Shown in pieces: positions 1-64,000 of a stretch of DNA of 64,000 nucleotides. The stretch lies in assembly GCF_004366735.1 (NCBI RefSeq), contig NZ_SOQX01000003.1:124001-188000 (forward strand), written 5' to 3'. The notes beneath the pieces were generated by a model. The model had not been told where the DNA came from, searched no databases, and saw only the letters and a program-made list of their open reading frames with translations. Each line of letters opens with the position of its first letter. Positions within the stretch are counted from its first letter, which is position 1. This DNA comes from Thiohalophilus thiocyanatoxydans. Its GTDB lineage: Bacteria; Pseudomonadota; Gammaproteobacteria; UBA6429; Thiohalophilaceae. Made by a program: the position numbers and the translations under genes.

Positions 1-180
1 GCTTTTCCTGCGCTCGTTCTGGAGGGGGATCGGCCTGCACTGGCTTCTGAGTTTCTATCCGTTCCTGTGCTTCGGGAAAAGTTGATCTTACTCCCGCGTG
101 TACACTCTTGTGTGTTTTCAAAAAAGATTAGTAGTTTATTTTACAGATTTTTCTCGGTGGTTCTCTGCGGTTAATGCCTT
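1..180. other. Window edge, unassigned; possible 3' end of a plus-strand gene
   Basis: The plus strand is open from base 2 to a TGA at 83-85. These 27 codons encode a hydrophobic, aromatic-rich tail that would fit the end of a membrane protein converging on the minus-strand operon, but no start lies in the window. Bases 148-175 resemble a fragment of the GCGGAG-type dispersed repeat. The valS gene that follows holC in many gammaproteobacteria has no visible start here. Confidence 0.2.
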
Positions 181-693
181 TTATTTTTTGTTACGGACTT
201 GCTCTCGAATGGTATCCAGCTGTTCGGCGATGGTTTTTTTGACTTCTTTTTCGATATTGACCACGGTGCGCATCAACGTGTTGCGGACCTCTTTTTCCAG
301 GCTTGCCTGCAGATGGTCGAGAAACTCCAGCATGGTGTCGCTGTCGGTTTGTTTCGGATCGCTCATGGTAACCGGCTCTTCGCTGTCAGGTGAGGGAGTG
401 GTGTTGTTTGTTGTTGTATCATCTTCGTCGGTTATTTCCGGGATCTCCATCTGCTCGATTGGTGCATCATAGGCGCCGGGTTCAATAATGTCCTCCAGTA
501 CCGGCACCACCGGCTCGTTACCGGCTCCGCGGCGCGGTTTTTGCGGATTTGCGGGATCATTGGCACGGCTGATACTGTCACGCGCGGCGGTGAGCTTGGT
601 CTCGCTCTGTTCGAGCAGACTCTTGATCGACTCCAGCGCATTGAGCAGGTTATCTTCCGTGGCCGGATCGCTTGGGTCGTTCTGTTTGCTCAT
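181..693 (-). CDS. Hypothetical acidic protein with C-terminal coiled coil, in the pepA-holC operon
   Basis: I do not recognise a family for this 170-residue protein. It has no signal peptide or membrane segment. The N-terminal third holds a charged helical stretch (about residues 15-45), the middle (about 50-110) is acidic, Pro/Thr/Ser-rich and probably disordered, and the last 60 residues look like an amphipathic coiled coil with a basic end. Its ATG overlaps the holC stop by ATGA, so it is translationally coupled to holC and cotranscribed with pepA-holC. It occupies the place where valS often follows holC. A role near DNA polymerase III chi can be suggested only from position. Confidence 0.75.
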   Translation of the reverse strand: MSKQNDPSDPATEDNLLNALESIKSLLEQSETKLTAARDSISRANDPANPQKPRRGAGNEPVVPVLEDIIEPGAYDAPIEQMEIPEITDEDDTTTNNTTPSPDSEEPVTMSDPKQTDSDTMLEFLDHLQASLEKEVRNTLMRTVVNIEKEVKKTIAEQLDTIREQVRNKK

Positions 694-1130
694 GATGCCT
701 TGTCGTCAAGGTTATGGGTGTTAAGTTCATAACCGCGGTCACGATAAAACCGAAAACGCTCCCGCCCCGCCTGTCGTGCCTGTTCATCCCCGGTGATGAG
801 TTCGGCCACCCGCTCGAAGCGGCTGAAAAAGGGCGGGACCGTTTCGCCCAGATTGATCAATACCTGATTGTGCTCTTTCGGTTCATCATCACAGCCGATT
901 ACGATAGCGGCTTGTGAGGCCACTTTATCATCCTGCAGGCTGTGCGGGATGAAACTGCCGTCACGAAACGTCCACAGAAGTTGATCGAGCTGTTCGGCCT
1001 GCTGCCGGTCGTCGGCATGTATATATACAGTATGGTTCAGTGTGTAGGCTTTTTCAGCCAGGCGACAGGCCAGGCGCTGGCGGGCCTGGGCGCGATTATC
1101 CTCGACGATGTAGAAGTCGACCCGGGTCAT
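690..1130 (-). CDS. holC: DNA polymerase III subunit chi
   Basis: The chi subunit belongs to the clamp-loader complex and links it, with psi, to single-stranded DNA-binding protein at the replication fork. The 146-residue product matches the family length and begins with the typical strand-helix pattern MTRVDFYIV. The start is the ATG at 1128-1130, whose A is also the last base of the pepA stop (TGATG overlap); an upstream in-frame ATG would lie inside pepA. The pepA-holC order is conserved in gammaproteobacteria. The next gene overlaps the holC stop by ATGA, so the three genes are tightly coupled. Confidence 0.93.
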   Translation of the reverse strand: MTRVDFYIVEDNRAQARQRLACRLAEKAYTLNHTVYIHADDRQQAEQLDQLLWTFRDGSFIPHSLQDDKVASQAAIVIGCDDEPKEHNQVLINLGETVPPFFSRFERVAELITGDEQARQAGRERFRFYRDRGYELNTHNLDDKAS

Positions 1131-2632
1131 CAGAGCTGGTATTTCTTGCCGCACTGGTCAAGCAGGTACTGGGTCAGCAGCGGCACCGGACGACCGGTGG
1201 AGCCCTTTTCGGCGCCGCTTTTCCAGGCGGTGCCGGCGATGTCCAGATGGGCCCACTTGAACTTTTCGGTAAAACGGGAGAGGAAGCAGGCGGCGGTAAT
1301 GGTGCCGGCCTCGCGCCCGCCGATGTTGGCCATGTCGGCAAAGTTGCTCTTGAGCTGCTCCTGATACTCATCCCACAAGGGCAGTTGCCAGGCGCGGTCC
1401 CGACTGGTCTGGCCGGCGGCCAGCAGCGCGTCGGCCAGCGACTGGTCATTGCTCAGCAGTCCACAGGGGTGATTACCCAGGGCGACGATGCAGGCACCGG
1501 TCAATGTGGCGGTGTCGATGACGGCTTTGGGTTTGAAGCGCTCGCTGTAGGTGAGGGCATCGCACAGGACCAGTCGGCCTTCGGCGTCGGTGTTCAGTAT
1601 CTCGATGGTCTGGCCCGACATGCTGGTGACCACGTCCCCCGGCTTGTTGGCGTTGCCGTCGGGGAGGTTTTCGCAGGCGGGCACGATCGCCACTACATTG
1701 AGCGGCGGTTGCAGTTCGCCAATGGCCTGCATGGTCCCGATCACCCCGGCAGCGCCGCCCATGTCGTATTTCATTTCGTCCATGGCGGCGGCCGGCTTGA
1801 TGGAGATGCCGCCGGCATCGAAGGTAATGCCCTTGCCGACCAGCACATACGGTTTATCGCCTTTTTTACCCCCGTTATATTCCATGACGATCAGTTTGGG
1901 GGGCTGGCGACTGCCTTTGGCGACCGACAGGAAGGCGCCCATCTTCAGCTCCTCAATGGCCTTTTGGTTGAATACCTTTACTTTCAGGTTGTTATAGCTT
2001 TTAAGCTGCTTGCTGGTCTGGCTGGCCAGGTAAGTAGGCGTACAGACATTGCCGGGCAGATTCCCCAGGTCGCGGGTGAAGTTGGCGCCCTTGCCGATGG
2101 CCTCGCCAATCTTCAGGCCGGTGCGGGCCGTCTTGAGCGCCTTCTCTTCCACGCAAAGCTGCAGCTTGCCCAGGGGGTAATCGGGTTTTTCCGGTTTGCT
2201 GAAGGTCTGGTGGTAGCGATACAGTGTCTGGTGGACCAGCTCCGCGGCGCGGCGCACATTCCAGGCGCGCGAGCGATCCTTGACCGGCAGATCGGTGAGA
2301 TAGCAGGCGGCGTCGCGGGCGCCGGAGTCGTGGGCCGCCTTGATGGCGACGGCGAGTGTTTTGGCGTACTGGGTGGCATCGAATTCATCCGCTTTGCCGC
2401 AACCGACCAGCAGGACGCGTGTGGCCTTGATACCCGGCAGTTTGTGCAGCATCAGGGTCTGGCCGGCCTTGCCGTCCATATCTCCCTGTTTCAGAATACG
2501 GTTGATCTCGCCGCCACAGGCCTTGTCCAGCGCTTTGGCGTGAGGATCGGGGCGGCGTTTGTCAAACACGCCGACGATGAGGCAACTGCCGGCTTGTTGT
2601 TCGACCGGTGTCGATTTGAGCGTAATATTCAT
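1130..2632 (-). CDS. pepA: Cytosol (leucyl) aminopeptidase, M17 family
   Basis: This is a hexameric two-metal aminopeptidase that releases N-terminal residues from peptides; in enterobacteria it also acts as a DNA-binding architectural protein. The 500-residue length fits the family. The M17 signature NTDAEGRL lies near residue 350 and a GKGITFDAGG metal-binding block lies about 90 residues before it. I place the start at the ATG at 2630-2632, which has an AGGA ribosome site about seven bases upstream and gives the usual short N terminus, rather than 72 bases further out. It heads the pepA-holC operon and diverges from lptF, the standard arrangement. Confidence 0.96.
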   Translation of the reverse strand: MNITLKSTPVEQQAGSCLIVGVFDKRRPDPHAKALDKACGGEINRILKQGDMDGKAGQTLMLHKLPGIKATRVLLVGCGKADEFDATQYAKTLAVAIKAAHDSGARDAACYLTDLPVKDRSRAWNVRRAAELVHQTLYRYHQTFSKPEKPDYPLGKLQLCVEEKALKTARTGLKIGEAIGKGANFTRDLGNLPGNVCTPTYLASQTSKQLKSYNNLKVKVFNQKAIEELKMGAFLSVAKGSRQPPKLIVMEYNGGKKGDKPYVLVGKGITFDAGGISIKPAAAMDEMKYDMGGAAGVIGTMQAIGELQPPLNVVAIVPACENLPDGNANKPGDVVTSMSGQTIEILNTDAEGRLVLCDALTYSERFKPKAVIDTATLTGACIVALGNHPCGLLSNDQSLADALLAAGQTSRDRAWQLPLWDEYQEQLKSNFADMANIGGREAGTITAACFLSRFTEKFKWAHLDIAGTAWKSGAEKGSTGRPVPLLTQYLLDQCGKKYQL

Positions 2633-2813
2633 ACGGATTCCTGTTTTTGCCTGCTTTGAATCGGATTTGCCGGATCGTAACCCCGTTACCGCTCTGCTGG
2701 CCAATCATAAAAAAATCGCCAAACACAGGGTTAATTCATCGTGATGCACAATATAATACAGTATTGTTTGTGTAGATAAAGAACGAGCCGGTTTTCAACC
2801 CCCTGATTCTGAC
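2633..2813. promoter_or_regulatory. Divergent pepA/lptF control region
   Basis: This 181-base gap must hold both promoters. A perfect TATAAT at 2752-2757 could be the lptF minus-10, but no good minus-35 lies at the right distance. It sits inside an inverted repeat with arms ACAATA (2748-2753) and TATTGT (2762-2767). No transcription start can be assigned with certainty. Confidence 0.35.
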
Positions 2814-3905
2814 GTGATTATAGCCCGGTACCTGGTTAAGGAAGTTTTTCTCACCTTTTTGGCGGTGGCCCTCGTGCTGTTGCTGATCGCGCTCAGTGCG
2901 CAGCTGGTGGGCCTGTTCGATGATGTGGCCCGGGGTTCGCTGCAGGTGGACATGGTGCTGCAGATCTTCGGGGTGCGGATTCTCAGCCTGCTGGTGTTTA
3001 TCCTGCCGTTGGCATTGTATCTGGCAATTATTCTGGCGCTGGGTCGCCTGTATCGCGATAGTGAAATGGCGGCTATCAATGCCTGTGGTATTGGCACCGG
3101 CTATATTCTGCGGGCGGTGCTGGGGCTGGCGCTGGTGGTGGCGGTGCTGCAGGGCGTGCTCAGCTTGCAGTTGTCGCCCTGGGCGGAACATCAGGTCCAG
3201 CGCCTGACTGCCGTGGCGCAGGCACGTGGCGATATCCAGGGTATCTCACCGGGCCGTTTTCAGGAGATGAGCGAGGGCAGTGGCGTGCTCTACGTCGAGG
3301 AAGTGAATCGTGAGCAGAATCGGATGCATAATGTGTTTGTGCAGCAGCAACGTGAAGGGGGGCAATCGATTATCCGTGCCCGGTCCGGTCATCAGATGAC
3401 CGAGGAAGAAAACGGTGATCGTTTTATGGTCCTGGAGTCGGGCTATCGTTACGAGGGCGAGCCGGGGCAAGATGACTATACAGTGGTTGAATTTGAAAAA
3501 CACGGGATACGTATCCAGGAGAAGGAGCCCGAGATCACCAGCCGCAAGCACAAGGCTATCCCGACCATTGAACTCTGGAAAGAAGATAAAAGGGGGTATA
3601 CCGCTGAGCTACAGTGGCGTATCTCATCGGCCCTGATGTGTCTGATCCTGGCATTCGTAGCGGTGCCCTTGAGTGTGACCTCACATCGTCAGAATCGGTA
3701 TGGCAAACTGGCGATCGCGATTGTGTTGTATATGGTACTGACTAACTTGCTGACTGTCTCTCGTAACTGGCTGTCTGATGAAAAGATATCGCCCTGGGTA
3801 GGGCTGTGGTGGGTGCATGGAGCGGTGTTACTTCTTGCCGTAATCCTGTTATTGCGTCAAAGCGGTATCCGACACTGGTGGCACAAGGGAGCGACAAGCA
3901 GATGA
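2814..3905 (+). CDS. lptF: LPS export ABC transporter permease LptF
   Basis: LptF and LptG are the membrane subunits of the LptB2FGC machine that extracts lipopolysaccharide from the inner membrane. The 363-residue protein has the family layout: two or three N-terminal membrane helices (about residues 8-110), a periplasmic beta-jellyroll-type domain (about 125-260) and three C-terminal helices (about 270-355). The start is the GTG at 2814 because the product then begins MIIARYLVKEV, matching homologues; no ATG fits, and the ribosome site is weak. The stop overlaps the lptG start by ATGA, implying translational coupling. Confidence 0.95.
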   Translation: MIIARYLVKEVFLTFLAVALVLLLIALSAQLVGLFDDVARGSLQVDMVLQIFGVRILSLLVFILPLALYLAIILALGRLYRDSEMAAINACGIGTGYILRAVLGLALVVAVLQGVLSLQLSPWAEHQVQRLTAVAQARGDIQGISPGRFQEMSEGSGVLYVEEVNREQNRMHNVFVQQQREGGQSIIRARSGHQMTEEENGDRFMVLESGYRYEGEPGQDDYTVVEFEKHGIRIQEKEPEITSRKHKAIPTIELWKEDKRGYTAELQWRISSALMCLILAFVAVPLSVTSHRQNRYGKLAIAIVLYMVLTNLLTVSRNWLSDEKISPWVGLWWVHGAVLLLAVILLLRQSGIRHWWHKGATSR

Positions 3906-4963
3906 AAATACTGGAGCGTTACATCGGCCAGTCCGTTATCGTCGGCGTGTTTTCGGTACTTGCTGTACTGGTCGCCCTGTTCGCTCTGCTCGGCTTCGTG
4001 GATGAGCTCGATCAGATCGATCGGGGCAATTATACGATCTGGCATGCGTTGCTCTATACCCTGCTTAACATGCCGCGCCAAATGTATGAAATCTTTCCCA
4101 TGGCCGCCCTGTTGGGAACCATGTTGGGGTTGGGGACACTGGCCAATAATCGCGAGCTGGTGGTCATGCGTACCGCGGGTTTGTCATTGACACGGATCGT
4201 CTGGGCTGTCATGAAAACCGCCGCCATGTTGATTCTGCTGGCTATGGTGATTGGTGAAGTTATCGCACCGCCAGTATATGAATACAGCAACCAGAAACGT
4301 GTGCAACTGATGGGGGCAAAGATCAGTCTGAATACCCAGTATGGCCTCTGGGCCCGGGACGGGAGTACCTATATCAACGTGCGTCGCATTGATGATCAGG
4401 CAAAGCTGCGCGGGATTCATTTGTATACTTTCGATGGCCAGCGCATGGAGACGCTTATGCGGGCCAAAAGTGCCCGTTATGATGGTGAACAATGGTTATT
4501 GAAGGGGGTGACCCGCTATGAAATCGGCGATCAGGCATTGCACGAGCGTAAAGTCGAGGAGATGCCCTGGAGTACGCTGCTCGATCCGGATTTGATAAAT
4601 GTGGTATCGGTGGATCCGGATACCCTGGCGGTCTGGAAACTGTATGACTACATCGGTTACCTCCACGATAATGGACTGGACTCCGGGCAGTACGAACTGG
4701 CGATATGGGGCAAGGCGGTGATGCCGTTTACCCTGGCCGCGATGGTGTTGCTGGCCGTGCCGTTCGTGTTCGGGGCACAACGTCATACCAGTATTGGGCA
4801 ACAGATTATGATCGGATTTTTGGTCGGTATCGTGTTTTATATCGGCAACCGGCTCGCCGGGCAGATGGGACTGGTCTACGAGCTGCCGCCGGCGCTGGCA
4901 GCGGCCTTGCCCACGGCGCTGGTGATCGGCGCGTCGCTACTCTGGTTCCGCCGATTACGCTAA
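3902..4963 (+). CDS. lptG: LPS export ABC transporter permease LptG
   Basis: This is the partner permease of LptF in lipopolysaccharide export. The 353-residue product shows N-terminal membrane helices (about residues 12-30, 60-85 and 100-125), a central periplasmic beta domain and three C-terminal helices. The start is the ATG at 3902-3904 overlapping the lptF stop; the frame stays open upstream, but this start gives the conserved MKILERYIG terminus. A repeat block rather than a clear terminator follows the gene, and the next gene converges on it. Confidence 0.95.
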   Translation: MKILERYIGQSVIVGVFSVLAVLVALFALLGFVDELDQIDRGNYTIWHALLYTLLNMPRQMYEIFPMAALLGTMLGLGTLANNRELVVMRTAGLSLTRIVWAVMKTAAMLILLAMVIGEVIAPPVYEYSNQKRVQLMGAKISLNTQYGLWARDGSTYINVRRIDDQAKLRGIHLYTFDGQRMETLMRAKSARYDGEQWLLKGVTRYEIGDQALHERKVEEMPWSTLLDPDLINVVSVDPDTLAVWKLYDYIGYLHDNGLDSGQYELAIWGKAVMPFTLAAMVLLAVPFVFGAQRHTSIGQQIMIGFLVGIVFYIGNRLAGQMGLVYELPPALAAALPTALVIGASLLWFRRLR

Positions 4964-4965
4964 TA

Positions 4966-5100
4966 CCCTTCGGGTAGGTGCCAGGAGCTAGTTTTTATAT
5001 CCCCTCCCCTGGAAGGGGAGGGTTAGGGAGGGGTGATAGAAAATCAGTTTCCGCAAACCACCTGGCACCTAGCACCTAGCAACTAGCCCCTATCCTTCGG
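4966..5100. repeat. Inverted heptanucleotide repeat block with a CCCTCCCCT hairpin
   Basis: The left arm (4974-4992) reads, on the complement, as the 7-mers CTAGCTC and CTGGCAC. The right arm (5062-5092) runs CTGGCAC, CTAGCAC, CTAGCAA, CTAGCCC, so the arms face each other. Between them, CCCTCCCCT (5002-5010) pairs with AGGGGAGGG (5014-5022). The stop codon of the RDD gene (5083-5085) lies inside the right arm. No T-run marks this as an ordinary terminator. Confidence 0.75.
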
Positions 5101-5607
5101 CAGAAGGATAACGCGGGTGTGGGTTATGCGTTCCCGCCAGCCATTGGGCCAGTTGTCGAATCCCAGCCAGAGCAGACCAATCAGGACGATGCTGCCGTGG
5201 GGCAGATTTTGCAGCCAGCGCAGGATGCCCGGCAGCTGTATTTGGGGGTTGAAGTACACTGCCAGTCCCAGCATCAACACCAGCCAGCCGGGCAGCCCGC
5301 TTAAAAAACGCAGCAGCGCGGCGAGCCAGTCCAGCGCCCCGGCGTTGTCGCGGATCAGTTGCAGGCGCCAGGCACGCATGCCGAGTGTTTGCCCGCCGTG
5401 GGTCCAGAATCCGCCAAAAAAGCCAAAGCAAATGAGCAGAAAATAACCGGTCAGTAGCAGGTTGTGACCCTCGATCGCCTCGCCACCGGTAAAAATCAAC
5501 GGGATAGCCGAGGCGATAAAGAGTATCGCCAGTAGCAACAGCGCGTCGTACAGCATGGCGAACAGACGTCGATGGAGCGGTGCCGACGGGAGGGCTGAAA
5601 CGGTCAT
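5083..5607 (-). CDS. RDD family integral membrane protein
   Basis: RDD proteins are small polytopic membrane proteins of mostly unknown function. The 174-residue product begins with a short Arg-containing segment (HRRLFAMLYDALLL, about residues 12-25) and has four hydrophobic segments (about 20-40, 50-70, 100-120 and 140-155). A GQTLGMRAWRLQL block near the middle is characteristic of the family. The chosen ATG at 5605-5607 has AGGA about seven bases upstream; a TTG two codons earlier is less likely. The gene converges on lptG, and its 3' end runs into the heptanucleotide repeat. Its 5' region is shared with the DUF2173-like operon. Confidence 0.85.
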   Translation of the reverse strand: MTVSALPSAPLHRRLFAMLYDALLLLAILFIASAIPLIFTGGEAIEGHNLLLTGYFLLICFGFFGGFWTHGGQTLGMRAWRLQLIRDNAGALDWLAALLRFLSGLPGWLVLMLGLAVYFNPQIQLPGILRWLQNLPHGSIVLIGLLWLGFDNWPNGWRERITHTRVILLPKDRG

Positions 5608-5669
5608 GGTCAAATCCTGAGCAGCAGTAGCACTGGCATGGTCCGGTAATCTTGCGAAGAACGGTCCTA

Positions 5670-5689
5670 TTTTATAGGGACCTATAAAA
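5670..5689. promoter_or_regulatory. 20-bp palindrome, operator candidate
   Basis: TTTTATAGG (5670-5678) and CCTATAAAA (5681-5689) form perfect 9-base arms around a 2-base centre. The site lies 63 bases before the RDD start and 134 bases before the first DUF2173-like gene, and it is not part of the dispersed repeats. It also contains minus-10-like TATAAA and its complement. The cognate regulator is unknown. Confidence 0.5.
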
Positions 5690-5744
5690 AAACTCTATAT
5701 GGCATTCTTTGTCAGGTCTGTTATTACTTAAGAAACGGTTGTCA

Positions 5745-5758
5745 TTGATCTGAATCAA
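5745..5758 (+). promoter_or_regulatory. FNR/ANR-type binding site
   Basis: TTGAT-CTGA-ATCAA is an exact match to the FNR/ANR consensus TTGAT-N4-ATCAA. It lies 65-78 bases before the first DUF2173-like start codon. A TATAAA at 5799-5804 would place the box near the class I activator position but leave a very short leader, so the exact promoter geometry is uncertain. Oxygen- or redox-responsive control of the three downstream genes is the natural inference. Confidence 0.65.
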
Positions 5759-5822
5759 GCAATGGCAATCAGCCGCAACTTGCCAGCGGCAACATAACTA
5801 TAAAACACAAAGAGGGGACTGC

Positions 5823-6179
5823 ATGAGCGTCATATCCGATCTGGTGGCGACACCGGGCGTCATCGCAGCAGGCGAGTATACCTACCGGGGCGATCGATTT
5901 ACCTACGACGGGCAGCTCGATTACGAAACCGCACGCATGGCCTCGATCATGTGCCGCGCCACTACCATGGCCGTGCACATGGAAACGGACATGCTCAAAC
6001 ATCTCAAAGCCGATTGCGGCTGCGCGCCGGCGCGGGGCTGGGTGGTGCGGGGTGACAAGATGACGGTTTGCGTGATGGCCAATGTGTTCTGCTTTATCGA
6101 TAACGCCAATGGTTCGTTGAACGACATCATGGCCTATCTGCGCGAGCATGTGGAGAGTTCTGAAACAATGCTGGTATGA
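5823..6179 (+). CDS. DUF2173-like small protein, copy 1 of 3
   Basis: The 118-residue soluble protein opens with the pattern LVATPGVIAAGEY, then has a cysteine cluster (ADCGCAP, about residues 63-69) and a block reading GWVVRGDKMTVCVMANVFCFI (split here only for description). This layout resembles what I recall of the uncharacterised DUF2173 family, compact roadblock-like proteins found in sulfur- and iron-oxidising proteobacteria; the assignment is from memory. It heads a three-gene tandem of paralogues and lies just behind a perfect FNR box. The ATG has AGAGGGG directly upstream. The biochemical role is unknown. Confidence 0.75.
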   Translation: MSVISDLVATPGVIAAGEYTYRGDRFTYDGQLDYETARMASIMCRATTMAVHMETDMLKHLKADCGCAPARGWVVRGDKMTVCVMANVFCFIDNANGSLNDIMAYLREHVESSETMLV

Positions 6180-6223
6180 CCGGCTACATAATAATAAACC
6201 AATCAGTCTTTAAGGAGTGACCA

Positions 6224-6562
6224 ATGGCCGATCTGGATAAACTGATCAACCTCGATGGCGCGGTTGCCGCATTCAATTTCAGTAGCAAAGGGGAGCTGCA
6301 GGAGTCGCGTATCAGCGCGGACAGCGAAATGACTGACGCCATTCTCGATCTGGTGGCGCATGTCTGTGTCGCCAATACCTCGATTGCCACCATGCAGGCG
6401 CGGGGCTGGGAGAACGTGACCGGTTCCGGCGGGTTTTACCCGGTCAAGGGCTTTTCACTGATCGGTTTTGACTGGACTGTCATCGCCAATGAAGAGGCCG
6501 GCGTGATTATGCCAAATGACAATACCGATTATGAAGCAGCTTACGCGGCGCTGGAAGCCTGA
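6224..6562 (+). CDS. DUF2173-like small protein, copy 2 of 3
   Basis: The 112-residue paralogue keeps the N-terminal LINLDGAVAAFNF pattern and a later WTVIAN block, but it lacks the Cys cluster of copy 1 and the GWVVRG segment shared by copies 1 and 3. It has one Cys near residue 48. It begins at an ATG preceded by AAGGAG, 44 bases after copy 1. The divergence suggests subunits of one hetero-oligomer or separate partners rather than simple dosage, but this is inference. Confidence 0.75.
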   Translation: MADLDKLINLDGAVAAFNFSSKGELQESRISADSEMTDAILDLVAHVCVANTSIATMQARGWENVTGSGGFYPVKGFSLIGFDWTVIANEEAGVIMPNDNTDYEAAYAALEA

Positions 6563-6571
6563 GGAGGCCAC

Positions 6572-6904
6572 TTGATTAAACAGATCATGATCCTTGATGG
6601 TGTGATGGCCGTTGCGCATTTTCGCGATGATGGCGAGCTGGTGGAAGGCTATGGGATGGGGGGACAGGAGGAACAGGCTAATCTTGCCCACTTTGCGCAT
6701 AACTACAAGCGCCTGGTGCAGGGTAATGCCGACCAACTCTCCATGTTTACCGGTATCCGCGGCTGGACGCCGCCCGGCGGCTGGGTGGTCCGCGGCGCGC
6801 GTTACACGGTCTGCAGCGTGGGCAACGTGGTTTGCCTGTTCGATGGGAGCGAAGGTCACCTCAACGAGGTGATGCAGGAGTTACGGGGTGCCTCGCAATG
6901 GTAG
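6572..6904 (+). CDS. DUF2173-like small protein, copy 3 of 3
   Basis: The 110-residue product shares LDGVMAVAHF near the N terminus, a GWTPPGGWVVRG segment and a following YTVCSVGNVVCLF strand with copy 1. The start is the TTG at 6572, four bases after GAGGAGG; a later ATG at 6587 would remove the conserved first strand. It follows copy 2 by nine bases, so these two are certainly cotranscribed. No ordinary terminator is visible before the converging glycosyltransferase gene. Confidence 0.72.
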   Translation: MIKQIMILDGVMAVAHFRDDGELVEGYGMGGQEEQANLAHFAHNYKRLVQGNADQLSMFTGIRGWTPPGGWVVRGARYTVCSVGNVVCLFDGSEGHLNEVMQELRGASQW

Positions 6905-6953
6905 GGCCGGATTCCAGGGTCTGGCTATCGGGTCCCTGTCATTGGCGGAGTAG

Positions 6954-8072
6954 TTACTCGCTTTTGCCCGTGACATCCCGGCCTAACAGATCCGAGTAGA
7001 CTGCCAGGGTTCTGGCGACGGTGATATCCGGGTTGAACGTGGTCCGGATGCGCTCTTCCGCGGCAATGCCCATCTGCTTGCGCCGTTCAGGGTCGCGAAG
7101 CAGTTCGTTCAGCGCATTGGCCAGTGCGCCCGGATCACCCGAGGCAACGATGCGGCCACTGATCCCTTCCTCGACCAATTCCGGACTGCCGCCGGAGTCG
7201 GTCACGACCGCCGGCACTTGTTGACTCATCGCCTCGATCACGGTGCGGGGCAGCCCCTCGCGCCGCAGGGAGGGCAGCACGAAAACATCGAGTGCCCCGG
7301 TCAGACTGGCCGCATCGGCGCGCCAGCCGAGAAAATGGATGCGCCCGGCCGCCGGGCTGCGCGCAACCTGTCTGGCAATGGCTCTGTCGGCGACCTTGCC
7401 GATCAGGACCAGGTGAACAGCCCGGTTTTCGAGTCTCTCCAGTGCTTCGATCAGCACCGGAATGCCCTTGCGCTTGCGCATTTGGGCGACGCAACCGATC
7501 ACCGTCGCGTCGGCGGGAATCCCGAATTCGGTGAAATCGTCAGGGACGTTCTCGTGAGGCCACCAGTCGGTCTCGTGCCCCTTGTGCACGGTGACCACTT
7601 TCTCCGGCGGAATTCGCCAGCCCAGGAAGCGGTTGTGCAACAGATCCTGGCGAATTGCCTCGCAGACGCAGATGATGCGATCGACCCGGGGATGCAGGAA
7701 ACTGCTACGCGAGGAGGGGTTCAGCCAGTGCAGATTGCCGACGATGCCGCGGTAGGCAACCAGCCTGGGCGGCAGATCCCGGATTGCCCGGATCGTATTG
7801 GAGAGGGCGGTTTTGGTATAGGTATGGACAATCTCGGGTTGCTCGGCCAGCACCAGTTGCCGCAGGCGCGCAATGGCCTCGGGATCGATCCGCTTGCGAA
7901 TGTCCAGATGGTGAACCGGAATCCCCGCGGCCTGCATGTCATCCTGGAATTTTGCCCCGCTTCGACACACCACGATGACATCGATGCCCCGGGCTTTGGT
8001 TCTGAGCAACTGGTGGCGCTCGCCCACATCCGTGCCTTGAAAAACATGCAAAACTTTCAGTGTCTGACCCAT
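6954..8072 (-). CDS. Glycosyltransferase family 4 (GT-B fold)
   Basis: The 372-residue soluble protein has the two-domain GT-B layout. The N-terminal acceptor domain opens with KVLHVFQG. The C-terminal nucleotide-sugar domain carries VIGCVAQMRKRKG (about residues 190-203), HFLGWRAD (about 245), and the GT4 signature EGLPRTVIEAM followed by GGSPELVEEG (about 275-305). It probably transfers a sugar to lipopolysaccharide, a lipid or an exopolysaccharide, but acceptor and donor cannot be read from sequence. It stands alone between the DUF2173-like operon, which it faces, and purL, from which it diverges. Confidence 0.88.
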   Translation of the reverse strand: MGQTLKVLHVFQGTDVGERHQLLRTKARGIDVIVVCRSGAKFQDDMQAAGIPVHHLDIRKRIDPEAIARLRQLVLAEQPEIVHTYTKTALSNTIRAIRDLPPRLVAYRGIVGNLHWLNPSSRSSFLHPRVDRIICVCEAIRQDLLHNRFLGWRIPPEKVVTVHKGHETDWWPHENVPDDFTEFGIPADATVIGCVAQMRKRKGIPVLIEALERLENRAVHLVLIGKVADRAIARQVARSPAAGRIHFLGWRADAASLTGALDVFVLPSLRREGLPRTVIEAMSQQVPAVVTDSGGSPELVEEGISGRIVASGDPGALANALNELLRDPERRKQMGIAAEERIRTTFNPDITVARTLAVYSDLLGRDVTGKSE

Positions 8073-8290
8073 GCTGTATGCTGACCCCGGTTATATTGCC
8101 AAAACCGGCAGTATACCCCGACTGTCGCAAGCTTCGGTACTCCTGAACCGGGACTTGCCCGGTGTAATAACTGAGTTTGCGGTTTAGTTGTTGCGTTGCA
8201 AGGCGGCTTCCGCGTCACTCGCTCCCCGGCTCGGAGATCGTGTATGATCCGTGTTTACCATCAATGCCAATCAAATCCGGGATTCCGCGC

Positions 8291-11200
8291 ATGTTGCAAC
8301 TCCGAGGTGGCTCGGCCCTGTCGTCCTTTCGTCTGGAAAAATGTCTGGCCGCTCTGCGCATCGAGGTGCCTGAAGTAGCGGATTTGCAGGCGATCTATTT
8401 GCACTTTGTCGAAACTGAGCCGCAACTGGAGGCCGAACAACGCCAGCGCCTCGAGAACCTGCTCGCTTATGCCGAACCGCCCGCGCGGCCCTTGCAGGGC
8501 CATGACTTTCTCGTCATCCCCCGTCCCGGCACTATCTCCCCGTGGTCGAGCAAGGCGACCGATATTGCGCACAATTGCGGTCTGCAAAACGTGCAACGGA
8601 TCGAGCGCGGCATTCTCTATACCCTGACGCTTGGCGACGGTAACGAACTGAGCGCGCAACAGGCCCGGCGCCTGGGTGCGGCGCTGCACGACCGTATGAC
8701 CGAGGCGGTGTTCCGCGATACCGGTGAAGCTCAACGGCTGTTCCGTCATCCCGATCCGGCGCCGCTGACCGAGGTCGATGTGCTCGGTGGCGGAGGCGAT
8801 GCCTTGCAGCGGGCCAATACCGAGCTGGGCCTGGCACTGGCCGGGGATGAAATCGATTACCTGGTGGAGAATTTCCAGTCGCTGGGACGCAACCCCAGCG
8901 ACGTGGAACTGATGATGTTTGCCCAGGCCAATTCGGAACATTGCCGGCACAAGATTTTCAATGCCGACTGGATCATCGACGGCCAGCCCCGCGACAACTC
9001 CCTGTTCGGGATGATTCGCAACACCTACCAGCAGCATAGCGACGGCATTCTCTCCGCCTACAGTGACAACTCGGCGGTGATCGAAGGCCATGGGGGCCGG
9101 CGCTTTTATCCCGGGTCCGGTACGCGCGAGTACGCCTATCATGCCCAGGACATCCATATCCTGATGAAGGTCGAGACCCACAACCATCCCACCGCGATTG
9201 CCCCGTTTCCCGGTTCCGCCACCGGGGCCGGCGGTGAGATCCGCGACGAGGGGGCGACCGGTCGGGGTTCAAAACCCAAGGCCGGGCTGTGCGGCTATTC
9301 GGTCTCCAATCTGCGCCTGCCCGACTGCCCCCGGCCGTGGGAGACCGATTACGGCAAGCCGGGACGGATCGTCTCGGCGCTGGACATCATGCTCGAGGCG
9401 CCCATCGGCGCGGCGGCCTTCAATAACGAATTCGGCCGGCCCAACCTGTGCGGTTATTTTCGGACCTATGAGGAGCGGGTACCGGGCCCGCAGGGCGAAG
9501 AGGTCCGCGGGTATCACAAGCCGATCATGCTGGCCGGCGGGCTGGGGAATATCCGCGACGATCACGTTGCCAAGAATGACATCCCGCCCGGGGCGCAGAT
9601 CGTGGTACTCGGTGGCCCGGCCATGCTGATCGGCCTGGGGGGCGGGGCGGCCTCGTCCATGGCCACCGGGGAGAGCCTGGAGGATCTCGACTTTGCCTCG
9701 GTGCAGCGGGGCAATCCGGAGATGGAGCGTCGTGCCCAGGAGGTGATCGATCGCTGCTGGCAGCTGGGCGAGGCCAATCCCGTCATCAGTATTCACGATG
9801 TGGGCGCCGGCGGCCTCTCCAATGCCCTGCCGGAGCTGGTCAACGACAGTGGGCGCGGCGGGCGTTTCGAGCTGCGTGCCGTGCCCAACGACGACCCGGG
9901 CATGTCACCCCTGGCGATCTGGTGCAATGAAGCCCAGGAGCGCTATGTGCTGGCTGTGGGGCCCGAAGATATGGCGCGGTTTGCCGAGATCTGCCAGCGG
10001 GAACGCTGCCCCTGGGCGGTGGTCGGCGAGGCGACCGAGGAGCGCCGCCTGGTCGTGGGTGATGGGCATTTCGACAACACGCCCATCGATATGCCGCTGG
10101 AAGTGTTGCTGGGCAAGCCGCCCAAGATGCTGCGCGACGTTCATCATGCCCCGTTTAGTAAACCCGGCTTCGACACCGCCAGCGTGGATCTGGCGGAGGC
10201 CGCCGAACGGGTGCTGGCCCTGCCGACGGTGGCTGACAAGAGCTTTTTGATTACCATCGGCGATCGCACCATTACCGGCCTGGTGGCCCGGGATCAGATG
10301 GTCGGACCCTGGCAGGTACCGGTGGCTGACGTGGCGGTGACTGCCGCCAGTTACGATACCTGCGCCGGTGAGGCGATGGCGATGGGCGAGCGTACGCCGG
10401 TGGCGTTGCTGCACCACGCCGCCTCGGCCCGGCTGGCCGTCGGGGAAGCGCTCACCAACCTGGCGGCCGCCCCGGTACCGGACCTGTCACGGGTCGTACT
10501 GTCGGCCAACTGGATGGCCGCGGCCGGCCATCCCGGCGAGGATGCCGGTCTCTTTGATGCGGTGCAGGCGGTGGGCATGGAGCTGTGTCCGGCACTGGGG
10601 ATCACCATTCCCGTGGGCAAGGACTCCATGTCGATGAAAAGCGTCTGGCAGGAAGGCGGCGAAACCCGCTCGGTGACCGCACCGCTGTCGTTGATCGTTT
10701 CGGCCTTCGCGCCGGTGAGCGACGCGGGCCGCACCCTGACACCGCAGCTGCGCAGCGACCGGGGGGCAACCCGGCTGATTCTGATCGATCTGGGCAAGGG
10801 GGCCAACCGGCTTGGTGGCTCCTGCCTGACCCAGGTCTACAAGCAGCTGGGCCAGCACCCGGCGGATCTTGACGATCCCCTGGCGCTGAAACACTTTTTC
10901 AATGTTATTCAATCGCTTAACGAGCAGGGTCGACTGCTGGCCTACCACGATCGCGCCGATGGCGGGCTGTTTGCGAGCCTCTGCGAAATGGCCTTTGCCG
11001 GCCGCACCGGCCTGCAGATCCGGCTCGACGAGCTGGGCGAGGACGCCGTCGCCAGCCTGTTCAGCGAGGAGCTGGGGGCGGTGATTCAGGTGCAAGACAG
11101 TGAACTGGCAGCGGTGCAGGAGGCGTTACATGAGGCCGGTCTGGGCCATTACAGCCATGTGATCGGCAGCCTGCGCGAGGATGATCGACTGGTTTTCGAA

Positions 11201-12187
11201 CATCACGGTGAGACGGTACTGGACGGGACACGCACCCACTGGCGCCGTATCTGGAGTGAAACCAGCTACCGCATGCAGGCGCTGCGCGACAATCCCGAGT
11301 GCGCCCGCGAAGAGTACGATAACCTGCTGGATGAAACCGATCCGGGCCTGTCACCCCATTGCAGTTTCGATCCGCAGGAGGACGTTGCCGCGCCGTATCT
11401 CAACCTCGGCCAGCGTCCGCGGATTGCCGTGCTGCGCGAGCAGGGTGTGAACGGCCAGATCGAGATGGCCGCGGCGTTCGATCGCGCCGGTTTTGCGGCG
11501 GTGGATGTGCACATGAGCGATGTCATCAGCGGGCAGGTGTCGCTCAACGATTTTTCCGGGCTGGTCGCCTGTGGAGGCTTTTCCTACGGTGACGTGCTGG
11601 GTGCCGGTGGCGGCTGGGCCAGCTCGATTCTGTATAATCCGCGCGCCCGCGACGAGTTCGAGGCGTTTTTCACCCGCCCGGACAGTTTCGGGCTGGGGGT
11701 GTGTAACGGCTGCCAGATGCTCTCCCATCTGCGGGATCTGATTCCCGGCGCCGGCCACTGGCCGCGTTTTGTACGCAACCGCTCCGAGCAGTTCGAGGCG
11801 CGCCTGGCGCAGGTCGAAGTCCTCGAATCACCCTCGATCCTGCTGGCCGGGATGGCCGGTTCCCGGCTGCCGATTGCCGTGGCCCACGGCGAGGGGCAGG
11901 CCCGCTTCGATATTCCGGATGCCGCACGGCGGCTGCAGACTGAACAATTGGTGAGCTTGCGCTATATTAATAATTACGGTGAAGCCACCGAACGGTATCC
12001 CTACAATCCCAATGGTTCTCCTGAAGGGATTACCGGCCTGACGACCATGGATGGGCGCTTCACCATCATGATGCCGCATCCGGAGCGTGTATTTCGCAGC
12101 CTCCAGTATTCATGGCATCCTGATGCGTGGGGCGAAGAGGGTCCCTGGCTGCGGTTGTTCCGTAACGCGCGCCGCTGGCTGGATTGA
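8291..12187 (+). CDS. purL: Phosphoribosylformylglycinamidine synthase, large single-chain form
   Basis: This enzyme makes FGAM from FGAR, glutamine and ATP in the fourth step of purine synthesis. The 1298-residue length matches the single-chain proteobacterial type, with an N-terminal domain, a duplicated ATP-binding AIRS-like core and a C-terminal class I glutamine amidotransferase. The nucleophile is Cys1138 in GVCNGCQM, and the core contains [16 protein letters not shown]. The ATG at 8291 gives the conserved MLQLRGG start; a longer reading from 8177 has no family support. The gene is followed directly by the HD-GYP gene. No PurR-like site was recognised upstream. Confidence 0.97.
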
Positions 12188-12228
12188 GACAGACTGATTC
12201 CCTGACAGATGTGCAAACAGGGCAAGCG

Positions 12229-13470
12229 ATGAAGGTTAAACTTGATGTCGCCAGTCTCAAGGAAGGGATGTTTGTTAGCGACCTGGATTGCGATTGGGCA
12301 CAAACCTCGTTTTTGCTCGAGGGCGTGCTGATTTCCGATGACGAGGAGCTGGCCGAGCTCAATCGTTGCTGTGCCCATGTGTATGTCGATACCGAACGTT
12401 CCCATGATTCGGTGCTCTCCGAGCTGGAAAGTCTGGCCAGTCGGCCGCCATCGGCGGTAGCCACCGCGGCGAAACAGCAAGCGGAACAGGAAGCCGAGCG
12501 CGAGGAGCAGGATTTTCAGGAGACACTGCAGGAAGCCCGGCCGGTTCACAGTCGGGCCAAAAGTTATATCGAAACCCTGATGGATGATGTGCGGCTGGGT
12601 AACAGCCTCGATACCGCCACGGCGCGTGATCTGGTCACCGAGATCACCGAAAGCATCACCCACAGCCCCAACGCGATGGTCTGGCTGTCGCATCTCAAAC
12701 ACCGCGATGAATATACCGTCACCCACTGTATGAATACCTGTATTCTGGCGGTGACCTTCGGCCGTTATCTGGGGATGAACAAGGAAGAACTGGAACTGAT
12801 GGGGCTGGGCGCGCTGTTGCATGACATCGGCAAGATGCGTGTCCCACTGGAGATCCTCAACAAGCCGGGTCGCCTGACACCGGAAGAGTTCGAAATTATC
12901 AAGACCCATGCATCGAAAGGCCATGAATTGCTGGTGTCCAGAGGGGATATTCCCCGGGAGTCACTCGATGTCGTTCTGCATCACCATGAACGGATCAGTG
13001 GCAAGGGTTATCCGCACGGCCTGATGGGCGAACGGGTTAACCGCATGACCAAGATCGTCTCCATTGTTGACGTATACGATGCCATTACCAGCGATCGTTG
13101 CTATCACGATGGTATCGCGCCCTACGCGGCATTAAAGAACATGTACGAGTGGATCAGCGAGGATTTCGAGCAGGATCTGGTCGAGCAGTTCATCAAATGC
13201 CTGGGTATCTATCCCGTCGGCAGTATGGTGCAACTCAATCTGGGGCAGATCGGTGTGGTGGTTTCCGCCAGTGAAAAAAGCCGTCTGCGACCCATCGTGC
13301 TGCTGGTGATCAACAGCAAGGGCGAGCGCTATGTCAAACCCAAACTGATCAACCTGGCTCATCCGCGCTGGCGTGACGGTAAACAGAAACTGGAAATCCG
13401 TAAAATTCTCCACAACGACGAATGCGACATCGACCTGCCGTCCGTCATTCAGGACGAATCGCTGATCTGA
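12229..13470 (+). CDS. HD-GYP domain cyclic-di-GMP phosphodiesterase with DUF3391
   Basis: HD-GYP enzymes hydrolyse cyclic di-GMP and so control motility and biofilm choices. The 413-residue protein starts with a DUF3391-type domain (KVKLDVASLKEGMFV), has a charged helical linker (about residues 80-115), then the HD domain with H198-D199 in LLHDIGK, HHHE at 251-254 and GKGYP at 258-262. All the usual metal and GYP residues appear intact. The start is the ATG at 12229; starts overlapping the purL stop are possible but add a non-conserved tail. It has no membrane or sensor domain, so it is a stand-alone cytoplasmic enzyme. Confidence 0.92.
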   Translation: MKVKLDVASLKEGMFVSDLDCDWAQTSFLLEGVLISDDEELAELNRCCAHVYVDTERSHDSVLSELESLASRPPSAVATAAKQQAEQEAEREEQDFQETLQEARPVHSRAKSYIETLMDDVRLGNSLDTATARDLVTEITESITHSPNAMVWLSHLKHRDEYTVTHCMNTCILAVTFGRYLGMNKEELELMGLGALLHDIGKMRVPLEILNKPGRLTPEEFEIIKTHASKGHELLVSRGDIPRESLDVVLHHHERISGKGYPHGLMGERVNRMTKIVSIVDVYDAITSDRCYHDGIAPYAALKNMYEWISEDFEQDLVEQFIKCLGIYPVGSMVQLNLGQIGVVVSASEKSRLRPIVLLVINSKGERYVKPKLINLAHPRWRDGKQKLEIRKILHNDECDIDLPSVIQDESLI

Positions 13471-13489
13471 TCCTCTTTTCCTGCTCTGG

Positions 13490-13650
13490 TATGAATAACG
13501 CAGAGTTCGCGGAGGCGCAGAGATATGATTTTTAATGTTGAATGTTAAATTTTGAATTGCGACGCTGCGTCTCATTTAAAATTTAAACCTGCTAATTATT
13601 TTCCTCTGCGACTCCGCGCCTCTGCGTGCTCCGCGTTGAAAAACTCCACC
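13490..13650. repeat. Nested inverted repeat block (8-9-mer outer, 7-mer inner arms)
   Basis: Outer arms are AACGCAGAG-type units (13497-13523) facing CTCCGCG/CTCTGCG units (13601-13640). Inner arms are 7-mers such as GTTGAAT, GTTAAAT and TTTGAAT (about 13531-13557) facing ATTTAAA units (13573-13587). It separates the HD-GYP gene from the ABC transporter genes and shows no protein-coding potential. Confidence 0.8.
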
Positions 13651-13746
13651 TGGATAACCATGAATTTTTTGGTGTAGCAAGGCGCCTGTCTATTGGTGGA
13701 TGTCTTTTGTTACAATACCCGCCGGTTCGGTTTTTCAAGTGAGTTT

Positions 13747-14667
13747 ATGTCCAACGCGCTGACTATTCGGGGGTTGACCAAGACCTATCGCGGCGGGGTG
13801 CAGGCCCTCAAGGGGGTCGATCTGGATGTGCGCGAGGGGGATTTCTTCGCCCTGCTGGGCCCCAATGGCGCGGGCAAGTCCACCACCATCGGGATTATCT
13901 GTTCGCTGATCAACAAAACCGCCGGGAGCGTCGAAGTGTTCGGTCACGATATCGACCGTGATCTGGAGGCGGCCAAGAGCTGTATCGGTCTGGTGCCGCA
14001 GGAGTTCAACTTCAACCAGTTTGAGCCGGTAGGAGAGATTGTTATCAACCAGGCCGGCTATTACGGTATCGATCGCAAGCTGGCCCGTGAGCGCGCGGAA
14101 ACCTATCTGCGCCAGCTGGAGTTGTGGGACAAGCGCCACGTCATGGCGCGGGAGTTGTCCGGCGGGATGAAGCGGCGCCTGATGATCGCGCGCGCGCTGG
14201 TGCACGAACCTCGACTGCTGATTCTCGATGAACCGACTGCCGGGGTGGATATCGAGATCCGCCGCTCCATGTGGAAATTCCTCAGCAAGATCAACGCCCA
14301 GGGAACCACGATCATCCTGACCACCCATTACCTGGAAGAGGCCGAGCAGCTGTGCCGGCATATCGCCATCATCAATCACGGCGAGGCGGTCGAGCACACC
14401 GAGATGAAATCACTGCTGATGAAGCTGCACGTGGAAACTTTCGTACTGGATCTGGGCGAGACCATCGATACGGTGCCCCAGGTCGAAGGCTATAATCTGA
14501 CCATGCTCGACAAGCGCACGCTCAGCGTGGATATCAGCAAGGCGCAGAGCCTCAATCAGCTGTTCGAGGCATTGAGTCGCCAGGGGCTGCATGTGCTCAG
14601 TATGCGTAACAAGACCAATCGACTGGAAGAGTTGTTCGTGCGCATGGTCGAGGAGGACAACGCATGA
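13747..14667 (+). CDS. yadG: ABC transporter ATP-binding protein, YadG type
   Basis: This is the ATPase of an ABC-2 family exporter. The 306-residue protein has Walker A GPNGAGKST (about residues 38-46), the ABC signature ELSGGMKRRL (about 137-146), Walker B LLILDEPTAGVD (about 157-168) and the switch His in TTHYLEEAE. It closely follows the pattern of E. coli YadG. The start is the ATG at 13747, giving MSNALTIRGL; a TACAAT at 13711-13716 may be its minus-10. Its stop overlaps the permease start by ATGA. The exported substrate is unknown. Confidence 0.9.
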   Translation: MSNALTIRGLTKTYRGGVQALKGVDLDVREGDFFALLGPNGAGKSTTIGIICSLINKTAGSVEVFGHDIDRDLEAAKSCIGLVPQEFNFNQFEPVGEIVINQAGYYGIDRKLARERAETYLRQLELWDKRHVMARELSGGMKRRLMIARALVHEPRLLILDEPTAGVDIEIRRSMWKFLSKINAQGTTIILTTHYLEEAEQLCRHIAIINHGEAVEHTEMKSLLMKLHVETFVLDLGETIDTVPQVEGYNLTMLDKRTLSVDISKAQSLNQLFEALSRQGLHVLSMRNKTNRLEELFVRMVEEDNA

Positions 14668-15437
14668 AGCTGTCGCAGCAATACGTCGCCTTTAGCACAA
14701 TCCTGACCAAGGAATTCCTGCGGTTTATCCGCATCTGGATCCAGACGGTGTTGCCGGCGGCGATCACCACCGGGCTTTATTTTATTATCTTCGGTAACCT
14801 GATCGGTTCACAGCTGTCGGATATCGGTGGCCTGACCTACATGGAATACATCGTCCCCGGGATCATCCTGATGGCGATCATCAACAACTCCTACGCCAAT
14901 GTCGTCTCATCCTTTTATGGCGCCAAGTTCCAGCGTCACGTGGAGGAGATGCTGATCTCGCCCATGCCCAACTACCTCATTGTGCTGGGCTATGCCGCCG
15001 GGGGCATGGCGCGCGGCCTGATAGTGGGGCTGGCTGTCACCGCAGTCTCCCTGATCTTCGCCGAGCCGCAGCTGCATCATATTCTGGTAACCCTCTACGT
15101 GGTGCTCATGACCTCGCTGCTGTTTGCCCTGGGCGGCTTCGTCAACGCCGTGTATGCCAAAAGCTTCGATGATATCTCCATCATTCCCACCTTCGTACTG
15201 ACGCCGCTGACCTACCTGGGCGGGATTTTCTATTCCATCGACATGCTGCCGCAGTTCTGGCAGAACGTCTCGCTGGTCAATCCCATCCTCTACATGATCA
15301 ATGCCATGCGCTACGGCATGCTTGGCGTCTCCGACATCGACATCCGGGTGGCACTGCTGATCATCACCGGCTTCGTCGTCGTCCTCTACCTGTTCTGCCT
15401 CTACCTGCTCAACAAGGGTGTCGGCATCCGAACGTGA
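14664..15437 (+). CDS. yadH: ABC-2 type transporter permease, YadH type
   Basis: The 257-residue polytopic permease has six predicted membrane helices (about residues 28-48, 62-85, 110-135, 142-162, 175-195 and 228-250). The conserved ABC-2 end with NPILYMINAMRYG (about residues 208-220) is present. It overlaps the ATPase gene by four bases and completes a half-transporter pair that would act as a dimer of each. The E. coli YadGH homologue has no settled substrate. A dispersed repeat block follows the gene. Confidence 0.9.
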   Translation: MKLSQQYVAFSTILTKEFLRFIRIWIQTVLPAAITTGLYFIIFGNLIGSQLSDIGGLTYMEYIVPGIILMAIINNSYANVVSSFYGAKFQRHVEEMLISPMPNYLIVLGYAAGGMARGLIVGLAVTAVSLIFAEPQLHHILVTLYVVLMTSLLFALGGFVNAVYAKSFDDISIIPTFVLTPLTYLGGIFYSIDMLPQFWQNVSLVNPILYMINAMRYGMLGVSDIDIRVALLIITGFVVVLYLFCLYLLNKGVGIRT

Positions 15438-15460
15438 ATACTAGAGGTGTTCGTGGAAAA

Positions 15461-15606
15461 TAACGCAGAGGGCGCGGAGCCGCAAAGACGCGGAGAAGAT
15501 CTTTATAAAACCAGGCTTCCGTGATGATTATCACGATCGTCTGACAGACTTATGATAATAAAATAGTTTTCTCTGCGGCTCCGCGACTCCGCGCCCTCTG
15601 CGTTTT
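15461..15606. repeat. GCGGAG-type inverted repeat block
   Basis: Left arm units ACGCAGAG, GCGCGGAG and ACGCGGAG (15462-15500) face CTCTGCG, CTCCGCG and CTCTGCGTT units (15571-15604). About 70 bases of AT-rich sequence lie between. It fills the convergent gap between the permease and SDR genes and may fold as a long hairpin. Confidence 0.78.
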
Positions 15607-15621
15607 ATCCCAGAGAGCCAG

Positions 15622-16455
15622 CTATATACGCGCGAGTAGTTTGTCCAGCAGGCGGGTGGAGAGGAAGCGTTTGAGGGTGCCGAACAGGTAGGTGGGGAAG
15701 GTGACGTAATAGCGCGGTCTGGGCCGGCGGCTTTCCAGCGCGTGGATGACGCGTTTTAAAACTGCCTCCGGCGGCAGGGTGAAGGGCACGGCGGGGCCTT
15801 CCTTGGTCAGCCGCTGTTCCATGGCCAGGTAGTGATCCCGGAACGGGCTGTTGTCGCGGTCGATGTGCTGCTGGTAGGCGGCAAAGGAGTTGGCGCGAAA
15901 GCGGCTTTCGATCGGGCCGGGTTCAATGAGTGAGATATGAATGTCGGTGTCGCGTAGTTCCAGGCGCAGGGTGTCGGACAAGCCTTCCAGGGCGTATTTG
16001 CTGGCGTTATAGGCGCCGCGAAACGGCAGGGCGATCAGCCCCAGAATGGAGCTGTTCTGGATAATGCGCCCGTAACCCTGGCGACGCATCACCGGCAGTA
16101 CCCGACAGGTCAGTTCATGCCAGCCGAACAGGTTGGTCTCAAACTGCCGGCGCAGCACGTCGCGGCGCAGATCCTCCACGGCCCCGGCCTGACCGTAGGC
16201 GCCGTTGTTGAACAGGGCGTACAACGTGCCGCCGGTGCGTTGCAGCACCTCGTCCACCGCGGCGTTGATCGAAGCCGAATCATCCAGATCCAGTCTCAAA
16301 CCCTCCAGGCCTTCCTCGTTCAGCTTCGCCACATCCGCCTCGCGTCGCGCCGTGGCAAATACCCGGTAACCGCGCTCCCGCAACCCCCGCGCCACGCACA
16401 GGCCAATCCCGGATGAGCAGCCGGTGATCAGAATGTTTTTCCTGTCTTTATTCAT
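15622..16455 (-). CDS. Short-chain dehydrogenase/reductase, YbbO-like
   Basis: A classical SDR of 277 residues. The Rossmann glycine motif is TGCSSGIG (about residues 11-18), the NNGAYG strand lies near 88, the catalytic Ser lies in NSSILG (about 134), and the YNASK motif is near residue 150. The C-terminal part, with LIEPGPIESRF and a later PRPRYYVTFPT block, resembles E. coli YbbO, an NADP-dependent aldehyde reductase. The in vivo substrate cannot be inferred. It stands alone between repeat blocks, converging with the yadH-like gene. Confidence 0.88.
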   Translation of the reverse strand: MNKDRKNILITGCSSGIGLCVARGLRERGYRVFATARREADVAKLNEEGLEGLRLDLDDSASINAAVDEVLQRTGGTLYALFNNGAYGQAGAVEDLRRDVLRRQFETNLFGWHELTCRVLPVMRRQGYGRIIQNSSILGLIALPFRGAYNASKYALEGLSDTLRLELRDTDIHISLIEPGPIESRFRANSFAAYQQHIDRDNSPFRDHYLAMEQRLTKEGPAVPFTLPPEAVLKRVIHALESRRPRPRYYVTFPTYLFGTLKRFLSTRLLDKLLARI

Positions 16456-16490
16456 AATCTGATGTCGTAGCCGTTAGTGACAAAGAACTT

Positions 16491-16695
16491 TAACGCAGAG
16501 GCGCAAAGACGTTTATGCCCGTTGTTTGGGTGCAAAGGACCGCAGAGTTTTTATTCATATGAAGTGATAATCAATTAACACCAGAAATCTTGTAACGGGC
16601 TCTATCTTTAATAATTTTTTTCTTCGTGTCTTGGTGTCTTCGTGGTTAATCTCTTCTTTGCGTTCTCTGCGCCTCCGCGCCTCTGCGTTTTGATC
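16491..16695. repeat. Dispersed repeat block with GCAGAG units, CGAAGAC units and the shared 23-base motif
   Basis: This 240-base gap contains ACGCAGAGGCGC at 16493, one copy of a 23-base motif (16511-16533) that recurs twice elsewhere in the window, CTTCGTGTCTTGGTGTCTTCG-like units near 16623-16643, and CTCTGCGCCTCCGCGCCTCTG-like units near 16668-16688. The centre is AT-rich. No coding potential is seen. Confidence 0.72.
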
Positions 16696-16698
16696 TTT

Positions 16699-17352
16699 TT
16701 ACGCCAGCAGCACGGCGATGATGCCGGTGAAGAATATCCCGTCGAAGGTCCCCGCGCCGCCGATGGAGGCGATGGGCGCGCCGAGTTTGGGAATGTCTTT
16801 GAGGCGCAGCAGGTCGGCGCCGATCAGCACGCCGAGGGTGCCGCAGATATAGGCCAGCGGCGGGCTCTGTTCCGGGGCCAGCAGCAGAGCGGTGATCGCG
16901 GCGGTCAGCGGGGCGATGAAGATCGGCATGCCGACGCCCAGTCCGGCAATGGGCCGGCTGAAGCCGTAACTGATCGCACTGACGATGCCGATGGCCAGCA
17001 GCACGGTGGGCAGCGGCAGGGATTGATTGAGAAACAGATAGAGCGAGAACAGGAGCGGCACCAGCGCCCCGCCCACATTGATGGCAATGACGGTATAGCC
17101 GGTAAACGGCGGCAGTTTGAACGGCCAGTAACGGGGCATTTGTGGTGGTGGTTCGGGCGGTTTCTCGGCCTTGATCCGGGCCAGCGGCAGGTTGACGGCA
17201 CTGCCAATCAGGGTGGTGATCAGTAACAGCGCGGCCGAGTGGGGCGACAGGCCGAGCTTGCTCAACACCAGCGAGAAGATCTGGATCTGGATGAAGAGGA
17301 TCACTACCAGGGCGACAAAAAACAGCAGCAGATAATTGCCGGGTGAACGCAT
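16699..17352 (-). CDS. DUF1614 family membrane protein
   Basis: The 217-residue protein is almost wholly hydrophobic, with about six or seven membrane segments, a proline-rich loop near residues 65-75 and a Gly-rich end with IGGAGTFDGIFFTG. This matches the uncharacterised DUF1614 family as I remember it. It begins three bases after the stop of the PRPP-synthase-like gene, so it is the third gene of that operon. A transport or sensing role tied to nucleotide or ribose-phosphate metabolism is suggested only by context. Confidence 0.8.
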   Translation of the reverse strand: MRSPGNYLLLFFVALVVILFIQIQIFSLVLSKLGLSPHSAALLLITTLIGSAVNLPLARIKAEKPPEPPPQMPRYWPFKLPPFTGYTVIAINVGGALVPLLFSLYLFLNQSLPLPTVLLAIGIVSAISYGFSRPIAGLGVGMPIFIAPLTAAITALLLAPEQSPPLAYICGTLGVLIGADLLRLKDIPKLGAPIASIGGAGTFDGIFFTGIIAVLLA

Positions 17353-17355
17353 AAC

Positions 17356-18237
17356 CTAGTTCAGCATCTTCCTGACAGCTGCTGCCAGCAGTGGGGCCAG
17401 TTGCACGGCGTTGCTCGGGTGGTGGACGCTGTCCGCGCTCCAGATCGTTTCAATCCCTGCCTCTTTTAAAAGCTTCGCCGCGTTATCGTCATATAACGCA
17501 TGGGTGCAGAGAGCATCGACCCGTTGGGTCCCGGCGTTGTACAACTGCCTGGCGGTGACCGCCAGGGTGTGGCCGCTACTGATCATGTCATCCACCAGCA
17601 CGACATGGCGTTGCCGGTACTCGCGATCGGGCAGGCGAATGGCCACCTGCCGATCGCCGCGGCGCACCTTGTCGGCGACGCCAAAGTCAAAATCGCCCTG
17701 CCGGGCCACCTGTTCGACCCACTGGCGAGACTCCTCGTCGGGACCCAGCATCAGCACTTCGCGGGTCTGCTCGAGCAAAAAGCGTCCCAGCAGCGGTGCG
17801 GCACTGAGATTGTGTGCCTGGGGCAGGGGGATCGCCTCGTCCAGGCGGGCTATGCGGTGCAGATGGGCGTCGACGGTGATCACCGCGTCGACCAGGTCGG
17901 CCAGAAAGCGGCCGATGATCCGCTGACTGACGGCCTCACCGGGATGAAAAGCTTTGTCCTGACGCATGTAACAGAGATAGGGCGAAACCAGGATAATTCG
18001 CTCGGCGCCCAGCTCCCGGGCAGCGCGGGTCGCCAGCAGCAGTTCCACGAGTTTGGCATCGGGATGATCCAGACTGCGATAGAGCACCACGGTCGGCGGC
18101 AGTGCCGGCGGCAGGGTAAGGCGGTTTTCGCCATCGGGGAAACGGTGCACCTCGATGGGGGCGTACTCGAGCTGCAACGCTGCCGCCAGGCGTTGTGCCG
18201 GTGCCGCTTCGTCGGGAAAACCGAGCAGGAGGGTCAT
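17356..18237 (-). CDS. Ribose-phosphate pyrophosphokinase-like protein, divergent paralogue
   Basis: The 293-residue protein belongs to the PRPP synthase family, which transfers pyrophosphate from ATP to ribose 5-phosphate. It shows HRFPDGEN near residue 31, a PYLCYMRQDKAF ATP/catalytic region near 105, VDAHLHR near 140, and the PRPP-binding loop VLVDDMISSGHTL near 217. It is shorter than housekeeping Prs (about 315) and departs from it in several blocks, such as YMRQDK in place of YARQDR, so it is probably an accessory paralogue. It lies between an AMP-phosphorylase-like gene (18 bases upstream) and the DUF1614 gene, hinting at a specialised substrate. Confidence 0.85.
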   Translation of the reverse strand: MTLLLGFPDEAAPAQRLAAALQLEYAPIEVHRFPDGENRLTLPPALPPTVVLYRSLDHPDAKLVELLLATRAARELGAERIILVSPYLCYMRQDKAFHPGEAVSQRIIGRFLADLVDAVITVDAHLHRIARLDEAIPLPQAHNLSAAPLLGRFLLEQTREVLMLGPDEESRQWVEQVARQGDFDFGVADKVRRGDRQVAIRLPDREYRQRHVVLVDDMISSGHTLAVTARQLYNAGTQRVDALCTHALYDDNAAKLLKEAGIETIWSADSVHHPSNAVQLAPLLAAAVRKMLN

Positions 18238-18255
18238 GAGTGGATCGCCATCGGG

Positions 18256-19821
18256 TCAGATTTCCATGTAGCTGTGGCTGATCTCATCCGGGTGACCGAT
18301 CCGGTAGCCACTGTCCTGCTCGGCCAGATGGCGGGCGAAATTGAAGTCGGCACTGAACGCGGCATGGATACGATACAGCGGTTCGCCCCGGGTCACCGGC
18401 TCGCCCAGTTTTTTGAGCAGATCCACCCCGGCGGCCCGCTCCATTGGCGCGCCGGCCAGGCTGGCGATTTTGGCCAGCTTGAAATTGTCGATGGCGGTGA
18501 CCACGCCATCGTCATCGGCGGGGATCTCGATATTGAGCGGACCGGCGATAAAGGCGTAGTCGATCTTGCCCTGGGCGGCGATGATCTCCTGCATCTTGCG
18601 CAGGGCGCGGCCGTCCTCGAGGATGTCGCGGGCGATGCCATAGCCCTGGCCGCCGCGCACGTCGGGGTCGAACTCCAGTATCCGCCCGGCCAGGCGCAGA
18701 GACTTCTGGCGCAGGTCGTTGGGGGCGTCGGGATCGCCTTCGAGGATCTGCATGACATCGCGGGCTTCGAGCATGGGGCCTATGCCGCAACCGATAGGCT
18801 GGCTGCCGTCGCTGATCACCACCTCCAGATGGACGCCGATGCGATCGCCGATGTACTCGAACAGTTTGCGCAGGCGCAGCGCCTGGCTCATGTGACGCAC
18901 TTTGGCGGTGGGGCCCACCGGGATATCGATCAACAGATGGGTGGCCCCGGCGGCCAGTTTCTTGGACAGGATGGAGGCGACCATCTGCGACTCGGAGTCG
19001 ATGCCCAGCGGCCGTTCCACCGAGATCAGGATGTCGTCGGCCGGGGCCAGATGCGCACGGCCGCCCCAGGCGAGGCAGGCGCGGGTCTTGTTGACTACCT
19101 CGTGCATGCTGCGCGGACTGAGATCGACCTTGGCCAGCACCGACATGGTGTCGGCGGTGCCGGCCGGCGAGGTAATGGCGCGGCTGGAGGTTTTGGGCAT
19201 CAGCAGGCCGTGGGCGGCCACGATGGGGACGATCAGCATGGTGGTGCGATTGCCGGGGATACCGCCGATGCAATGTTTGTCCGCCACCAGCGGGGCGTCC
19301 CACTGCATATGTTCACCCGTGTCGGCCATGGCCCGGGTCAGGTACAGCGTCTCCTCGCGATCCAGGCCCGACTGGGTACAGGCCACCAGAAACGCGGCCA
19401 TCTCCATCTTGGAATAGCGGCTGGCGGCGATGTCGCTGGCGATCTCCCGGTAATCCTCGGCCAACAGGCGCTCACCGCGTATCTTGCGGCGCACCGCATC
19501 CATCGACTCGACCGGCTCGGCATGGATCACCCAGGCCGGCTCGCCCTGTTGCATGTCCAGCTGGGCAAAGGCCTGTTCGGCCAGTCCCAGTTCCTCGGTG
19601 CCGACGATGGCCTCGTCATCCACCACGTTCAGCACGGCGTGGATGCGCCGGCCATTGGCCATGATCACGATCTTGCTCAGAGCCTGAAAGCCCTCGGCGC
19701 GATACAGCTCGCAATTGCGGTGCAAATAGGCAACGTTTTCGTGATAGGTGTCGATGGCGACCCGGCGCAGTTTGAGCCGGTCCTTGTCACCGTTGTTGTC
19801 GGAGGAGGGAGTCTGTGTCAT
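18256..19821 (-). CDS. deoA: Thymidine/AMP phosphorylase family protein, archaeal AMP-phosphorylase-like
   Basis: The 521-residue protein is longer than classical DeoA (about 440). Its phosphate-binding region reads [14 protein letters not shown] (around residue 185), the form typical of archaeal AMP phosphorylases, instead of the KHSTGG block of E. coli DeoA. An extra N-terminal domain of about 85 residues also matches that group. Such enzymes convert nucleoside monophosphates and phosphate to free base and ribose 1,5-bisphosphate. Whether this one uses AMP or thymidine cannot be settled by eye. The start is the ATG at 19819-19821. It leads an operon with a PRPP-synthase-like protein and DUF1614. 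Confidence 0.85.
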
Positions 19822-20003
19822 GCCATAACCGCTTGAAATAACGGGATTGTGGCACAATCGACCGGGAATCCCAACTTTGACTCGCAGTGCTTGAATTTGG
19901 CGGAACCGGCCTTATTTTAATAACGGGCGGGTGTATCCGTGCCAGGCCGCCTATATAATACCCGGACCGACCTTTAACTTGCTTGCGTACGAGGACCTCC
20001 ACG

Positions 20004-20252
20004 ATGCCGATTTACGAATACCAGTGTGAAGAGTGCGATCACGTTCTGGAAGTGATCCAGAAGATGAGCGAGGCGCCTCTGAGCGAGTGCCCCGAGTGTG
20101 GCAAAACGGCTTTGAAAAAACTGATTTCGGCCTCCGGTTTCCGGCTCAAGGGTAGCGGCTGGTACGAGACCGATTTCAAGTCGGATAACCGCAAGAATCT
20201 GGCCGGCGAGAGCGGCAAAAGCAGCAGCGGCGAGAGCAAGAAAAGCGCCTGA
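20004..20252 (+). CDS. FmdB-family zinc-ribbon regulatory protein
   Basis: This is an 82-residue zinc ribbon with C8-x2-C11 and C29-x2-C32, starting [13 protein letters not shown] as in the FmdB/CxxC_CxxC_SSSS family. The Ser/Lys-rich tail (about residues 65-82) is disordered. The start is the ATG at 20004 with GAGG about ten bases before it; the frame is open slightly upstream. Genes of this family often sit directly before aspS in gammaproteobacteria, as here. The function is not established. Confidence 0.88.
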
Positions 20253-20269
20253 AACCCGCTCTGTCCGGG

Positions 20270-20292
20270 CAACCGGGGCGATTCCCCGGTTG
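20270..20292 (+). terminator. Hairpin between fmdB and aspS
   Basis: CAACCGGGG (20270-20278) pairs perfectly with CCCCGGTTG (20284-20292) around a 5-base loop. No T-run follows, so it may attenuate, stabilise or simply separate the messages rather than terminate strongly. Confidence 0.45.
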
Positions 20293-20353
20293 CACAGATC
20301 CCCGCCAATCCGTAAGATTCCCGCCTTGTCCCAAGCACAGGCCCCGAACTCTC

Positions 20354-22144
20354 ATGCGTAGCCATTACTGCGGCGAGATCAACGAATCTCATATCGATCA
20401 ACAAGTCACTGTTTGCGGCTGGGTCCACCGGCGTCGTGACCATGGCGGGGTGATCTTTATTGATCTGCGCGATCGCGAAGGGCTGTTGCAGGTGGTCTAC
20501 GATCCCGATAATCCCGAACCGTTTATGCTGGCCGAGAAGGTTCGCAGCGAATATGTGTTGCGGGTGACCGGCCGGGTGCGTCGCCGTCCCGAGGGGACGG
20601 AGAACGCCAACATGCCGACCGGCCAGATCGAGGTGCTGGGACTGGAGCTGGAGATTCTCAATCACTCGGAAACGCCGCCGTTCCAGCTCGATGACGAGGA
20701 CGTGGCCGAGGAACACCGGTTGCGCTATCGCTATGTCGATCTGCGCCGCCCGGAAATGCTGCAGCGCATGAAGCTGCGCTCGAAGATCACTACCGAGTTT
20801 CGTAATTACCTGAATGACAACGGCTTTCTCGAGATCGAGACGCCCATGCTGACCAAGGCGACCCCCGAAGGGGCGCGCGATTACCTGGTCCCGAGCCGCA
20901 CCCACGACGGCGCCTTTTTCGCCCTGCCGCAGTCCCCGCAGCTGTTCAAACAGCTGCTGATGGTCGCCGGCATGGATCGCTATTACCAGATCGTCCGCTG
21001 TTTTCGCGACGAGGACTTGCGCGCCGACCGCCAGCCCGAATTTACCCAGCTGGATATCGAGACCTCGTTCCTCGACGAGGAAGCGATCATGCCGATGATG
21101 GAAGGCATGCTGCGGCATGTTTTCGCCCATGTGCTGGAAATCCCGCTACACGATCCTTTCCCGCGTATGACCTACGCCGAGGCGATTCGCCGTTTCGGTT
21201 CCGACAAGCCCGATCTGCGCATTCCGCTGGAGCTGGTGGATGTGGCGGATGTGATGCAGGGCGTCGAGTTCAAGGTTTTCAGCGGTCCGGCCAATGATCC
21301 GGCGGGCCGGGTGGCTGCTCTGCGGGTACCCAAAGGCGGTGAGCTGACCCGCAAGGAGATCGACGACTATACTGATTTTGTCAGTATCTACGGTGCGCGC
21401 GGACTGGCCTATATCAAGATCAACGACATCGCCGCCGGTCGCGAAGGCTTGCAGTCGCCGATTCTCAAGTTCCTGCCCGATGACGCTATCGAGGCGATCC
21501 TGCAACGCACCGAGGCCGAAAACGGCGATCTGATCTTCTTCGGCGCCGACAAGGCCACGGTGGTCAATGAGGCGCTCGGCGCGCTGCGGGTCAAGCTCGG
21601 TCACGAGAAAGGTTATCTGGAGCACGGCTGGCAGCCGCTGTGGGTGGTCGATTTCCCCATGTTCGAATGGGACCAGGGGAGCCAGCGCTGGTATTCCCTG
21701 CACCATCCCTTCACCTCCCCGAACGAGGCCGATCTCGACAAGCTCGAATCGGATCCGGGCAACTGCGGCTCACGGGCCTTCGACATGGTGCTCAACGGCA
21801 CCGAAATCGGCGGTGGCTCCATGCGTATCTATCGCGAAGAAGTGCAGCGCCGGGTGTTCAAGGCGCTGGGCATCGGCGAGGGTGAGGCGCAGGAGAAGTT
21901 CGGCTTCCTGCTGGATGCCCTGCATTACGGCTGCCCGCCCCACGGCGGCATGGCCTTTGGGCTGGACCGGCTGGTGATGCTGATGACCGGTGCCCAGTCG
22001 ATTCGCGATGTGATGGCCTTCCCCAAGACCCAGTCAGCCAGCTGTCTGCTGACCCAGGCGCCGTCGCCGGTCAGCGAGGCCCAGTTGCGCGAATTGCACA
22101 TCAAGCTGCGCAATCCGCCCGGCAAGGAGAAGCCGGGCGGTTAA
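20354..22144 (+). CDS. aspS: Aspartyl-tRNA synthetase
   Basis: This class II synthetase charges tRNA-Asp. The 596-residue length fits the bacterial type. An N-terminal OB-fold (about residues 1-110; [20 protein letters not shown]) precedes the catalytic core with motif 2 ([18 protein letters not shown], about 216-233), a GAD insertion domain in the middle, and motif 3 ([12 protein letters not shown], about 532-543). The ATG at 20354 gives the conserved MRSHYCGEI start. The order aspS then yebC-ruvCAB is common; here a kinase cassette is interposed. Confidence 0.97.
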
Positions 22145-22318
22145 TTTCTGCCCGCTTCCGGCGCGGCAGACCTCCCAAAGTGGGCGATTCCCTCTTTATT
22201 AATGGGTGCGCTCATGTCATTCTCTTTTTACCGATACCCGTAGTGGCAAGTCCCGGCGGTCAAGTCGCCGCCCGGCGGGCATAAAACCGATATTACAAGC
22301 CCGAGGCACGGAGCAAGC

Positions 22319-24853
22319 GTGAAACAGGTACCCTACTGGAAAACAGACTGGTTTCTCGGTTTGATCGTGGCCGGGCTGTTTCTGCTGGCCGGGGTGGCAG
22401 ATATCACGCGACCGCTGGAAAATGCCGGCTATGATCTCGGGGCGCGTTTCGCCGCCAGCCAGCCCGGCAGCCAGGATGTGGTTGTGATCGCCATCGATCA
22501 GGATGCCATTGAACAATTCGGCCCCTGGCCCTGGAGACGGGATCTTCTGGCCCGGGCGACCCGGCAGCTTTCCGCCATGAATCCCGCTGTGATCGGTTTT
22601 GCGCTGCCTTTTGAGAGCGAACAACGGGCGGTCGGTCTGGAATCGCTGCAGGCACTGAAGGCGGAGCTGGAGAAGCAGGAAGGCAGTCGTCAGTTACTCG
22701 AACTGGCAAATCAGACCGAAGAACAGATGCAGACCGATCGGGATTTTGCCAATAGCCTGCGTTCTGCCGGCCGGGTTGTCCTGGCCATTCCCTACGCACG
22801 TAATGGCGCCGTGCGGGAAACCCCTGTCCTGGCCGACTACCAGGAGAAATTCCGGCTGGACGACGTGAGCGGGAAACCGGATGAGTCGCTCTGGTATCAG
22901 CGGTTCTTGCCCGAGCCGGTTCAGTCAGTCGATCGGATATACCCGCCTGTCGAAATGCTCGCCGAGTATGCCAATGGCGCCGGGGTTATGAACCTGGGCA
23001 ATGGCAAAGAGCCGGCATTGCGGGCCGAGCCGCTGGTATTCCGGTACGGGGAACATTACCTGCCTTCATTCACCCTGATGGTGGCGACACACACCCGGCA
23101 ATTGAGTATGTCGCAAATCAGCGTGCATCTGGAACACGGTGTTGAATTGGCTGACCAACGAATTAATGCTGATAATAAACTGCGCATCTATCCCCGTTTT
23201 TATCGCGGCAAGGAAGACAAACCGCCTATCAAGGTAATCTCTATCCTCGATCTGCTGGAAGACAAAATTGATAGCGAAAGCATTAGTAATAAAACAATTC
23301 TGGTCGGTTTAACCGGATCACCCTATGCCGCTTCCCTGCAGACGCCCCTGGGCGAGTCGATGCCACCGGTACTGGCCACGGCGCACAGTGTTACCAGCCT
23401 GTTAAACGATGATATGTTCGAAGTCCCCTATTGGGCCAGTTGGGCACAATGGTCACTGATTATCGTGATGGGACTGTATCTGATGTTTATTCTGCCGCGT
23501 TTTCGCATGAGTACCGGTGTAGCTCTGAGCGCGTTGCTGCTGATTGGTCTGTTCAATGGCTATCTTATCGCCATGCTGGCCAAAACCACCTGGTTACCCT
23601 TGATGACGCCGCTGGCACTCCTGTTGATCGGTCACCTTGTTCTCGCCATGAAACAATTTCTGCAAGGCCAGCTTCGTCATGTGTATCTGGAATTGTCCGG
23701 AGCCAATCAGGCGCTGGCGCAGCAGTATCACTCCCAGGGACAACTCGATCAGGCGTTTGAGAAATACCGCCATTGTATTGTGGATGAACCTTTGCTCAAT
23801 CAGCTATACAACCTGGGCCTGGATTATGAGCGTAAGCGGCAATACAACAAGGCGGTGGCCGTATTCAAGTACATTGAGTCTCATGACGCCAGTTTCAGCG
23901 ATGTTCAGGAAAGACTGAAACATAACCGCGAGGTGTCCGAGCAGTTTGTTATTGGCAATAGCAAGAGCAGCGCCCCTGCCGACGGCACATTGATTGTCAG
24001 TAATCCCGGTGTGCAAAAGCCGATGATTGGTCGCTATATGATTGACAGTGAACTGGGTCGGGGTGCCATGGGCATGGTGTATCTGGGACATGATCCCAAG
24101 ATTGGTCGCAGTGTTGCGATTAAAACCATGAGCCTGTCCCAGGAGTTTGAGGGCGACAAGCTGGTGGATGTCAAGGAACGTTTTTTCCGCGAGGCGGAGA
24201 CCGCCGGGCGCCTGCATCACCCCAACATCGTCACAATTTATGATGTTGGCGAAGATCAGGACCTGTCTTATATAGCCATGGACTACCTCAAGGGTGAAAA
24301 CCTGATGGCCTATGCTAAGTCGGACAATCTCCTGCCGGCACGGGAAACGTTCGATGTTATTATACAGATTGCTGAAGCACTCGATTATGCACACAATGAA
24401 AAAGTCGTTCATCGCGATATCAAACCGGCCAATATGATCTACGATCGGGACAGCGGCGTCGTCAAGGTAACCGACTTCGGCGTAGCCTGCCTGACCGATA
24501 CCAGTAAGACGAAGACCGGAACGATTCTGGGGAGTCCTTCCTATATGTCGCCGGAACAGCTGGCCGGTGCCAAACTTGACGGGCGTTCGGACCTGTTTTC
24601 CCTGGGAGTGATGTTGTATCAAATGCTGACCGGTGAATTACCGTTTATTGCGGATTCACTGGCCAGCCTGATGTATAAGATAGCCAACGAAAAGCATCCG
24701 GATATTCGTATGTTCCGTCCGGATCTGCCTTCCTGTGTCAGTCAGGTAATTAACAAAGCACTTCACAAGGAGCTGGATCGTCGCTTCCAGAGTGGTGCAC
24801 AGATGACCAAGACGCTGACCCGTTGTCGAGAACGGTTGACCAAAAAGCATTAG
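22319..24853 (+). CDS. CHASE2-sensor transmembrane Ser/Thr protein kinase
   Basis: The 844-residue protein has one N-terminal membrane helix (about residues 11-28), a large extracytoplasmic CHASE2 domain (about 30-380), three membrane helices (about 375-450), a TPR-like segment (about 465-530), and a Hanks-type kinase domain from M569. Catalytic features are intact: a GRGAMG loop, Lys602 in VAIK, HRD with Asp700, and DFG with Asp719. It should sense an external signal and phosphorylate cytoplasmic proteins. The start is a GTG with CGGAG six bases upstream. The PP2C phosphatase and two FHA genes follow within 12-34 bases, forming a phosphosignalling cassette. Confidence 0.92.
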   Translation: MKQVPYWKTDWFLGLIVAGLFLLAGVADITRPLENAGYDLGARFAASQPGSQDVVVIAIDQDAIEQFGPWPWRRDLLARATRQLSAMNPAVIGFALPFESEQRAVGLESLQALKAELEKQEGSRQLLELANQTEEQMQTDRDFANSLRSAGRVVLAIPYARNGAVRETPVLADYQEKFRLDDVSGKPDESLWYQRFLPEPVQSVDRIYPPVEMLAEYANGAGVMNLGNGKEPALRAEPLVFRYGEHYLPSFTLMVATHTRQLSMSQISVHLEHGVELADQRINADNKLRIYPRFYRGKEDKPPIKVISILDLLEDKIDSESISNKTILVGLTGSPYAASLQTPLGESMPPVLATAHSVTSLLNDDMFEVPYWASWAQWSLIIVMGLYLMFILPRFRMSTGVALSALLLIGLFNGYLIAMLAKTTWLPLMTPLALLLIGHLVLAMKQFLQGQLRHVYLELSGANQALAQQYHSQGQLDQAFEKYRHCIVDEPLLNQLYNLGLDYERKRQYNKAVAVFKYIESHDASFSDVQERLKHNREVSEQFVIGNSKSSAPADGTLIVSNPGVQKPMIGRYMIDSELGRGAMGMVYLGHDPKIGRSVAIKTMSLSQEFEGDKLVDVKERFFREAETAGRLHHPNIVTIYDVGEDQDLSYIAMDYLKGENLMAYAKSDNLLPARETFDVIIQIAEALDYAHNEKVVHRDIKPANMIYDRDSGVVKVTDFGVACLTDTSKTKTGTILGSPSYMSPEQLAGAKLDGRSDLFSLGVMLYQMLTGELPFIADSLASLMYKIANEKHPDIRMFRPDLPSCVSQVINKALHKELDRRFQSGAQMTKTLTRCRERLTKKH

Positions 24854-24864
24854 GATGAAAAAAA

Positions 24865-25662
24865 ATGTTGGGTGATTCGACAAATCTGGTCATCTACGGC
24901 ATCTCGGATGTTGGAAAGATGCGGGAGCATAACGAAGATCACATCTCCTGGGACAAGGACATGGGCCTGGTGATCGTGGCCGATGGAATGGGCGGGCATA
25001 ATGCCGGCGAGGTGGCCAGTGAAATCGCCGTTAACAGTATCCGGGAGGTGCTCCATGATGTACTGCATCCGGACATGCAGGGCAGCCTTAATATTGCTCT
25101 GGATGATGCTGTGCGCGAGGCTGTCTGTTACGCCAATGACGAGATCAATCGCCAGGCAAGGGAAAATCCTGCTTATTATGGTATGGGGACAACCATCGTC
25201 CTGAACCTGTTCTATGATGATCGCCTCATCTCCGCTCATGTGGGCGATTCCCGGGGTTATCGGTTGCGTGATGATAAACTGGAGCGCTTGACCAACGATC
25301 ATTCACTGGTTCAGGAAATGGTGGATAATGGCTACCTGAGCCAGGAAGACGCGCAACTGTCGGCCAGCCGTAATCTGATTACCCGGGCACTGGGTATTGC
25401 CGACACCGTGGATGTGGATGTTACCGAGATAAAGGCCGAGTACGGTGATGTGTACATTCTGTGTACCGATGGTTTGACCGATCTGGTCAGTGATGATGAG
25501 ATAATGACTCTGATCAGAGAGTACCGTTCCGAAACGGAGGGCTGTGATCTCGAGGGAGCGGCCGAGGCGTTGATCGCACTTGCAAATGACAAGGGTGGTA
25601 AGGACAATATCTCGGTGGTGCTGGCCTGTCTGCAAAAGACGTTTTCCGACTCCAGCATGTAG
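24865..25662 (+). CDS. PP2C-family Ser/Thr protein phosphatase
   Basis: The 265-residue metal-dependent phosphatase has the expected motifs: R20-EHNED, D40 in VADGMGGHNAGE, GMGTT near residue 106, HVGDSRGYRL near 120, CTDGLTD near 196 and GGKDNISVV near 240. It is soluble with no extra domain, like the Stp/PrpC group that reverses Hanks-type kinase action. It lies 11 bases after the kinase gene and just before the FHA genes, so it is the likely antagonist of that kinase. Confidence 0.93.
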   Translation: MLGDSTNLVIYGISDVGKMREHNEDHISWDKDMGLVIVADGMGGHNAGEVASEIAVNSIREVLHDVLHPDMQGSLNIALDDAVREAVCYANDEINRQARENPAYYGMGTTIVLNLFYDDRLISAHVGDSRGYRLRDDKLERLTNDHSLVQEMVDNGYLSQEDAQLSASRNLITRALGIADTVDVDVTEIKAEYGDVYILCTDGLTDLVSDDEIMTLIREYRSETEGCDLEGAAEALIALANDKGGKDNISVVLACLQKTFSDSSM

Positions 25663-25695
25663 ATGACTAATCCTGAGTGGAGTTCACAGGTAATT

Positions 25696-26340
25696 ATGGC
25701 AAGAATTATACTGACTCATAACGGCGCAATTGTTAAAGAATATCCGCTGACCAAGGAGAAGCTGACTGTCGGGCGTAAACCCAGCAACGACGTGCAGCTC
25801 GATGATCCGACTGTGAGTGGTACGCATGCGGCGTTTTTAATGCTGCAACATGTCTATATCGAGGATCTCGACAGCACCAACGGCGTATTGTTGAACGGCA
25901 AGAAAGTCAGCAAACGACAGTTGAATCACGGTGATGTGGTCCGTATCGGCCGGCACGAATTCAAATATATTGATGACAATGCCGAAGATTTTGAAAGTAC
26001 CGTGATTATTTCCGCGGATACACCGACCGCTTCCCGGCCGACAGCAGCACAATCCGCCGAATCGCATAAAAATTATGTGGTTAAAATACTGTCAGGCAGC
26101 AAGGCTGGCGAGGTGCTGACGCTGACCAAGCCCTATACCACCCTGGGAACACCGGGCTCACAAATGGCGGTCATCGCCCGACGCGGACAGAACTATTTTC
26201 TGATGCGGATGAGCGGCAGTGGTGTTGCCAGCCAACCACCGCGAATCAATGGACAACCTCTGCAGACGGAAAGTCAGCAGCTGAATTCCGGTGACACCAT
26301 CGAAGTATCCGATACCCGGATGCGTTTCGAGGAAGCCTGA
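25696..26340 (+). CDS. FHA-domain protein with a second C-terminal FHA-like region
   Basis: FHA domains bind phosphothreonine peptides. The first domain (about residues 1-95) carries GR at 26-27, SGTH at 41-44 and the DSTNG loop near 58. After a Thr/Ser/Pro-rich linker, residues 120-214 look like a degenerate second FHA domain (SGSKAGEVLTL, then a GDTIEV strand near the end). The ATG at 25696 has AGG upstream and gives MARIILT, typical of the family; an alternative ATG directly abuts the phosphatase stop at 25663. It probably reads the output of the adjacent kinase. Confidence 0.88.
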   Translation: MARIILTHNGAIVKEYPLTKEKLTVGRKPSNDVQLDDPTVSGTHAAFLMLQHVYIEDLDSTNGVLLNGKKVSKRQLNHGDVVRIGRHEFKYIDDNAEDFESTVIISADTPTASRPTAAQSAESHKNYVVKILSGSKAGEVLTLTKPYTTLGTPGSQMAVIARRGQNYFLMRMSGSGVASQPPRINGQPLQTESQQLNSGDTIEVSDTRMRFEEA

Positions 26341-26361
26341 GCACCGGATGAGCAGTTAATT

Positions 26362-26721
26362 ATGTCCGCAAAACTATTACTCAAACATGAAGGGCTGACC
26401 CTCAGCAGCTATGAGTTTGACAAGAAGACGCTGAATATCGGCCGCCAGGGAGGGAATGAGATCCAGCTCGATGATCCGGCGGTCAGCGGCCATCACGCGC
26501 GCCTGGTTCTGAAGCCCAATGATTATCTGGAAAATTATTACGACGTTTATCTGGAAGATCTGGGCAGCACCAACGGCACCATCGTCAACGACAGCAAGAT
26601 CATTCGCCAGCTGCTCAAACACGGCGATGTCATTCGCATCGGCAGTCACGAGTTCACCTTCGACAGCGGTGCCGACGACGAACACTACGAACAGACCGCC
26701 ATCTATCTACCCGATAGTTAA
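26362..26721 (+). CDS. Single FHA-domain protein
   Basis: The 119-residue protein is one FHA domain with little else. It shows GR at 27-28, SGHH at 42-45, a GSTNG loop near residue 70 and a GDVIRIGSHEFTF strand near 90-102. The C-terminal tail is acidic and includes a Thr (YEQTAIYL) that resembles an FHA-target phosphosite, which is inference. It is the last gene of the kinase-phosphatase-FHA cassette and is followed by repeats. Confidence 0.88.
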   Translation: MSAKLLLKHEGLTLSSYEFDKKTLNIGRQGGNEIQLDDPAVSGHHARLVLKPNDYLENYYDVYLEDLGSTNGTIVNDSKIIRQLLKHGDVIRIGSHEFTFDSGADDEHYEQTAIYLPDS

Positions 26722-26880
26722 TAGTGCTGAGTTCTGAGTTCTGAGTGCAAAGTTTTGTAGGTCACGCTGGCGATAGCCTGCGTGACTTTTTAAACGTATT
26801 GGCGTGTCAGGGAGCGCTGCGCGCACCCTGACCTACCTGGCTGAGTCACTAGCCCCTAGCCCCTAGTATCTAGCCCCTGA
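26722..26880. repeat. Mixed repeat block: heptamers plus REP-like palindromes B and A
   Basis: GTTCTGA-type 7-mers (26728-26744) are followed by REP-like palindrome B (26757-26788) and palindrome A (26804-26836), and then by CTAGCCC, CTAGCCC, CTAGTAT and CTAGCCC 7-mers (26849-26877). A and B also occur together near 39.3 and 49.5 kb. The block lies after the FHA gene; the B hairpin followed by T-rich sequence could end that transcript. Confidence 0.78.
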
Positions 26881-26944
26881 TCCCCGCACACATTAATGTT
26901 AAGATTCCCCCTGTCGAAAGCTAACGGAACATAAAGAGGTAGTC

Positions 26945-27694
26945 ATGGCCGGACACAGTAAATGGGCCAATATTCGTCACCGCAAGGCGGCGCAGGATGC
27001 CCGTCGCGGCAAGCTGTTCACCAAGCTGATTCGTGAAATCACCGTGTCGGCCCGGGAGGGGGGCGGTGATCCGGAGACCAATCCGCGCCTGCGCACGGCG
27101 ATCGACAAGGCGCTGTCGGCCAATATGACCAAGGATACCATCGAGCGGGCGGTCAAGCGCGGCAGTGGTGATCAGGACGGCGCCAATTATGAGGCGGTTC
27201 GCTACGAAGGTTACGGCCCCGGCGGCGTGGCGATTATGGCCGATTGTCTGACCGACAACCGTAACCGGACTGTCTCCGAGGTGCGCCACGCCTTTACCAA
27301 AAACGGCGGCAACCTCGGTACCGACGGCTCGGTCGCCTATCTCTTTTCCAAACTGGGGAGCCTGAGCTATCCCGCCGGCAGCGACGAGGATACGATCATG
27401 GAGGCGGCCCTGGAGGCGGGTGCCGAGGACGTGGTCACCAACGAGGACGGCAGCATTGAGGTGATCACCGCGCCCGAGGATTTTTTCGACGTCAAAAGTG
27501 CCATGCAGAAAGCAGGCCTGGAGCCGGAGATGGCGGAAGTAACCATGCGCGCCGCCACCAGCGTCGATCTGCCATTGGACGAGGCCGAACAGGTGATGAA
27601 ACTGGTCGACATGCTCGAAGACCAGGACGACGTGCAGAACGTCTACACCAACGCCGACTTCTCCGACGAGGTCCTCGAACAACTCGGCCAGTAA
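26945..27694 (+). CDS. yebC: YebC/PmpR family translation and regulatory protein
   Basis: The 249-residue protein begins [18 protein letters not shown], the family hallmark, and has the [17 protein letters not shown] block near residue 90. YebC proteins have been described as DNA-binding regulators and, for related members, as ribosome-associated factors easing proline-rich translation. The length is normal and the start has an AAAGAGG ribosome site. The order yebC-ruvC-ruvA-ruvB is conserved, though here a repeat block separates yebC from ruvC. Confidence 0.95.
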
Positions 27695-27699
27695 CCTGG

Positions 27700-27815
27700 T
27701 GTAATTTTGAATGTTGAATTTTAAATTTTGAATTGCGGTTCCAGGTTTCATTCAAAATTCAACATTAAAAATTCAAAATTATTCGAGCGCCTCCGCGAAC
27801 TCCGCGTTAAAAAGC
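27700..27815. repeat. Inverted AT-rich heptanucleotide repeat block
   Basis: The left arm reads TTTGAAT, GTTGAAT, TTTAAAT, TTTGAAT (27708-27735); the right arm reads ATTCAAA, ATTCAAC, ATTAAAA, ATTCAAA (27752-27779). The arms could pair into a stem of over 25 bases with a short loop. CGCCTCCGCGAACTCCGCGTT units follow at 27787-27807. It lies between yebC and ruvC, inside what is normally one operon. Confidence 0.82.
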
Positions 27816-27895
27816 AGTTCTCCCGAGCTGCCGCCGACGTCGCGTCTGCCTAAAAAGCCGTTTTCTCCGCTGTCGGTATCCTGTACTCTTTTCGA

Positions 27896-28423
27896 ATGAC
27901 ACGCATTCTGGGCATTGATCCCGGTTCCCGGCTGACCGGTTTTGGCATCATCGAGATGCAGGGGCCGCGCGCGGTGTGGATCGGCAGCGGCTGCATTCGC
28001 ACGGCGGAGGGGACGCTGGATACCCGTCTGAAGACCATTTGCCAGGGGCTGGCTGCGTTGCTGGACGAGCACCAGCCCGACGAAGTGGCCGTGGAGCAGG
28101 TATTCATGCATCGCAATGCTGATTCCGCCCTGAAGCTGGGCCAGGCCCGCGGTGCGGCCATCAGTACTGTCGCCCTGCGTTCGCTGCCGCTGAGCGAATA
28201 CAGCCCGACGGAAATCAAAAAAGCCATCGTCGGCAAAGGCAATGCTGCCAAGGCGCAGGTCCAGCATATGGTCCAGCATCTGCTGGGCCTCAACAAGCTG
28301 CCCCAGGAAGACGCCGCCGATGCCCTCGCCGCGGCACTTTGCCATGCCCATCTGCGCCAGAGCATGCAACAATTATCCCCCCGCTTGCCGGCGGGAGTGC
28401 GCCGTTTGCGGCGGCGCCGTTAG
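27896..28423 (+). CDS. ruvC: Holliday junction endonuclease RuvC
   Basis: RuvC resolves Holliday junctions by paired nicks. The 175-residue protein keeps all four catalytic acidic residues: Asp8 in GIDPG, Glu67 in VAVEQVF, and Asp139 and Asp142 in EDAADALA. The C terminus is basic (RRLRRRR). The ATG at 27896 has no clear ribosome site, and a repeat block lies upstream, so its translation signal is unusual. RuvA and RuvB follow, separated from ruvC by another repeat block of 300 bases. Confidence 0.96.
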   Translation: MTRILGIDPGSRLTGFGIIEMQGPRAVWIGSGCIRTAEGTLDTRLKTICQGLAALLDEHQPDEVAVEQVFMHRNADSALKLGQARGAAISTVALRSLPLSEYSPTEIKKAIVGKGNAAKAQVQHMVQHLLGLNKLPQEDAADALAAALCHAHLRQSMQQLSPRLPAGVRRLRRRR

Positions 28424-28437
28424 CGGGGTTTCTGGGA

Positions 28438-28670
28438 AACAACGCAGAGTTCGCGGAGGCGCGGAGACGCGGAGGAAAAGAATAGCTAAATCTGGCACAC
28501 GGCAGGGACCGCCTCACAATCATATTTATCGGATCAAAATCTGAAACAGGTTCATGTTTTCTCTGCGGCTCCGCACCCAAACGACGGGCATAAACACCTC
28601 CGCGCGACGTACAAGGAAGTACTGGTGTCGCGGGAGTCAGGATGACGAGAGCGACCCTCCGCGTTAATCC
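28438..28670. repeat. GCGGAG-type repeat block with an inverted copy of the shared 23-base motif
   Basis: Units ACGCAGAG, CGCGGAGG, CGCGGAGA and CGCGGAGG run from 28441 to 28474; CTCTGCGGCTCCG is at 28561-28573. The reverse-complement copy of the 23-base motif lies at 28573-28595. The 300-base gap between ruvC and ruvA holds only this block and the ruvA leader. Confidence 0.75.
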
Positions 28671-28723
28671 CAGTGGCGTGGATAAGTGATACAGTTAGGC
28701 AAAATTCAATCAGGAGCCAACAG

Positions 28724-29338
28724 GTGATCGGGCGTATTCAGGGGATTCTGGTCAGCAAGCAGCCGCCGCAGCTGCTGGTGGATGTGCACGGGGTGGGGTA
28801 TGAAATCGAGGCGCCCATGTCGACTTTTTACCAGCTGCCGGAGGTGGCCCAGCCGGTGACTCTGCACACCCATCTGGTGGTGCGCGAGGATGCCCAGCAG
28901 CTCTACGGCTTCGCCAGTGAGCACGAGCGGCGGCTGTTTCGCAGCCTGATCCGGGTCAACGGGGTCGGGGCGAAGCTGGCGCTGGCGATCCTCTCGGGGA
29001 TGAGCGCCGATGAATTCGCCCGCTGTGTCCATGATGACGACAGCCGCGCGCTGGTGCAGTTGCCGGGGGTCGGGAAAAAGACCGCCGAGCGATTGATCAT
29101 GGAGATGCGGGACCGGCTGGCCGACTGGGAGAGCGACAGTCCGGCGCCGGCCGACGGTTCGGCACCGCGCCCCCCGGCGGCCGGATCCCAGGAGGCCGAT
29201 CGCGAGGCGGTCAGCGCCCTGATCGCCCTGGGCTACAAACCGCCGGAGGCCAGCCGTATGGTCCAGTCGGTGGACAGCGAGGGCCGAAACAGTGAAGATA
29301 TCATTCGCGCCGCGCTCAAGGCGGCTGTAAGCCGTTGA
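28724..29338 (+). CDS. ruvA: Holliday junction branch-migration protein RuvA
   Basis: RuvA binds four-way junctions and recruits the RuvB motor. The 204-residue product has the N-terminal OB domain ([10 protein letters not shown]), two helix-hairpin-helix motifs ([10 protein letters not shown] near 75-84 and [12 protein letters not shown] near 110-121), an Ala/Pro-rich linker and a C-terminal UBA-like domain (about 155-204). The start is the GTG at 28724, seven bases after AGGAG, which gives the standard N terminus. Confidence 0.95.
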
Positions 29339-29366
29339 TTATAGAAAACAAAGACTTATCACAGCC

Positions 29367-30428
29367 ATGATTGACAACGATCGCCTCATCGCCGCCGGGC
29401 AGCAGGGCTCCGAGGATGCCCTGGACCGGGCCATCCGGCCCGCCAGACTGGCCGATTATGTGGGCCAGGCGGCGGTGCGCGAGCAGATGGGGATTTTCAT
29501 CGAGGCGGCGCGCAGCCGCAGCGAATCCCTGGATCATGTGCTGATCTTCGGCCCGCCGGGCCTGGGCAAGACCACCCTGTCGCATATTATTGCCAACGAG
29601 CTGGGCGTGAACATGAAACACTCCTCCGGCCCGGTGCTGGAACGCCCCGGCGATCTCGCGGCGCTGCTGACCAATCTGGAGCCCCATGATGTACTGTTCG
29701 TGGACGAGATTCACCGCCTCAGTCCGGTGGTGGAGGAGATCCTCTACCCGGCCATGGAGGACTACCAGATCGACATCATGATCGGCGAGGGGCCGGCGGC
29801 CCGCTCGATCAAGCTCGATCTGCCGCCCTTTACCCTGGTCGGCGCCACCACCCGCGCCGGCCTGCTCACCTCGCCGCTGCGGGATCGCTTCGGTATTGTG
29901 CAGCGCCTGGAGTTTTACAGTCCCGAGGACCTGACCCGGATCGTGCGCCGTTCCGCGCAGATTCTGGAGGTGGAGCTCGAGCCCGAGGGGGCGCTGGAGA
30001 TCGCCCGGCGCTCCCGGGGCACGCCGCGGATTACCAACCGGCTGCTGCGTCGGGTTCGCGATTACGCCCAGGTCAAGGCGGACGGGCGTATCAGCGCCGC
30101 CGTGGCCCATCAGGCGCTGGATATGCTGGATGTGGACAACCACGGCTTTGATATGATGGATCGCAAACTGTTGTTGACCATTATCGAGAAATTCGATGGC
30201 GGTCCGGTGGGCATCGATAATCTGGCCTCGGCCATCGGCGAGGAGCGCGGCACGATCGAGGATGTGCTCGAACCCTATCTGATCCAGCAGGGCTTTATGA
30301 TGCGCACCCCGCGCGGGCGTATAGCGACCCGCCACGCCTACCTCCACTTCGGCTTGTCCGCGCCGACCCCCGAGCCTGCCGCCGCCTCACTGGACATGTT
30401 TAACAATGAGACGACTGAGGGCTCATAA
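29367..30428 (+). CDS. ruvB: Holliday junction branch-migration ATPase RuvB
   Basis: This AAA+ hexameric motor drives junction migration with RuvA. The 353-residue protein has Walker A GPPGLGKT (residues 62-69), Walker [11 protein letters not shown] (about 110-119), sensor GATTRAG (about 158-164), a [12 protein letters not shown] arginine region and a C-terminal winged helix. It starts 28 bases after ruvA, as usual. A dispersed repeat follows before ybgC. Confidence 0.97.
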
Positions 30429-30429
30429 A

Positions 30430-30590
30430 GGTTCTTTTTAACGCAGAGGCGTTTATGCCCGTCGTTTGGGTGCAGAGTGAAGAAATAATTTTGAATTTTG
30501 AGTGTTGAATTTTGAATGGTCTGTAGCTCTGAAACTCAAAATCCAACATTTAAAATTCAAAATTATCTCCCGCCTCTGCGTTGAATTGTT
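30430..30590. repeat. Nested repeat block with the 23-base motif and AT-rich heptamer arms
   Basis: AACGCAGAGGC (30440-30450) runs into the 23-base motif (30451-30473). AT-rich arms follow: TTTGAAT, TTTGAGT, GTTGAAT, TTTGAAT (30490-30517) facing ACTCAAA, ATCCAAC, ATTTAAA, ATTCAAA (30535-30562). CGCCTCTGCGTT closes the block at 30571-30582. It lies between ruvB and ybgC. Confidence 0.8.
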
Positions 30591-30605
30591 TTAGGAGTAT
30601 AGAGT

Positions 30606-31004
30606 GTGAACGAGTTCCTGTGGCCGGTTCGGGTTTATTACGAAGATACCGATGCCGGCGGCGTGGTGTATTACGCCAATTATCTCAGATTCATGGAGCG
30701 GGCCCGCACCGAGTGGTTGCGCAAACTGGGCTTTGAGCAGGATGAACTCATTGCGCAGCACGATGTCTTATTTGCTGTGCGCCGGGTGCAGGTGGATTAC
30801 CGGCAGCCGGCGCGGTTTAACGACAGCCTCGTCGTCAGCGTCAAGGTAGTGGAAGCCGGCAAGGCCAGCCTGACTTTTGCCCAGGCCATTTGTCGTGAAT
30901 CGGACAATACCCTGTTGTGCGAGGGAAAAGTCAAAATTGCCAGTCTGGAAGCGAGCAGTTTCAAGCCGCGTCCCATTCCCGCCTCGCTGCAACAACAACT
31001 TTAA
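30606..31004 (+). CDS. ybgC: Tol-Pal system-associated acyl-CoA thioesterase
   Basis: This is a 132-residue hot-dog fold thioesterase of the 4-hydroxybenzoyl-CoA thioesterase type. The YYEDTDAGGVVYYANYL block (residues 11-27) carries the catalytic Asp, and RARTEWLR follows. YbgC is encoded with the Tol-Pal genes in most proteobacteria and is linked to phospholipid metabolism. The start is the GTG at 30606, eight bases after AGGAG. The TTG start of tolQ lies 18 bases downstream, so this gene opens the tol operon. Confidence 0.94.
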   Translation: MNEFLWPVRVYYEDTDAGGVVYYANYLRFMERARTEWLRKLGFEQDELIAQHDVLFAVRRVQVDYRQPARFNDSLVVSVKVVEAGKASLTFAQAICRESDNTLLCEGKVKIASLEASSFKPRPIPASLQQQL

Positions 31005-31022
31005 TCGCCGGAGGATAACAGC

Positions 31023-31715
31023 TTGCCTGAAATGTCATTGACCCATCTGATTCTCGATGCCAGTTTCGTTGTTCAGCTGGTCATGCTGTTGCTGCTGGCG
31101 GTGTCGCTACTCTCCTGGACCCTGATCTTTTTCAAATATTCCGTTATCAAACGGGCACGGGCCGCGGCGGATCAATTCGAACGGCACTTCTGGTCCGGGG
31201 CCGACCTGAGTGAGCTGTACAAACGCCTCTCCGGCCGGCGAACTCAACTAGAAGGTATGGAACTGATCTTCGAAGCCGGTTTCCGGGAGTTCGTCCACCT
31301 GCGTAAAAGCCGCAACGTCGAGCCGAGTGCGGTTGTCGAAGGCACACAACGCGCCATGCGGGTGGCGCTCAACCGCGAGATCGATCGGCTGGAGCACCAC
31401 CTCTCCTTTTTGGCAACGGTAGGTTCCACCAGCCCCTATGTCGGCCTGTTCGGTACAGTCTGGGGAATTATGAATGCGTTCATGGGCCTGGGCACCGCGA
31501 GGCAGGCAACCATTGCGACAGTTGCGCCGGGCATCGCCGAAGCCTTGATTGCAACCGCAATGGGTCTCTTTGCCGCCATCCCGGCGGTAGTCGCCTATAA
31601 CCGTTATTCCAATGACGTGGAGCGGTTGATCAGCCGTTATGATATTTTTACCGAGGAATTCTCGTCCTTTTTGCAACGTCAAACCCACAGCAGCGCGGAA
31701 GCGGTTCAGTCATGA
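31023..31715 (+). CDS. tolQ: Tol-Pal system proton channel subunit TolQ
   Basis: TolQ and TolR form the proton-driven inner-membrane motor that energises TolA during outer-membrane constriction. The 230-residue protein has three membrane segments (about residues 15-37, 135-160 and 168-190) and the conserved SPYVGLFGTVWGIM block near 139-152. The start is the TTG at 31023, eight bases after GGAGG; an ATG nine bases later is too far from that site. It overlaps tolR by ATGA. Confidence 0.95.
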   Translation: MPEMSLTHLILDASFVVQLVMLLLLAVSLLSWTLIFFKYSVIKRARAAADQFERHFWSGADLSELYKRLSGRRTQLEGMELIFEAGFREFVHLRKSRNVEPSAVVEGTQRAMRVALNREIDRLEHHLSFLATVGSTSPYVGLFGTVWGIMNAFMGLGTARQATIATVAPGIAEALIATAMGLFAAIPAVVAYNRYSNDVERLISRYDIFTEEFSSFLQRQTHSSAEAVQS

Positions 31716-32152
31716 AGGTGACCGGAAGACGCGTCAAACGTAAGCGTATGTCCGAAATCAATGTCGTGCCCTACATTGATGTTATGCTGGTACTGCTGAT
31801 TATTTTTATGGTGACTGCCCCCCTGCTAAGTGAAGGTATCGAGGTAAACCTGCCGGAGAGTGGTGCAAAAACACTGGAAGAGACAGAGGAGGAGCCTCTG
31901 GTCGTGTCGGTCAATCGTGAGGGCGATTATTTTATTAATCTGGGCGAGCAAGCCGACAAGCCATTACAGGCCGAAACGCTGGTGCAACGTGTCAATGCGA
32001 TATTGCGTCAGCGCAACGACAAAACAGTTTATGTCAAGGGTGATCGGGATGCCAACTACGGCCAGGTGGTAACGATGATGGCAACCTTGCAAGAGGCGGG
32101 TGTCAGAGACCTGGGGCTGGTTACACGCTCGCCGGATGATGCTGAAAACTGA
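31712..32152 (+). CDS. tolR: Tol-Pal system subunit TolR
   Basis: This ExbD/TolR family protein of 146 residues has a single N-terminal membrane helix (about 20-40). Asp23 in VVPYIDVMLVLL is the proton-carrying residue. The periplasmic domain ends with the usual GVRDLGLVT strand. It overlaps tolQ by four bases and is followed by tolA after two bases. Confidence 0.96.
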   Translation: MKVTGRRVKRKRMSEINVVPYIDVMLVLLIIFMVTAPLLSEGIEVNLPESGAKTLEETEEEPLVVSVNREGDYFINLGEQADKPLQAETLVQRVNAILRQRNDKTVYVKGDRDANYGQVVTMMATLQEAGVRDLGLVTRSPDDAEN

Positions 32153-32154
32153 GT

Positions 32155-33135
32155 ATGTGGCAAGTCATCAAAAGTTCTCCACTGGCGGTTCTGGCTGCCG
32201 TGCTGGTGCATGCGTTGCTGGTTGTGATCTTGATGGTCAATATTGACTGGCCCACCGAGGAAGCTGACTCCGGCAAGCAAGAGGAGATGGAAGTCATCGA
32301 AGCCAGGGCGGTTGACGAGAAGGAATTTGAAGCAAGGGAACAACGGCTGCGCGAAGCGGAAGAGAAAAAACGTAAGCAAGCGGAAGCACAGCGTCAGGCT
32401 GAACTGAAAAAACAGCGTGAGGCGGAAGAAAAGAAGCGTCGCGAGGAAGAGGCACGCAAGCAGCGCGAGGCGGAAGAGGAAAAGCGCAAGCAAGCGGAAG
32501 CACAACGTCAGGCCGAGCTGAAAAAGCAGCGCGAGGCGGAGGAAGAGAAACGTCGTAAAGAGGCGGAGGCGCGCGAGCAACGCGAGGCGGAAGAAGCGAA
32601 ACGTCGCAAAGAGGAGGAGGCGCGCAAGCAACGCGAGGCGGAAGAAGAGAAGCGCCGTAAAGAGGAAGAAGCGCGCAAGCAGCGCGAGGCGGAGGAAGAA
32701 AAACGTCGCAAAGAGGCGGAGGCGCGCAAGCAGCGCGAAGCCGAGCAGCGCCGCGAGCAGGAACGCGCCGAGAAGGAATTGCAGGCCGAGATGGAGGCTG
32801 AAGCCGAGGCCCAGGCACGTCGTGAGTGGCTGGCACGGCATGGCGATGAAATTAACCGGTATAAAGGCCGGATTAAAGAAAGCATTACCCGACATTGGCG
32901 ATTACCCGCCACAGCCAGCAGTGGCATGCGCTGTAAAATTATGGTGAGATTATTGCCCGGCGGCGAAGTGGCCAGCGTCAGGATTACCCAAAGCAGCGGC
33001 GATGCCGCCTTTGATCGCTCGGTGGAAGATGCGGTCTACAGCGCGGCACCGTTGCCGGTTCCCGGTGTGGACTCGGGACTGTTTGACGAGTTTCGGGAAA
33101 TCGAATTTGTTTTTGCGCCGGAGGATAAACGTTGA
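32155..33135 (+). CDS. tolA: Cell envelope integrity protein TolA
   Basis: TolA spans the periplasm from the TolQR motor to TolB/Pal. The 326-residue protein has an N-terminal membrane anchor (about residues 8-28, with the SHLS-like VLVHALL helix), a long Lys/Arg/Glu/Ala helical stalk (about 50-225) and the C-terminal TolA domain with one Cys (MRCKIMVRLLPGGEV, about 259-273). Part of the stalk is four perfect-length 17-residue repeats. The stop overlaps the tolB start. Confidence 0.95.
   Translation: MWQVIKSSPLAVLAAVLVHALLVVILMVNIDWPTEEADSGKQEEMEVIEARAVDEKEFEAREQRLREAEEKKRKQAEAQRQAELKKQREAEEKKRREEEARKQREAEEEKRKQAEAQRQAELKKQREAEEEKRRKEAEAREQREAEEAKRRKEEEARKQREAEEEKRRKEEEARKQREAEEEKRRKEAEARKQREAEQRREQERAEKELQAEMEAEAEAQARREWLARHGDEINRYKGRIKESITRHWRLPATASSGMRCKIMVRLLPGGEVASVRITQSSGDAAFDRSVEDAVYSAAPLPVPGVDSGLFDEFREIEFVFAPEDKR
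32533..32736 (+). repeat. Four tandem 51-bp units within tolA
   Basis: Units start at 32533, 32584, 32635 and 32686, each encoding 17 residues of the pattern EAEEEKRRKE-EARKQR. They form part of the TolA coiled stalk. The copies differ at a few bases, so copy number may vary between strains by recombination. Confidence 0.85.
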
Positions 33136-34454
33136 TGATATGGATGAGACGAATAGGCCTGTTCACGCTGTTGTGGCTGTTGATCAGTTTGCCGGCGCGG
33201 GCTGTGTTGACTATCGAGATTACCCAGGGCTCGGACGAAGCCATGCCGATTGCCGTGGTGCCCTTTGCCTGGGGGGGGGAGGGCAAGGCACCCGAGCAGC
33301 TTGATCAGATTATTGGCGCTGATTTGCATCGCAGCGGTTTCTTCCGGCCACTGGATAAAGATGATCTGATTGCGCGTCCGAATACGGCCTCAAAAGTCAA
33401 TTACGCCGACTGGCGGGCGCTGAATGTCAATTATCTGGTCGTCGGCAGGATATTACCGCGCGATGACGGCAGTTACACCGTACAGTTTCAACTGCTGGAT
33501 GTGAATCGACGACAGCAACTGGCCGGTTACAGCTTGCAGACTGACAAATCAGGACTGCGGCGTACCGCCCATCAAATTAGCGATATTATTTATCAGGAAA
33601 TTACCGGCAAACGCGGTGCGTTCGATACGTTTATCGCCTACATCACCGTGATCCGGGATCAGGCCGACAAACCGCGCTACCAGCTGGCCATTGCTGATTC
33701 CGACGGTCACAATGAGCAGGTTATCTACAAGTCCCGTCAGCCGATGCTTTCGCCAAGCTGGTCCCCGGATGGCAAAAAACTGGTTTTCGTCTCTTTTGCC
33801 CGGGGCCGCTCGGAGATCTATATTCAGAATATCCTCAGCGGTGAGACCCGGCGGCTCGCGGAATTTAGCGGACTGAACAGTTCCCCCACCTGGTCCCCCG
33901 ATGGCGAATACCTCGCTATGACCCTGTCGCGCGACGGCAACCCGGAAGTTTATGTGATGCATATCGAGGACCGGTCATTGCAACGAATTACCCGCAACGG
34001 TGCGATTGATACCGAGCCGGCCTGGTTGCCCGACAGCAAGGGACTGGTATTTACATCTGATCGCGGTGGTTCACCCCAGCTGTATGAGGTGGCGTTGAAT
34101 GGCGATATGCGGCCGGCCGGCCGGCCCGCACGGCTGACTTTTCGCGGCAGCTATAATGCGCGTGCCAGTGTTTCGCCGGACGGGAAGCATGTCGCCATGG
34201 TGCATCGTGAGGGGAGCCGGTTCCGGATTGCCGTGCAGAACCGGGACAGCGGGCAATTCCGGGTGTTAACCGATTCGCGGCTGGATGAATCGCCCAGTTT
34301 TGCACCAAATGGTAGTATGATTATCTATGCAACCGAAGATGATTATCGCGGTATCCTCTCCGCTGTATCGGTTGATGGACGGGCCCAACAGCAACTGAGT
34401 CTGCAACAGGGTGACGTACGTGAACCGGCCTGGTCACCATTGCGGTCCGAATAA
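33135..34454 (+). CDS. tolB: Tol-Pal system periplasmic beta-propeller TolB
   Basis: The 439-residue periplasmic protein has a cleavable signal peptide (about residues 1-23, ending near PARA), an N-terminal alpha/beta domain (about 25-160) and a six-bladed propeller with repeated SPSWSPDGKKL, SPTWSPDGEYL and ASVSPDGKHV motifs. It links TolA to Pal. I choose the ATG at 33135, whose first base is the last base of the tolA stop; a TTG one codon earlier is in frame. Confidence 0.95.
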   Translation: MIWMRRIGLFTLLWLLISLPARAVLTIEITQGSDEAMPIAVVPFAWGGEGKAPEQLDQIIGADLHRSGFFRPLDKDDLIARPNTASKVNYADWRALNVNYLVVGRILPRDDGSYTVQFQLLDVNRRQQLAGYSLQTDKSGLRRTAHQISDIIYQEITGKRGAFDTFIAYITVIRDQADKPRYQLAIADSDGHNEQVIYKSRQPMLSPSWSPDGKKLVFVSFARGRSEIYIQNILSGETRRLAEFSGLNSSPTWSPDGEYLAMTLSRDGNPEVYVMHIEDRSLQRITRNGAIDTEPAWLPDSKGLVFTSDRGGSPQLYEVALNGDMRPAGRPARLTFRGSYNARASVSPDGKHVAMVHREGSRFRIAVQNRDSGQFRVLTDSRLDESPSFAPNGSMIIYATEDDYRGILSAVSVDGRAQQQLSLQQGDVREPAWSPLRSE

Positions 34455-34481
34455 TGACGGGAAATACCCAAGGAGAATCTT

Positions 34482-35030
34482 ATGCGCCAATTTCTGACTT
34501 ATCTCGTATTGATTTCAGTCGTGCTGACTCTGGGCGGTTGTAACTTTGGCCCGGTCAAGTCCGACGCCGAGGCCGAGGAGGAGATGGCCGACGGTCGTGA
34601 CGCGGAGGTCTCGCAGGAAGACGAAGATCAGCGCTTCTCCGGCGATCTTGGCGGCGGGGCCCGGATGGAGGAGCTGAACGATCCGGACAGCCCGCTCTCC
34701 ACGCGGGTTATCTATTTTGATTTTGACAGCAGCAGGATCACCGACGAACAGCGCGAAGTCATCGATGCGCATGCCGATTTTCTGAGTCGTAATCCCGATG
34801 TGGAGGTCGTACTGGAAGGGCACACCGATGAACGGGGTACCCGGGAGTATAATCTGGCTCTGGGCGAGCGTCGGGCACAGTCTGTGGAGCAGTTGCTGCA
34901 GGTCCAGGGTGTATCGGCCGAGCAGATTGAGGTGATCAGCTTTGGCGAGGAACGTCCGGCGGCAATGGGGCATGATGAATCGGCCTGGCGTCTGAACCGT
35001 CGTGTCGAGATTCTTTATTCCGGGTTGTAA
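34482..35030 (+). CDS. pal: Peptidoglycan-associated lipoprotein Pal
   Basis: This outer-membrane lipoprotein ties the envelope to peptidoglycan. The 182-residue product has a lipoprotein signal with lipobox LGGC and lipidated Cys20, an acidic linker (about residues 28-68) and an OmpA-like domain with YFDFDSS (about 77-83), LEGHTDERGTREYN (about 111-124) and NRRVEI near the end. An AAGGAG ribosome site precedes the ATG. The gene order tolB-pal-cpoB is conserved. Confidence 0.96.
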   Translation: MRQFLTYLVLISVVLTLGGCNFGPVKSDAEAEEEMADGRDAEVSQEDEDQRFSGDLGGGARMEELNDPDSPLSTRVIYFDFDSSRITDEQREVIDAHADFLSRNPDVEVVLEGHTDERGTREYNLALGERRAQSVEQLLQVQGVSAEQIEVISFGEERPAAMGHDESAWRLNRRVEILYSGL

Positions 35031-35031
35031 T

Positions 35032-35874
35032 ATGAAAACTTTCTATCAGCGTGGCTTGTTGGTGCTTCTGGTCGGCGTGTTGTCGATCCCCGCTTTTGCG
35101 CAAGACAGAGGGGATCGTTCGATCGAACAACGCCTGGAGCGGCTGGAGCGACTGGTCGATAGCCAGGGGCTGGCGGATATTCTGATGCGTCTGAACAGCC
35201 TGGAAGAAGAGATCCGCGAGTTGCGCGGTCAGAACGAGGAACTGACGCATACGATCGAGGAGCTGAAAAAGCGTCAACGTGAGCTGTATATTGATCTCGA
35301 TCGTCGGTTGTTAGAGGTCGAGCGGGGTGAAGCCCGTAAACAGCCCGATACGCCAAAGCGTGATCGCGGCGAACAATCTTCCTCCGACACGCCGGAGCGA
35401 CTCACCGGCGAATCCGCTCCGCGATCAGAGGCGCGTCAATCGTCAAGTGGCGATGATAAGGCAGTGCCGCTTTCCGTGGACAAGACGGAACAGGAGGCCT
35501 ACAAGGAAGCCTTTAACCTGCTGCGCGAGCTGGAGTATGACCAGGCGATTACCGCTTTTCGCGAGTTTTTGCAAAACTATCCGGACGGTCGTTATGCCCA
35601 TATCGCCCGCTACTGGCTGGGTGAGGCCAACTATGCACAGCGCAACTTCCGCGCGGCGATCGGCGACTATAAAAAACTGATCGCGCATTATCCCGACAGC
35701 CCCAAGGTAGCCGAAGCCATGCTCAAGATTGGCTATAGCTACAACCAGCTGGAAGAGTATCAGGCGGCGCGCGATAGTCTTGAAAAACTGACTGCCGATT
35801 ATCCCGGCACCACGGAAGCGAGCCAGGCCCGGAATCTGTTACAGAAAATCCGTGCCAAATTGAGCGATGGGTAA
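35032..35874 (+). CDS. cpoB: Cell division coordinator CpoB (YbgF)
   Basis: CpoB coordinates peptidoglycan synthesis with outer-membrane constriction and interacts with TolA. The 280-residue protein has a signal peptide ending near AFA-QD (about residue 23), an N-terminal coiled coil (about 30-105), a polar linker and C-terminal TPR-like repeats (about 155-275) with the YKEAFNLLRELEYDQA pattern. The start at 35032 lies one base after the pal stop; an upstream frame extension would overlap pal. Confidence 0.94.
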   Translation: MKTFYQRGLLVLLVGVLSIPAFAQDRGDRSIEQRLERLERLVDSQGLADILMRLNSLEEEIRELRGQNEELTHTIEELKKRQRELYIDLDRRLLEVERGEARKQPDTPKRDRGEQSSSDTPERLTGESAPRSEARQSSSGDDKAVPLSVDKTEQEAYKEAFNLLRELEYDQAITAFREFLQNYPDGRYAHIARYWLGEANYAQRNFRAAIGDYKKLIAHYPDSPKVAEAMLKIGYSYNQLEEYQAARDSLEKLTADYPGTTEASQARNLLQKIRAKLSDG

Positions 35875-36543
35875 ATGTCGGACAATGCTGTCATTGCCGC
35901 AGCGGATCGTCTGCGAATCACCGAGATATTCTATTCCCTGCAGGGTGAGGCCTGTCAGGTCGGCCTGCCGACGGTATTTATTCGTCTGACGGGTTGTCCC
36001 CTGCGTTGCGGCTACTGCGATACCAGCTACGCCTTCAGCGGCGGGCAATGGTACAGCCTGCCTGATATCCTGGCTGAAGTGAGCCGTTATCATACCCGGC
36101 ATATCACCGTAACCGGCGGCGAGCCCCTGGCGCAGAAAAACTGTCCGGCCCTGCTCACGCAACTGTGCGATCACGGTTACAGCGTCAGTCTGGAAACCTC
36201 CGGTGCGCTGGATGTCTGCCAGCTGGATCCGCGGGTGATCAAAGTGATGGATCTGAAAACGCCTTCCTCCGGCGAACAGGATAAGAATCTGTATACCAAT
36301 CTCGATTGCCTGAATTCGCAGGACCAGGTCAAATTTGTAATCGGGGACAGGGCCGATTACGACTGGGCGGTGGAAATGCTGCGAACTTACAACCTGGCCG
36401 GGCGCTGCGAAGTATTGTTCTCGCCGGTGTTCGAAACGCTCAAACCCGCGGAACTGGCCGACTGGATCCTGCACGACCAGCTGCCCGTGCGCTTCCAGCT
36501 GCAACTGCACAAACTCCTGTGGGGCGACGAACCTGGGCGCTAA
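35875..36543 (+). CDS. queE: 7-carboxy-7-deazaguanine synthase
   Basis: This radical SAM enzyme converts 6-carboxytetrahydropterin to CDG in the queuosine pathway. The 222-residue protein shows the cluster motif C-x3-C-x2-C in CPLRCGYC (about residues 41-48), an FYSLQGEA opening and the TGGEPL strand (about 80-85). It begins immediately after the cpoB stop, so it is cotranscribed with the tol genes. QueC follows after a repeat block, while QueD and a FolE2 cyclohydrolase lie 23 kb away. Confidence 0.95.
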   Translation: MSDNAVIAAADRLRITEIFYSLQGEACQVGLPTVFIRLTGCPLRCGYCDTSYAFSGGQWYSLPDILAEVSRYHTRHITVTGGEPLAQKNCPALLTQLCDHGYSVSLETSGALDVCQLDPRVIKVMDLKTPSSGEQDKNLYTNLDCLNSQDQVKFVIGDRADYDWAVEMLRTYNLAGRCEVLFSPVFETLKPAELADWILHDQLPVRFQLQLHKLLWGDEPGR

Positions 36544-36544
36544 T

Positions 36545-36728
36545 TTCACCACGAAGACTCGAAGTCACGAAGAATATCTTTCTCTCGCAGAGACTCGCAG
36601 ACGCAGAGAGTGCAAAATAATGTTGAGTTTTGAATGATGAATTTTGAATTAATTGTGAACTGCAATTCAAAATTCAAAACTCAACATTCAAAATTATTCC
36701 TCCGCGCCTCTGCGTTGAAATTATTATG
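36545..36728. repeat. Nested repeat block between queE and queC
   Basis: CACGAAGA-type units (36549-36573) and GCAGAGACTCGCAGACGCAGAG-like units (36586-36610) are followed by AT-rich 7-mers GTTGAGT, TTTGAAT, GATGAAT, TTTGAAT (36621-36650). These face ATTCAAA, ATTCAAA, ACTCAAC, ATTCAAA (36664-36693). CTCCGCGCCTCTGCGTTG closes it (36701-36718). Confidence 0.82.
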
Positions 36729-36739
36729 AGGATGAGGTT

Positions 36740-37414
36740 ATGAAAAAAGCTGTGGTGCTGGTCTCGGGTGGGCTGGATTCTGCGACGACGCTGGCGCTGG
36801 CGCGCGAGCAGGGGTATGCCTGTTACGCCATCAGTTTCGATTACGGGCAGCGCCATAAATGCGAGCTGGATGCGGCGCAGCAGGTGGCGCGGTCGCTCGG
36901 GGTGGTCGAGCACAAGCTGATGCAGCTGAATATGAACGATCTGGGTGGCTCGGCGCTGACTGATGAGTCGCTTGATGTGCCGGAGGAGGGCGTCGGGGAA
37001 GGGATTCCGGTCACCTATGTGCCGGCGCGCAATACGGTATTTCTCTCCCTGGCGCTGGGCTGGGCCGAAGTGCTGGAGGCGGAGGCGATTTTTATCGGGG
37101 TCAATGCGGTGGACTATTCCGGTTACCCCGATTGCCGGCCCGAATATATCGCGGCCTATCAGCGACTGGCCGATCTCGCCACCCGGCGCGGCGTGGAAGG
37201 CCGTCCGATTCGGGTCGAGGCCCCGTTGATTCACCTGAGCAAGGCCGCGATTATCCGCGAAGGCGCGCGTCTCGGCGTCGATTACGGCCTGACCACCTCG
37301 TGCTATGCCCCCGATGCGCAGTGCCGCGCCTGTGGGCGCTGCGACGCCTGTCGGTTGCGCCGGGCCGGCTTCAAAACTGCCGGGATCCCGGATCCGACCC
37401 CCTACCAGCTCTGA
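36740..37414 (+). CDS. queC: 7-cyano-7-deazaguanine synthase
   Basis: QueC turns CDG into preQ0 with ATP and ammonia. The 224-residue protein has the PP-loop SGGLDS (residues 9-14), a YGQRH block near 35-39 and a zinc site C-x7-C-x2-C-x2-C close to the C terminus ([14 protein letters not shown]). The ATG has GAGGATGAGG upstream. No preQ1 riboswitch was recognised in the leader, which is occupied by repeats. Confidence 0.96.
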
Positions 37415-37440
37415 ACCCCAGAGAAATCATTAACTTGGGA

Positions 37441-37511
37441 TGGTGCAAAATGCACCAACAGCGAAGTAGGGGGTTGTGAAACTGGTCACTTTTGGGGGAA
37501 GTCCGTACAAT
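37441..37511 (+). promoter_or_regulatory. Candidate promoter and upstream palindrome of the YeeE gene
   Basis: TGGTCA (37483-37488) and TACAAT (37506-37511) are spaced by 17 bases and make a plausible sigma-70 promoter. Upstream, TGGTGCA (37441-37447) and TGCACCA (37451-37457) form a perfect palindrome around AAA. AAGTCCG (37499-37505) and CGGACTT (37525-37531) flank the minus-10. Confidence 0.5.
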
Positions 37512-37615
37512 GCCGCCATTTGGTCGGACTTGTGCGGAGGAGGTACCGGTCAGGCCTGGGCGCCCGGCGGATGGCGGGCAAACAATATCATGCGTAAATC
37601 GAGAGGGCTGTATCA

Positions 37616-38878
37616 ATGACATTCGAAAGCTTTGCTGATGCGCACTGGACGATACTGTGGCTGGGTTTTGCCATTGCCTTCGTCATGGGTGCGGTCGTCA
37701 ATAAAACTAATTTCTGCACCATGGGTTCGGTCTCCGACCTGGTCAATATGGGCGACAGCGGCCGTTTCCGGGCCTGGCTGCTGGCGATTACCGTGGCCAT
37801 GCTCGGCGTGGCGATTATCGAGGGGAGCGGGCTGATCAGCGTGGATCAAACCGTGCCACCGTACCGGGGCAGTAACTTTGCCTGGCTGGAATATATCCTG
37901 GGCGGCGTCCTGTTCGGGATCGGCATGACCTATGGCAGCGGGTGCGGCAGCAAGACGTTGATCCGCATCGGGGGCGGTAACGTCAAGTCCATTCTTGTCT
38001 TTGCTGTTATCGCCGTCTGTGCCTATTTCATGCTCAATCCCTTCCCCGGCACTGATCAGACCATTTATTCCCTGCTGTTCTATCCCTGGACCAGCCCCAC
38101 GAGCGTGTCGCTGGCTTCCCAGCAGGACCTGGGGAGTCTGCTCGGCCGGGTATTCGGTACCGAGGCGGAGGTAACCCGCGTCGTGGTCGGGCTGTTGCTG
38201 GTGGCGTTGCTGGTCTGGGTTCTGTTCAAGTCCGCGGATTTTCGCAAGAGCTTCGACAATATCCTGGGGGGGCTGGTGGTCGGCCTGGCCGTACTGGCGG
38301 CCTGGTATGTCACCGATGCGGCCATGATTGATGCCGGCGGCGAAACATTCACCTGGACGGAATACGCCGAATCGGGCAACTGGAGCTTCATGGAAGAGGG
38401 TAATCCGCCCCGCTCAGTCGGGACCCAGTCCTATACCTTCATCAATCCGGTCGGTCAGACGCTGGGTTATGCCACCGAGGGCTTTGCCAGCCGTTATCTC
38501 ACTTTCGGCGTGATGGCGGTCTTCGGCGTGATCCTGGGTTCCCTGTTCTGGGCAATCATCTCCAGAGGATTCCGTGTCGAATGGTTCGTTAACTTCCGTG
38601 ATGTCATCAACCATGCTATCGGCGGGGCACTGATGGGGATCGGCGGCGTGCTGGCCCTGGGCTGCACCGTGGGGCAGGCGATCACCGGCGTTTCCACCCT
38701 GGCGCTGGGCTCCTTCCTGGCCTTTGGCGGCATCGTGCTGGGCAGCGCCATGACCATGAAGATCCAGTATTACAAGATGGTCTACGAGGACGAGGCCAGC
38801 TTCGGCAAGGCGTTTGTCACCGCGCTGGTGGACTTCAAGCTGCTGCCCGAGGGCATGCGCAAGCTGGAGGCCATCTGA
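37616..38878 (+). CDS. YeeE/YedE family sulfur-compound transporter
   Basis: YeeE/YedE proteins are polytopic membrane channels; characterised members import thiosulfate through conserved cysteines. The 420-residue protein has about ten membrane helices and three conserved Cys sites: NFCTMG (about residue 33), GSGCGSKT (about 108) and LGCTVGQ (about 347). The larger, duplicated form fits the longer members of the family. Its location next to sox and rhodanese-tusA-dsrE2 genes supports a role in sulfur uptake, though the exact substrate is inference. It has its own promoter candidate and is transcribed toward the tRNA gene. Confidence 0.88.
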   Translation: MTFESFADAHWTILWLGFAIAFVMGAVVNKTNFCTMGSVSDLVNMGDSGRFRAWLLAITVAMLGVAIIEGSGLISVDQTVPPYRGSNFAWLEYILGGVLFGIGMTYGSGCGSKTLIRIGGGNVKSILVFAVIAVCAYFMLNPFPGTDQTIYSLLFYPWTSPTSVSLASQQDLGSLLGRVFGTEAEVTRVVVGLLLVALLVWVLFKSADFRKSFDNILGGLVVGLAVLAAWYVTDAAMIDAGGETFTWTEYAESGNWSFMEEGNPPRSVGTQSYTFINPVGQTLGYATEGFASRYLTFGVMAVFGVILGSLFWAIISRGFRVEWFVNFRDVINHAIGGALMGIGGVLALGCTVGQAITGVSTLALGSFLAFGGIVLGSAMTMKIQYYKMVYEDEASFGKAFVTALVDFKLLPEGMRKLEAI

Positions 38879-38913
38879 GCTGACACCGGAACGGTCGTTC
38901 ACCGGGGACGGGG

Positions 38914-38941
38914 TTGCCATTCCCGGTGAGTCCGGTAAAAT
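38914..38941 (+). promoter_or_regulatory. Candidate promoter of tRNA-Lys
   Basis: TTGCCA (38914-38919) and TAAAAT (38936-38941) are separated by 16 bases and lie 50 bases before the tRNA 5' end. The minus-35 lies in the loop of a hairpin with arms TCACCGGG (38899-38906) and CCCGGTGA (38922-38929), which may be the end structure of the YeeE message. Confidence 0.5.
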
Positions 38942-38950
38942 GCGCGCTTC

Positions 38951-38984
38951 CTGTTACATCCGGCTCTCACAGAGCCTGTAACAG
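38951..38984 (+). promoter_or_regulatory. Stem-loop in the tRNA-Lys leader
   Basis: CTGTTACA (38951-38958) pairs with TGTAACAG (38977-38984), and GGCTCT (38962-38967) pairs with AGAGCC (38971-38976), with a 3-base bulge and 3-base loop. It ends seven bases before the mature tRNA, so it could guide 5' processing. Confidence 0.5.
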
Positions 38985-38991
38985 TCTCTCC

Positions 38992-39067
38992 GGGACGTTA
39001 GCTCAGTTGGTAGAGCATCCGGCTTTTAACCGGCTGGTCGAAGGTTCGAGTCCTTCACGTCCCACCA
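38992..39067 (+). tRNA. tRNA-Lys (anticodon TTT)
   Basis: A 76-base cloverleaf closely resembling E. coli tRNA-Lys. The acceptor arm GGGACGT pairs with ACGTCCC, the D arm is GCTC...GAGC, the anticodon loop CTTTTAA (39023-39029) carries TTT at 39025-39027, and the T arm contains GGTTCGAGTCC. The 3' CCA is encoded (39065-39067). The first anticodon-stem pair (T27-C43) is a mismatch. A rho-independent terminator follows. Confidence 0.97.
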
Positions 39068-39072
39068 TATCG

Positions 39073-39099
39073 GGGCTACCCCAACGGGTAGCCCTTTTT
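39073..39099 (+). terminator. Rho-independent terminator of tRNA-Lys
   Basis: GGGCTACCC (39073-39081) pairs with GGGTAGCCC (39086-39094) around CAAC and is followed by five Ts. Confidence 0.9.
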
Positions 39100-39159
39100 C
39101 TTGTCTTCTCAAAATGCTCATATCCCGTCATTTATTTACAGGGGCCAGTTTCCAGGTGT

Positions 39160-39625
39160 CAGGCTAGTTCTGAGTTCTGAGTTCTGAGTTCTGAGTTCTG
39201 AGTTCTGAGTTCTGAGTTCTGAGTCCTGAGGGCAAGTGAGCAGTTTGCAGATGGCAGTTGGCAGCCAACCAATGCAGGGTAGGTCAGGGTGCGTGCAGCG
39301 CTCCCTGACACCCCGGCTTATTCTTCGTGTCTTCGAGCCTTCGTGGTGAGGCTTTCAAGGCCTTCTCGTTCCTGTCCGGTTTGTAGGGGTCGGTTCCCGA
39401 TGGAAAGTCACGCAGGCTGTCGCCAGCGTGACCTACGGACTCTCAAGCACCGCCACGACGTTGAGAAAGAGTCGGTTATCTCTGCGGCTTCGCGCCTTTG
39501 CGAGAGTCAACGTAGTAGGTCAGGGTGCGCGCAGCGCTCCCTGACACCCCGGTCGTTGCAGCCAGCCCGGTTGATTCCTTAGGACTTAGGACTTAGGACT
39601 TAGGACTTAGGACTTAGGACTCAGC
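39160..39625. repeat. Large intergenic repeat region: two heptamer arrays and REP-like A-B-A
   Basis: This gap of about 530 bases has no credible gene. It contains a GTTCTGA tandem array of about eight copies (39167-39224), CAGTTTG/CAGATGG/CAGTTGG 7-mers (39241-39264), REP-like palindrome A (39279-39316), palindrome B (39404-39436), a GCGGCTTCGCGCC-type fragment (39481-39506), palindrome A again (39515-39552), and a TTAGGAC tandem array of about six copies (39579-39621). Confidence 0.85.
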
Positions 39626-39630
39626 AGGCA

Positions 39631-39660
39631 AAAAAAAGCCCGGCAGAGCCGGGCTTTTCT
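39631..39660 (-). terminator. Rho-independent terminator of the soxXYZA operon
   Basis: AAGCCCGGC (39636-39644) pairs with GCCGGGCTT (39648-39656) around AGA. On the minus strand it is followed by seven Ts, and on the plus strand by TTTTCTTT, so it may act in both directions. It lies 23 bases beyond the soxA stop and shows that the operon ends without soxB. Confidence 0.88.
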
Positions 39661-39682
39661 TTAGCGGTATGTTGCCTGCCGC

Positions 39683-40576
39683 TTACTGGCGAATCGCCGG
39701 ACCGTTCAGCCGGATACCGTTGCTCATGTAAGTATGGAAATACTCGAGAGCCACGTATGTCGGATGCTGGGTTTCGGTCTTGTATTTGCCGCTGTTGTAA
39801 GCATTCATCGGCAGAGCACGGACCTGCTTGTTACAGCCGCTGTAACGGCGCTGGATGGTGCCAAAGCCCTTCACGCCGGTTTCGTCACCACCGGCCCACT
39901 TGCGGCGCCAGACCGGGAAGTGTGAGGTCTGACCCAGGCCTGGGCTGAGCAGGTTACCACGGGCCATCATGCCGGAGTTGTAGACATGGCAATCGGCACA
40001 GGACATGTTCAGCTGACCACGCTTGGCGTAGAAGAACTGTTTGCCTTTCTCATAGACATCCAGTGCACGTTCGTCGTCGGGAACCACGACATTTTGCTTT
40101 TCACCCCGTGAGGTGTAGGCCATGTACGCGGCGATGGCGGCGAAGTTGCCCTTGAAGAAACGCAGTTTTTCGGCCTTCAGGTCGACGTTTTTGCGCTTCA
40201 GGCAGGCCATCAGGTCACCTTCGAGCGTACGCACGCTGCCGGACTGCTTGTCGAAGTACGGATAGTGCTGCTTGATGCCTTTCCCGCCATTCTTGAAACA
40301 GCTGCCGATATCATATTTTTCGAACAGCTTGCGACCGCGATTGACACCGTCCTCGTAGGAGGGGAATTCTTCCATAAGCTGCCATTCGTCACGGCGGACC
40401 TTGTCAATGGCGTAGATCCCGTCGCCAAATTCCTGCAGTTTCACGCCAGGGAATTTCTTGTAGAAGTATTGGCGAAATTCGTTGAGATCGCTTTGCGGGT
40501 CTGTCTTGGCGACTGCCGGCGCAGATGCACCCCCCAGAACCGAAAGCGCTGTTAAAGCGATTATCAGTTTTCTCAT
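39683..40576 (-). CDS. soxA: Sulfur oxidation c-type cytochrome SoxA
   Basis: SoxA with SoxX forms the periplasmic cytochrome that attaches thiosulfate to the SoxYZ carrier. The 297-residue precursor has a signal peptide (about residues 1-23), one heme site CADCH (C193, C196, H197) and the conserved Cys248 in YSGCNKQVRA, expected to be the modified cysteine heme ligand and active site. C93 and C125 likely form the disulfide found in mono-heme SoxA. The start is the ATG at 40576, eight bases after AGGAG; an ATG 18 bases earlier is also in frame. It is the last gene of soxXYZA. Confidence 0.94.
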   Translation of the reverse strand: MRKLIIALTALSVLGGASAPAVAKTDPQSDLNEFRQYFYKKFPGVKLQEFGDGIYAIDKVRRDEWQLMEEFPSYEDGVNRGRKLFEKYDIGSCFKNGGKGIKQHYPYFDKQSGSVRTLEGDLMACLKRKNVDLKAEKLRFFKGNFAAIAAYMAYTSRGEKQNVVVPDDERALDVYEKGKQFFYAKRGQLNMSCADCHVYNSGMMARGNLLSPGLGQTSHFPVWRRKWAGGDETGVKGFGTIQRRYSGCNKQVRALPMNAYNSGKYKTETQHPTYVALEYFHTYMSNGIRLNGPAIRQ

Positions 40577-40615
40577 TGTTATAACTCCTGTCATCCAGTT
40601 GGATTGACTCGTTGA

Positions 40616-40930
40616 TTACTTGATCTGGACCGTCAGGGAGTCTTTCTCTCCCTTGTTGTCGACCCAGCTGATGGACACGTCATCGCCGGACTTGCCGCCG
40701 GTGAACTCGTAAGAGAGATACGGGTTCTTGGAGACGGCCGGTCCCCACTGCGCCAGCACAACTTCCTTGCCGTTGTGTTCGCAGGTCACTTCCTGGATGT
40801 AGTGTGCCGGGATCTTGTCGCCGGTTTTCTCGTCCTTGCGCAGACCGGTTTCCATAACGTGCGTAATCAACGACTTGACTGTAACGGTGTCCCCCTTGAG
40901 GGTCGCCCGGGCTCGGATACTCTTAGCCAT
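40616..40930 (-). CDS. soxZ: Thiosulfate oxidation carrier subunit SoxZ
   Basis: SoxZ is the partner of SoxY in the periplasmic sulfur-carrier heterodimer. The 104-residue protein is an immunoglobulin-like beta sandwich without signal peptide, as usual because it is exported with SoxY by the Tat route. Typical features include ITHVMETGLRKDEKTG (about residues 22-37) and IPAHYIQEV. AGGA lies about seven bases before the ATG. It sits between soxY and soxA. Confidence 0.96.
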   Translation of the reverse strand: MAKSIRARATLKGDTVTVKSLITHVMETGLRKDEKTGDKIPAHYIQEVTCEHNGKEVVLAQWGPAVSKNPYLSYEFTGGKSGDDVSISWVDNKGEKDSLTVQIK

Positions 40931-40972
40931 AATAGTGTTCCTCTTGATCGATTCGTTTCGATGACGACGGGC

Positions 40973-41437
40973 TTAGCCGCCACAACCGCCGATAGTGACT
41001 TTGACCTCTTTGCGGGCCGAGTAGGCCTTGCCGCCGGCCTTGACCACGGCAATCACATTGGAGGTTTTGGCCATCTTGATGCGGGTTGAGACAAAGCCTT
41101 TGGCGTTGTCGGCCAGCTTGAAGTTGGCCGCCAGGGGCGTGCCGTTCTTCTCGGCGATGATCGCGATTTCCTCGATGCCGGCGATGCCGGAGGTGATGGA
41201 AACCGGGACCACGGCGCCGTTTTCGGCGATGTCCGGGGCCTTGATGCTGATGTCATCGGTCGGCTCGGTCTGGGCGGTGCCAAACAGGTCATTCATGGCC
41301 GTTTGCATATCTTCGGTTTCGAATGCCCGCTTGGGCCAGGCGGCCATGACCGCACCGGGGGTGAGCAGGCCGGCGCCGACGGCGACCGCGACGGTGCTAC
41401 CGGCCAGGCTGCCCTTGAGAAAAGTTCTACGTTGCAT
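40973..41437 (-). CDS. soxY: Thiosulfate oxidation carrier subunit SoxY
   Basis: SoxY carries sulfur intermediates covalently on the Cys of its flexible C-terminal arm, here GGCGG at the very end. The 154-residue precursor has a twin-arginine signal (RRTFLKG, residues 3-9, then a hydrophobic stretch to about 33). The start is the ATG at 41437 with GGAGG upstream; the frame is open 63 bases further out without support. It follows soxX by 28 bases. Confidence 0.96.
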   Translation of the reverse strand: MQRRTFLKGSLAGSTVAVAVGAGLLTPGAVMAAWPKRAFETEDMQTAMNDLFGTAQTEPTDDISIKAPDIAENGAVVPVSITSGIAGIEEIAIIAEKNGTPLAANFKLADNAKGFVSTRIKMAKTSNVIAVVKAGGKAYSARKEVKVTIGGCGG

Positions 41438-41465
41438 TGATTGGTTCCTCCACTTGCCGGAAATA

Positions 41466-41828
41466 TTAAAGGGTATAGACCCACTCGGTGATGTGATCAA
41501 TTTCCTCTTCGGTCAGGATATTGTGCTTGCCGAAGGGAGGCATCATTGAGTTCGGGTTGAACTTGGTGGGGTTGGCAATTTGTTCACGCACCCTGTCTTT
41601 ATCAGGGAAGCGGGACTTCATTGCTACCAACGGCGGCCCGATGTTACCGGGCAAGTGGGCACCTTCGTAGCTGTGGCAGGCGAAGCAATTGCCTTTTTTA
41701 CGGTTTTCAGCAAGCTTCTTGCCGGTGTCTGCATCGGCAGCGACTGCTGTGCTGGGTACCATAGCCATGGAACCGAGCAACATAGCGACAGTGCTGGCGG
41801 CAGCTATGAGTTTAGCGGCTTTCCGCAT
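41466..41828 (-). CDS. soxX: Sulfur oxidation c-type cytochrome SoxX
   Basis: SoxX is the small mono-heme subunit of the SoxAX complex. The 120-residue precursor has a signal peptide cleaved near AVA-AD (residue 30), the heme motif CFACH (C48, C51, H52), GNIGPPL after it and a likely axial Met in NSMMPPFG. A strong GAGGAGGA ribosome site precedes the ATG. It is the first gene of soxXYZA, with a promoter candidate about 60 bases upstream. Confidence 0.95.
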   Translation of the reverse strand: MRKAAKLIAAASTVAMLLGSMAMVPSTAVAADADTGKKLAENRKKGNCFACHSYEGAHLPGNIGPPLVAMKSRFPDKDRVREQIANPTKFNPNSMMPPFGKHNILTEEEIDHITEWVYTL

Positions 41829-41883
41829 GGTCTCCTCCTCATTGAAGTTAGAGATTGGGTCAGTTTTTAAGGCTGACAGTCTT

Positions 41884-41912
41884 ATTATTGTGGACGCTTA
41901 CCGTGCCGGCAA
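41884..41912 (-). promoter_or_regulatory. Candidate soxXYZA promoter
   Basis: On the minus strand TTGCCG (41912-41907) and AATAAT (41889-41884) are spaced by 17 bases, about 55 bases before the soxX start. No inverted repeat resembling a known sox regulator site was seen beside it. Confidence 0.5.
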
Positions 41913-42064
41913 GACTTATACCTCGTTAAGGTTCATAGCATACAGATTGAGAACCTAATAGCAAGTACCCTCAGTGTGTTTCAGTAAATAAGCTAAAGCT
42001 AATGTACTGATTCACTGGACGATTTTGCTGTAAACACTAGTGTAGATGAAAACGGAGGCGGCTG

Positions 42065-43594
42065 TCAGGGCCGATTTTCCAGCGCGGCGATTTCCTTTTT
42101 CAATTCCTGCAGGCGGGCCTCGGCCCGGGACGCGTCATAAAATTCCAGCGCGTCGTTTTTGAGCGCCAGATTGAACTGGGTGATGGCCTGGTGGGAGAGG
42201 CCCGTGCGGTAATAGTATTCGCCCAGCGCGATCTGTGCCCGGGCCGGGTTGCCGAGTTTCTCCTCTGCCTCGGCCAGCAGCTGGTAAAAGCGCGGTTTGC
42301 GATCCCGCTCGCGCAGAAAATCGCGCAGGATCTCTCTGGCCGGCCCGGGCTGTTCGGCCTCAAGAAGACTTTCCACGTAGCCCAGGGTCAGGGCGGGATT
42401 CCCCGGATAGAGTTCGAGCGCGTCGCGGTAGTGTTGCAGCGCTTCTTCAGTCTTGTCGCGGGCAAACGCCAGTTCCGCCCGGGCAAGCATGAAAGCGATG
42501 CGTTGAGGCTGCTCATCAAGCAGTTTGTCCAGAACCTCTTTGGCACGCGGGTAGTCGCCGGTTTCCATCAGGCTCAGAACATAGCCATAACGCTCGGCTC
42601 GCTGGTTCAGATAGCGTCCCGATTTCAGGTTATCGGCGAACTCCTTCCGCAATTCGGCCGGCTTGCGGCTGGTCAGGGCCCTGATGCGATTGCGCATCAG
42701 GTGAAAGGTCTCGGCACTCTCGCTCATTTCGACCGAATACTGGCGCGCCCGATCCCGGGCATCGGCGATACGGGTCGCGGTGACCGGGTGGGTGCGCAGA
42801 AACTCGGGCCCCTGCGGGCCGTAGAGGCGGTTGGACTTGTGCATCTGTTCGAAGAAGCTGGCCATGCTGTTGGGATCAAATCCCGCGTTGGCGAGCAGTT
42901 TGATGCCCAGATGATCGGCCTCTTTTTCATTGGCGCGGGTAAAGTTGATCCGGCTCTGGATGCTGCCGGCGGTAATGGAGGCGATCGCGGCCTCGCCCAT
43001 CTCGCCGCTTTGTCCTCCCAGTACAATGGCGGCAATCAGCGCCGCCAGGACGGGCAGACTGCTCCCCCCTCCGAAATTGTAGGCGCGGGCATGATGTCGC
43101 TGGGTGACGTGGGCGATTTCATGGGCCATGACCGAGGCCAGCTCGCTCTCGGTCCGGGTGGAGAGTATCAGGCCGTAGTGAATCCCAATATAGCCGCCGG
43201 GCAGGGCGAAGGCGTTGATGTCGGGGGCGTCAATGAGAAAAAAGTGAAAATCGGTCATCTCGCTGTCGCCGGCGGCAATCAGCTTGTAGCCCAGGTGGTT
43301 CAGATAGCTGTCGATCAGGGGGTCGTTGATGATCCGGCCACTGCGCTGGATATTGCGCATCACCGACTCGCCGACACGCTTTTCCTCGGTCGGCGTGGCC
43401 GCGCCGGCCGCGGCGTCGCCGATATCGGGCAATGTCGGCGCGGCCGGCAGCGGCGCTGGCGAGAAAATCAGCAGCGCGATGAGTAGCCAGGTGGGATGCG
43501 TTCTGAGCAGGTGCAAAATAGTGTTCGTGACCTTGTAACGAATATGGATAGGGCCATCATACGGCGATTTGGCCGGGATGACGACGCCCGGCAC
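42065..43594 (-). CDS. bepA: BepA-like M48 metalloprotease with TPR domain
   Basis: BepA is a periplasmic protease and chaperone for outer-membrane protein and LptD assembly. The 509-residue reading has a hydrophobic signal (about residues 33-52), the M48 zinc motif HEIAH (H158, E159, H162), the NEKEADHLG third-ligand helix and C-terminal TPR repeats (about 330-500). The start is uncertain: the GTG at 43592-43594 gives a long leader before the signal, and a TTG near 43516 would be more normal. It diverges from the rhodanese gene across a large palindrome. Confidence 0.9.
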   Translation of the reverse strand: MPGVVIPAKSPYDGPIHIRYKVTNTILHLLRTHPTWLLIALLIFSPAPLPAAPTLPDIGDAAAGAATPTEEKRVGESVMRNIQRSGRIINDPLIDSYLNHLGYKLIAAGDSEMTDFHFFLIDAPDINAFALPGGYIGIHYGLILSTRTESELASVMAHEIAHVTQRHHARAYNFGGGSSLPVLAALIAAIVLGGQSGEMGEAAIASITAGSIQSRINFTRANEKEADHLGIKLLANAGFDPNSMASFFEQMHKSNRLYGPQGPEFLRTHPVTATRIADARDRARQYSVEMSESAETFHLMRNRIRALTSRKPAELRKEFADNLKSGRYLNQRAERYGYVLSLMETGDYPRAKEVLDKLLDEQPQRIAFMLARAELAFARDKTEEALQHYRDALELYPGNPALTLGYVESLLEAEQPGPAREILRDFLRERDRKPRFYQLLAEAEEKLGNPARAQIALGEYYYRTGLSHQAITQFNLALKNDALEFYDASRAEARLQELKKEIAALENRP

Positions 43595-43664
43595 TCAGAC
43601 CCTGTGTTTATCAATAGGTTCGCTCGTATTCATTTCAAGATTTCAGTAGACTATGCGGGCCTTT

Positions 43665-43695
43665 ATTATAACCACTATTTATTTGTGGTTATAAT
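43665..43695. promoter_or_regulatory. 31-bp palindrome, bidirectional promoter/operator between bepA and the rhodanese gene
   Basis: ATTATAACCAC (43665-43675) and GTGGTTATAAT (43685-43695) are perfect 11-base arms around a 9-base centre. Each arm contains TATAAT reading outward, so one minus-10 hexamer points to each divergent gene. It is 29 bases before the rhodanese start and about 70 bases before the longest bepA reading. Confidence 0.6.
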
Positions 43696-43724
43696 GCCGC
43701 CAAATCAAATCTCATGGGAGAGAG

Positions 43725-44048
43725 ATGATGCAGGTTTTCAAGGAAATCGAGGTTGCGGATCTGGCCAGCATGCTGGAGGATACGGACCACAGCGTCAGCC
43801 TGATTGATATTCGTAATCCGGCCGAGGCGCAGCGGGAGAGTATTCCCGGGGCACGGAATGTGCCCATGCACCAACTGTCAAAGCAATTGGATGAGGTTCA
43901 GAAGACGCAAGTGGTGGTGTTGTATTGCCAGGTGGGTCTGCTGTCCGCTCAGGCCTGTGCCTATCTGTCCGTCAGCGGGTTCGACAATGTCCATAACTTG
44001 CGCGGCGGAATTCAGGCCTGGAAATCCAGTGGCCTGGCAGTAGCATGA
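43725..44048 (+). CDS. Single-domain rhodanese sulfurtransferase
   Basis: The 107-residue cytoplasmic rhodanese has the LIDIRNPAEAQRESIPGA region (about residues 26-43) and the active-site Cys68 in YCQVGLLS. The loop lacks the Arg residues of thiosulfate-type CRxGxR sites, suggesting another sulfane-sulfur donor. A second ATG follows one codon later. The downstream TusA and DsrE2 genes match the rhd-tusA-dsrE2 arrangement of sulfur oxidisers, where sulfur passes from Rhd to TusA. It stands behind the shared palindrome with bepA. Confidence 0.92.
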   Translation: MMQVFKEIEVADLASMLEDTDHSVSLIDIRNPAEAQRESIPGARNVPMHQLSKQLDEVQKTQVVVLYCQVGLLSAQACAYLSVSGFDNVHNLRGGIQAWKSSGLAVA

Positions 44049-44188
44049 AGCCCTACCAGCAATACAGGATTACCACAAATTTCTTGTGTTCTAAATCCAG
44101 TTGTCATATAAGTGTAGGATTGATTGCTAATATTCAATCGTATAGTTTAACCCCAAACCAACTCAGATGACTTGAAGGAGAAATCACT

Positions 44189-44422
44189 ATGGCTGACTTC
44201 GATCAAGAACTGGATGCATCAGGCCTGAACTGCCCGCTGCCTATCCTGCGCGCCAAGAAATCCCTGGCCGGTATGTCCGCGGGACAGGTCCTGCACATCA
44301 TCGCCACCGATCCGGGTTCCGTGAAGGACTTTGAAGCTTTTTCCAAGCAGACCGGTAACGAGCTGATGGAATCCAAGGAAGAAGGCGGTAAGTTTTACTT
44401 CCTGATCAAAAAAGCGAGCTAA
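44189..44422 (+). CDS. tusA: Sulfur carrier protein TusA
   Basis: TusA is a 77-residue sulfur carrier with persulfide Cys15 in the signature NCPLPILRAKK. In sulfur oxidisers it delivers sulfane sulfur toward the reverse Dsr or sHdr pathway; in others it serves tRNA thiolation. AAGGAG precedes the ATG. The 140-base gap after the rhodanese gene is AT-rich and may hold its own promoter (TATAGT at 44141-44146 as a weak minus-10). Confidence 0.95.
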   Translation: MADFDQELDASGLNCPLPILRAKKSLAGMSAGQVLHIIATDPGSVKDFEAFSKQTGNELMESKEEGGKFYFLIKKAS

Positions 44423-44502
44423 CAATTACTATAATAAAATATTAATACAGCTGTTACCGTGCCCGGCATTCGACGGGCAGGTGACAGAAATCGAGGTGCA
44501 CT

Positions 44503-44979
44503 ATGTCTAAAAAACTTGCCATTATTGCGACGAAGGGCACGCTGGATTGGGGCTATCCACCGTTTATTCTTGCCTCCACCGCGGCCGCGCTGGGCTATGA
44601 AGTCCAGATATTTTTCACTTTCTACGGATTGCAGCTTCTGAAGAAGAAGATGGACGTCAAGGTCAGCCCGCTGGGTAACCCGGGCATGCCGATGCCGATG
44701 GGCATGGACAAATGGTTCCCCGTTATCGGTACGGCCATTCCCGGTATGCAGTCAGTTATGACCAAGATGATGAAAGCCAAGATGAAATCCAAAGGCGTCG
44801 CCAGTCTGGAAGACTTGCGCGATCTCTGCGTCGAGGCCGACGTCAAGATCATCGCCTGTCAGATGACCGTCGACCTGTTCGATATGAATCACTCCGAGTT
44901 CATTGATGGTATCGAATACGGTGGCGCGGCCATGTTCTTTGAATTCGCCGGCGAAGCGGATATCTCGCTGTTCGTCTGA
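44503..44979 (+). CDS. dsrE2: DsrE2-type sulfurtransferase
   Basis: The 158-residue protein belongs to the DsrE/DsrF/DrsH-like family in its longer DsrE2 form. It opens KKLAIIATKGTLDWG and contains a Met/Pro/Gly-rich hydrophobic stretch (about residues 58-85, MPMPMGMDKWF). Conserved cysteines lie in LCVEAD and IIACQMT, the second being the likely sulfur-binding residue. It follows tusA by 80 bases and completes rhd-tusA-dsrE2, ended by a strong terminator. It probably anchors or stores sulfane sulfur at the membrane, which is inference from the family. Confidence 0.93.
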   Translation: MSKKLAIIATKGTLDWGYPPFILASTAAALGYEVQIFFTFYGLQLLKKKMDVKVSPLGNPGMPMPMGMDKWFPVIGTAIPGMQSVMTKMMKAKMKSKGVASLEDLRDLCVEADVKIIACQMTVDLFDMNHSEFIDGIEYGGAAMFFEFAGEADISLFV

Positions 44980-45002
44980 AACGAATTCAAATCATGGGAG
45001 AG

Positions 45003-45035
45003 AAAAAACCCGAAGCGAAAGCTTCGGGTTTTTTT
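45003..45035 (+). terminator. Rho-independent terminator after dsrE2
   Basis: CCCGAAGC (45009-45016) pairs with GCTTCGGG (45021-45028) around a GAAA tetraloop, with six As before and seven Ts after. It is strong on the plus strand and could also act in reverse. Confidence 0.93.
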
Positions 45036-45049
45036 ATGCGATAAAACAA

Positions 45050-45136
45050 AGTTGGCAGACTTCAGATGGCAGTTGGCAGTAAAACAGCTGATTTCAACTT
45101 TCTGCCAACTGCTATCTGCCGACTGCCAGCTTTGTT
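45050..45136. repeat. Inverted heptanucleotide repeat block (GGCAGTT type)
   Basis: The left arm reads TTGGCAG, ACTTCAG, ATGGCAG, TTGGCAG (45052-45079); the right arm reads CTGCCAA, CTGCTAT, CTGCCGA, CTGCCAG (45103-45130). The arms can pair over about 25 bases. It sits between the dsrE2 terminator and the converging FadL-like gene. Confidence 0.82.
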
Positions 45137-46399
45137 CTAGAACTCCATACTCATGCCGACGCTGATCAGATCCGAATCGCTCTCATAGGTTCCGTTGTAG
45201 ACATCGGTCCCGTTGGGTTCCATGGATGGGTCAGCAGTTGGGTCGTAGGAGTCTGTTGAGTTTACATCACGATCATCGACATCGACCAGCATATAGGCCA
45301 GTTCCAGATCCCAGCTGCCGAAGTCACGGGTCATGCCCAGGCTGAAGAGTTGACGATCGTCATCCGGCACCCGGGCCGAGAAGTGCTCATCCGGCTGCGG
45401 GCTCTCGTCGTAGCTGTACCCGAACATCAATTTGGTCTTCGGATTCATCTGGTAGATGGCCCCGATGCGGTAAGCCCAGGTATCGTCCCAGTTGTTGGTG
45501 CTGGATGTCAGTTCTGTTCCACCACCGTTAACGACGGTGATTTTGTCAAAGCTGCTCCAGCCGGTATATTCCGCATCCAGCTCTACACCAAGCTTGTCGG
45601 TAATCTGATAGTGAAACCCGGCCTGAAACATGTCAGGGAATTCCAGCTTGGAGTATGCTGCTTGAGGTGTATTCTTTGGTGATGACGCATCGAAAGCATG
45701 AAATGAGCCTGATAAATCAACTTCTACTGCACTGCGATAATTGGCACCAAATGTCAGCTTGTTATTCATTTTTTTCTGGTAGGCGACATTCCAGCCAAGA
45801 TCACCACCACTGCCTTTCAGATCGACCCCATGGTTATTGAAAACCAGTTCGTCGAGATCGTAATAGTTGACACCAAAGGCAAAACTGCTGCTGTCATCAA
45901 GCTGCCACGCAATGTTGGGATTGACATTAAACATCTTGATCCGGCTAAGAGACGTTTCCAGGACTGATTGACCTGCGAAACCGCCAAATGTCCCACTTGG
46001 CCATTCCGTTTCCAGTCCAAAAGGAGCGTTAATGGCGAGACCAAAGGACATGTTGTCATAACCATCAACCATGAAATAGCCATTGGGGATTAAAAACGTA
46101 TCCTCGCCGGTGGAGCCGGTGGCGGTGCCGTTATCCGGATCGACTTTTGGCTCGTAGGTGATCCGGGTCAGGCCGGCATTGATTGCATTGGCGTCGTGAA
46201 ACGACATGGCCGCCGGGTTATAGGCCAGCGCGCCGGTCTCGGTCGTGTTGGCCACCAGTGCGTTGGAGGTGGCGGTTCCGACGGTCGAAACTTCCGGAAT
46301 GCGAAAACCCGAGGCAAGTGCGTGTGAACCGATCAGGGTGAGTCCCGTTGCGAGCAACACGGCACGGGACAGGCGGGAATAATGAAACTGTGTGTCCAT
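45137..46399 (-). CDS. OmpP1/FadL/TodX family outer-membrane protein
   Basis: The 420-residue precursor has a signal peptide (about residues 1-30, ending ALA-SG). The mature start SGFRIPEVSTVGTATSNA is the inserted N-terminal region typical of FadL, followed by an AYNPAAMSF block and alternating beta strands to a C-terminal Phe. FadL proteins admit hydrophobic molecules such as long-chain fatty acids. The ATG at 46399 has GGGAGG seven bases upstream. It diverges from a second FadL-like gene; a link to sulfur metabolism is only suggested by location. Confidence 0.9.
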   Translation of the reverse strand: MDTQFHYSRLSRAVLLATGLTLIGSHALASGFRIPEVSTVGTATSNALVANTTETGALAYNPAAMSFHDANAINAGLTRITYEPKVDPDNGTATGSTGEDTFLIPNGYFMVDGYDNMSFGLAINAPFGLETEWPSGTFGGFAGQSVLETSLSRIKMFNVNPNIAWQLDDSSSFAFGVNYYDLDELVFNNHGVDLKGSGGDLGWNVAYQKKMNNKLTFGANYRSAVEVDLSGSFHAFDASSPKNTPQAAYSKLEFPDMFQAGFHYQITDKLGVELDAEYTGWSSFDKITVVNGGGTELTSSTNNWDDTWAYRIGAIYQMNPKTKLMFGYSYDESPQPDEHFSARVPDDDRQLFSLGMTRDFGSWDLELAYMLVDVDDRDVNSTDSYDPTADPSMEPNGTDVYNGTYESDSDLISVGMSMEF

Positions 46400-46716
46400 G
46401 TAAGGACCTCCCATGAGTTGGCTGTTACTTGTTGTTCGTCATACTGTAGCGGGGAATTATCGGAGTGACTACACACAAAGAAACTAATTAAGAAAATTAT
46501 AATATGGTAATAATAATAACCAATAGCACCATAAAAATTGCTTGACACTACTGGAGCCCTAATGAAAGATACGGTGCCAGTTGCCAACATCTTTCGTTGC
46601 ATATAAAAACTACTACGCACGTCACGTTAAACAACAGAAACTGAGGCATGTCCGCATGCCGGTGACTTTAAAGAAAATTATAAATACTACCTTCACCTTT
46701 CATGGGAGATGAAACA
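46400..46716. promoter_or_regulatory. AT-rich divergent control region of the two FadL-like genes
   Basis: The 317-base gap has no gene. Toward the minus strand, TTGGTT (46523-46518) and TATAAT (46501-46496) are spaced by 16. Toward the plus strand, TTGACA (46542-46547) and a weak AAAGAT (46565-46570) are spaced by 17. A GGCATG/CATGCC hairpin (46645-46660) lies in the plus-strand leader. Confidence 0.45.
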
Positions 46717-48057
46717 ATGAAGACTACAAACAAACGACTGCTCGCCACAGCCGTCGCCGCCGCACTTGCCCTGCCGACGGCGGCCTTTGCGACCAACGGT
46801 TATTTTTCCCACGGTTACGGCACCACCAACAAGGGGCTCGGCGGTGCCGGTGTTGCCCTGCCACAGGATTCCCTGGCCGCGGCCACCAATCCGGCCGGTA
46901 TGGCATTTATCGGGGAGCGGATGGACGTCGGTGCCGCACTGTTCAGCCCGAATCCGCGCGGTTACACTGCAACTGATGCCTCTACTACGGCTGGTTGTCA
47001 GGGGGGGCAATGTGCATTTACTCTGGGTGAAAATGGCAGTGGCCAAACACTCGAAAGTGAAGACGATGTCTTCATCATTCCTCATTTCGGCTATAACTGG
47101 CAGCTTGATAACAACAGTACACTGGGTTTGTCTGTCTACGGAAACGGCGGAATGAACACAGAGTACAAGGGTGGACAGGCTAATCACAACGATGGCACAA
47201 ATAACAACACCGTAAATTCAGATGGTGCTTTCGGTGGTGGCACAGCTGGTGTGGATCTCGAGCAACTTTTTGTTGCTTTGACCTATGCACAGAAGTATTC
47301 CGATACCGGGGCGTGGGGTATTACTCCGATTCTGGCTTATCAGCGTTTTGAGGCCAAGGGTCTGAATAAGTTTGGCGGATCTTCCAGCGATTCTGACAAT
47401 TTAACGGATAATGGTACTGACACCTCCAGTGGTTTTGGTGTGAAACTGGGGATTAGTGACGAAGTCGCTCCGGGCCTGACTTTAGGCGCATCTTATCAAA
47501 GTGAGATGGATATGAGCGAGTTTGATGACTATAAAGGTCTGTTTGCCGAGCAAGGTGATTTCGATATTCCGGCCACCTGGACGCTGGGACTTGCCTACGA
47601 TATGGGTGACTCTGGTACTGTGCTCTTCGATGTGCAGGAAATTATGTATGGTGATATAGCGTCCATTTCCAATCCAATATCTAATCTGACCGTGGATGGT
47701 AATTTGTTAGGATCGGATGATGGTGGCGGTTTTGGCTGGCAAGACATTACGGTCTACAAGCTGGGTTATCAGTGGGCCACCAGCGCCGACTGGACCTGGC
47801 GCGTGGGGTATAACCACGGTGATCAGCCCATTCCCAATACGGAAGTGCTGTTCAACATCCTGGCACCGGGCGTGATGGAAGATCATTTCACCTTCGGCTT
47901 TACCAAGAGCACCGGCGCTGACAGTGAATTTAACTTCGCTGCGATGTATGCACCGGAAAATAGCGTGACAGGTGAAAATGCGCTTAATTCAAACCAGGAT
48001 ATCACTATCGAAATGACCCAATGGGAAATGGAAGCCAGCTGGGCCTGGAAATTCTAA
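46717..48057 (+). CDS. OmpP1/FadL-type outer-membrane protein
   Basis: The 446-residue precursor has a signal peptide (about residues 1-25, ending AFA-TN) and a mature start NGYFSHGYGTTNKGLGGAGVALP with the NPAGMAFIG block (about 58-66), followed by many Asn/Asp/Gly-rich amphipathic strands and a terminal Phe. This pattern is FadL-like, although the middle loops are very different from the divergent neighbour. It contains a Cys pair (CQGGQC) in an early loop. The ATG at 46717 has GGGAG upstream. Confidence 0.85.
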   Translation: MKTTNKRLLATAVAAALALPTAAFATNGYFSHGYGTTNKGLGGAGVALPQDSLAAATNPAGMAFIGERMDVGAALFSPNPRGYTATDASTTAGCQGGQCAFTLGENGSGQTLESEDDVFIIPHFGYNWQLDNNSTLGLSVYGNGGMNTEYKGGQANHNDGTNNNTVNSDGAFGGGTAGVDLEQLFVALTYAQKYSDTGAWGITPILAYQRFEAKGLNKFGGSSSDSDNLTDNGTDTSSGFGVKLGISDEVAPGLTLGASYQSEMDMSEFDDYKGLFAEQGDFDIPATWTLGLAYDMGDSGTVLFDVQEIMYGDIASISNPISNLTVDGNLLGSDDGGGFGWQDITVYKLGYQWATSADWTWRVGYNHGDQPIPNTEVLFNILAPGVMEDHFTFGFTKSTGADSEFNFAAMYAPENSVTGENALNSNQDITIEMTQWEMEASWAWKF

Positions 48058-48096
48058 GCCATCAGACATTGCGCTGATGTAACAGGGATGTCGACA

Positions 48097-48130
48097 GGGC
48101 CGTGGATGCGAATCCATGGCCCTTTCTTTT
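48097..48130 (+). terminator. Terminator after the second FadL-like gene
   Basis: GGGCCGTGGAT (48097-48107) pairs with ATCCATGGCCC (48112-48122), with one G-T wobble, followed by TTTCTTTT. Confidence 0.8.
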
Positions 48131-48243
48131 GCAAAACTTCAGGTGGGATTAAAGCCCGACCTGTGATTGATTTGCCGGTCGGACTCTGGTCCGACATTGT
48201 AACTTGCCACTTTACTTTTTTTAGAATTTGGGATGGGAGATTT

Positions 48244-49167
48244 ATGGAACCGATGAAACTTGCCTTCAGCGGTTTGCTGGCCCTGTTGTTATCGACAGGC
48301 GCCGTGCAGGCCGAGGAAAAGATCAAACCGTTCGTGCAGGCCGAGAGTCAGGGGGCCGGTATGGCCGAGGCGGTCAGTACGGCCAAACAGGCGCTGCGTG
48401 ATGCGGGCTTCGAGGTGGTTGGCGAATACTCGCCCTATGACAACGCCACGATTGTCGCCATTACCAGTGATGAGCTCAAAGCGACCGCCGCCAAAACCGA
48501 TTACGGCGTGTTCGGTGCGGCGCAGCGGGTGACTTTTTATGATACCGGCGACGCCGTCCAGGTCGCCTATACCAACCCGGTTTATCTGGCCCACGCCTAT
48601 CGGCTGGATGGCGATCTGGTGGCGGTAGCCTCGCAACTGGAAGGGGCGCTGGGTAAACAGCAGAGCTACGGCTCCAAGAAGGGGTTAAGCGGGGAGGACC
48701 TGCGCGATTATCAGTACAAATGGCTGATGCCCTATTTCTATGATCGTCTCAGTCTGGCCAGTTATGACTCCTATCAGGAAGCCGTTAACAGTGTCGAGGC
48801 GGCGATTGCCGAGGGCAAGGGTGGGGTGAAACCGGTCTATCGCATCGATCTGCCCGATCAGGAGGCCACCGTATTTGGTGTCAACATCCTGGGTAACTCC
48901 GATGACACCGAATGTGCCGGCGATCAGTACATCATGGAACGGATCGACTTCAAGGAGATCAAGTCCCTGGGTCATCTGCCCTACGAGATCGTGGTCAAGG
49001 ACAACAAGGCCTATGCGCTGCGGGCCGAATTCCGCATTGCCATCAGCTTCCCGGATCTTTCCATGATGGGCAGCAACAGCTTCGCCTCCATCATGTGCGC
49101 CCCCTCGGCCATCGAAGCGGCTCTGACCCGGGCGGCCGGGGGTAAAACCGGCGGGGACGACTGGTAA
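48244..49167 (+). CDS. Exported protein of unknown function, possibly DUF302-related
   Basis: The 307-residue protein has a signal peptide (about residues 1-23, ending VQA-EE). The mature part has two mixed alpha/beta halves: one with AEAVSTAKQALRDAGFEVVGEY (split over about 41-62) followed by VAYTNPVYLAHAYRL (about 113-127), and a later region with two Cys (TECAGDQ and IMCAPS). The first half recalls DUF302-like folds, but I am not sure. The start at 48244 follows ATGGGAGA, a leader like those of the FadL-like genes. It ends in a terminator at 49261-49290. Confidence 0.7.
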   Translation: MEPMKLAFSGLLALLLSTGAVQAEEKIKPFVQAESQGAGMAEAVSTAKQALRDAGFEVVGEYSPYDNATIVAITSDELKATAAKTDYGVFGAAQRVTFYDTGDAVQVAYTNPVYLAHAYRLDGDLVAVASQLEGALGKQQSYGSKKGLSGEDLRDYQYKWLMPYFYDRLSLASYDSYQEAVNSVEAAIAEGKGGVKPVYRIDLPDQEATVFGVNILGNSDDTECAGDQYIMERIDFKEIKSLGHLPYEIVVKDNKAYALRAEFRIAISFPDLSMMGSNSFASIMCAPSAIEAALTRAAGGKTGGDDW

Positions 49168-49260
49168 GAAGGGACGAGAGGGGGTAAAAATGCTGACAAG
49201 ATCACACAAAAACCGCTAAAATCAGCACTTATTTGGTACCTCCTCCACGTACCAACTCAG

Positions 49261-49290
49261 CCCCGGCGAGCTTTTCGTCGGGGTTTTTTT
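49261..49290 (+). terminator. Rho-independent terminator
   Basis: CCCCGGCG (49261-49268) pairs with CGTCGGGG (49276-49283), with one wobble pair, and seven Ts follow. It lies 94 bases after the exported unknown protein, whose message it probably ends. Confidence 0.82.
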
Positions 49291-49309
49291 CGTTTGGGGC
49301 CGGCGTCTG

Positions 49310-49720
49310 GCACAGGTGGCCCGACCCGGTATCCAGCCCGGATTCGAGGCTGGATTCCGGCTTTCGCCGGAATGACGGTAAATGTCCCGTAACCTGGCGC
49401 TCAGCGCTCGGGTCAATCTATTATCTCTCGCAAAGCCGCCGCGACGCAGAGAAAAATAGGAAGTAGGTCAGGGTGCGTGCAGCGCTCCCTGACACCCCGG
49501 ACGGCGGCGATCGCTGCATCTCTGGCCTGTGAGACGCTGGTTATGGGTTGGAAAGTCACGCAGGCTGGCGCCAGCGTGACCTACGTGACTCGGGTCAATC
49601 TATCTATTCCCTCTCGCAAAGCCGCCGCGGCGGCGGAGAAAACAGTGGGTTTTATTCTTGGCGGCTCAGCGTCTTTGCGAGAGTCCAGGGATCAGGTCAG
49701 GGTGCGCGCAGCGCTCCCCC
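49310..49720. repeat. Repeat-filled intergenic region with REP-like A-B-A
   Basis: A hairpin TCCGGC-TTTC-GCCGGA (49356-49371) is followed by GCAGAG-type fragments (49430-49452), palindrome A (49463-49500), palindrome B (49551-49584), GCGGCGG-type units (49615-49645) and a truncated A (49691-49720). The A-B-A order matches the region at 39279-39552. The 699-base gap before glyA otherwise shows no gene. Confidence 0.8.
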
Positions 49721-49792
49721 GGCAAAACCCCTGATCGCCATGAAAAAAATCCCCGGATCAGGTAAACTACGGCTTCTTTGCGCGAGCCATGA

Positions 49793-49821
49793 CAGCCCCG
49801 GGCGCACCCTGCGCTGGGCTG
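49793..49821 (+). promoter_or_regulatory. Stem-loop in the glyA upstream region
   Basis: CAGCCC (49793-49798) pairs with GGGCTG (49816-49821), and inside it GCGCA (49802-49806) pairs with TGCGC (49810-49814) around CCC. It ends 45 bases before the glyA ATG. It resembles no riboswitch I know. Confidence 0.4.
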
Positions 49822-49866
49822 TAACGCTCTGAATTCATTGTATTTTATCTAAACCGGGAGTAATTG

Positions 49867-51117
49867 ATGTTTAAACGAGACATGACCATTGCAGGCTATG
49901 ACGACGAACTGTGGGCGGCGATGCAGAACGAGGAGCAGCGCCAGGAAGAGCATATCGAGCTGATCGCCTCCGAAAACTACACCAGCCCGCGTGTCATGCA
50001 GGCTCAAGGGTCAGTACTCACTAACAAATATGCCGAAGGCTATCCCGGCAAGCGCTATTACGGCGGCTGTGAGTACGTCGATGTGGCCGAGCAGCTGGCC
50101 ATCGACCGGGTCAAAGAACTGTTCGGCGCTGATTACGCCAACGTCCAGCCCCATTCCGGCTCCCAGGCCAACGCGGCGGTCTATCTGGCCCTGTTGCAGC
50201 CCGGCGACACGATACTGGGGATGAGTCTGGCCCACGGCGGTCACCTGACCCACGGTGCCAAGGTCAACTTCTCCGGCAAGATTTTCAATGCCGTGCAGTA
50301 CGGTATCGACGAGCAGGGCTTCATCGATTACGACGAAGTCGAGAAGCTGGCCAAAGAGCACCAGCCGAAGATGATCGTCGCCGGCTTCAGCGCCTATTCC
50401 CAGGTGGTCGACTGGCAGCGTTTTCGCGAGATCGCCGACATGGTCGGTGCATGGCTGATGGTGGACATGGCCCACGTGGCCGGTCTCATCGCCGCCGGCG
50501 TTTACCCGAGCCCGGTCAACATCGCCGATGTGACCACCTCCACCACCCACAAGACCCTGCGCGGGCCACGTGGCGGCATCATCCTGGCCAAATCCAACCC
50601 GGACGTTGAAAAGAAACTCAACTCACTGGTCTTCCCCGGCACCCAGGGTGGCCCGCTGATGCACGTCATCGCCGCCAAGGCTGTCGCCTTCAAGGAAGCG
50701 CTGGAACCCGACTTCAAGGCCTATCAGCAGCAGGTGGTCAAAAACGCCAAGGTGATGGCCGAGGTATTCCAGAGCCGCGGCTTCGAGGTCATCTCCGGCG
50801 GCACCGAGAACCACCTGTTTCTGGTCAGCTTCATCAAGCAGGAGCTGACCGGCAAGGACATCGATGCCTGGCTGGGCGATGCCAACATTACCGTCAACAA
50901 AAATGCCGTGCCCAACGATCCCCAGTCGCCGTTTGTGACCAGCGGCATCCGTGTCGGCACCCCGGCGTCCACCACCCGTGGCTTCGGGGAAGCCGAAAGC
51001 CGGGAACTGGCCGGCTGGATGTGCGATGTGATCGATGCCAAGGGCGACGAAAAGGTGATTGCCGAGACCAAGAAGAAAGTCCTGGATCTCTGCAAGAAGC
51101 ATCCGGTCTACAAGTAA
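49867..51117 (+). CDS. glyA: Serine hydroxymethyltransferase
   Basis: This PLP enzyme interconverts serine and glycine and feeds one-carbon units to tetrahydrofolate. The 416-residue length is typical. The PLP lysine lies in [15 protein letters not shown] (about residues 222-236), and the N-terminal [12 protein letters not shown] block is intact. The ATG at 49867 lies seven bases after GGGAG; a TTG one codon earlier is possible. The order glyA-nrdR-ribD is conserved in many proteobacteria. Confidence 0.97.
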
Positions 51118-51285
51118 CAGGGACGAGTTACGAGGGACGAGTGACGAGGTGGAAAAATGGCGCCCACAGGCTTGATCCTTTTTTCTGGCTATTGCGACGA
51201 TATGGATAACTCATGGAACCGGGAAGCAGTGGTATGACACAGAAATATTTTGTTCCTCGTCCCTCGTCCCTCGTCCCTCGGCACT
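51118..51285. repeat. Inverted heptanucleotide repeat block (GGGACGA type)
   Basis: The left arm reads GGGACGA, GTTACGA, GGGACGA, GTGACGA (51120-51147). The right arm reads CCTCGTC, CCTCGTC, CCTCGTC, CCTCG (51255-51280), its approximate complement. About 100 bases lie between the arms. The block separates glyA from nrdR. Confidence 0.82.
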
Positions 51286-51290
51286 GATCG

Positions 51291-51803
51291 ATGCATTGTC
51301 CGTTCTGTGGCGCCGATGATACCAAGGTAATCGACTCGCGTCTGGCGGGCGAGGGCGCCGCCGTGCGTCGGCGGCGCGAGTGCCTGGGCTGTCACGAACG
51401 TTTTACCACCTTTGAAACGCCCGAGCTGGTGATGCCGCGGCTGGTCAAGCAAGACGGCCGGCGCGAGCCGTTTGATGAGGATAAATTGCGGTCCGGCATG
51501 CAACGGGCTCTGGAGAAGCGACCGGTCAATACCGACGCCATCGAGGATGCCCTGAACCGGATCCTCAAGCAGTTGCGGGCCCTGGGGGAACGTGAGATCG
51601 ACTCCAAGCAGGTGGGTGAACTGGTGATGCAGGAACTGCGGGATCTGGACCAGGTCGCCTATGTGCGTTTTGCCTCGGTGTATCGCAGCTTCGAGGATGT
51701 CAGTGCCTTCCAGGAAGAGATCGAGAAACTCCAGAGCGTTCCCTCTCCGGAAATGAAACGCCAGCAACAGTCCCTGTTGCCGGATGACGACGACAAGCAA
51801 TAA
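51291..51803 (+). CDS. nrdR: Transcriptional repressor NrdR
   Basis: NrdR is a zinc-finger and ATP-cone protein that represses ribonucleotide reductase genes according to ATP/dATP. The 170-residue protein has a zinc ribbon with C3, C6, C31 and C34 and an ATP-cone domain (about residues 49-139, [15 protein letters not shown]). The ATG lies right after the repeat block with no good ribosome site. It heads the rib-nus operon in the usual order. Confidence 0.96.
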
Positions 51804-51817
51804 GCGGTCGTTTCCGG

Positions 51818-52918
51818 ATGAGCTTCAGCGCCGATGATCACCGTTACATGGCCCGCGCCCTGCAGCTGGCCGAGCGCGGCCTGTATACCACCGATCCCAA
51901 TCCCCGGGTCGGTTGCGTGCTGGTGCGGGATAACGCCATCGTCGGTGAAGGCTGGCACGAACGAGCCGGTGAAGCGCATGCCGAAGTGCATGCCCTGCAG
52001 GCGGCCGGCGATGCCGCGCGCGGCAGTACGGCCTATGTCACCCTGGAGCCCTGTTGCCATCAGGGGCGGACGCCCCCCTGCAGTGACGCGCTGATCCAGG
52101 CCGGTGTCAGCCGGGTGGTGGTGGCGATGCGCGATCCCCACGCACAGGTTGACGGCGGTGGTATCAGTCAGTTGCAGGCCGCCGGTATTACCGTGGACAG
52201 CGGCCTGATGGAAGCGCAGGCCGTTCAACTCAATCCCGGCTTTATCCGGCGCATGCAGCGCGGTCGCCCCTGGGTGCGACTGAAGCTGGCCATGAGTCTG
52301 GACGGACGCACCGCCATGGCCTCGGGCGAGAGCCAGTGGATTACCGGCGCGGCCGCGCGCCAGGATGTGCAACACTGGCGTGCGCGCAGCTCGGCGATCC
52401 TCACCGGCGTCGGCAGCGTGCTGGCCGATGATCCGTCGATGACCGTGCGCCTTGACCAGACCGAACGTCAGCCCCTGCGGGTGATTATCGATACCAACCT
52501 GAGTACCCCGGCGGGGGCGAAAATTTTGCACCAGCCCGGCCAGACCGTGATTATGACCTGCAGCGAGGATCAGGCCGCGCGCGAGGAACTGCAAAATGCG
52601 GGCGCCAGGGTGCTCGCGGTCCCGCCGAATGCACGCAACAATGTCGATCTCGGTGCGGTGCTGGATCAACTGGGCGAGATGGAAATCAACGAACTGCACG
52701 TGGAAACCGGCGCCACCCTGGCCGGGGCGCTCATGCACGCCGGCCTGGTCGATGAACTGATCGTCTATATGGCCCCGACCCTGCTCGGTGACGCCGCCCG
52801 CGGCCTGTTTCACCTGCCGGGAATAGAAACGATGGATGACAGGTTGTCACTACAGATCAAGGATATCCGTGCCGTTGGAGAAGACTGGCGAATCACCGCG
52901 GGATTGAAAAAGAGCTAA
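51818..52918 (+). CDS. ribD: Bifunctional riboflavin deaminase/reductase
   Basis: RibD catalyses the second and third steps of riboflavin synthesis. The 366-residue protein has an N-terminal deaminase domain with zinc ligands H54, C79 and C88 and catalytic Glu56 (HAEVHAL, EPCCHQGRTPPC), then a C-terminal reductase domain (about 145-366) with RPWVRLKLAMSLDGRTA. It follows nrdR by 14 bases. A small inverted repeat lies between it and ribE. Confidence 0.96.
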   Translation: MSFSADDHRYMARALQLAERGLYTTDPNPRVGCVLVRDNAIVGEGWHERAGEAHAEVHALQAAGDAARGSTAYVTLEPCCHQGRTPPCSDALIQAGVSRVVVAMRDPHAQVDGGGISQLQAAGITVDSGLMEAQAVQLNPGFIRRMQRGRPWVRLKLAMSLDGRTAMASGESQWITGAAARQDVQHWRARSSAILTGVGSVLADDPSMTVRLDQTERQPLRVIIDTNLSTPAGAKILHQPGQTVIMTCSEDQAAREELQNAGARVLAVPPNARNNVDLGAVLDQLGEMEINELHVETGATLAGALMHAGLVDELIVYMAPTLLGDAARGLFHLPGIETMDDRLSLQIKDIRAVGEDWRITAGLKKS

Positions 52919-52982
52919 CCACGAAGACACGAAGTTTATTGATTTAATTTTTCCTTCGTGTCTTCGCGTCTTCGTGGTGAAA
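52919..52982. repeat. CGAAGACA-type inverted repeat between ribD and ribE
   Basis: CCACGAAGACACGAAG (52919-52934) faces CTTCGTGTCTTCG (52953-52965) and CGTCTTCGTGG (52966-52976), making a near-perfect long hairpin with an AT-rich centre. The repeat unit is 8 bases (CACGAAGA). It begins at the ribD stop. Confidence 0.82.
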
Positions 52983-53045
52983 TTTACTGACCTGGACTCG
53001 CAGATATACTGTCTGAGAGTACCAAACCGGAATGACGAGCAGACG

Positions 53046-53702
53046 ATGTTTACGGGAATTATACAGTCGGTGGGCAAGGTTGCGGCGATCGAGCCCAAAG
53101 GCGCCGATGCACGGGTGCGCATCCAGACCGACACATTGTCGCTGGCGGATGTGGCGCTGGGCGACAGCATCGCGGTCAACGGGGTCTGCCTGACAGCGGT
53201 GGAATTGCCGGGTGACGGGATTTGGGCGGATGTCTCGGGTGAGACGCTGTCGCGGACCACCTTCGCCGAGATCAAAAACGGCAGCCGCGTCAATCTGGAG
53301 AAAGCCCTGACCCCCACCACCCATCTGGGTGGCCATCTGGTCAGCGGCCATGTGGACGGGATCGGCGAGGTGGTGGAACGATCCGAGGCCGGGCGTTCGG
53401 TAAAATTTCGTATCAAGGCCCCGGATGAGCTTGCGCGCTACATCGCGACCAAAGGCTCGATCTGTGTCGATGGCATCAGTCTCACGGTTAACGCCGTGGA
53501 CGGGGCGCTATTCGATTTGAATATTGTGCCGCATACTCTCACGCAGACCACCATGGGTGATTTCCAGGCGGGTCAGCGGGTCAATCTGGAAGTGGACGTC
53601 ATCGCCCGTTATCTGGAACGTTTACTGTTGGGTGACAAAGCGGCACAATCGGGTCAGGGCGTGACCGAGGCGTTGCTCGCCGAACACGGTTTTATCAAGT
53701 AG
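53046..53702 (+). CDS. ribE: Riboflavin synthase alpha subunit
   Basis: This trimeric enzyme dismutates lumazine to riboflavin. The 218-residue protein shows the internal duplication of two similar barrel halves (about residues 1-97 and 98-200), each with a characteristic block: [13 protein letters not shown] (about 39-51) and [13 protein letters not shown] (about 137-149). The N terminus MFTGIIQ is conserved. The ATG at 53046 is used although the frame is open further upstream into the repeat. Confidence 0.96.
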
Positions 53703-53707
53703 GACAT

Positions 53708-54820
53708 ATGGCACTGAACAGTACACAAGAGATTATCGAGGACATTCGTCAGGGTAAAATGGTAATCCTGATGGATGATGAAGATCGCGAGAACGAAGGC
53801 GATCTGATTATTGCCGCTGAAAAGATTTCGCCCGAGGCAATCAATTTCATGGCCAAATACGGTCGGGGTCTGATCTGTCTGACCCTGAGCAAGGAACGCT
53901 GCGAACGCCTGCGCCTGCCGCCGATGGTGACGGAAAATCGCGAAGCGCATGCCACGGCGTTTACCGTGTCGATCGAGGCGGCCGAGGGGGTAACCACCGG
54001 GATATCGGCGGCCGATCGCTCCGTGACCATCCAGGCCGCCGTGGCACCCGATGCCAGACCCTCGGATCTGGTACAGCCCGGTCACGTGTTTCCCCTGATG
54101 GCTCAGCCCGGCGGCGTATTGACCCGGGCGGGGCATACCGAGGCCGGTTGCGATCTGGCGCGCATGGCCGACCTGGAGCCGGCGTCGGTGATTGTCGAGA
54201 TTCTTAATGAAGACGGCAGCATGGCCCGGCGTGCGGATCTGGAAAAGTTTGCCGCCGAGCACGATCTGAAGATCGGCACGATCGCGGATCTCATCGAATA
54301 TCGCATGCGCAACGAGAAAACCATCGTGCGCGCCGCCGGGTGTAACATGCCGACCCGTTATGGTGATTTTCATCTGTATGCCTATCGCAACAGCATCGAT
54401 CGCCAGGTCCACCTGGCGCTGGTCAAGGGCGATCTCGATCCGAAACACCCCGTGCTGGTGCGGGTCCATGTGGAAGACACCCTGTGTGACATTTTCGGCA
54501 GTCAGCGTGATGATTGCGGCTGGCCGCTGAGCGACGCGATGCAGCGCATTGCCGATGAAGGGCGGGGCGTGGTGATCATTTTACGCCTGGCGGGCGAATC
54601 GGAGACCCTGGTGTCACACATAAAACAGTATAATGAACAGGATCAGGGGCACGATCTGCCACACTATGAATCGGGCGAGGATCTGCGCACCTTCGGAATT
54701 GGCGCGCAGATATTGACCGATCTTGGCGTAAAGAAAATGCGCGTACTGAGCGCACCGAAGAAAATGCACGCACTTTCCGGCTTTGGCCTGGAAGTGGTGG
54801 AATACGTTTACGGGGAATAA
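53708..54820 (+). CDS. ribB: DHBP synthase with degenerate GTP cyclohydrolase II domain (RibBX type)
   Basis: The N-terminal domain (about residues 1-205) is 3,4-dihydroxy-2-butanone 4-phosphate synthase with the acidic loop [10 protein letters not shown] (23-32) and the HTEAG block. The C-terminal half resembles GTP cyclohydrolase II, but the zinc-binding pattern is broken: where RibA has three Cys, the sequence here reads [16 protein letters not shown], leaving only one in place. This matches the described RibBX variant, which keeps RibB activity only. GTP cyclohydrolase II activity must then come from a ribA elsewhere. It lies between ribE and ribH. Confidence 0.93.
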
Positions 54821-54832
54821 CAGGAAAGCATA

Positions 54833-55300
54833 ATGACCATGAAAACCGTGGAAGGCGAACTGGTAGTCAAAGGAGCCCGTTTCGGGCTGGCCGTGGCGCG
54901 CTTTAACAGCTTTGTCGTGGAGAGCCTGTTACAGGGGGCGGTGGACACCATCACCCGCCATGGCGGGAATGAGAACGATATCGAGATCGTGCGCGTCCCG
55001 GGGGCCTATGAACTGCCGCTGGTGGTACAGCGCATGGCGCAGGGCCAAAACTACGATGCCATCATTGCCCTGGGCGCGGTGATTCGGGGCGGGACGCCCC
55101 ATTTCGATTACGTGGCCGGCGAATGCGTCAAAGGCATGTCTTCGGTCATGCTGCAGCAGGATGTGCCGGTTGCCTTCGGGGTACTGACCGTGGATACCAT
55201 CGAGCAGGCGATCGAACGGGCCGGCACCAAGGCCGGCAACAAGGGCGCCGAAGCGGCCATGTCGGCTATCGAGATGGTCAACCTGTTAAAGAACCTGTAA
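54833..55300 (+). CDS. ribH: 6,7-dimethyl-8-ribityllumazine synthase
   Basis: Lumazine synthase condenses the RibD product with DHBP. The 155-residue protein has [10 protein letters not shown] (about residues 17-26), VPGAYELPL (about 57-65), the [16 protein letters not shown] block with catalytic His (about 79-94) and GNKGAEAA near the C terminus. An AGGA-type site precedes the ATG. NusB starts six bases after its stop. Confidence 0.96.
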
Positions 55301-55305
55301 ACAAG

Positions 55306-55749
55306 ATGAAATCCAGCTCCCGCAGCCGCGCCCGCCGCCTTGCCATGCAGGGCCTGTATGAATGGCAACTGTCCGGAAACACCATAGACAAGATCATCGG
55401 CCAGTATGCCGTCGATCAGCAGATGCGTAATGTGGATGAAGCCTACTTCCGCGAGTTGAGCAACGGCGTCGCCGAACATAGTGACGAACTCGATCAATCC
55501 ATCACCGCCTATATTACGCGCCCCTACGACGAGATCGACCCGGTCGAGAAAGCCGTATTGCGCCTGGGCGCGTTTGAGCTCAAGTTCAAACCGGAAGTCC
55601 CCTATCGCGTGATCATCAACGAAGCCGTTGAACTGGCCAAGACCTTCGGCGCCGAAGCCAGCCACAAATTCATCAACGGTGTGATGGACAAACTCGCCGC
55701 CGAACTGCGTGGCATCGAAATGCAGGCCCATAAAAGCAAAAAATTCTAA
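55306..55749 (+). CDS. nusB: Transcription antitermination factor NusB
   Basis: NusB with NusE binds boxA RNA during rRNA antitermination. The 147-residue helical protein has the typical SRARRLAMQGLYEWQLSG N-terminal helix and the RVIINEAVELAKTFG block (about residues 100-114). It begins with the ATG at 55306; longer in-frame readings lie within ribH. The ribH-nusB-thiL-pgpA order is conserved. A repeat block separates it from thiL. Confidence 0.95.
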   Translation: MKSSSRSRARRLAMQGLYEWQLSGNTIDKIIGQYAVDQQMRNVDEAYFRELSNGVAEHSDELDQSITAYITRPYDEIDPVEKAVLRLGAFELKFKPEVPYRVIINEAVELAKTFGAEASHKFINGVMDKLAAELRGIEMQAHKSKKF

Positions 55750-55784
55750 TCAAATGTTGATTACCACTTCTCGAATTTACTGAA

Positions 55785-55940
55785 AATAACGCGGAGGACG
55801 CAGAGTCGCGGAGACGCGGAGAAAAATAAGTTTTTGTTCGGAATTGAATTTCATAGAGTTTAAGAAACATAATTTTATAGTTTGTGGATCAAAATAAATT
55901 TTCTCTGCGCCTCCGCGACTCTGCGAACTCTGCGTTTTTA
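55785..55940. repeat. GCGGAG-type inverted repeat block between nusB and thiL
   Basis: Units AACGCGGAGGACGCAGAG, TCGCGGAG and ACGCGGAG (55789-55822) face CTCTGCGCCTCCGCGACTCTG-like and CGAACTCTGCGTT units (55902-55937). An AT-rich centre of about 80 bases lies between. The block lies inside an otherwise conserved operon. Confidence 0.8.
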
Positions 55941-55992
55941 AATCACTCTATTCAAGAGTCGATGATACTTTAACTGCCCTGGGGCCTGGTCC

Positions 55993-56973
55993 ATGCCGCT
56001 TTCGGAATTTGACATCATCGCCCGTTATTTCGCTCAGGCAACACCAGGGCGGGACGATGTGGTGCTGGGTATTGGTGATGATGCGGCGGTGATCGATCCG
56101 CCCGCCGGGCAGCAGCTGGCGGTGGTGATCGACACACTGGTGGCCGGGGTGCATTTTCCGCTTGAGACGGATCCCTATGACATCGGCTGGAAGGCGCTGG
56201 CGGTGAATCTCAGTGATCTGGCCGCGATGGGGGCCGAACCGGCCTGGTTGACTCTGGCGTTGACGCTCGAACAAAGTGACGAACAGTGGCTGGCGGGGTT
56301 CAGCCGGGGCTTGTCGGAGCTGGCCGGGCAATACGGTCTGCAGCTGGTTGGCGGGGATACCACACGCGGCTCGTTGACGGTCACGGTGCAGGTCGCCGGG
56401 TATCTGCCCCCCGGACAGGCGCTGACGCGCCAGGGCGCGGCGCCGGGTGAGGAAATCTGGGTTTCCGGGACGCTCGGTGATGCCGCACTGGGTTTGCGGC
56501 TGGTACAGGGCGGGCTGGAAGCCGGTGATTCAGCGGCTGAGCAACTGTGCGGTCGGCTTAACCGGCCTCAACCCCGGCTTTCGCTGGGTATCGCGCTACG
56601 CGGTATGGCCAGTAGCTGTATCGACATCTCCGACGGCTTGCTGGCCGATCTCGGGCATGTGTGCGCGGCGGCCGATTGCGGCGCCGCCCTGCAATACGCC
56701 GATTTGCCGTTGTCGTCCGCGGCCCGTGACCTGATCGCCGCGGATTCCGGGCTCGGCGATCTGCCGCTGATCGGCGGGGACGATTATGAACTCTGTTTTA
56801 CCGCGCCGGCCGATCGGCATACCGATATCCAGGTGCTCGCCGGGCAGCTGGATTGCCCCTTGACCCGTATCGGCCGGATCGAGGTCGAACCCGGGATACG
56901 TTGTCTTGAACAGGACGGCAGCCCGAGGTCTGTAACCGGTCAGGGTTATCGCCATTTTAACGAGTCGAGCTGA
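55993..56973 (+). CDS. thiL: Thiamine-monophosphate kinase
   Basis: ThiL phosphorylates thiamine monophosphate to the cofactor thiamine diphosphate. The 326-residue protein has the AIRS-like fold with GIGDDAAVI (about residues 26-34), VNLSDLAAMGAEP (about 71-83), GGDTTRG (about 119-125) and DISDGLLADLGH (about 213-224). The stop and the pgpA start overlap as TGATG, so the two genes are translationally coupled. Confidence 0.96.
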   Translation: MPLSEFDIIARYFAQATPGRDDVVLGIGDDAAVIDPPAGQQLAVVIDTLVAGVHFPLETDPYDIGWKALAVNLSDLAAMGAEPAWLTLALTLEQSDEQWLAGFSRGLSELAGQYGLQLVGGDTTRGSLTVTVQVAGYLPPGQALTRQGAAPGEEIWVSGTLGDAALGLRLVQGGLEAGDSAAEQLCGRLNRPQPRLSLGIALRGMASSCIDISDGLLADLGHVCAAADCGAALQYADLPLSSAARDLIAADSGLGDLPLIGGDDYELCFTAPADRHTDIQVLAGQLDCPLTRIGRIEVEPGIRCLEQDGSPRSVTGQGYRHFNESS

Positions 56974-57461
56974 TGCCAGGTAAAGTCGATCCCCGTCTGT
57001 TGTTGAATCCCGTCCATTTGTTGAGCCTGGGGCTGGGTAGTGGGCTGGCCCCGAAGGCCCCCGGCACGGCCGGGACGCTGGTGGCGATTCCGGTTTATCT
57101 GTTGCTGGCCTCTCTGGCGCCGGTGACTTATCTGCTGGTCACGCTATTCCTTTTATATATAGGCATCCATCTTTGTCAGGCCACCGCGCAACGGCTGGGT
57201 GTCCACGATCATCCGGCCATTGTCTGGGATGAAATTGTCGGCTATTTGTTGACCATGGTCGCGGTGCCGTTCGACTGGATCTGGATCCTCGCCGGGTTCG
57301 TCCTGTTTCGGTTGTTTGATGTCTGGAAGCCCTGGCCCATCGGCCTTCTGGATCGACGCGTCTCGGGCGGGATCGGTATCATGCTGGATGATCTGCTGGC
57401 AGCCGTGTATGCCTCGATCGTACTGCAGGTGATCATTTATCTGACAGGAGGGACTTTATGA
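56973..57461 (+). CDS. pgpA: Phosphatidylglycerophosphatase A
   Basis: PgpA dephosphorylates phosphatidylglycerophosphate to phosphatidylglycerol at the inner membrane. The 162-residue protein has the GLGSGLAPKAPGTAGTL opening (about residues 20-36), the VWDEIVGY acidic catalytic block (about 84-91), RLFDVWKPWPI and three or four membrane helices. It overlaps thiL upstream and the next small gene downstream by four bases. Confidence 0.95.
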   Translation: MPGKVDPRLLLNPVHLLSLGLGSGLAPKAPGTAGTLVAIPVYLLLASLAPVTYLLVTLFLLYIGIHLCQATAQRLGVHDHPAIVWDEIVGYLLTMVAVPFDWIWILAGFVLFRLFDVWKPWPIGLLDRRVSGGIGIMLDDLLAAVYASIVLQVIIYLTGGTL

Positions 57462-57850
57462 AGGGAATAATCACAGTCAGCCTGTTTTTACTTACTCTCC
57501 TGGCGCGGGCCGGCGATGTGCAAATTCTCCAGGTCGAGCTGCAGGAAGAGACCGGGAAAAACTGGCGTGCCCATGTCACCCTGGAGCATGCCGATACCGG
57601 CTGGGATCATTACGCCGACGCCTGGCGGGTGGTGTCCCCTGACGGCAAGGAACTGGGTCAGCGCACCCTGCATCATCCCCATGAGAACGAACAGCCGTTT
57701 ACCCGCAGTCTGTCGGGGATTGCCATTCCCGGGGAGATGACAGTCGTGGTGGTGGAAGCGCACGACAAGCTCCATGGCTGGTCAGCCGATCGGGTGCGTA
57801 TCGATTTGCAACAGCAAAGTGGCGATCGCTACCGGGTAGAGCGACGTTAA
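57458..57850 (+). CDS. Small exported protein of unknown function
   Basis: The 130-residue product starts with a signal peptide (about residues 1-18, ending near ARA-GD). The mature part is a predicted beta-rich domain containing HADTGWDHYADAWRVV (about 44-59), HHPHENEQPFTRS (about 72-84) and a terminal RVRIDLQQQ strand; the His-rich middle might bind metal. I recall similar unnamed proteins in other proteobacteria but no function. The ATG overlaps the pgpA stop, and the retropepsin-like gene follows after two bases, implying coexpression. Confidence 0.78.
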   Translation: MKGIITVSLFLLTLLARAGDVQILQVELQEETGKNWRAHVTLEHADTGWDHYADAWRVVSPDGKELGQRTLHHPHENEQPFTRSLSGIAIPGEMTVVVVEAHDKLHGWSADRVRIDLQQQSGDRYRVERR

Positions 57851-57852
57851 CC

Positions 57853-58500
57853 ATGTCCTCCCTGCCTCGCCAACTGGTATTGATCGTGCTGATGTTGGCG
57901 GGAAGCCGGGCGGCCCACGCACTGGATCTGCAGATACAGGGGCTGTTTCGGGACAGAGTGATCCTGGAGGTTGAGGGGACGCAATACACCCTGCGTCCGG
58001 GAGAGGCCACGCCACAGGGCATCAAGCTAATCCGCGCCGACAGTGATAAAGCGGTACTGGAAATCGATGGTCGGCGGGAAACCTATGAACTCGGCAACCA
58101 GATCAGTACCGACTATTCCCGGCCCGAAATGGCCGAGGCTGTCATTTATCGTCAGCGGGGCATGTATCTGGGCAGTGGCAGCATCAACGGTTATTCGATC
58201 CGCTTCATTGCGGATACCGGTGCCAGTGCCATCTCCATGAACGAGGCCCAGGCCCGGCGTCTGGGCATCGACTTTCGCGTGGTGGGCGATCCCACTCGCG
58301 TCTCCACGGCCAACGGACTGGCCCGGGCCTACAAGGTCAAACTGGATCGGGTCAAGGTCGGCAATATCCAGCTGCACAACGTCACCGGCCTCGTCCATGA
58401 AGGGAACTCACCCCGGATCATCCTGCTGGGCATGTCCTTCCTCGGCCAACTGGAAATGCAACGCGACGGGGAACGGCTGGTGCTGAAAAAGAAATGGTGA
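57853..58500 (+). CDS. Retropepsin-like aspartic protease, exported (TIGR02281-like)
   Basis: The 215-residue protein has a signal peptide (about residues 1-24), a small beta domain, and from about residue 100 a retroviral-type aspartic protease half with YLGSGSINGYSIRFIADTGAS (split over 105-125), the catalytic Asp in ADTGAS, and a C-terminal LLGMSFLGQLEM strand that resembles the flap-side ILG motif of these enzymes. Such single-domain proteases act as dimers. The substrate is unknown. It is the last gene of the nrdR-to-pgpA run. Confidence 0.85.
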   Translation: MSSLPRQLVLIVLMLAGSRAAHALDLQIQGLFRDRVILEVEGTQYTLRPGEATPQGIKLIRADSDKAVLEIDGRRETYELGNQISTDYSRPEMAEAVIYRQRGMYLGSGSINGYSIRFIADTGASAISMNEAQARRLGIDFRVVGDPTRVSTANGLARAYKVKLDRVKVGNIQLHNVTGLVHEGNSPRIILLGMSFLGQLEMQRDGERLVLKKKW

Positions 58501-58524
58501 GACTCTTTTCGATTCTCTGGGAAT

Positions 58525-58702
58525 TAACGCGGAGGACGCGGAGGACGCGGAGGCGCAGAGTCGCGGAGAACAGAATTATTTTTATATTCGAACGACAGCG
58601 ATATTCCGGAGAAGATGCTTGGGAAAAGTTGATAACACAATCAAGAAGCAGCAAATCAATAACCTCTGCGCCTCCGCGACTCCGCGTCCTCTGCGTTTAA
58701 GT
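58525..58702. repeat. GCGGAG-type inverted repeat block
   Basis: The units ACGCGGAGG, ACGCGGAGG, ACGCGGAGG, CGCAGAGT and CGCGGAGA (58527-58569) face CTCTGCGCCTCCGCGACTCC-like and CGCGTCCTCTGCGTTT units (58662-58699). This example shows a 9-base repeat period on the left side. It separates the convergent protease and folE2 genes. Confidence 0.8.
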
Positions 58703-58739
58703 TCCCTCCCTGGAAAATTGTCACTAACCGGTGAGCTGG

Positions 58740-59537
58740 TTACGCTTTTTTGTCTTTTTCGATCAGGGCGTAGGCGGAGTGATTGTGGATGGATTCGAAG
58801 TTTTCGGATTCGACCACGTAGTAGCTGACCCGCTTGTCGGCGTTCAGGCGCGCGGCCACATCCCGGACCATGTCTTCGACGAACTTGGGATTGTCATAGG
58901 CCCGTTCGGTGACGTTTTTCTCGTCCGGTCGTTTGAGCAGGCCGTAGAGTTCGCAGGAGGCTTCCGATTCGACCAGTTCAATCAGCTCCTCGACCCAGAC
59001 GAATTCCTCGATGCGGGCGGCAACGGTCACATGGGAACGCTGGTTATGCGCGCCGTAGTCGGAGATATTTTTTGAGCAGGGGCAGAGGCTGGTAACCGGT
59101 ACGATGACCTTGAGCGTCATTTGCACTTTGCCATCGTGAACTTCGCCGATGAAGCTGACGTCATAGTCCATCAGGCTTTCCACCCCGGAGATAGGCGCCT
59201 TCTTGTTGATGAAGTAGGGGAAGGCCATTTCGATATGACCGGAGTCGGCCTCCAGCTTCTCGGCCATCTCGGCCAGCATTTCCTTGAAGGATTGCACCGA
59301 AATCTCGCGTTCGTGGTTGTTAAGGATGTCCACGAAGCGGGACATGTGCGTGCCCTTGAAGTTGTGCGGCAGATTGACGTACATGTTGAACGAGGCGACG
59401 GTGTGCTGCTCGCCTTCATTGCGGTCGCGGATGCGTACCGGATGGCGGATATCCTTGATACCGACCTTGTTGATCGGAATCCGGCGGGTATCGGCACTGC
59501 TTTGTACGTCTTCGATGGGATCGGTTACGGCATTCAT
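58740..59537 (-). CDS. folE2: GTP cyclohydrolase FolE2 (type IB)
   Basis: FolE2 converts GTP to dihydroneopterin triphosphate, the entry step for folate and queuosine, and unlike FolE does not require zinc. The 265-residue protein matches the family, with active-site Cys152 in [16 protein letters not shown] (about residues 164-171) and a conserved C-terminal HNHSAYA. It starts six bases after queD ends, so the pair feeds one pathway: FolE2 makes the substrate of QueD. No Zur-like site was recognised nearby. Confidence 0.95.
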
Positions 59538-59543
59538 TGAGCT

Positions 59544-59924
59544 CTAGTCCTCTGTGTAGGTGACGCAGGCGCGATCGGTTTCCCAAATCGTTACGGCACT
59601 CACTTTCACCACGTCGGAATTCAGTACATCCGACAGTTTGCTGTAAAAGAAGGCGGCAATATTCTCGGCGGTCGGATTGATCTGATCGAATGGTGCAATG
59701 TCGTTCAGATTGTAGTGATCCAGGCCGCCCAGCAATCCGCGGGTCGCGTCCTTGATGTCCTTGAAGTCCATGCCCATGCCGACCCGATCCAGGGCGCTGG
59801 CCTGCACATGCACTTCCACTTTCCAGTTATGGCCATGGAGCCGGTTACAGACCCCTTCGTAATCGCGCAGATAATGTGCCGCGGCGAAGTCGGTGACAAT
59901 GGTCATGGTGTAGCGTGGCGCCAT
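59544..59924 (-). CDS. queD: 6-carboxy-5,6,7,8-tetrahydropterin synthase
   Basis: QueD makes the 6-carboxytetrahydropterin used by QueE. The 126-residue protein has zinc ligands H17 (AAHYL), H30 and H32 in CNRLHGHNW with catalytic C26, and a conserved GLDHYNLN block (about residues 67-74). The start is the ATG at 59922-59924, seven bases after AGG; the frame extends upstream into the spacer after dxs. It lies between dxs and folE2 in one transcription unit. Confidence 0.94.
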   Translation of the reverse strand: MAPRYTMTIVTDFAAAHYLRDYEGVCNRLHGHNWKVEVHVQASALDRVGMGMDFKDIKDATRGLLGGLDHYNLNDIAPFDQINPTAENIAAFFYSKLSDVLNSDVVKVSAVTIWETDRACVTYTED

Positions 59925-59952
59925 GATAATACCTGAGTGATTCAGTGGGACT

Positions 59953-61848
59953 TTACGCGAGTGTCGCGTGTTTGGCAAGGGGCGGCTCGCCCAGTACCGC
60001 GGTAATGGTCCGGATTATACCCTCTGTATCCAGCCCGGCGGTTGCCAGCAACTGTTCGCGGCTGCCGTGCTCCAGAAATTCGTCGGGCAGTCCCAGATGT
60101 AACACCCGCACGGAGTGGGGTTGTTCATCGAGCCATTGGCTCACCGCACTGCCGGCGCCACCCTGGATCGCGTTGTCCTCCAGGGTGACCAGCAGATCGT
60201 GGTCGGCGGCCAGTTGTTGCAGCAGTTCGGTGTCCAGCGGCTTGATAAAGCGCATGTTGGCCACTGTGGCATCCAGCTCTTCGGCGGCGGCCAGCGCGTT
60301 GCCCAGCAGGGCGCCGAAAGAGAGGATCGCGACACGCTTGCCCTCGCGGCGCAGTTCACCGCGGCCCACTTCCAAGGTCGCCAGCGTCGGTTCAACCGCG
60401 ACCCCCATGCCGGTGCCGCGCGGGTAGCGCACGGCCGTCGGGCCGTTTAACTGGAAACCGGTACTCAACATCTGGCGGCACTCATTCTCGTCGGCCGGGG
60501 CCATAATGGTTAAATTGGGGATGGCGCGCAGATAACTCAAGTCAAAGCTGCCGGCGTGGGTGGCGCCGTCGGGGCCGACGATACCGGCCCGGTCGATGGC
60601 GAACAGCACCGGCAGGTTCTGGATGGCGATGTCGTGAATCAGCTGATCGTAGGCGCGCTGTAAAAAGGTGGAATAGATAGCCAGTACCGGTTTCATCCCG
60701 TCGGCTGCCAGGCCGCCGGCCAGGGTCACCGCGTGCTGTTCGGCAATACCCACATCAAAATAGCGATCCGGATACTGCTCGGCAAAGGTGACCAGTCCGG
60801 AGCCTTCGCGCATGGCCGGGGTGATGCCCACCAGGCGCTCGTCGGCGGCGGCCATGTCGCACAACCACTGGCCGAAGACCTCGGTGTAGGTGGGGCCGCC
60901 GGCCGGGCTGCCGGCATGGGGCTTGCCGCTGTCGATATCGAACGGCCGTACCCCGTGATAGGTGCAGGGGTTGTCCTCGGCCGGGGGGTAGCCCTTGCCC
61001 TTCTTGGTGACGATGTGCAGAAACTGCGGGCCCTTGAGCTGGCGCAGGTTGCGCAGGGTCTTGATCAGCGTATTGAGATCGTGGCCGTCGACCGGGCCGA
61101 TGTAATTGAAGCCCAGCTCCTCGAACAGGGTGCCGGGGATCACCATGCCTTTCATGTGTTCCTCGGCGCGCCGGGCCAGCTCCCAGACCGAGGGCATGAC
61201 ACTGAGGACTTTTTTACTGCCCTCGCGCATCGAGGCGTAGAGCCGGCCGGAGAGGATCCGTGCCAGATGGTTGGCCAGCCCGCCTACATTGGGGGAGATG
61301 GACATGTCGTTGTCGTTGAGAATCACCAGCATGTTGGCATCCATGTCGCCGGCGTGGTTGAGGGCCTCGAAGGCCATGCCGGCGGTCAGGGCGCCGTCGC
61401 CGATCACCGCCACGGCGCGGCGATCGCTTTGCTGCTGGCGGGCGGCCAGGGCCATGCCCAGCGCCGCGCTGACCGAGGTGCTGGAGTGGCCGACGCCGAA
61501 GGTATCGTATTCGCTCTCTTGCCGGCGCGGGAAGCCGCTCAGGCCGTCTTTCTGGCGCAGGCTCGGCATGCGCTCGCGGCGGCCGGTGAGGATCTTGTGC
61601 GGATAACTCTGGTGACCGACATCCCAGACCAGCCGATCCTCGGGGGTGTCGTACACATAATGCAGCGCCAGGGTCAGCTCGATGGTGCCGAGGCTGGCGG
61701 CCAGATGGCCGCCGGTACGGCTGACCGACTCGATCAGAAAGCGGCGCAGCTCATCGGCCAGGGGTAGCAGCTCCGGTTGTTCGAATTGGCGCAGATCGCC
61801 GGGCGTATCGATACGGTGCAACAACGGATAAAGCGCGGAATCGGACAT
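59953..61848 (-). CDS. dxs: 1-deoxy-D-xylulose-5-phosphate synthase
   Basis: Dxs condenses pyruvate and glyceraldehyde 3-phosphate, the first step of the MEP isoprenoid pathway. The 631-residue protein has the TPP motif [19 protein letters not shown] (about residues 152-170), a [18 protein letters not shown] block near 73-90 and the [15 protein letters not shown] loop (about 418-432). The order xseB-ispA-dxs is common in gammaproteobacteria. It is followed by queD after 28 bases. Confidence 0.97.
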
Positions 61849-61929
61849 CGGGGTCAGGTCATCGGAACAGGTAGCGAATAAGAAAGGGATTATAGCAACT
61901 TGCGGCGGGTTTGTGCCGCCCGGGGCAAA

Positions 61930-62817
61930 TCAATGTGTGCGCTGCACAATATAGCGGGCAATCCAGCGCAATGCTTCGGCCTGGTCATCCCAGGCGGCCA
62001 GGCTGCCCAGGGCGTCGTCGAGCAGTTCGGCCGCCAGATCCCTGGCCCCCTCCAGGCCGAGCAGGGCGGGGTAGGTGGGCTTGTTGCGAGCCAGATCGGC
62101 CCCGCGGGCCTTGCCCAGCGTCTCGGTATCGCCTTCGACATCCAGGATATCGTCCTGGATCTGGAAGGCCAGGCCGATGCATTTGGCGTAATGATCCAGC
62201 TGGTGCAGGGTGTCAGGGTCGATGCCGGGACGACACAGGGCGCCGAGTTTGACGCTGGCGCGGATCAGGGCGCCGGTTTTGTGGATATGCATGTTCTCCA
62301 GCTCGGCGATGTTCAGCTCCCGCCCCACGGCCCCCAGATCGATGGCCTGGCCCCCGGCCATGCCGCGTGAGCCGCTGGCCAGGGCCAGATCATCGAGCAT
62401 CTGCAGGCGTTGTGCGGCGGGAATCTGCGGATCCAGATGCCGGGCCAGGACGTAAAAGGCCAGCGATTGCAGGGCATCGCCGCAGAGGATGGCGGTGGCC
62501 TCGTCGAAGGCCCTGTGCACCGTGGGCTGGCCGCGGCGCAGATCGTCGTCATCCATGGCGGGCAGATCGTCGTGGACCAGGGAATAGGCGTGGATCAGCT
62601 CCACGGCCGTTGCCGGCGCATCGAGGTGTTCGGGGGCCACGCCCAGCGCCTGGCCGGCGGCGTAGGTGAGTACCGGGCGGACCCGTTTCCCCCCGTTGAA
62701 CACGGCATAGCGCATCGCCTGGTGCAGGCGTTGCGGCAGGGTCTCCGCCGTAGGGAGCCAGCGATCCAGCGCGCGGTCGGCACGCTGTTGCCATTGTTCG
62801 ATCAGTGCTTCGGTCAC
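61930..62817 (-). CDS. ispA: Farnesyl diphosphate synthase
   Basis: IspA makes geranyl and farnesyl diphosphate. The 295-residue protein has the first aspartate-rich motif DDLPAMDD (residues 83-90), the GGKRVRP block (42-48), and the second motif QIQDDILD (about 225-232), both intact. It begins three bases after the xseB stop and is followed by dxs after 81 bases. Confidence 0.96.
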   Translation of the reverse strand: MTEALIEQWQQRADRALDRWLPTAETLPQRLHQAMRYAVFNGGKRVRPVLTYAAGQALGVAPEHLDAPATAVELIHAYSLVHDDLPAMDDDDLRRGQPTVHRAFDEATAILCGDALQSLAFYVLARHLDPQIPAAQRLQMLDDLALASGSRGMAGGQAIDLGAVGRELNIAELENMHIHKTGALIRASVKLGALCRPGIDPDTLHQLDHYAKCIGLAFQIQDDILDVEGDTETLGKARGADLARNKPTYPALLGLEGARDLAAELLDDALGSLAAWDDQAEALRWIARYIVQRTH

Positions 62818-62820
62818 GGC

Positions 62821-63099
62821 TTACTGATCATCCGGCTCAAAGGGGACCAGCTCTTCCTGGCCGTTTTGCTGCAGCAGTTGTTCGACTTTCTGTTCCGCGG
62901 TTTTCAGCGCCTGCTGGCAGCTGCGGGTCAGGGCGACGCCGCGTTCGAAATCCTTGAGCGATTGCTCAAGGGTCTGGTCCCCCTGTTCCATGCGCTCCAC
63001 CAGCGCCTCCAGCTCGGCCAGGGATTTTTCGAAATCGGGGGCGGCGGTTTTGGCCGCCGTCTTTTTGCTGGTTTTCTTTTTGCTATCTTTTTGGGTCAC
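62821..63099 (-). CDS. xseB: Exodeoxyribonuclease VII small subunit
   Basis: XseB associates with XseA in exonuclease VII, which degrades single-stranded DNA. The 92-residue helical protein has a Lys/Thr-rich leader (about residues 1-20), the FEKSLAELEALVERMEQG core and an acidic tail. The leader is longer than in E. coli. It opens the xseB-ispA-dxs-queD-folE2 run. Confidence 0.94.
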   Translation of the reverse strand: MTQKDSKKKTSKKTAAKTAAPDFEKSLAELEALVERMEQGDQTLEQSLKDFERGVALTRSCQQALKTAEQKVEQLLQQNGQEELVPFEPDDQ

Positions 63100-63266
63100 G
63101 GCACTTATACTCTAGGGTTCAGACAGTTGCAGCGCCCTGGGCGCAGGGCTAATGATAGGGGGATTTATCCGCCGAAAACAGCCCCGCAACCAGGAACATG
63201 GTGTCGCCACGCTTTAAATTGACGCGCTCTGGCCCCATGCAGTCGAAGTGAGCCACCCGCGCAGGG

Positions 63267-63336
63267 TTTAGACTGAGTCTTGACAGGGGCAAGCGGCTGG
63301 TCTATCTTACTATCACGATTTAGACAGAGTCTAAAT
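63267..63336 (+). promoter_or_regulatory. Rubrerythrin promoter with two matching operator palindromes
   Basis: TTGACA (63280-63285) and TATCTT (63303-63308) are spaced by 17 bases. Operator 1, TTTAGAC-TGA-GTCTTGA (63267-63283), overlaps the minus-35. Operator 2, ATTTAGAC-AGA-GTCTAAAT (63318-63336), is a perfect palindrome just after the expected start near 63315. Their centres are 52 bases apart. The geometry suggests repression, but the regulator is not identified. Confidence 0.7.
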
Positions 63337-63379
63337 TTTGATTTTTCCACTAAGTCATTGATAAATGGAGGAAACGATA

Positions 63380-63802
63380 ATGGCAGAACTGAAAGGCAGC
63401 AAGACCGAACAGAGTCTGAAGGACGCCTTCTCCGGCGAGTCCCAGGCTAACCGTCGTTACCTGTACTTTGCGGCCAAGGCCGACGTCGAAGGCTACAACG
63501 ATGTCTCCGCTGTATTCCGCTCAACCGCGGAAGGTGAAACCGGCCATGCCCACGGCCATCTGGAATATCTGGAACAGTCCGGTGACCCGGCAACCGGTCT
63601 GCCCATCGGCGGTACCGCGGACAACCTGAAAGCCGCGATCGCGGGTGAAACCCACGAATACACCGACATGTATCCGGGGATGGCCAAGACCGCGCGCGAC
63701 GAAGGCTTCGACGAAGTCGCCGACTGGTTCGAAACCCTGGCCAAGGCGGAACGCTCTCACGCGAACCGTTTCCAGAAGGCCCTGGACAACCTGGATTCCT
63801 GA
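63380..63802 (+). CDS. Rubrerythrin family diiron protein without rubredoxin domain
   Basis: Rubrerythrins reduce hydrogen peroxide with a diiron site. The 140-residue four-helix protein carries [15 protein letters not shown] (about residues 18-32), [14 protein letters not shown] (about 52-65), [10 protein letters not shown] and [11 protein letters not shown] (about 121-131), supplying the expected Glu and His ligands. It ends there, with no C-terminal CxxC rubredoxin domain, so an outside electron donor is needed. The ATG at 63380 lies eight bases after GGAGG; a longer reading from 63365 would hide that site. A probable Fe-S protein gene follows. Confidence 0.92.
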
Positions 63803-63826
63803 TCCGGCGTTGTACAGGATAAAGAG

Positions 63827-63855
63827 CCGGGATCAGAACCCTGATCCCGGTTTTT
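63827..63855 (+). terminator. Terminator after the rubrerythrin gene
   Basis: CCGGGATCAG (63827-63836) pairs with CTGATCCCGG (63841-63850) around AACC, followed by five Ts. Some read-through into the next gene, 44 bases on, is possible. Confidence 0.9.
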
Positions 63856-63898
63856 CAACTTCTGTTTTCACCAAACTTGATAACAACAGGGAGCTCTC

Positions 63899-64000
63899 AT
63901 GGCCGGTTCAAACGTTCGTGAAGGTAGTCTCGATGCACCAACTCGTCATCCGATTGACTGGCAAAGCGAGTCGTTCTATGACGAACAGGCACTCAACGAC
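63899..64000 (+). CDS. Start of a probable Fe-S (heterodisulfide-reductase-related) protein, partial
   Basis: The window ends after 34 codons. The opening MAGSNVREGSLDAPTRHPI and the following DWQSESFYDEQALND resemble, from memory, GlpC-like cluster-binding proteins encoded next to rubrerythrins in sulfur- and iron-oxidising proteobacteria; their cysteine motifs would lie just beyond the window edge. AGGGAG precedes the ATG. If correct it may supply electrons to the rubrerythrin, which lacks its own rubredoxin domain. Confidence 0.6.
   Translation, partial: MAGSNVREGSLDAPTRHPIDWQSESFYDEQALND

Follow-up and report, generated by a model that had tools for sequence, protein, structure and literature searches.

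The three small DUF2173 genes that stand in tandem in Thiohalophilus thiocyanatoxydans are a real, old three-gene unit. Models predict the roadblock/LC7 fold for copies 1 and 3 and, less firmly, for copy 2. Our preferred reading, held with middling confidence, is that the products form an obligate three-subunit roadblock assembly that regulates a client protein and would be raised by FNR in the genus under study. This reading builds on the homology of the copies, their order, the early origin of three classes, an FNR box and the set of genes bearing that box, together with a fold that is predicted; from these we infer that the products hetero-assemble, that they regulate a client and that FNR activates the genes in vivo.

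The window, a stretch of 64,000 nucleotides from T. thiocyanatoxydans, carries the open reading frames within 5745-6904 as given in the initial annotation, which had described them as three tandem DUF2173-like paralogues of 118, 112 and 110 residues (Table 1). A profile search confirmed that observation. All three copies match PF09941 far over its curated cut-off of 26.1 bits, the matches span positions 2-105 or 2-106 of the 106-position profile, and this common match demonstrates homology among copies whose identity to copy 1 is only 20% (copy 2) and 30% (copy 3). No Pfam family other than PF09941 was found for any of the three at E up to 1. Across the whole genome, the only DUF2173 matches are these three.

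Table 1. Coordinates of the triplet, its upstream elements and related loci (positions refer to the window or to the locus named).
Feature	Location	Position	Strand	Details
RDD-family gene	Window	5083-5607	-	Divergent from the triplet
Overlapping inverted repeats	Window	5666-5685		CCTATTTTATAGG and ATAGGGACCTAT; in the gap from the divergent RDD gene to the triplet
FNR box	Window	5745..5758	+	TTGATCTGAATCAA (TTGAT-N4-ATCAA, exact); 64 bases between its end and the copy 1 ATG
DUF2173 copy 1	Window	5823..6179	+	118 aa, ATG start; PF09941 126 bits, 9.8e-37
DUF2173 copy 2	Window	6224..6562	+	112 aa; PF09941 105.5 bits, 2.3e-30
DUF2173 copy 3	Window	6572..6904	+	110 aa, TTG start; PF09941 108.2 bits, 3.2e-31
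Type B triplet by ccoNOPG	L071	8067-14669		Co-directional with ccoN
Type B triplet by ccoNOPG	L083	1811-9075		Co-directional with ccoN; other genus of the same family
SoxX behind exact FNR box	L184	1501-2030		Same genome as the window
Separate cluster with two Robl_LC7 genes	L208	3436-8928		Same genome as the window

The copy 1 model, built from a 60-sequence alignment (mean pLDDT 89.2, pTM 0.82), runs in the order helix, two strands, long helix, three strands, helix. Its first Foldseek hits are roadblock domains, with a best E of 1.5e-3 and none at or below 1e-3. With VIA-align, 3kye_C (Z 13.3, rmsd 2.9, 107 residues) is followed by archaeal roadblocks, Ragulator (5y3a_B, Z 12.5) and MglB (6h5b_C, Z 11.7 over 108 residues). 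Copies 2 and 3 were predicted as a single artificial chain with an artificial linker, which gave a mean pLDDT of 88.9 but a pTM of 0.57, and in which the last helix of copy 2 continues across the linker into copy 3; the two-domain model therefore predicts no interface and says nothing firm on packing. Within it, helices and strands follow the order seen in copy 1. Copy 3 matches 3kye_C (Z 15.5, rmsd 1.8, 107 residues) and 5y3a_B (Z 14.5), and copy 2 is covered by few of the structural-match rows of the joint chain, namely 9h4q_Y (Z 9.9, model residues 3-116), 1y4o (Z 9.7) and 4ftx_A (Z 9.2). The roadblock/LC7 link that had been raised beforehand thus finds its backing in the predicted models of copies 1 and 3, less firmly in that of copy 2, and not in profiles, as Robl_LC7 (PF03259) has no match in copies 1-3 at E up to 1. 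Put differently, the triplet has a predicted roadblock fold, yet it is filed outside Pfam Robl_LC7. Searches by sequence for a solved relative returned none that is credible: one gave a chance-like match at E 0.52, and the other gave none.

The distribution of the family was followed in two genome draws, both searched by the family profile. Among the window's own genome and 57 relatives, 31 of 58 genomes are DUF2173-positive, 29 with exactly three copies and two with six. The class draw contains 46 positive genomes out of 369 (39 with three copies, four with a single copy, and one each with two, with six and with four, the last on fragmented contigs). Five genomes are common to both draws, and in the union of 72 positive genomes exactly three copies occur in 64, the others having six (two genomes), four (one, on fragmented contigs), two (one) or one (four). 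Within the window's family, DUF2173 is present in 30 of 37 members; some of the seven negative genomes are incomplete, and one of the negatives (G012) has a positive genus mate (G023). In the phylum draw, the window's own genome is the only positive one among 378.

Copies 1, 2 and 3 follow one another in this order on a single strand in all 80 named loci, which were kept from 111 found via copy 3 patterns; because copy 3 served as the query, this set would miss loci without copy 3. The titles of these records include Thiohalobacter, Thiogranum, Sedimenticola, Competibacter and Contendobacter. A contig end cuts copy 1 in one locus (L175). In 17 of the 80, with starts chosen by rule, copy 3 begins before copy 2 is finished, by 1 or 4 bases. 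The triplet is also carried by two records titled Phycisphaerales (L146) and Synechococcaceae (L161), perhaps misassigned contigs of gammaproteobacterial origin. Given the occurrence of all three copies together and their fixed order, the multi-subunit assembly proposed in the initial annotation is well motivated, while the two-domain model leaves the arrangement of its subunits open.

A FastTree phylogeny of 119 selected sequences, which includes some places twice and was midpoint-rooted only for drawing, puts each copy class in one clan. Local support for the wide clans of the three classes is 0.745, 0.953 and 0.984. Divergent triplets are informative here. Eight distinct ones (nine rows, as L055 and L083 are one place) were drawn from four families: the type B triplets, comprising L047 and L058 from one genus and L071 and L055/L083 from two genera of one family, and the triplets L070, L082, L088 and L092. 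In all eight, copy identity follows position, which implies that the triplication predates the split of the types and that the order has been kept since. One- or two-copy DUF2173 genes, sampled from four of the five genomes that have them (loci L033, L034, L093 and L094; genomes G097, G098, G314 and G334; only G231 was left unsampled), lie outside all three clans. Their proteins belong to the same Pfam family as the triplet, but the sampled ones fall outside its copy classes.

The three classes have also kept distinct residues, as counted over 97 distinct copy 1, 96 copy 2 and 96 copy 3 sequences with duplicates counted once. These counts left out L033, L034, L047, L049, L052, L055, L058 and L175, and the copy-by-copy alignments left out the same loci with L021 in place of L175. 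As previously described, copy 1 has a Cys cluster (positions 44, 65, 67, 83 and 90), copies 1 and 3 have GWVVRG in common, and copy 2 has neither, reading GFSLIG at that place. In copy 1, RGDR (22-25), G72, W73 and Cys83 are invariant (97 of 97), Cys44 is present in 96 and Cys90 in 93 of the 97 sequences, Cys65 in 71 and Cys67 in only 38. Copy 2 conserves H46, A50-N51, MQARGWE and GFYP and is without the Cys pair found in copies 1 and 3. Copy 3 conserves FRDDG, Q.N.DQ and GW.PP.GW, together with Cys81 (82 of 96) and Cys88 (93 of 96). In the divergent triplets these copy 1 residues vary: by eye, the type B proteins of L047, L055 and L058 lack RGDR and Cys83 and retain Cys44 and Cys90, L070 has RGDR and is without Cys90, L082 and L088 read RGDQ, and L092 has neither form.

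The box upstream of copy 1 is exact, as had been noted, and is the sole exact FNR box in the window; at least one box occurred in 6 of 100 window shuffles. In the single other genome of the genus that was searched (L013), the box stands at an equal distance with both half-sites kept and three of the four bases of its spacer different; the stretch around it is itself well conserved. Nothing resembling a sigma-70 promoter was found close to the box. The genome encodes FNR (NF008365, 283 bits against a cut-off of 228), and the protein contains CQKCSLYQLC and ETISR, motifs characteristic of FNR that include the cluster cysteines. Genome-wide there are 15 exact boxes, 14 besides that of the triplet, and the pattern read backwards occurs nowhere. 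For 10 of the 15, plausible target starts lie 39 to 151 bases after the box: SoxX (39), UbiT (48), two c-type cytochromes (50 and 108), copy 1 (64), a NosR-like ORF (81), ccoN (87), NnrS (101), an OmpW-like protein (117) and a pyrophosphatase (151), of which NosR, OmpW and the pyrophosphatase score under their NCBIfam cut-offs, the ORFs of NosR and the pyrophosphatase also extending beyond the locus. The other five boxes were assigned no target. The same genome also has what we take, by eye, to be a DNR-like regulator (L198), so the box may serve more than FNR alone. Because the box is exact in both the window and its genus mate, FNR is encoded and other boxes precede low-oxygen genes, FNR control of the triplet is credible, and judged from these sequences it is likely, in the window's genus. 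The position of SoxX (Table 1) hints that thiosulfate oxidation in this genome may be under oxygen control.

Outside the genus the picture is different. Upstream regions of 250 bases were scanned in 98 distinct cases (36 of 134 were dropped as short or duplicate, and L033 and L034 were left out). An exact box occurs in three of the 98, with 0.02 expected, namely the window (L001), L013 and the divergent L047, which is the sole exact case beyond the genus. One-mismatch boxes occur in three more regions (0.84 expected), 182 and 190 bases before the start in L100 and L140, and in L058. In L047 and L058, which belong to one genus, the first base of the box lies 37 and 36 bases before the start. 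Conservation of the box before orthologues, whose absence would by the first account of this locus count as a refutation, is therefore largely lacking. Another link to oxygen appears in two genera of another family (G062 and G207), where a type B triplet stands upstream of ccoN, co-directionally and at a distance of 336 and about 790 bases, with ccoO, ccoP and ccoG behind ccoN. No FNR-like site was found before these two ccoN-linked triplets at up to one mismatch. On the side opposite ccoNOPG, both triplets are flanked by an ORF that we take, by eye, to be bioD-like. That low oxygen recurs around triplets in three settings is at most suggestive. With the box missing before nearly all orthologues, the proposal that the system is used when oxygen falls fits some lineages but does not extend to the family as a whole, and FNR control is no family trait.

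Other upstream elements were also seen in the 98 regions. Six related words occur in 15 sequences each, which are assumed to be close relatives, and one further word, ATTT-N14-CTAT, occurs in 14 regions against 0.5 expected. The overlapping inverted repeats of the window (Table 1) are found in L001 and L013 and in none of the 96 other regions scanned; they may perhaps constitute an operator.

The surroundings of the triplet offer no lead to a client, as the flanks in the window and at many other loci are housekeeping genes that differ between lineages, recurrent neighbours elsewhere having been judged by eye only. A Pfam search of the ten proteins at 181-14667 identified HolC, PepA, two LptF/G proteins, an RDD protein, a glycosyltransferase, PurL, an HD-domain protein and an ABC ATPase, and the protein at 184-693 had no Pfam match. 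The divergent RDD gene adjoins the triplet in 43 of the 80 named loci (41 of the 73 with 900 bases upstream and two of the remaining seven), an adjacency that is read as an inherited place beside lptF/G. Elsewhere in the genome, a separate cluster contains two Robl_LC7 genes (Table 1), around ORFs that we recognise as GTPase-like, ABC ATPase-like and truncated-globin-like.

In the mechanism that we propose, three different subunits of roadblock/LC7 fold would have arisen by old duplications and been inherited as one unit. Roadblock proteins usually dimerise, and copies 1-3 most likely assemble with one another into a soluble hetero-oligomer. Its client would be a protein encoded elsewhere, which the oligomer would scaffold or regulate. 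In the window's genus, a fall in oxygen probably leads FNR to raise expression of the triplet alongside that of the cbb3 oxidase, of denitrification genes and of the genes for anaerobic ubiquinone synthesis; the triplet would thus have been recruited to low-oxygen control in some lineages. Taken as a whole, the interpretation first attached to the locus is partly supported.

Three further readings of the same data have to be weighed. The triplet might be a redox or metal sensor, in which Cys83, Cys90 and, on the long helix, Cys44 of copy 1 form a disulfide switch or a metal or cluster site whose state is relayed by copies 2 and 3. The near-universal presence of these residues and the frequency of Cys81 and Cys88 in copy 3 agree with such a role, as does the proximity of certain triplets to FNR boxes or cbb3 genes; in the predicted hairpin (a two-residue turn joins strands 80-85 and 88-93), Cys83 can moreover be deduced to lie opposite Cys90. 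Yet the divergent copy 1 proteins of L047, L055 and L058 dispense with Cys83 and that of L070 with Cys90, and a buried Cys can be kept for packing. We regard the sensor as unlikely. It is likewise improbable, in our estimate, that the triplet regulates a Ras-like GTPase encoded elsewhere, as MglB does MglA. MglB and Ragulator subunits are among the structural matches, and a separate roadblock pair lies near a GTPase-like ORF in the genome; however, no small GTPase family was found among the ten proteins around the window triplet, and Robl_LC7 is absent from 19 of the 30 triplet-bearing members of the family, including the genus mate G001 (11 of 30 triplet-bearing members have a match, as do two of the seven others).

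A part in sulfur oxidation is quite unlikely. In two Sulfolobaceae, a DUF2173 gene, termed a putative membrane protein, is reported to rank among the genes that elemental sulfur induces most strongly (99-fold and 32-fold), whereas in a third the change is 2.3-fold and not significant (PMC11323534). Both dsrA and SoxX are encoded in the window's genome, and an exact FNR box precedes SoxX. In the class draw, dsrA (hand-counted as present at E < 1e-30, fragments included, with some dsrA-negative genomes incomplete) occurs in 33 of 46 DUF2173-positive and 86 of 323 negative genomes, a difference with a Fisher p of 8e-9 uncorrected for kinship. Inside the window's family, however, this enrichment is gone (23 of 30 with DUF2173 against 6 of 7 without; p 1.0), so kinship can explain the class-wide signal and a link to reverse Dsr was set aside. 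In addition, 13 genomes of the class draw have DUF2173 but not dsrA, and 12 of them carry three copies, and the Pfam search found no sulfur genes among the ten window neighbours. Very unlikely, in our view, is a reading in which a bacterial three-subunit roadblock complex, with an invariant Cys site in one subunit, would respond to oxygen or redox state and, independently of any GTPase, scaffold the cbb3 oxidase or other respiratory proteins. Our preferred reading remains the client-regulating assembly of three roadblock subunits.

A literature search returned one paper naming DUF2173, and the titles and abstract openings of the others did not mention a DUF2173 triplet. The triplet makes a concrete, testable unit of an uncharacterised Pfam family, and studies of DUF2173 in these bacteria should treat the three genes together. 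In eukaryotes, signalling platforms are built from roadblock proteins, whose fold is best known from subunits that act as scaffolds or control switches, and in bacteria such proteins take part in polarity control; a bacterial system of three specialised subunits of this kind, all obligate and with no adjacent GTPase gene, would offer a simple model of how such platforms diversify. Among the closest known systems is LAMTOR/Ragulator, in which several different roadblock subunits are combined in one assembly and whose subunit 5y3a_B matches both copy 1 and copy 3. Unlike in that complex, neither a scaffold subunit nor a Rag GTPase was seen next to the triplet, whose assembly is only proposed. 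MglB, whose fold resembles that predicted for copy 1, is described as a dimer of one protein acting on the GTPase MglA (PMC11016934), whereas the triplet, which has no GTPase gene beside it in the window, consists of three distinct proteins.
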